From assembly GCA_018500005.2 (NCBI GenBank), contig JAHBAP020000519.1, positions 1-13,001 of the forward strand: a stretch of DNA of 13,001 nucleotides. Direction: 5' to 3'. Source of the DNA: Mycobacterium sp. GTDB taxonomy: Bacteria > Actinomycetota > Actinomycetes > Mycobacteriales > Mycobacteriaceae. Below, in pieces: positions 1 through 13,001 of this stretch. Below the pieces are notes generated by a model that worked only from the letters and a program-made list of their open reading frames with translations, did not search any database and was not told where the DNA came from. The number at the start of each line of letters is the position of its first letter. Within the stretch, counting starts at the first letter, position 1. A program made the translations under genes and the position numbers.

Positions 1-289
1 GGACTATCGCTACTTCCCCGAGCCGGATCTGCCGCCGCTGCGCCTGACCGACGAGTGGATCGCGGACCGGCAGGGCGAGCTGCCCGAGCTGCCCGACGCG
101 GGAGCGGGAGTAGTCGCGCTGTTCTCGGCAGGCAACGGCGTTCCAGAGCTACCACTCGCAGCGGGCAGCGAGGTGCCGCTGCTGCCCGTGGCCGCAGGGG
201 CCGGAGCGGTAACGGCCGCCGGAGGCTTAGGTGTAGCCGCGGGCATCGCGCCTGTCACGGGCGCAGACGAATACGGGGGAGGGGAGTAG
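1..289 (+). pseudogene. 3'-truncated gatB-like fragment (Asp/Glu-tRNA amidotransferase subunit B)
   Basis: The frame is open from the window edge (codons begin at base 2). It starts with [13 protein letters not shown], which I recognise as the conserved signature near the end of the GatB catalytic domain, followed by a GatB-like stretch to about base 100 (ending ELPELPDA). After that the reading frame loses all GatB character: it runs antisense to the low-complexity tail of the minus-strand MPT63-like gene and stops at 287-289. GatB normally continues for well over 100 residues here (helical and YqeY-like tail domain), so the 3' part is missing. GatB with GatA and GatC converts misacylated Glu-tRNA(Gln) or Asp-tRNA(Asn). 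A product lacking the tail would probably not support tRNA-dependent amidation. The upstream part is outside the window, so I cannot tell whether this is a decayed second copy or the only one. Confidence 0.55.
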
Positions 290-771
290 TTGGTGGAGGG
301 CCCACTCGCTGCCGGTGGTGGCTGCACCCACATCGCGGCGTCATGACCATTGGAGCTGTAGACAACGCTGTTCGGGGCCTGGCCTACGACGTCGAAATAC
401 AACTTGCCCGTGGTGCTGCCGCCCGCGGGAAGGGCAGAGGGGTTCACCCCGTTGGCCGTGGGAACCGGCCACAACACCGGGTAGTTGTCGGCGTCGGCTC
501 GCGCGGCGAACCCGGGCACCACCGGGATGCCCCCGCCGACCGGAGCCGCGGTGGCCGTCGCCTCCCACAACGTCCCCGCCGCCTGGAACGGGATCGAATC
601 TGCACTGGGCTGCAGACCGGTGACCGTCCACATCTGGCCGCCTCCGACATCGGCCTGCGCACCGAGGGTGGTCTGAGTGCCGTCGTCGGCCACAGCGGCC
701 GGGGCCCAGACGCACGCCCCAACGGCACCGAACGCGAACAAACCGAGTCGCAATGCAGTCGACGTCTTCAT
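10..771 (-). CDS. Secreted MPT63-like (DUF1942) protein with low-complexity C-terminal tail
   Basis: The 253-aa product starts with a typical signal peptide (residues 1-28: Lys near the start, hydrophobic core, Ala-rich end before DDG). Residues about 30-150 match the mycobacterial secreted antigen MPT63 fold family: LWEATATA, an NYPVLWPV segment, a [11 protein letters not shown] segment and a closing AAMWVQP resemble MPT63 blocks. MPT63 is a small secreted immunoglobulin-like beta-sandwich protein of unknown function. Unlike MPT63 (about 160 aa), this one adds roughly 100 residues rich in Pro, Ala, Ser and Gly with near-repeats of GSSGT-LPA. The last 30 or so residues are encoded antisense to the gatB fragment and look like read-through into foreign sequence, so the native C-terminus may be lost. 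A GGAAGG sits about 12 nt upstream of the ATG (769-771). Confidence 0.8.
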
Positions 772-857
772 CGTTGAGCGAACCTTCCATGACGGGCCTC
801 AACCGGCAGTTCCAGCGGCAGGGGAGTTCGCCCGACGGCCCCCCAGCACGAGCATGA

Positions 858-1043
858 AGCTACCAGTTGACGCCCCGGCTAACGGCCAATAAGCGGTGGC
901 AGGTCGTAATTTCGAGTGATGAGTGGATCCGCGGCAATGACCGGATCGAGCGGGTGCTCGCCGATCCGGAGCAGCGAATCCGCGTTGAGGAGATCGTGGC
1001 GCTGATGCGGGTCGAGGACGAGGCCGAGGCGGGGTCAGAGTAG
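858..1043 (+). pseudogene. Remnant of an unidentified coding sequence (3' end only)
   Basis: This lies in the 335-nt gap between the MPT63-like gene and the hypothetical gene at 1107. The frame is open from a stop at 855-857 to TAG at 1041-1043 and ends with protein-like sequence: WQVVISSDEWIRGNDRIERV, then LADPEQRIRVEEIVALM, then an acidic tail. The charge pattern looks like an amphipathic helical C-terminus, and third positions are G/C-rich in the later half. There is no convincing start codon or Shine-Dalgarno; only a TTG at 867 or an internal ATG near the end would serve. I read it as the tail of a gene whose 5' part is gone, possibly a small DNA-binding or antitoxin-like protein, but I do not recognise the family. 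The rest of the gap shows nothing I can name. Confidence 0.3.
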
Positions 1044-1106
1044 CGGTTTGGTCTCCTACCTGTCGTTGCCGCTTACGATCCCTCCCATGCACCGGGGACC
1101 CCGCAG

Positions 1107-1976
1107 GTGAGCCGTCGCTCCGGCCTGCCGTGGGCGCCGACGTCGCTGCCGACGCTGCGCCGGCAGTGGTGCGACGTCCTCGCCGAGGGCATTGAGCGGC
1201 TGCGCGGGCAGACCGGCGATGAGGAGCTCGCCGCCCACGCCGAGGCGGACGTGGCCGACCTGGACAAGTCGCAGCTCTATTGGGTGAGCCGAGACATGAC
1301 CGATCTGGCGACGTCGGCGGCGGAGAGCCTGCCGGAGTGGTCGCCGGCCGCGGCGATCCCCGAACCGTTCGGGCTGCTGGCGTGGGCCAAGCCCGCCGGG
1401 GTGTTCGACTGGCCGGTCCCCGGTGCCGCCGAGCGGATTCCGATGCCGGTGGACGCGCTCTGCTGGGGCATTCGCGACGGGGGAGTGGCGGTCAGCTGCG
1501 CCTTCCGCACCGACCGCATCGCCGACAAGCTCAACCCCGGGCTGGCGCGGCTGCCGCCGCTGTCGCACCCGGTCGGGGTGTGGGACCTTGAGGAGCCCGT
1601 CGTCCACCGCCTCGAGGGCGGAAAGGTGGCGCCGCTGGCGGTGTTGGGATCGGCCTGGCTGCTGATGGGGCAGCGGCGCATCGTCGAGACCCGCACCATC
1701 GGCGGGGCCGGCGGTGGCGAAACCGCTGGGGCGCTGCGGGATTCACCGGCGGTCAGCCTCATCGAGCTGCGCCGCCCCGACCGTGACGGGCGCGACGGCG
1801 GCGGCGAGGGCGGGCAGCGGCGGCGCTCCGACAAACGCTGGTGGGTGAGCGGGCACTGGCGCGATGCCCGCGTGGGACCAAAGCGTGCATTGCGCCGCCC
1901 GGTGTGGATCAGCCCCTACGTGAAGGGCGATTCTGAAGCTGAACTGTCAGAAAGAGTGACGGTGTGGCGGAGGTGA
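1107..1976 (+). CDS. Hypothetical actinobacterial protein with WWVxGHWR C-terminal motif
   Basis: The product is 289 aa, starts with GTG and ends at TGA. I do not know its function. No signal peptide or membrane segment is visible. The N-terminal third is Leu/Ala/Asp/Glu-rich and helical-looking. The middle (about 85-190) has a compact domain rich in Trp and Gly. The C-terminus carries RWWVSGHWR, then RRPVWISPYVKG and a final VWRR, a pattern I associate with uncharacterised actinobacterial proteins, often on accessory DNA, that end in a Trp/His/Arg-rich segment. A Gly/Arg-rich low-complexity linker (about 225-240) precedes it. The start is uncertain: the AGG next to the GTG is too close to be an ideal ribosome-binding site, and there is no in-frame ATG nearby. 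It stands alone between the remnant upstream and convergent genes downstream. Confidence 0.7.
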   Translation: MSRRSGLPWAPTSLPTLRRQWCDVLAEGIERLRGQTGDEELAAHAEADVADLDKSQLYWVSRDMTDLATSAAESLPEWSPAAAIPEPFGLLAWAKPAGVFDWPVPGAAERIPMPVDALCWGIRDGGVAVSCAFRTDRIADKLNPGLARLPPLSHPVGVWDLEEPVVHRLEGGKVAPLAVLGSAWLLMGQRRIVETRTIGGAGGGETAGALRDSPAVSLIELRRPDRDGRDGGGEGGQRRRSDKRWWVSGHWRDARVGPKRALRRPVWISPYVKGDSEAELSERVTVWRR

Positions 1977-2053
1977 GATGCGTTGCGGTGGAGCGTCTTG
2001 CTGCCGTCGTCGTCTCATCGAAGGTTCGTTGGTAAGTACCGCCTGAGCGGCAT

Positions 2054-2137
2054 CTAGATGGCGTTCCTGGTGACGTTCGTCGCGGCGATGTTGATGGTTT
2101 CGCTGAACCATTTCCGGCCTTCTACGGTCACTGACAT
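2054..2137 (-). CDS. Very short overlapping frame, 27 aa
   Basis: This ATG lies inside the last codons of the 149-aa gene upstream on the same strand (overlap 2128-2137) and the frame runs to TAG at 2054-2056. The product, MSVTVEGRKWFSETINIAAT plus seven residues, has plausible composition, but it is too short to judge. It could be a coupled micro-protein, or the original in-frame end of the upstream gene displaced by a frameshift. No family is recognised. Confidence 0.2.
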   Translation of the reverse strand: MSVTVEGRKWFSETINIAATNVTRNAI

Positions 2138-2577
2138 TTCATCGGCGTGAATGCCTCAGGCAACACCTGTATGTCGACGTATCTCTCATCCGCATCACGG
2201 AGACAGAACGTCGCCCAAGGTTGCCCGGTGGGCGTGGATCTCATCTTCAGGAGGATCACATCGCCGGAGATACCTACCGTCGAGCCGTCGGGCAGGGACA
2301 GCATCGACTCGACCGGTACGAAGACGGCCCCAGTCGCGGCGGCCGCTTCGCGCATCGTCAGGTCGCGTTGATGTAAAACCCAGGCGAGGAGAAACACCGG
2401 ATCGAGTCCCAATTCGTGAGCGACGTATCCGCATGCCATTTTGGTCGAGGGCATCGACGGGATGCAGTCGTGAACCCGTGCGACGCCTTGATCGGCCGAA
2501 ACCGGCCAATCGGCTGGCCATTGCAGCGAACCTCGCACGCGTACCGAGCCGTCTCGCAGTTCGACAAAGGGTTCCAT
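2128..2577 (-). CDS. Hypothetical protein, 149 aa
   Basis: The ATG-started frame has coding-like composition, but I cannot assign a family. Visible parts are an N-terminal beta-like stretch (MEPFVELRDGSVRVRG), a central hydrophobic helix (LGLDPVFLLAWVLHQ) followed by LTMREAAAATGAVF, which resembles a helix-turn-helix-like pair of helices, and a C-terminal half of alternating hydrophobic strands (GDVILLKMRS, WATFCLRD, YVDIQVLPEAF). No signal peptide is present. It lies 39 nt downstream of the 74-aa gene on the same strand, so the two probably form one transcript reading away from the Clp N-domain gene. No good Shine-Dalgarno precedes the ATG, which could mean translation depends on the upstream gene or that the start is misplaced. 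Confidence 0.55.
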   Translation of the reverse strand: MEPFVELRDGSVRVRGSLQWPADWPVSADQGVARVHDCIPSMPSTKMACGYVAHELGLDPVFLLAWVLHQRDLTMREAAAATGAVFVPVESMLSLPDGSTVGISGDVILLKMRSTPTGQPWATFCLRDADERYVDIQVLPEAFTPMKCQ

Positions 2578-2616
2578 CAGGTCACTTTCGTTGGTCCGTG
2601 TTGCGGGACTACTCGG

Positions 2617-2841
2617 TCAGGGTTCGTGCTCCCAACCTGTTCTATTGAGTTGACGAGCAAGGCCGGCCCCGACGTTGGCCACGTTGTGGAGCCGCGCGAG
2701 TGAGTCCGACGGCCAGTGTCTGAGCGGCGGTAAGGTCAAGATGAAGTTGAGTATCGTGTCGCGCACCTCGCGATCAGGTGTGCGCTCGGCAATGGCAGCC
2801 AGTAACGCCTGGAGAGCCGCGTCGCCGGGGGTCGACAACAT
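2617..2841 (-). CDS. Small hypothetical protein, 74 aa
   Basis: The short ATG-started frame encodes a mostly helical protein: an N-terminal Ala/Leu helix (ALQALLAAIAERTPD), then VRDTILNFILTLPPL and LARLHNVANVGAGLARQL. No cysteine clusters, signal peptide or membrane helix is seen. It is the first gene of a two-gene minus-strand unit with the 149-aa frame. It is divergent from the Clp N-domain gene, with a 243-nt gap that should hold both promoters; I could not pick out convincing -10/-35 boxes there. The function is unknown, and the size and GC-rich context leave some chance that it is not translated. Confidence 0.45.
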   Translation of the reverse strand: MLSTPGDAALQALLAAIAERTPDREVRDTILNFILTLPPLRHWPSDSLARLHNVANVGAGLARQLNRTGWEHEP

Positions 2842-3084
2842 CGTCGGGATTCACAGGCGGCACCGTAGCCGTCGGCACCGACAGGTCTCTTGCGTGCATG
2901 CTCGCTCCCGCTCTCATGCGCTGGGTTTCGGCTGGGTCCGGCAATGGCGTCAGCGCCGGGGTTGGGCGAAGGGCTCATCAGGCCGGAGGGTCGACGGCAT
3001 TCATGGCGGCCGTTCGTTGTCGGTCCCGTGCCCTAGATTGCCGAATTCAAACGCAGCGTGTGGTTTCACGGACGGGGGTCTGAC

Positions 3085-3648
3085 GTGTGGCAGATGTATA
3101 CCGACGATGCGCGCCGGGTGAGGTCGGTTGCGCCGAGGCACGCCAAGCGGCTGCACCGCGACGCCGTCGGCATCGAGCATCTGTTACTCGCCCTCATCGA
3201 GTACGGCCGCGGTCCCGTTGAAGAGGCTTTCTTCGCCATCGGCATCACGCCCGGCGAGGTCGCGGCTCAGCTCGAATCGCGAGGAGAGAACGCCTGGGAC
3301 CCTACGGCCGGCGCAGAACCGATCGAGCTTCCCTACACGCCCGGCGCAAGTCACGCATTGGGACTGATCTTGGACGAGAAGCGTCGCCTCGGCCATGACT
3401 ACATCGGTTCTGAGCACATACTTCTGGCGGTGCTCCGACAGCTCGATAATGCGTGGGCCGAACCGGAACCGGCCAGTGAACTTCTCGAAAGACTCGGAGT
3501 GGATTTAGGAGGATTGCGCAAAGAACTTCTCTCCCGAATCCCGGCCGAATATGACCGACCGCTTTCAACGCAGACCGATACCATCCGTCGACTCGGAGTG
3601 TCTCCATTTATGGATTGGTTGGGTCCCGAGGTGACCGGCCAACAGTGA
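3085..3648 (+). CDS. Stand-alone double Clp N-domain protein (ClpC-type N-terminal repeats, no ATPase)
   Basis: The 187-aa product has two Clp N repeats. The first opens with MYTDDARRV and continues with the GIEHLLLALIEYG core. The second contains SHALGLILDEKRRLGHDYIG then SEHILLAVL, exactly the pattern of the ClpC/ClpA N-terminal domain. There are no Walker motifs, so this is not a chaperone ATPase. Such proteins may bind substrates or adaptors, or compete at the ClpC N-domain; here that is inference. I chose GTG at 3085 because it places MWQMYTDD at the position where ClpC starts (MFERFTD type) and a GGGGG run lies about 7 nt upstream. The GTG at 3058 would add nine residues with no homologous counterpart. 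Two tiny frames follow on the same strand. Confidence 0.85.
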   Translation: MWQMYTDDARRVRSVAPRHAKRLHRDAVGIEHLLLALIEYGRGPVEEAFFAIGITPGEVAAQLESRGENAWDPTAGAEPIELPYTPGASHALGLILDEKRRLGHDYIGSEHILLAVLRQLDNAWAEPEPASELLERLGVDLGGLRKELLSRIPAEYDRPLSTQTDTIRRLGVSPFMDWLGPEVTGQQ

Positions 3649-3692
3649 CTTGAAAAGATATTGTTGTCGGCACCTGGGAGCAGGATGGGGGC

Positions 3693-3851
3693 ATGGAGGC
3701 AGGCGAACACTGGCAGGCGTGGCTGGACCGTTACGGAGCCGATTACGACACCGGTGAGCAGCGTCGGGCGGCCTATCGCGATTTCAAGGCAAACCTCGCC
3801 CGCCTGACGGAGATGTTCTCTCGTGGCGACGAGGGCTCCCCAGCGACGTGA
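3693..3851 (+). CDS. Small hypothetical protein, 52 aa
   Basis: The ATG-started frame encodes a charged, probably all-helical protein: MEAGEHWQAWLDRYGADYD, then a GEQRRAAYRDFKANLARL helix ending in MFSRGDEGSPAT. The sequence GGGAGCAGG lies about 9-16 nt upstream and can serve as ribosome-binding site. It begins 44 nt after the Clp N-domain gene, so it is probably co-transcribed with it. Its stop overlaps the next short frame by GTGA. I do not recognise a family. The even charge distribution and aromatic spacing make it more convincing than a random frame. Confidence 0.45.
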   Translation: MEAGEHWQAWLDRYGADYDTGEQRRAAYRDFKANLARLTEMFSRGDEGSPAT

Positions 3852-3955
3852 TCTCGTTCGGAATGGAGAACCCCGTTCACCGGGCCGCGATCGACTGGCT
3901 CGCTGTTGATCCCGATGGAAACCGGATCACCCTCAAGCGTCGACGTCGCCGCTGA
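3848..3955 (+). CDS. Very short overlapping frame, 35 aa
   Basis: A GTG overlaps the TGA of the preceding 52-aa frame (GTGA) and opens a 35-codon frame whose product begins MISFGMENPVHRAAIDWLAV and ends in a run of arginines. The four-base overlap is the usual coupling arrangement in this window, which is the main argument for it. The product is too short for any family call and may equally be the tail of a decayed gene. Confidence 0.3.
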   Translation: MISFGMENPVHRAAIDWLAVDPDGNRITLKRRRRR

Positions 3956-4032
3956 ATCAGATCGCGAAGGGCCGGGGGTTGTTCGGCCTTCTTGTCGTCC
4001 CATGTCGGCGGGGCCTGCTACGTTGCGTGCGA

Positions 4033-4737
4033 ATGACAGGCGCGGGATCGGGGCATGGGTTGGCTGACTCACTGAGCTACACGGAATGGCGCCAGCGCTG
4101 GCCTGGGTTCATCGTCGCGAAGGACACCGAGACCGCGGTCGTCCACCTGGAGCGTTACTACGCGGAGCTCGGAGACGGCCAGCCCTGCTACACCGGGTCG
4201 CGCTTCGAGTCGGTGGCCGCGCTGAATACCGACCCCGACACGCTTGGCCCTGCGGACTTTGTGGCTGTGTCGATGCTCAGCGTCAAGGTTCGGGCGCAGG
4301 CGGCGCTGCGGCTTCTGAGCCGCGACGCTGCGGAGATCAGCCGCCTGCTCGCCCAGATTCCGGCTGACGTGGACATTGTCGACGCGGAGCCGACGTTGCT
4401 GCGGGGCGACTCCCCGGCCGGACAACTCTGGGCACTTCTGCGCGGGGGCCGCGACGGACTCGGCCGCACGACGACGAGCAAGCTGCTGGCCGTAAAACGT
4501 CCTCGGCTGCTGCCGATCTGGGACAGCTTCGTCGAAGAGGCCACCGGCTTGGACACCAACGGCAATTGGGAGAAGTTCCGGTACGTCTTGACCGACGACG
4601 ACCGCGCCGTGTGGGACTGGCTTAGCGGTTTGCGGGCGGAGGTGCCGGCGGTTCCTGCCATGGTCTCGGAGTTGCGGATTCTCGACGTTCTGCTGTGGAT
4701 GTCGGTGGAAGCCCCGCTGCCCGAGCCGCTCACCTGA
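4033..4737 (+). CDS. DUF6308 family protein
   Basis: The 234-aa product matches my memory of the actinobacterial DUF6308 family. It has an N-terminal YYAELGDGQPCYTGSRFE segment, then DFVAVSMLSVKVRAQAALRL, an acidic VDIVDAEP stretch, a GRTTTSKLLAVKRPRLLPIW block and a C-terminal LRILDVLLWM helix. The function of the family is unknown to me. The KLLAxKRPRLLPIWD region resembles a helix-hairpin-helix-like DNA-contact element, which is inference. I took ATG 4033 as start; a TTG at 3979 next to GGGGG would add 18 residues that look like non-conserved lead-in. The next gene, 49 nt downstream on the same strand, encodes a nuclease-fold-like protein, so the two may act together. Confidence 0.7.
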   Translation: MTGAGSGHGLADSLSYTEWRQRWPGFIVAKDTETAVVHLERYYAELGDGQPCYTGSRFESVAALNTDPDTLGPADFVAVSMLSVKVRAQAALRLLSRDAAEISRLLAQIPADVDIVDAEPTLLRGDSPAGQLWALLRGGRDGLGRTTTSKLLAVKRPRLLPIWDSFVEEATGLDTNGNWEKFRYVLTDDDRAVWDWLSGLRAEVPAVPAMVSELRILDVLLWMSVEAPLPEPLT

Positions 4738-4786
4738 TGAGCTGCCAACCAAAGACGTCCCACCCCCAAGCGATCAAGGCTCGGCG

Positions 4787-5392
4787 ATGACTCGCCTGAA
4801 CCAACAGGAGTTCTACGCCTGGGCGTACGGCGACCTGTTTACCAACACCACCCGCGGAGTGCTTGCTGAGTACATCGTGGCCGCAGCGCTCGGCCTTCAC
4901 GAGACGAAGCGCGTGGCGTGGAACCAATACGACCTCGAGATCGACGGTGCCGAGATCGACGGCGCCGAGACTGACCGTGTCGGAATAGAGGTGAAATCGG
5001 CTGCTTACGTGCAGTCGTGGGAGCAAACGCGGAGTTCAAAGATCGTGTTCAGCGTCCGCCGCGCGCAGGGCTGGGACGAGCGCACCAACACCCGTTCGGA
5101 CAGTGCGACGCGAAGCGCCAAGGTGTACGTCTTCTGCCTGCTCGAGGGGAAGGACAAAGACAGCATCGACCCGCTCGACACCGCGCACTGGACGTTTTAT
5201 GTGCTGCCCACCAGCCAGCTCGACCGACACGTTTCGACCCACAAGACGATTGGGCTCAATCGGCTGGAAGAGATCGGTGCCCGCCCGCGCAAATACGGCG
5301 AGCTGAAGGCCGCCATTGATGAGGCGGCAGCGTTTAGACCGGAGGATGATTCGCTGCCCGCCTCGCCGGAACCCAATCCAATGGCTGAGTGA
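4787..5392 (+). CDS. PD-(D/E)XK-like protein of unknown role
   Basis: The product is 201 aa. Residues 19-30 (TNTTRGVLAEYI) form a helix with a conserved-looking Glu28. Then come WNQYDLEIDG with Asp49 and GIEVKSAAYVQSWEQ with Glu68-Val-Lys70. The order Glu, Asp, then Glu-x-Lys on a beta strand is the arrangement of PD-(D/E)XK nucleases. A later segment (RSAKVYVFCLLEG, WTFYVLPTSQL) fits the remaining core strands. I recognise close relatives only as uncharacterised actinobacterial proteins. A 15-bp in-frame tandem duplication (4937-4951 and 4952-4966, giving IDGAEIDGAE) lies between Asp49 and Glu68 and may lengthen the loop next to the active site. It follows the DUF6308 gene by 49 nt. The substrate, DNA or otherwise, cannot be read from sequence. 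Confidence 0.65.
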   Translation: MTRLNQQEFYAWAYGDLFTNTTRGVLAEYIVAAALGLHETKRVAWNQYDLEIDGAEIDGAETDRVGIEVKSAAYVQSWEQTRSSKIVFSVRRAQGWDERTNTRSDSATRSAKVYVFCLLEGKDKDSIDPLDTAHWTFYVLPTSQLDRHVSTHKTIGLNRLEEIGARPRKYGELKAAIDEAAAFRPEDDSLPASPEPNPMAE

Positions 5393-5411
5393 AAGCGCTG
5401 TAGCCGCCTTG

Positions 5412-5871
5412 CTAGTTGCGGACCCAGACTCCGCCGCCGCAGATGACCGGGATGCCGTCGGGTGTCTGGGCTGCGAGTTCGAATCCCTCGGTGCACGACG
5501 ATCCCAGCGGCCGCGTCCCGATCACCGGGATTGAGCGAATCCACGTTCCTGCGCTGCCCTGTCCGGTGCATAAGAGAGTGTCACCGTGCGGCGGTCTGCC
5601 CGAAGACGAACCGCTGGGTGTTTGTGCAGGGCTGACCCAGGACGGCACCGCTCACCAGACCCGGGACGTCGTTGGACAGGCCGGTCATCGGCGTCGGGCA
5701 TTGGCCGGTCGTGGCTCCGATGGAGTTGATCTCGGCGTTGGAGCGGGGATCGCCGGAGTAGTCGAGTTGGTCGGTGCATCTCGTCGCTTGAGCCGGTGCC
5801 GACAAGAGTAGTGTCCCCGATCCGAGAGCCGCCCCCGTCAGCACGACTGAGATTGCAGTCCGTGTCCGCAT
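5412..5871 (-). pseudogene. Secreted Cys-containing protein, split by a one-base frameshift
   Basis: The gene begins with a clear signal peptide (MRTRTAISVVLTGAALGSG, then hydrophobic Leu-Leu-Leu, cleavage after APAQA). It continues as a mature secreted protein with Cys residues until TGA at 5581-5583 (96 codons). The downstream sequence in a second frame continues the same kind of protein without a break: GDTLLCTGQGSAGTW, then VIGTRPLGSSCTEGFE and PDGIPVICGGGVWVRN, ending in TAG at 5412-5414. Dropping one base near 5586 would join TNTQRFVFGQTAA directly to GDTLLC and give about 152 aa, the size of small secreted mycobacterial proteins with paired cysteines. It could be a true pseudogene or a base-call error. 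There is no slippery heptamer that would suggest programmed frameshifting. The family is otherwise unknown to me. Confidence 0.65.
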
Positions 5872-6005
5872 GGGCTCAATCTTGGCAAACGATGTTTCGG
5901 TGCAGTCGGGTTCTAACGAATCAGCAGCGTTTCCTTTCCTTCATTCTTTCAGTCGTGGCTACTCTCATACCTCCCGCGAGTCACTGAATAGCGTGAACTG
6001 CCCCG

Positions 6006-6022
6006 GGCTGCCAGTGGCAGCC
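6006..6022 (-). terminator. GC-rich hairpin after the integrase gene
   Basis: GGCTGCC and GGCAGCC form a perfect 7-bp stem with a 3-nt loop. The hairpin lies 16 nt beyond the integrase stop codon and upstream of the secreted-protein gene. No T-run follows on the minus strand, which is common for actinobacterial terminators, so termination is a guess from position and stem strength. Confidence 0.4.
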
Positions 6023-6037
6023 AGCCTTCCTCGACGG

Positions 6038-7144
6038 TCATTGGCTGTCCTCTCCGATCAGCTCACTGACTATGCCGTACAGGGGATTTCGGGCGGCGGC
6101 GGAGCGGGTCTCGGAGCCGGCCGCGGACACGTAACGCTGCGAGGTCGCCATCGACTCGTGGCCCAGCAGCTTCATCAGGGTGTAGACGCTGACGTCAGTT
6201 TCGGCGAGCTCAGTCGCATAGGTATGGCGCAGGCCGTGCACGAGGGCTCCCGGTACCGGCTGCGCGTCGGGGCCGGCGCGGTGGAAAGCCCGCTTGATAC
6301 GGGACTGCAGGGTGCCGCGGGTGATGCGGTCGCCGTCGCGGCCGACGAAGAGAGGGGAGTGGGCCGGCCACAGCGCCAAGCCCGAGGATCCGGCGGCACG
6401 CCGGGCGGTGCTGGGGAAGCGGGCAGCACGGCTGTCGAGGTAGCGCTCGATGACCGCGACGAGCTCGGCCTCGATCGGCACGGTGCGGTCTTTGCCTCCC
6501 TTACCGCGGACGTGAATCACGCCGGCGCCTTCGGTGGCGCGGCGGATGTCGCCGACATCGGCCTGGCGCAGCTCGTCGGCCCGAAGCCCGGCCAGCAGGC
6601 TCGTGAGGATAAGGGCGAGGTCGCGCTCGGGCCAGTTGGTACGGCGAGTGGAGCCCTCGTCGGAGCGCACGGTCTCCAGGAGTGCTTCCACGGCGGGGCG
6701 GGGGAGCGCCTTGGGGATCGACTTGGTCAGCTTCGGCCGGCCGACCAGCGGCATGGGGTTCGCGGCCAGCTCCTCACCGGTGTAGAGGAAGGTGCACAGG
6801 ACGTTCCAGGTTGACCAGCAGCGGCGGATCGACGCGGCCTCGTGGTCAGCGGCGTACGCGGCGAACGCCGCACGCATCGAATCGCGCGTTATGTCAGCTA
6901 TGTCGAGCGAGGCTGGGCGGCCGTCGGTGATCAGCGACGCGATGGCTACGAAGTCCTGCTGGTAGGCCTTCATGGTGTGCGCCGACGGCTTGCGCGTCTG
7001 GCGGTCGGCGAGGAATCGGGCGAACCATTGCGGGTACGGCGGCGGCTCGGGGGCCTGGACATCGGCGGCGGAAAAGCCGGGGGGGGTTTGATTGGTGATG
7101 CTCCGACAGTGATCGCCAAACGATGGATAATCACGCTTATCCAT
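6038..7144 (-). CDS. Tyrosine recombinase / phage-type integrase
   Basis: The 368-aa product has a full set of tyrosine recombinase residues. A core-binding domain (about 38-125) carries the usual SAM-like pattern (WFARFLADR, SAHTMKAYQQDF). The catalytic domain shows Arg188 in LLAGLRADELR, Lys215/Lys218 in HVRGKGGKDR, His303 and Arg306 in HGLRHTYATELA, His329 in LLGHESM and Tyr338 in SQRYVS. Length and order are normal and there is no sign of decay. It catalyses site-specific strand exchange and would integrate or excise an element, or resolve dimers. No Shine-Dalgarno precedes the ATG; the message may be leaderless, or an internal start may be used. A 7-bp inverted repeat overlaps the first codons. 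I did not find att repeats in this window, so its target site is unknown. Confidence 0.95.
   Translation of the reverse strand: MDKRDYPSFGDHCRSITNQTPPGFSAADVQAPEPPPYPQWFARFLADRQTRKPSAHTMKAYQQDFVAIASLITDGRPASLDIADITRDSMRAAFAAYAADHEAASIRRCWSTWNVLCTFLYTGEELAANPMPLVGRPKLTKSIPKALPRPAVEALLETVRSDEGSTRRTNWPERDLALILTSLLAGLRADELRQADVGDIRRATEGAGVIHVRGKGGKDRTVPIEAELVAVIERYLDSRAARFPSTARRAAGSSGLALWPAHSPLFVGRDGDRITRGTLQSRIKRAFHRAGPDAQPVPGALVHGLRHTYATELAETDVSVYTLMKLLGHESMATSQRYVSAAGSETRSAAARNPLYGIVSELIGEDSQ
7124..7143. promoter_or_regulatory. Inverted repeat over the integrase start
   Basis: TGGATAA and TTATCCA are perfect 7-bp arms separated by 6 nt, falling on the first seven codons of the integrase. A symmetric site at this place could be an operator or a recombinase arm/core site. 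It could also be chance, since only 14 bases are constrained. Confidence 0.3.
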
Positions 7145-7499
7145 TTAATGTCGGGGTTTCGTTGCCGGACTGAGTCGGTCGCGCGAGATGACCGTGACGC
7201 GCGGGGTCCGGTGCGTCCATCCGCGCTGGCGCGGCCGCGTAGCGGTTCGACGCAAGCGTTTGCACGCAGACGTTTCGGGGCATCGCCAACGGGACTTAGC
7301 GACCGACGCCGTCAGGGCTCCGCAGCTGGCCCGCCGATGCCGACGCGGGCCCCGGCCGGTTCGGCCTACACGTGAAGGACCCCCGGGGCGGGCGTTAAAG
7401 CGTCACTGTGACGAAAACAGCGCAACGGCTGGTTGGGTCGGCCGGTCGTCGACGAGGGTGAAGTCGCCCCTTCGAGGAGTGCGTCTTCTTCCAGCCTGC
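7145..7499. other. Intergenic region upstream of the integrase, no gene seen
   Basis: This 355-nt stretch has no convincing reading frame on either strand. Its only structured feature is the 13-bp palindrome CGTCACTGTGACG at 7401-7413 (6-bp arms around one base), a size and shape suitable for a dimeric repressor. It is a reasonable place for the integrase promoter and an attachment site, but I see no tRNA gene and no repeat of its sequence elsewhere in the window. Confidence 0.4.
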
Positions 7500-7700
7500 C
7501 TAGCGGCGCGGGCCGCCCATCGGAAACTCTGAGAACCAGGTAGGCAAGACCATCTTGCGCTCCTGGCCACGCAGGGCGCTGGTGGGGACATGGCTCTTGG
7601 TGCAGGAGCGCGCCTTGCGCTCTTCGCGCGTCTTGCACTCAGTGCAAAGGTTCTCGTCCCATCCCGGCCGGGCTGGTTTGTCGCGCTTCTTCTTGGTCAC
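7500..7700 (-). CDS. Small basic Cys-containing protein, 66 aa
   Basis: The protein begins MTKKKRDKPARPGWDENLCT and has Cys19, Cys22 and Cys33 followed by a His (CTECKTREERKARSCTKSH), which could form a small zinc knuckle, then RKMVLPTWFSEFPMGG. The start is GTG at 7698-7700. A strong Shine-Dalgarno, GAGGGGG, sits 8 nt upstream on this strand, which is the main reason to accept the gene. The N-terminus is strongly basic, so nucleic-acid binding is possible but unproven. It is transcribed in the direction of the integrase, 355 nt away, and divergently from the small plus-strand genes starting at 8011. I know no named family for it. Confidence 0.6.
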   Translation of the reverse strand: MTKKKRDKPARPGWDENLCTECKTREERKARSCTKSHVPTSALRGQERKMVLPTWFSEFPMGGPRR

Positions 7701-7799
7701 GATTGAAGCCCCCTCGTTGTGCCGCGCCGCGTTCGCGTATCAGGCGCTGATCCGTTGAACATGCCGACGGGCGATCCACATTTGGGAACCGTACGTGAA

Positions 7800-8015
7800 C
7801 TAGAAAGTCGGCACTATCATGCCTTCCACCACGGTATAGCCGTCTTCCACGACTTGTCCGTTCAGGAACGGAAGTAGGGCGTTTTTCACGGAATCCCAAT
7901 GCGGTGACCACAGCTCCGACCAAGGCGGGTGGTCGTAAGAACTGGAGCCGAGGCTTACGTTCGGTTCAACTAAAGTGCGCCGCCGCCGGTTGGATCGGAG
8001 AACAAGCCGAGTGTC
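7800..8015 (-). pseudogene. 3' remnant of an unidentified gene
   Basis: On the minus strand a 72-codon open frame ends at TAG (7800-7802) with convincing protein sequence: SYDHPPWSELWSPHWDSV, then KNALLPFLNGQVVEDGYTVV and EGMIVPTF. There is no ATG, GTG or TTG in frame before a stop at 8016-8018, so it has no start. It looks like the C-terminal 50-60 residues of a gene cut off where the plus-strand gene at 8011 begins. The interval 7701-7799 holds nothing else I can support beyond the Shine-Dalgarno of the 66-aa gene. The family is not recognised. Confidence 0.35.
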
Positions 8016-8139
8016 TCAAAAGCCCTGTCTGAGTACTGACGTCATACGCCATGCCATTGAGCCCCGTGTCCGCGAGATGGGCGGTGACGCCGCTGCCGTG
8101 GATGCGATTGCGCTGGATGCCGCATGGGCGATGGTCTGA
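8011..8139 (+). CDS. Small hypothetical protein, 42 aa
   Basis: A GTG start with GGAG 10 nt upstream (7997-8000) opens a 42-codon frame: MSQKPCLSTDVIRHAIEP, then RVREMGGDAAAVDAIALD and AAWAMV. Composition and third-position GC are coding-like and the C-terminal half would form an Ala-rich helix. It is the first of three same-strand small genes (8011, 8185, 8457). The function is unknown. Its start falls at the edge of the minus-strand remnant, which marks a likely rearrangement point. Confidence 0.45.
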   Translation: MSQKPCLSTDVIRHAIEPRVREMGGDAAAVDAIALDAAWAMV

Positions 8140-8184
8140 TGGTCTGCTTCTTTTCCGCCAACCCTGCTCACCCGCCGTTGCGTG

Positions 8185-8478
8185 ATGACCGATAACGTTC
8201 TGGATTTCGACAGCGGATTCCGGCGGCGGGCTCTGTTGTGGGAGCGGGTTGTTGCACTCCGGCCAGAACCGGACGATCCGCATTTCCGTTTGGCGCGAAT
8301 CGTTTTCGCCACGCTTCTCGGCGCCCACGGAGCGCGAATGGTCACTGGCGCCCTCGGGGCCTGTCGGATAACCGACTCCGCCCGGCTCAGCCATGTCACC
8401 GGCTTGCCCCCGCCGCATGGATCAAGGCGCCGGCCAGTTTCCGACAGGGAGCTGCTGTGGTCGCACCGTGGCCGGTGA
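8185..8478 (+). CDS. Hypothetical protein, 97 aa
   Basis: The frame begins ATG (a GTG lies one codon earlier) and encodes MTDNVLDFDSGFRRRALLWE, then RVVALRPEPDDPHFRLARIV and a hydrophobic FATLLGAHGARMVTGAL helix. The C-terminus is basic (GSRRRPVSDRELLWSHRGR). No clear Shine-Dalgarno is visible; translation may be coupled to the gene before it. The end overlaps the next gene, whose better start lies inside it (GTG 8457, 22-base overlap) and whose alternative start makes a GTGA overlap at 8475. I see no known domain. The last 25 residues might only exist because of the overlap. Confidence 0.45.
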   Translation: MTDNVLDFDSGFRRRALLWERVVALRPEPDDPHFRLARIVFATLLGAHGARMVTGALGACRITDSARLSHVTGLPPPHGSRRRPVSDRELLWSHRGR

Positions 8479-8780
8479 GTCTTGAAATCGTTTCCGCGGC
8501 GGCCGCGCTGCGCTCAGGTCGATTGCAGGCACTGGTAGGCCGTGAGACCGGTGCTCACCACCTGTGTTGTTTGCACGGCAACGCCGGCCTCATTCCTGAC
8601 GGAGAGCCACGACGCTACTGCTGCAAGTGCGAATACGGGCTGCGCAAAGGCCCCGCTCTCGAGCACGATACGTCCTTCTACTGCTACCACTGCCACACCG
8701 AGCATCCAGGCTCGCGCGCACTTGACGGCTGTCCGAAGTGGTGGCAACACCCGCCGAACGTGGATCGTCCCGGCCGGTAA
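8457..8780 (+). CDS. Cys/His-rich, probably zinc-binding small protein, 107 aa
   Basis: After a short helical N-terminus (VSLEIVSAAAALRSG) the protein has many metal-ligand-like residues: HHLCCLHG, RRYCCKCEYG, SFYCYHCHTEH and a final DGCPKWW. The Cys-Cys-x-Cys and Cys-x-x-Cys-x pattern over about 65 residues suggests one or two zinc ribbons, so nucleic-acid or protein binding is plausible but inferred. GTG 8457 has an excellent Shine-Dalgarno, AGGGAG, 5 nt upstream (8446-8451). GTG 8475, which overlaps the stop of the previous gene by GTGA, would give a product six residues shorter and cannot be excluded. Element copy A starts only a few bases after the stop codon. I do not recognise a named family. 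Confidence 0.6.
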   Translation: MVAPWPVSLEIVSAAAALRSGRLQALVGRETGAHHLCCLHGNAGLIPDGEPRRYCCKCEYGLRKGPALEHDTSFYCYHCHTEHPGSRALDGCPKWWQHPPNVDRPGR

Positions 8781-8785
8781 TCGGA

Positions 8786-9043
8786 AACGCCTTCGGCGTT
8801 GCTCATGTTTGGCCGCCACGCCCCTATGGGTCTGGCGGCTTCGTTGTCGGAGGCCTTTCTGGCTTCCGAGTGTGGCCGGCGGGCCGCTCCACGCAAGGCC
8901 CGGTCCCTGCGGGCCGGGAGAACTTTTCCGAGCCGCTCGCTTCGCTCTCTGAAAACTTCTCCCTGCCGAACCTTGCGCTACGACGGCCCTCATACCGGCC
9001 CACTTCGTCATTGCCAGAGAGGCCAAAAGAACTGGCGGCCAGA
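8786..9043 (+). repeat. Structured intergenic element, copy A
   Basis: This is one of two diverged direct copies (the other at 11540-11766). The best-aligned core is 8852-9040, about four-fifths identical by eye, with single-base indels that would shift any reading frame. From 5' to 3' it shows a perfect AACGCC/GGCGTT hairpin (8786-8800), a GCCGCCA/TGGCGGC hairpin (8812-8839), a GGCCCG/CGGGCC hairpin (8897-8915), and directly abutting it a 13-bp hairpin (8916-8928 with 8951-8963, one C.C mismatch) carrying a 22-nt loop. It sits after the Cys/His-rich gene and ends about 35 nt before a TGT-like reading frame. It could be a cis-acting RNA leader, a 3' UTR element or a mobile palindromic repeat. 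Confidence 0.8.
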
Positions 9044-9078
9044 TGAAGTCGCCAAGCTACCGGAGGGCGCGGAGAGCA

Positions 9079-9222
9079 ATGGACATTTCTTATATGGGCA
9101 CCCACCAGGTGGATCATCTCGCTCGCGCAGGAGTGCCGTTGTTTGTCTCGCATCGCCGGCTCGCCGGCCGGAAGAGCTTGCCGCGGGCGATCGCCGAGTA
9201 CGCGGTGGACTCCGGGGCCTGA
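9079..9222 (+). pseudogene. N-terminal fragment of a TGT/DpdA-like protein (7-deazaguanine insertion family)
   Basis: The 47-aa frame MDISYMGTHQVDHLARAGVP, LFVSHRRLAGRKSLPRA, IAEYAVDSGA closely resembles the N-terminus of actinobacterial and phage proteins related to queuine tRNA-ribosyltransferase and DpdA. In those, LFVSHRRLxGRKxLPRA is followed by a DSGGF-type active-site strand. Here the frame stops (TGA) right after DSGA and the following DNA is AT-rich and non-homologous, so about 85% of the protein is missing. The start is convincing: GGAGAG stands just upstream and GGAGG a little further. Full-length relatives exchange guanine for a 7-deazaguanine in tRNA or DNA; this stump cannot. 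The family call rests on recalled motifs, not on a search. Confidence 0.6.
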
Positions 9223-9544
9223 GGTAATGACAATGGAACTGATTTCCGCCCTTTCCTTGGACGCGCATATGGACCTTTTGCGATCGCGACATATCCCCTC
9301 CCTTCGCGCCATTTCAGCGTCGGTATTTGGAGGCGCACAAAATCACGAAGATGAAGGATTTTCGTGCACGGAACGCACGGTCGCGATGGTGCGATCAGTG
9401 CAGGAAGAGGCCCGTGATAAGTGCGTGTGGAAATAGCGGAGAAAAATGTTCAAAAAAAGTTCGCTATAGGTGTCGCTATAATTCGCGGCTCCCTCTAAAA
9501 TTAATTCTATTCGGCATACCGCCACCATTCGAGGAGAATGTGAA
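9223..9544. other. AT-rich spacer with hairpin, upstream of the nrdH-like operon
   Basis: Base composition drops sharply compared with the flanks, suggesting DNA of different origin or a regulatory spacer. An inverted repeat, GCACAAAATC (9335-9344) and GATTTTCGTGC (9357-9367, one bulge), has a 12-nt loop. The second half holds a direct repeat TCGCTATA and a TATAAT box. A low-confidence Cys-rich frame also crosses it. Confidence 0.5.
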
Positions 9545-9548
9545 ATGA
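9351..9548 (+). CDS. Possible Cys-rich small protein overlapping the nrdH start, 65 aa
   Basis: An AT-rich frame encodes MKDFRARNARSRWCDQCRKR, PVISACGNSGEKCSKKV, RYRCRYNS and a hydrophobic tail. Four of its cysteines are spaced like a small zinc ribbon (CDQC, then ACG, then KCS). Its TGA overlaps the ATG of the NrdH-like gene by ATGA, the coupling seen elsewhere in the window. Against it: no ribosome-binding site at a proper distance from the ATG (GGAGG is 18-22 nt upstream), codon use unlike its neighbours, and a TATAAT box inside the frame that better explains the region as a promoter. It could be a remnant captured with the AT-rich segment. Confidence 0.3.
   Translation: MKDFRARNARSRWCDQCRKRPVISACGNSGEKCSKKVRYRCRYNSRLPLKLILFGIPPPFEENVK
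9461..9482 (+). promoter_or_regulatory. Promoter candidate of the NrdH-DnaB_N-protease operon
   Basis: A perfect -10 consensus TATAAT is at 9477-9482. The sequence TCGCTATA occurs twice (9461-9468 and 9473-9480), so the -10 is half of a 12-nt-spaced direct repeat that could be a regulator site. No good -35 is found at 16-18 nt. The transcript would have a leader of about 55 nt ending in the GAGGAG ribosome-binding site (9531-9536). Confidence 0.45.
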
Positions 9549-9772
9549 CCACCGTCACGGTTTATATAAAACCGGCCTGTGTGCAATGCGAAGCCACCAC
9601 GCGGGCGCTAAGGAAATTGGGTATCGAATTCACCACGATCGACATCAGCATCGACGAACAGGCCCGCGACTACATCATGTCCCTCGGCCACCTCCAGGCC
9701 CCCGTCGTCGTCACCGCCACCGATTCCTGGTCCGGGTTCCGCCCCGACCGGATCAGCCGGCTCGCCGCCTAA
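9545..9772 (+). CDS. nrdH: NrdH-like glutaredoxin (redoxin)
   Basis: The 75-aa product is a complete small thioredoxin-fold protein: VTVYIKPACVQCEATTRALR with the Cys-Val-Gln-Cys active site (Cys13, Cys16), then LGIEFTTIDIS, a HLQAPVVV strand with the cis-Pro and the closing WSGFRPDRIS motif typical of NrdH. NrdH is reduced by thioredoxin reductase and supplies electrons to class Ib ribonucleotide reductase. No nrdE/F/I genes are present here, so this copy probably works as an extra redoxin of the element or its host. Shine-Dalgarno GAGGAG lies 8 nt before the ATG. It is the first solid gene of a plus-strand operon running to 11522, which includes a DnaB-like N-domain protein, so supplying dNTPs for replication of an element is a possible, unproven link. 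Confidence 0.88.
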   Translation: MTTVTVYIKPACVQCEATTRALRKLGIEFTTIDISIDEQARDYIMSLGHLQAPVVVTATDSWSGFRPDRISRLAA

Positions 9773-9797
9773 GCCCGACAAACGAGAGGACACCACC

Positions 9798-10085
9798 ATG
9801 AACGTGACGAACCTGTTAGACCAACTCCACGATCCCTACGCCGACCACGACGACGAATTGACCGCCAAGCGGTCCGAACTGCTCACCCATCTCACCTATG
9901 GAATCCGCGTGATGGAACACGCCGCCGAACTCCTCGACGATCTCCGCAGCGGAGCTGCAGAGGACGTCGAGCTCGTCGAGGGACGCGACGGAAGGGATTG
10001 TGCGGCCCACCTCGACGCCGCCGTGCGAACCGCCCGCGCTGCCTACGCCGTTCTGCACGTCGTCTTCGAGAAAGAGCGCCCGTAA
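9798..10085 (+). CDS. Hypothetical acidic helical protein, 95 aa
   Basis: The second gene of the operon, 25 nt after the NrdH-like gene, has a good ribosome-binding site (GAGAGGA, 7 nt before the ATG). The sequence is almost wholly helical and acidic: MNVTNLLDQLHDPYADHDDE, KRSELLTHLTYGIRVMEHAA, ELLDDLRSG, and a second long helix AHLDAAVRTARAAYAVLHVV. There are no cysteines, signal peptide or membrane segment. Its TAA shares one base with the ATG of the next gene (TAATG), so the two are translationally coupled. No family is recognised; a helical-bundle adaptor is the most one can say. Confidence 0.72.
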   Translation: MNVTNLLDQLHDPYADHDDELTAKRSELLTHLTYGIRVMEHAAELLDDLRSGAAEDVELVEGRDGRDCAAHLDAAVRTARAAYAVLHVVFEKERP

Positions 10086-10711
10086 TGAGCTCTGCAGCAG
10101 CCCGTTTGGAGGTACTGCCCGGCGGACGATCCGACACCGAGCCGACCGGCGACACCGACTGGCTCACCGCCTCCCCCGGCGCCGCCAATGACGCGCAGGC
10201 CTCCCCCTGGGACCCCGAGCATCAACTCGTCGGCTCGTTAATGTGGCTGCCGGCCCCGACCGTGTGCCGCATCGTCGCCACGGTCCCCGCGGCCGCCATC
10301 GAGCGCCCCATCACCCGGTGGGCCTACGAAATCATCGCCGCCATCGCCAACGACGGACACAAGCCCGATCCCGTCCTGGTCCTGGCCACGGCCCGACGCC
10401 ACCCCTGCAGCATCGCCGCGGACCCCACCGCAGCTCCCAGTGCCACGCGCCACCACCAACTGTCGGTCTACCTGGCCCGGGCCTACACCGAGACCGTCTC
10501 CCCCGACAACGCAGGCAGCTACGCCCGCGAGGTCCTCGACAACGCCTACCGGCGGGCGTTCACCGCGGCCGGCCTCCGCATGCAGGCTCTCGGCGACAGC
10601 GGTGCAGAACGAGCCGACCTGACCGAGCAGTTCGCCGCCGTGCGCGAGGAACTACTCGACTGGTGGCGCCGCGCCGAGACCGCCGCACAACCAGGGTGGG
10701 CAGAGCGGTGA
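10085..10711 (+). CDS. DnaB N-terminal-domain-like protein (no helicase domain)
   Basis: The product is 208 aa. After a variable 45-residue lead it shows EHQLVGSLMWLPAPTVCRIV, then a helix ending in ITRWAYEIIAAIANDGHKPD and PVLVLATARRH. This is the shape of the DnaB helicase N-terminal domain (E-x-A-V-L-G-A-L-L, hydrophobic helix, then D-P-x-x-V). The C-terminal half is helical with a closing LLDWWRRAETA. There is no Walker A, so it is not a helicase; it may bind primase or a DnaB-type partner, or regulate replication of an element. The domain call is moderately sure because identity is low. The start ATG is at 10085 in TAATGA; earlier in-frame starts would lie inside the previous gene. The stop overlaps the next gene's GTG (GTGA). 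Confidence 0.62.
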   Translation: MSSAAARLEVLPGGRSDTEPTGDTDWLTASPGAANDAQASPWDPEHQLVGSLMWLPAPTVCRIVATVPAAAIERPITRWAYEIIAAIANDGHKPDPVLVLATARRHPCSIAADPTAAPSATRHHQLSVYLARAYTETVSPDNAGSYAREVLDNAYRRAFTAAGLRMQALGDSGAERADLTEQFAAVREELLDWWRRAETAAQPGWAER

Positions 10712-10878
10712 GCCGTCCCGACCCGCGCGAGGCCGCAGTCATCGGATACGCCGCACGGCAGTTGGCCGGGCATCGGTTCAACCGCCCAGGCAGCGCCCCG
10801 GCCACCGCGGCCCGCCTCATCGACGAGATGCGCCACCGTAATCTGCTCAAAGCCGAACGGGCACTGTGCCGCTCATGA
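10708..10878 (+). CDS. Small basic hypothetical protein, 56 aa
   Basis: A GTG overlapping the stop of the DnaB_N-like gene (GTGA) opens a 56-codon frame whose stop in turn overlaps the ATG of the protease gene (ATGA). The product is basic and helical: MSRPDPREAAVIGYAARQLA, GHRFNRPGSAPATAARLIDE, MRHRNLLKAERALCRS. Overlaps at both ends are the strongest evidence that it is translated. The Arg/His content would fit nucleic-acid binding, but no motif is recognised. It is too small to search by eye with confidence. Confidence 0.6.
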   Translation: MSRPDPREAAVIGYAARQLAGHRFNRPGSAPATAARLIDEMRHRNLLKAERALCRS

Positions 10879-11522
10879 ACCGCCAGCCTCTGTGGATCGC
10901 CGTTCTCGCGGCAGCACTTGCCGTCGCCGCATCCCCGCCGGCGGCCCAGGCCGCCGCCACATCGGTCAGCGCAGGCGACCGCATCCACGTCGGCACCGCG
11001 ATATGCAGCCTTGCCTACGCCTATCGCAGCACCACCAACGGCCACACCTACGCCATCACCGCGGCGCACTGCCAACAACCAGGATCGACAACAGCCCGCA
11101 CCGACACCGGCGCGACCGGAACCTTCACCCGTGCCGCCCTGGACCCCGCGGGTAGCGGCGGGACCGACTTCGCCCTGCTGGACTTTGGAACGACCACCAG
11201 CCCCGGCCGCTCTGTCGGCGACCGGCCGCTGCTCTATGGCCTCAACCGGCCTGCGGCCGGTGAGACGGTCTGCCGCAGTGCGGCGACCACCGGCACCCAC
11301 TGCGGCACCGTCCAATCAGCACGGGGGCCAATGCAATACGTAACCGCACCGGATATGCCCCCCTGCGCCGGCGGCGACTCCGGCGGCGCGGTGTGGGTCA
11401 ACCGCAACGGCGGCGCCCAGATCGTCGGCGTCTGGCTGGGCGGTGTGCGGATGCCCGATGGCAACGACCTCGGCCGCTTCGCCGTCCTTGCCGACGGCTT
11501 CACCGCCCTCGGACTTGCCTAA
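10875..11522 (+). CDS. Secreted trypsin-like serine protease (S1 family)
   Basis: The 215-aa product has a signal peptide (residues 1-27, hydrophobic core IAVLAAALAVAA, Ala-x-Ala end) and a compact chymotrypsin fold. The catalytic His65 is in TAAHC, Asp98 in GGTDFALLDF and Ser169 in GGDSGGAVW, all in the expected order. Cysteines 44/66 and 133/143 look like disulphide pairs; Cys164 is just before the catalytic Gly-Gly-Asp-Ser. It should act outside the cytoplasm, on an unknown target. The chosen ATG overlaps the stop of the 56-aa gene (ATGA); a GTG three codons earlier would only add MPL. A secreted protease as the last cistron of an operon with a redoxin and a DnaB_N-like protein is unusual. 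Length is short for S1 but complete. Confidence 0.88.
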   Translation: MNRQPLWIAVLAAALAVAASPPAAQAAATSVSAGDRIHVGTAICSLAYAYRSTTNGHTYAITAAHCQQPGSTTARTDTGATGTFTRAALDPAGSGGTDFALLDFGTTTSPGRSVGDRPLLYGLNRPAAGETVCRSAATTGTHCGTVQSARGPMQYVTAPDMPPCAGGDSGGAVWVNRNGGAQIVGVWLGGVRMPDGNDLGRFAVLADGFTALGLA

Positions 11523-11539
11523 TCGCGGGCTGTATCGAC

Positions 11540-11553
11540 GGCCCTGACGGGCC
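11540..11553 (+). terminator. Hairpin after the protease gene, 5' part of element copy B
   Basis: GGCCC and GGGCC form a 5-bp stem with a TGAC loop, 18 nt after the protease stop. There is no T-run. The equivalent hairpin in copy A (8786-8800) has a different sequence but the same place after a stop codon, and both are followed by CTCAT, so it may end the upstream transcript or be part of the element. Confidence 0.35.
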
Positions 11554-11766
11554 GACTCATCTTCCCTACGGGGGTGGCCTTTCTGGCCCTCCGAGTGTGG
11601 ACCGGCGGCCCGATCGCGCAAGGCCCGGTCCCGTGCGGGCCGGAAAACCTTTCCTAGCCGCTCGCTTCGCTCACTGAAAGCTTTTCCTGCCGAGCCTTGC
11701 CGCTGACCGGGCCTTCAGGCCGGTCCCACTTCTCCCCTGCCAGACAGGCCACCGGAACGGGCGGCC
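11540..11766 (+). repeat. Structured intergenic element, copy B
   Basis: This is the second copy of the element seen at 8786-9043, in the same orientation; the best-aligned core is 11576-11766. It keeps CCC-TAC-GGG in the 5' part, the GGCCCG/CGGGCC hairpin (11622-11641) and the abutting long hairpin (11642-11653 with 11676-11687). That stem is 12 positions long with the same central C.C mismatch and a 22-nt loop that contains the same 17-base sequence as copy A (AGCCGCTCGCTTCGCTC). Two stem pairs differ from copy A by compensatory change (G-C to A-T, T-A to C-G). A further hairpin, ACCGG with CCGGT, is near 11706-11724. The element ends 17 nt before the PP-loop gene start, right at its Shine-Dalgarno AGGAGG (11773-11778). 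Confidence 0.8.
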
Positions 11767-11783
11767 CAATGCAGGAGGACGAA

Positions 11784-12986
11784 ATGACCAACCAGCTTCC
11801 ACTGTTCGCCGGGGAACAAATCGCGGCACCCAAAATGTGCTTGAGCTACGGGATGGGAGCCGACTCGACAGCACTGTTGCTGCGGTGGATCACCGAGCCG
11901 GCCACCCGCGACTTCGACCTCGACGAACTGATCGTCCTGACCGCGATGACCGGCTCCGAATGGGAATCCACCCTGCGTGACGTCGAAGAAGTCGTCCTGC
12001 CGTTGCTCGCGGCCCACGGAATCCGCTTCATCCAGGTCGGTCGCAGCCGCCGCAACGTCACCAAAAACGGCGACGGCGTCGTCATCCTCGATGACTCCCG
12101 CACCCCCACGCGGCTGTACGGCCGCGGCGACTACACCCTCGCCGATGAACTGCTCACCGCTGCCACGGTGCCGCAGCTCGGGGGGGTCAGGAAGTGTTCA
12201 ATCAAGTCCAAAGGCAGCGTGCTGCAGCCGATCATCGACCGCCTCACCGCGGGCCAGCCCTACCGGCACGCCCTGGGCTTCGAGGTTGATGAGATGAGCC
12301 GCTGCCGCAAGGACAGCCTCTACAACTCCGAAACCCGTACGGGGACCTACCCTTTGGCTGAGTGGGGTTGGGACCGTCCCAAGATCCTGGAGTTCATCAA
12401 GACCGCGACCGGCCGGGACTGGTTCAGGTCAGCATGCTCATTCTGTCCCTTCGCTCTGGCGAGCGAAAAAAGCCGGAGCGCAACGCTTCCGCGATTCCAG
12501 TCCGAGCCCGCAGCCGCCTTTGAAGCACTCACGATCGAGGCCACCAGCCTGGCGGTCAACGAGCGCCAGGGCCTGCTCGGCGCGAAGCGCCTGTCGGACC
12601 TCATGACCGACGCGGGAATGGGTGAGATCGTCGCCGAAGCCGACCGCCGTCGCGGTGAGATGCCGCACGCCATCTTCGAGGTCCGCCGCATCGTGCCGGC
12701 CAAAGCCGGCGACCCGACCAAATCCGGACCGGTGTGGCGCAGCATCGTGCGCCGCGCCACCGGCGACCGCCGCGCCATGACCGCCGCACTGCAGGCCATG
12801 CCCGGTCGGCCGGTCGCCGAATCGTCGGGCATCACCAGGATGGTGCTGCGCAGCCGCGAAGATCACCCGGGCTTCCCGCAGCTCGAGCACTACTACGTCG
12901 TGGCGCCGGCCGTGGTCGAGGACAAGGCCCGACCCGGGTTCGACGCGGCCTGGCGCGAAGCCACCGAATCCCAGCAGCTGTTCTGA
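11784..12986 (+). CDS. PP-loop ATPase, PAPS-reductase-like (adenine nucleotide alpha-hydrolase fold)
   Basis: The 400-aa product begins MTNQLPLFAG and has a PP-loop SYGMGADSTALLLRW (Ser21 to Ser28, a variant of SGGxDS) in the first strand-loop-helix. It continues with an ELIVLTAMTGSEW segment, a KCSIKSKGSVLQPI block around Cys138, an acidic/basic GFEVDEMSRCRKDSLYN and ACSFCPFAL with Cys218 and Cys221. These are the marks of phage and plasmid phosphoadenosine-phosphosulfate-reductase-like proteins, which adenylate or hydrolyse a substrate with ATP; the substrate is unknown here. DndC and some nucleobase-modifying enzymes share the fold. The C-terminal 140 residues are an extra domain I do not recognise. 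ATG 11784 is preceded by AGGAGG at 5 nt. An earlier in-frame start at 11697 falls inside the repeat element and is not used. Confidence 0.82.
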   Translation: MTNQLPLFAGEQIAAPKMCLSYGMGADSTALLLRWITEPATRDFDLDELIVLTAMTGSEWESTLRDVEEVVLPLLAAHGIRFIQVGRSRRNVTKNGDGVVILDDSRTPTRLYGRGDYTLADELLTAATVPQLGGVRKCSIKSKGSVLQPIIDRLTAGQPYRHALGFEVDEMSRCRKDSLYNSETRTGTYPLAEWGWDRPKILEFIKTATGRDWFRSACSFCPFALASEKSRSATLPRFQSEPAAAFEALTIEATSLAVNERQGLLGAKRLSDLMTDAGMGEIVAEADRRRGEMPHAIFEVRRIVPAKAGDPTKSGPVWRSIVRRATGDRRAMTAALQAMPGRPVAESSGITRMVLRSREDHPGFPQLEHYYVVAPAVVEDKARPGFDAAWREATESQQLF

Positions 12987-13001
12987 AAACTCGGCGTGGC
13001 C

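Follow-up and report, generated by a model that had tools for sequence, protein, structure and literature searches.

Promoters that function in single-stranded DNA have been demonstrated experimentally for plasmids F and ColIb-P9, according to the accounts in PMC9849209 and PMC8708921. Like the element described here, Frpo1 and Frpo2 of F are long imperfect hairpins present in more than one copy; they lie in the leading region, where the present element is placed by analogy, and the ends of their repeats are some 20 nt from the start, a similar spacing to that of the present element. The DUF932 and ParB-like genes of the F leading region have the same orientation as in the plasmids considered below. 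The genes behind Frpo, taken to be ygeA and ygeB, run towards the presumed place of oriT. The search for further candidates, in anti-defence islands, was guided by resemblance to Frpo and to the consensus boxes of E. coli, and these predicted hairpins with -35 and -10 boxes before leading genes share both properties with the present element (PMC11541004). The main text of that paper contains neither words beginning with 'actino' nor the term DUF932, and a literature search in an open library found no single-stranded DNA promoter for actinobacteria. A different type of element, EGeRS1 of the Bacillus pLS20 plasmids, is described as conserved regions of 400-600 bp with inverted repeats that precede several establishment operons; there the authors judge a single-stranded promoter highly unlikely, because they saw no promoter in the fold and the transferred strand is the non-template strand (PMC8708921). 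Here we describe an element found twice in the window, the whole 13,001-nt stretch of mycobacterial DNA analysed, that probably belongs to an actinobacterial family of single-stranded DNA promoters working like Frpo of F without significant sequence kinship to it.

Results

The preliminary description of the window had reported two diverged, structured copies at roughly four-fifths identity, beginning at 8786. Comparison of the genome with itself by blastn bears out the identity: 8849-9048 matches copy B over 11573-11774 with 81% identity at E 3.8e-41. A repeat search aligns 8865-8962 with 11590-11687 ungapped (79% over 98 nt). The extent holds from about 8849 onward and fails for 8786-8848, which is much less alike between the copies. 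A third copy was not found in the same genome by blastn, and the R1 model likewise returns two only. The identical loop stretch also stands, its core GCCGCTCGCTTCGCTC occurring twice where 0.04 occurrences are expected, and reading of the sequence recovers the second hairpin in both copies, the C.C mismatch, and the double changes from G-C to A-T and from T-A to C-G, as described. What had been overlooked is that each whole copy forms one long imperfect hairpin of about 175-180 nt (Table 1). Folded as RNA of the gene strand, copy A gives z -5.0 (0 of 200 shuffles equal) and copy B z -3.6 (1 of 200); for the DNA folds the minus strand, which would be the transferred strand, was used for both. 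Each copy comes after an open reading frame stop (8778-8780 for copy A, 11520-11522 for copy B) and has a gene start on the same strand behind it, at 9079, where only a remnant is left, and at 11784, respectively, in keeping with the original observation.

Table 1. Features of the two copies and of the neighbouring genes
Feature	Position	Strand	Evidence or remark
Copy A, whole hairpin	8852..9024	-	R1 142.8 bits at 8842-9050; minus-strand DNA fold z -4.81, 0/200 shuffles
Copy B, whole hairpin	11573..11754	-	R1 123.6 bits at 11566-11776; minus-strand DNA fold z -4.79, 0/200 shuffles
Copy A, side hairpin GGCCCG/CGGGCC	8897..8915		arms 8897-8902/8910-8915; read from sequence
Copy B, side hairpin GGCCCG/CGGGCC	11622..11641		arms 11622-11627/11636-11641; read from sequence
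Copy A, apical hairpin with conserved loop (main hairpin of the preliminary description)	8916..8963		repeat search, fold, loop-core count
Copy B, apical hairpin with conserved loop	11642..11687		repeat search, fold, loop-core count
Copy A, outer stem, side nearest gene	9013..9024		folds; putative transcription start just before
Copy A, -35-like hexamer TTGCGT	8891..8896	-	16 nt from -10
Copy A, -10-like hexamer CACACT	8869..8874	-	8873 = bulged -11A (T on +); unpaired in fold
Copy B, -35-like hexamer TTGCGC	11616..11621	-	16 nt from -10
Copy B, -10-like hexamer CACACT	11594..11599	-	11598 = bulged -11A; unpaired in fold
47-aa DpdA-family remnant, downstream of copy A	9079..9222	+	PF23859 E 1.5e-10, profile 5-48 of 291
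nrdH (glutaredoxin-like), first intact gene past copy A	9545..9772	+	PF00462 E 1.1e-13
95-aa gene	9798..10085	+	relatives in L035, L036
208-aa gene	10085..10711	+	sub-threshold DnaB N-terminal match; relative L037 24890-25480
Gene with sub-threshold trypsin match	10875..11522	+	relatives in L035, L036, L037
400-aa gene behind copy B	11784..12986	+	46% identical relative directly after pMSPYR101 element, L037 18564-19706

Relatives of the element are carried by Mycobacteriales plasmids, 135 records being returned from one query, and 112 of these are typed as conjugative or mobilizable. An environmental Rhodococcus plasmid, pRDE02, is among the carriers of the element. In an order-wide sample searched with stricter filters it is present in 3 of 121 genomes, including its own. 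A phage search with copy B gave no match, and of viral contigs two matched the pattern, neither of which passes R1 at 1e-6. Rfam returned no match on the window at E up to 1 or on records L036-L038 at the gathering threshold, consistent with the earlier remark that the element fits no described family. R1 matches below 40 bits were left out: in A3 these are rows 60-73, antisense shadows that arise because the hairpin is nearly symmetric, and in A4 rows 99-107, comprising six shadows and three weak non-shadow matches (L101, L092, L128). Thinning at 95% kept 47 of 59 copies, 46 of the 47 having at least 150 nt, and 41 of 98 served as an independent set.

The stem covaries across this family. Structure was taken from single-sequence pair probabilities on both strands without G.U, followed by covariance-model alignment; MAFFT with RNAalifold on 30 copies was discarded as a source of structure, yielding 12 pairs only because indels in the stem misalign. 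Both sides change in 47 of 75 pairs, with a covariation score of 0.186 against 0.098 in shuffled and at most 0.10 in slid alignments. Since counts in G.U-free folds depend on the energy table, they were replaced by tree-based events, which give 133 pair-to-pair changes in the first set (12-16 in slid controls) and 121 in the second (9-23). In these counts structure columns were kept if at least 60% of rows were Watson-Crick and the slid controls were unfiltered; removing the filter gives 158 and 158 changes in the structure. The selection on structure proposed from two copies is thus supported, and the search it called for has turned up many covarying copies before gene starts on plasmids.

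The direction of change in the stem, together with folding energy, favours the strand opposite the genes, the presumed transferred strand. Changes from Watson-Crick to A.C on the gene strand outnumber those to G.T on that strand by 57 to 23 and 51 to 22 in the two sets (81:33 and 74:40 without the column filter), compared with 165:114 and 223:164 in slid controls. The combined Fisher p of 0.003 is optimistic, as are p values here in general, because the copies are related. Relative to its own shuffles, the minus strand outdoes the plus strand in 41 of the 46 copies with DNA parameters and in 35 of 46 with RNA parameters. These results bear on the possibility that the gene strand is transcribed into a structured 5' leader, such as a riboswitch, an attenuator or a translational control, serving plasmid genes. 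A same-strand gene start lies close downstream in 15 of 20 copies and the gene-strand RNA folds well, as a leader would require, but G.U is not the favoured intermediate on that strand, the opposite strand folds better relative to shuffles, and the invariant -35 and -10 bases described next are on the other strand. We regard a leader RNA as unlikely. Of the original proposal, a cis-acting element before gene starts stands, whereas the leader, riboswitch or 3' UTR part is not supported.

Promoter-like boxes, noticed after looking, occupy the minus strand of the arm far from the gene. TTGnnn-N15-19-nAnnnT is found there in 42 of 46 copies and a strict version in 31 of 46, compared with 0.4 in shuffles; the strict pattern is in none of the 46 gene-proximal arms. 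Among new copies 37 of 41 have the boxes, and among those not matched by the fetch pattern 10 of 13 do, against 0.75 when shuffled. The equivalents of -11A and -7T do not vary in any of the 46 rows that have a letter there, and the TTG positions are kept in 45, 46 and 47 of 47 rows; in most copies the -10 box starts with C instead of T. Single folds leave -11A without a partner in 36 of 42 and 32 of 37 cases, and -7T in 2 and 2. The hairpin itself reconstitutes both boxes, a property of Frpo/ssi single-stranded promoters. A conventional promoter was looked for in the gene-proximal arm and not found, and TANNNT is missing from the 130 nt before the start in all 16 copies counted, where 7.2 are expected (16 of the 22 annotated or in-window copies, excluding spacings above 41 nt and one of 0). 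A consensus promoter scan of 8600-12000 found none, which says little because only 0.3 are expected.

When the DNA is duplex, the two boxes face in the direction opposite to the gene, which would then be silent. An ordinary double-strand promoter firing upstream would read the minus-strand boxes in just that direction; however, the upstream neighbour lies on the gene strand in 13 of 20 annotated copies and at both copies in the window, and such a promoter leaves the covarying partner arm and the unpaired -11A without a reason, which makes this explanation extremely unlikely.

The surroundings of the copies resemble a leading region of the kind found in conjugative plasmids, and this resemblance suggests a promoter of folded single-stranded DNA. 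A gene on the same strand follows all 20 main matches in annotated plasmids, 0-41 nt past the end of the model in 15 and 73-591 nt past it in five. Behind the elements lies a purine-rich stretch resembling a ribosome-binding site. The genes that follow are of leading-region type (ParB-like, DUF932, DUF4192, nrdH); DUF932, ParB-like and ssb genes occur near the elements as in F, a toprim-domain gene is found in the same regions, and integrase genes are near some copies. In all 13 contigs holding both, the relaxase is on the same strand as the genes of the elements, about 10-57 kb downstream in 12 of them; that of pWB1 is far away. The contig of the window is without a relaxase, and one lies on another contig of the same genome. 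Two weaker matches in Nocardia plasmids (62-64 bits) have the opposite orientation. The genes of the window have relatives in leading-region-type parts of element-bearing plasmids: annotated nrdH comes after an element in pMSPYR101 and in an M. chimaera plasmid, and nrdH relatives are about 230 nt behind an element in 7 of 9 cases among the matches listed. The 400-aa product matched no Pfam family; its motif SYGMGADST, picked out by eye, we take to be PP-loop/PAPS-reductase-like.

This setting bears on two further explanations. The element may be a regulator of establishment genes like EGeRS1, of unspecified mechanism and operating from the gene strand or in the double-stranded form. The likeness lies in a conserved region able to form hairpins that recurs ahead of several establishment operons on a conjugative plasmid of a Gram-positive host, and the Bacillus regions, described as preceding those operons without a single-stranded promoter, lie on the other strand than such a promoter needs (PMC8708921). 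As described there, however, EGeRS1 is set apart by its 400-600 bp, a fold in which no promoter was seen, and its non-template strand, whereas in the present element the fold shows a pair of boxes, the transferred strand is probably the template, and the arrangement relative to a MOBF relaxase follows F. An EGeRS1-like regulator thus appears distinctly unlikely.

Alternatively, the element could fold as a single strand and move genes around as an attC-like or REP-like unit, either a recombination site or an inserted repeat. The attC sites of integron cassettes are folded single strands with extrahelical bases, arrays of gene and element are seen in the plasmids, and integrase genes occur near some copies and in the window at 6038-7144. 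Against this, the present element precedes its gene in one orientation towards starts with the ribosome-binding-like stretch behind, stays with related genes whose proteins share 46-64% identity, and carries promoter boxes. We give a mobile site next to no credence, our grounds against both the integron attC and the insertion-repeat version being position and boxes.

A second, longer element, type 2, was recognized in three plasmids, where 20 of 28 gaps passed a length and motif filter. Boxes are present in 12 of the 20, all with a spacing of 19 nt, wider than usual, and each gap holds one type-2 element with its own terminator-like hairpin. In pMK12478 such a hairpin precedes each of seven type-2 elements, which is a further difficulty for a leader RNA, because its promoter would have to lie inside or after the hairpin. 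The arrays also bear on whether the element is a single-strand initiation site that primes complementary-strand synthesis, gene expression being secondary. Frpo reportedly serves for both transcription and primer RNA, to go by the title of Masai and Arai 1997, and the toprim-domain gene would suit such a role. Yet the place just before start codons (15 of 20) and the pairing of element and terminator-like hairpin in each gap suit a promoter and are needless for priming, and we consider a primary role in priming very unlikely.

Discussion

Taken together, these observations are most readily accommodated by a promoter that would form in the single-stranded state of the strand opposite the genes. 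The leading region of the transferred strand is expected to be the first to enter the recipient during conjugation, and this strand would fold into the long imperfect hairpin, with the arm far from the gene acting as non-template and offering TTGnnn-N16-nAnnnT and the arm beside the gene acting as template. An internal loop would then sit at the place of the transcription bubble with -11A bulged out, and host RNA polymerase may initiate close to the hairpin base, about 45-60 nt ahead of the start codon, such that the leading gene would be transcribed before the complementary strand is made. The identity of the transferred strand and the position of oriT are here deduced from the layout of the plasmids.

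The likeness to F is one of arrangement. With filters off, the best R1 match in F 50000-68000 scores 14.3 bits (E 0.005) and lies outside both Frpo units, and inside them R1 reaches 10.8 and 10.6 bits (E 0.035 and 0.04). Lacking significant sequence kinship, the element is not filed in the Frpo sequence family. It is also shorter, about 180 nt compared with a shared F unit of at least 522 nt (truncated where the query begins), and a search of the equivalent arm of Frpo in F did not recover its box pattern. As a control, the transferred strand of the Frpo repeats folds better over the full length, and a version trimmed to 323 nt is without clear strand bias.

Extending the same mechanism to type 2, we lean slightly towards the view that Mycobacteriales plasmids carry at least two families of promoters active only in single strands, type 1 being the present element, in arrays of one promoter per gene and, for type 2, one terminator. 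The hairpin promoter would be nearly open: -11A would bulge out, the start site would fall in an internal loop, and the boxes would be directed towards the gene solely when the transferred strand is folded.

If this mechanism is correct, expression from the incoming strand either has more than one origin or is much more widespread, with a separate family across plasmids of mycobacteria, rhodococci, nocardiae and Williamsia. In a phylum with little mapping of leading regions so far, the elements would point to genes of such regions and to candidate anti-defence genes. They would also provide a sequence model, with -11A unpaired and -7T invariant, for testing the way in which a hairpin promoter is opened by RNA polymerase. 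Were both types to act in this way, a whole programme of early expression in mycobacteria and their kin would run from the incoming single strand.

Two copies of one hairpin under structural selection

The two copies of the element in the window (table) pair in blastn at 81% identity, with an ungapped core of 79% over 98 nt, and are the only two found in their own assembly (625 contigs, 72% complete). Each folds into one long hairpin that bears a side hairpin close to its top, and the shared loop stretch, C.C mismatch, two double changes and side hairpin noted in the preliminary description are all present in the sequence. Its impression that no described family fits also held, as the window has no Rfam match at E up to 1 and three related plasmid stretches have none at gathering.

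The claim that selection maintains the pairing is borne out by covariation beyond chance in larger alignments. Both sides have changed in 47 of 75 pairs, with a covariation score of 0.186 against 0.098 in shuffled and at most 0.10 in slid controls. On a tree of 47 rows there are 133 changes from one Watson-Crick pair to another, compared with 12-16 when the partner is slid, and 41 independent copies give 121 against 9-23. These slid controls carry no column filter; the structure counted likewise gives 158 and 158.

Distribution and gene setting

Many further copies exist beyond this genome, on Mycobacteriales plasmids. With copy A as query, 73 plasmid records were matched (blastn, E up to 0.1), and with a Rhodococcus copy 135 (Rhodococcus 88, Prescottella 26, Mycobacterium 13, Nocardia 3, Mycolicibacterium 3, Gordonia 1, Candidatus 1). 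Copy B matches 29 of 396 genomes of the genus, its own included and some as short pieces only; under stricter filters, an order-wide sample held the element in only 3 of 121 genomes, again including its own. R1, a covariance model built from 30 copies of this element (type 1) at <95% identity, matches 20 of 20 sequences, all preselected for having matches, and gives 98 matches of at least 56 bits on 59 of 95 stretches fetched by a core pattern (93 genome contigs and 2 viral). The hosts of these 98 are labelled Mycobacterium, Mycolicibacterium, Rhodococcus, Rhodococcoides, Williamsia, Skermania and Nocardia, along with MAGs named Mycobacteriaceae or Actinomycetota and one Kitasatospora contig. 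The latter (L097, labelled Kitasatospora arboriphila, Streptomycetales) holds two copies, which may mean either that the host range extends further or that the contig is misplaced.

On annotated plasmids a same-strand gene lies downstream of all 20 main matches, its start 0-41 nt from the model end in 15 and 73, 82, 229, 411 and 591 nt in the others, the model ending about 18 columns past the last pair. Genes directly behind elements include ParB-like, DUF932, DUF4192 and nrdH, and in each of the two Nocardia plasmids ssb is a neighbour of the first element. Shorter reversed relatives (62-64 bits) in the Nocardia plasmids, at L034 28106-28273 and L038 21434-21600, point against the neighbouring genes. 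Element and TrwC relaxase share a contig in 13 of the 20 sequences, on the same strand every time, and the relaxase lies about 10-57 kb downstream of the nearest copy in 12 of them (one distance being measured across the ends of a contig assumed to be circular), with pWB1 as the exception; among the remaining seven it is on other contigs in four and was not found in three. The R. gordoniae plasmid carries an annotated erm(46) upstream of its elements (L056 14911-15723).

Relatives of the window's nrdH, 95-aa, DnaB-N-like and trypsin-like genes occur in the matching regions of pMSPYR101, pMK12478 or the M. chimaera plasmid. A pMSPYR101 gene directly behind an element shares 46% identity with the 400-aa gene downstream of copy B, and an element lies about 230 nt upstream of nrdH relatives (61-64% identity) in seven of the nine rows shown. 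The elements have thus remained associated with the same genes. Between copy A and nrdH is a 47-aa remnant of the DpdA family (DNA deazapurine modification; window 9079-9222). A tyrosine recombinase on the minus strand (window 6038-7144) shares 62% identity with a recombinase located ahead of the first pMK12478 element (L036 18292-19287).

Coordinates of the hairpin elements and associated features
Feature	Sequence	Positions	Remark
Element copy A	window	8849-9048	blastn pair with copy B
Element copy B	window	about 11573-11774	blastn pair with copy A
Element	L037 (pMSPYR101)	18271-18498	annotated gene behind, 18498-19709
nrdH relatives behind element	L073, L076, L093, L118, L127, L146, L154
Type-2 stretch	L036 (pMK12478)	31531-40197
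Type-2 stretch	L035 (M. chimaera plasmid)	24912-30690
Type-2 stretch	L037 (pMSPYR101)	26432-39737
Weak R1 scores in Frpo units	L061 (F plasmid)	8213-8279, 13602-13668	minus strand
Block CACACCTC[TA]TGCACT[CA]A	L058 (pRAW)	6510-6774	mycobacterial
Block CACACCTC[TA]TGCACT[CA]A	L035 (M. chimaera plasmid)	33197-33459	mycobacterial
Same block with inverted repeat	L056 (R. gordoniae plasmid)	24739-25110	Rhodococcus
Same block with inverted repeat	L057 (Rhodococcus plasmid)	22694-22940	Rhodococcus

The probable folding strand and its promoter-like boxes

Were the element to work as gene-strand RNA, as in the leader-type reading of the preliminary description, G.U would be expected as the tolerated intermediate. 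It is not: in two sets, gene-strand changes to G.T number 23 and 22, against 57 and 51 to A.C, which is G.T on the other strand. Slid controls give 114 and 164 against 165 and 223, and counts without the column filter 33 and 40 against 81 and 74. Fisher p is 0.03 per set and 0.003 combined, values that serve as a guide only since the rows are related. With DNA parameters the gain of the minus strand over its own dinucleotide shuffles exceeds that of the plus strand in 41 of 46 copies (mean z -4.6 versus -3.6), and with RNA parameters in 35 of 46. Frpo1 and Frpo2, the single-stranded DNA promoters of F, show the same strand sign at full length (differences of 13.9 and 8.9 kcal/mol against 1.8 and 1.1 shuffled); trimmed to 323 nt, the sign is no longer clear.

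On the minus strand, the gene-distal arm carries TTGnnn-N15-19-nAnnnT in 42 of 46 full copies, and a stricter form occurs in 31 of 46 gene-distal arms, compared with 0.4 in shuffles and none of the 46 gene-proximal arms. The pattern was noticed after the fact and retested on 41 previously unused copies, where 37 have the boxes and the other arm has them once; the 13 of these 41 that escape the fetch pattern include 10 with boxes, against 0.75 in shuffles. TANNNT was absent from the 130 nt before the start codon in all 16 copies looked at, against 7.2 expected. In 47 rows gathered without the fetch pattern, the three bases of the -35 TTG are kept in 45, 46 and 47, while A2 and T6 are the sole invariant bases of the minus-strand -10 region (46 of 46 rows with a letter); position 3 varies freely and the first base is mostly C. 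We take A2 and T6 of this -10-like hexamer to be -11A and -7T, the bases read by sigma. In minus-strand folds of single copies A2 is unpaired in 36 of 42 and 32 of 37 box-bearing copies and T6 in 2 and 2, and A2 folds as a one-base bulge in both window copies. Between the -10 and the outer stem sits an internal loop, at the expected position of the transcription bubble.

A second hairpin family

A longer hairpin, type 2, stands ahead of many leading genes, in gaps of about 340-540 nt; it is seen in pMK12478, the M. chimaera plasmid and pMSPYR101, and at 233 places on 39 plasmid records, pRAW among them. Its minus strand gains more over shuffles in 19 of 20 copies, and 12 of 20 have boxes, with a 19-nt spacer. 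Each of seven type-2 gaps in pMK12478, from 31531 on, holds a T-run terminator-like hairpin; the stretch has 15 such hairpins against 6.3 expected, and all eight on the gene strand fall inside the type-2 gaps. Each gene behind type 2 there thus looks like a separate unit, starting within or after the element. Upstream of the window copies no clear terminator was found (2 against 2.0 expected).

Relation to single-stranded promoters

The gene order in F is ssb, ParB-like, psiB, a small gene, DUF932, an opposite-strand gene and traM, with oriT ahead of traM; M. marinum pRAW and the M. chimaera plasmid have DUF932 followed by two opposite-strand genes and then mobF. DUF932 looks like a leading-region gene shared across phyla, and stands last before the oriT side in F (L061 14439-15260) and last before mobF in the M. 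chimaera plasmid (L035 30690-31736) and pRAW (L058 4000-5046). By analogy with this layout, the T-strand would be the window minus strand, the template of the genes. Just before mobF we noted by eye a block, CACACCTC[TA]TGCACT[CA]A, as a candidate oriT/nic. PMC8190616 detected no known oriT sequence in its plasmids, and PMC7105574 made use of a pRAW oriT region.

According to PMC9849209, early expression of the genes behind Frpo1 and Frpo2 depends on these elements. The box pattern found nothing in the corresponding arm of the F Frpo, so either F does not have this exact layout or the pattern is too strict to detect it there. Inside the two Frpo units R1 gives minus-strand scores of 10.8 and 10.6 bits, which lack significance given 34 such matches. 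The Bacillus plasmid pLS20 calls for caution: for the conserved EGeRS1 hairpin regions ahead of its establishment operons, PMC8708921 argues against a single-stranded promoter, on the grounds that the non-template strand is the one transferred and that boxes were not apparent. The present element differs in that boxes are seen, its transferred strand being tentatively assigned by likeness to F.

In searches of open-access journal papers for single-stranded promoters or leading regions of actinobacterial or mycobacterial conjugation, we found no description of the element. Judged by sequence, it is outside the Frpo family. The element is best read as a promoter formed by a hairpin of the transferred single strand, which would work as Frpo does, a mechanism that we infer from its anatomy.
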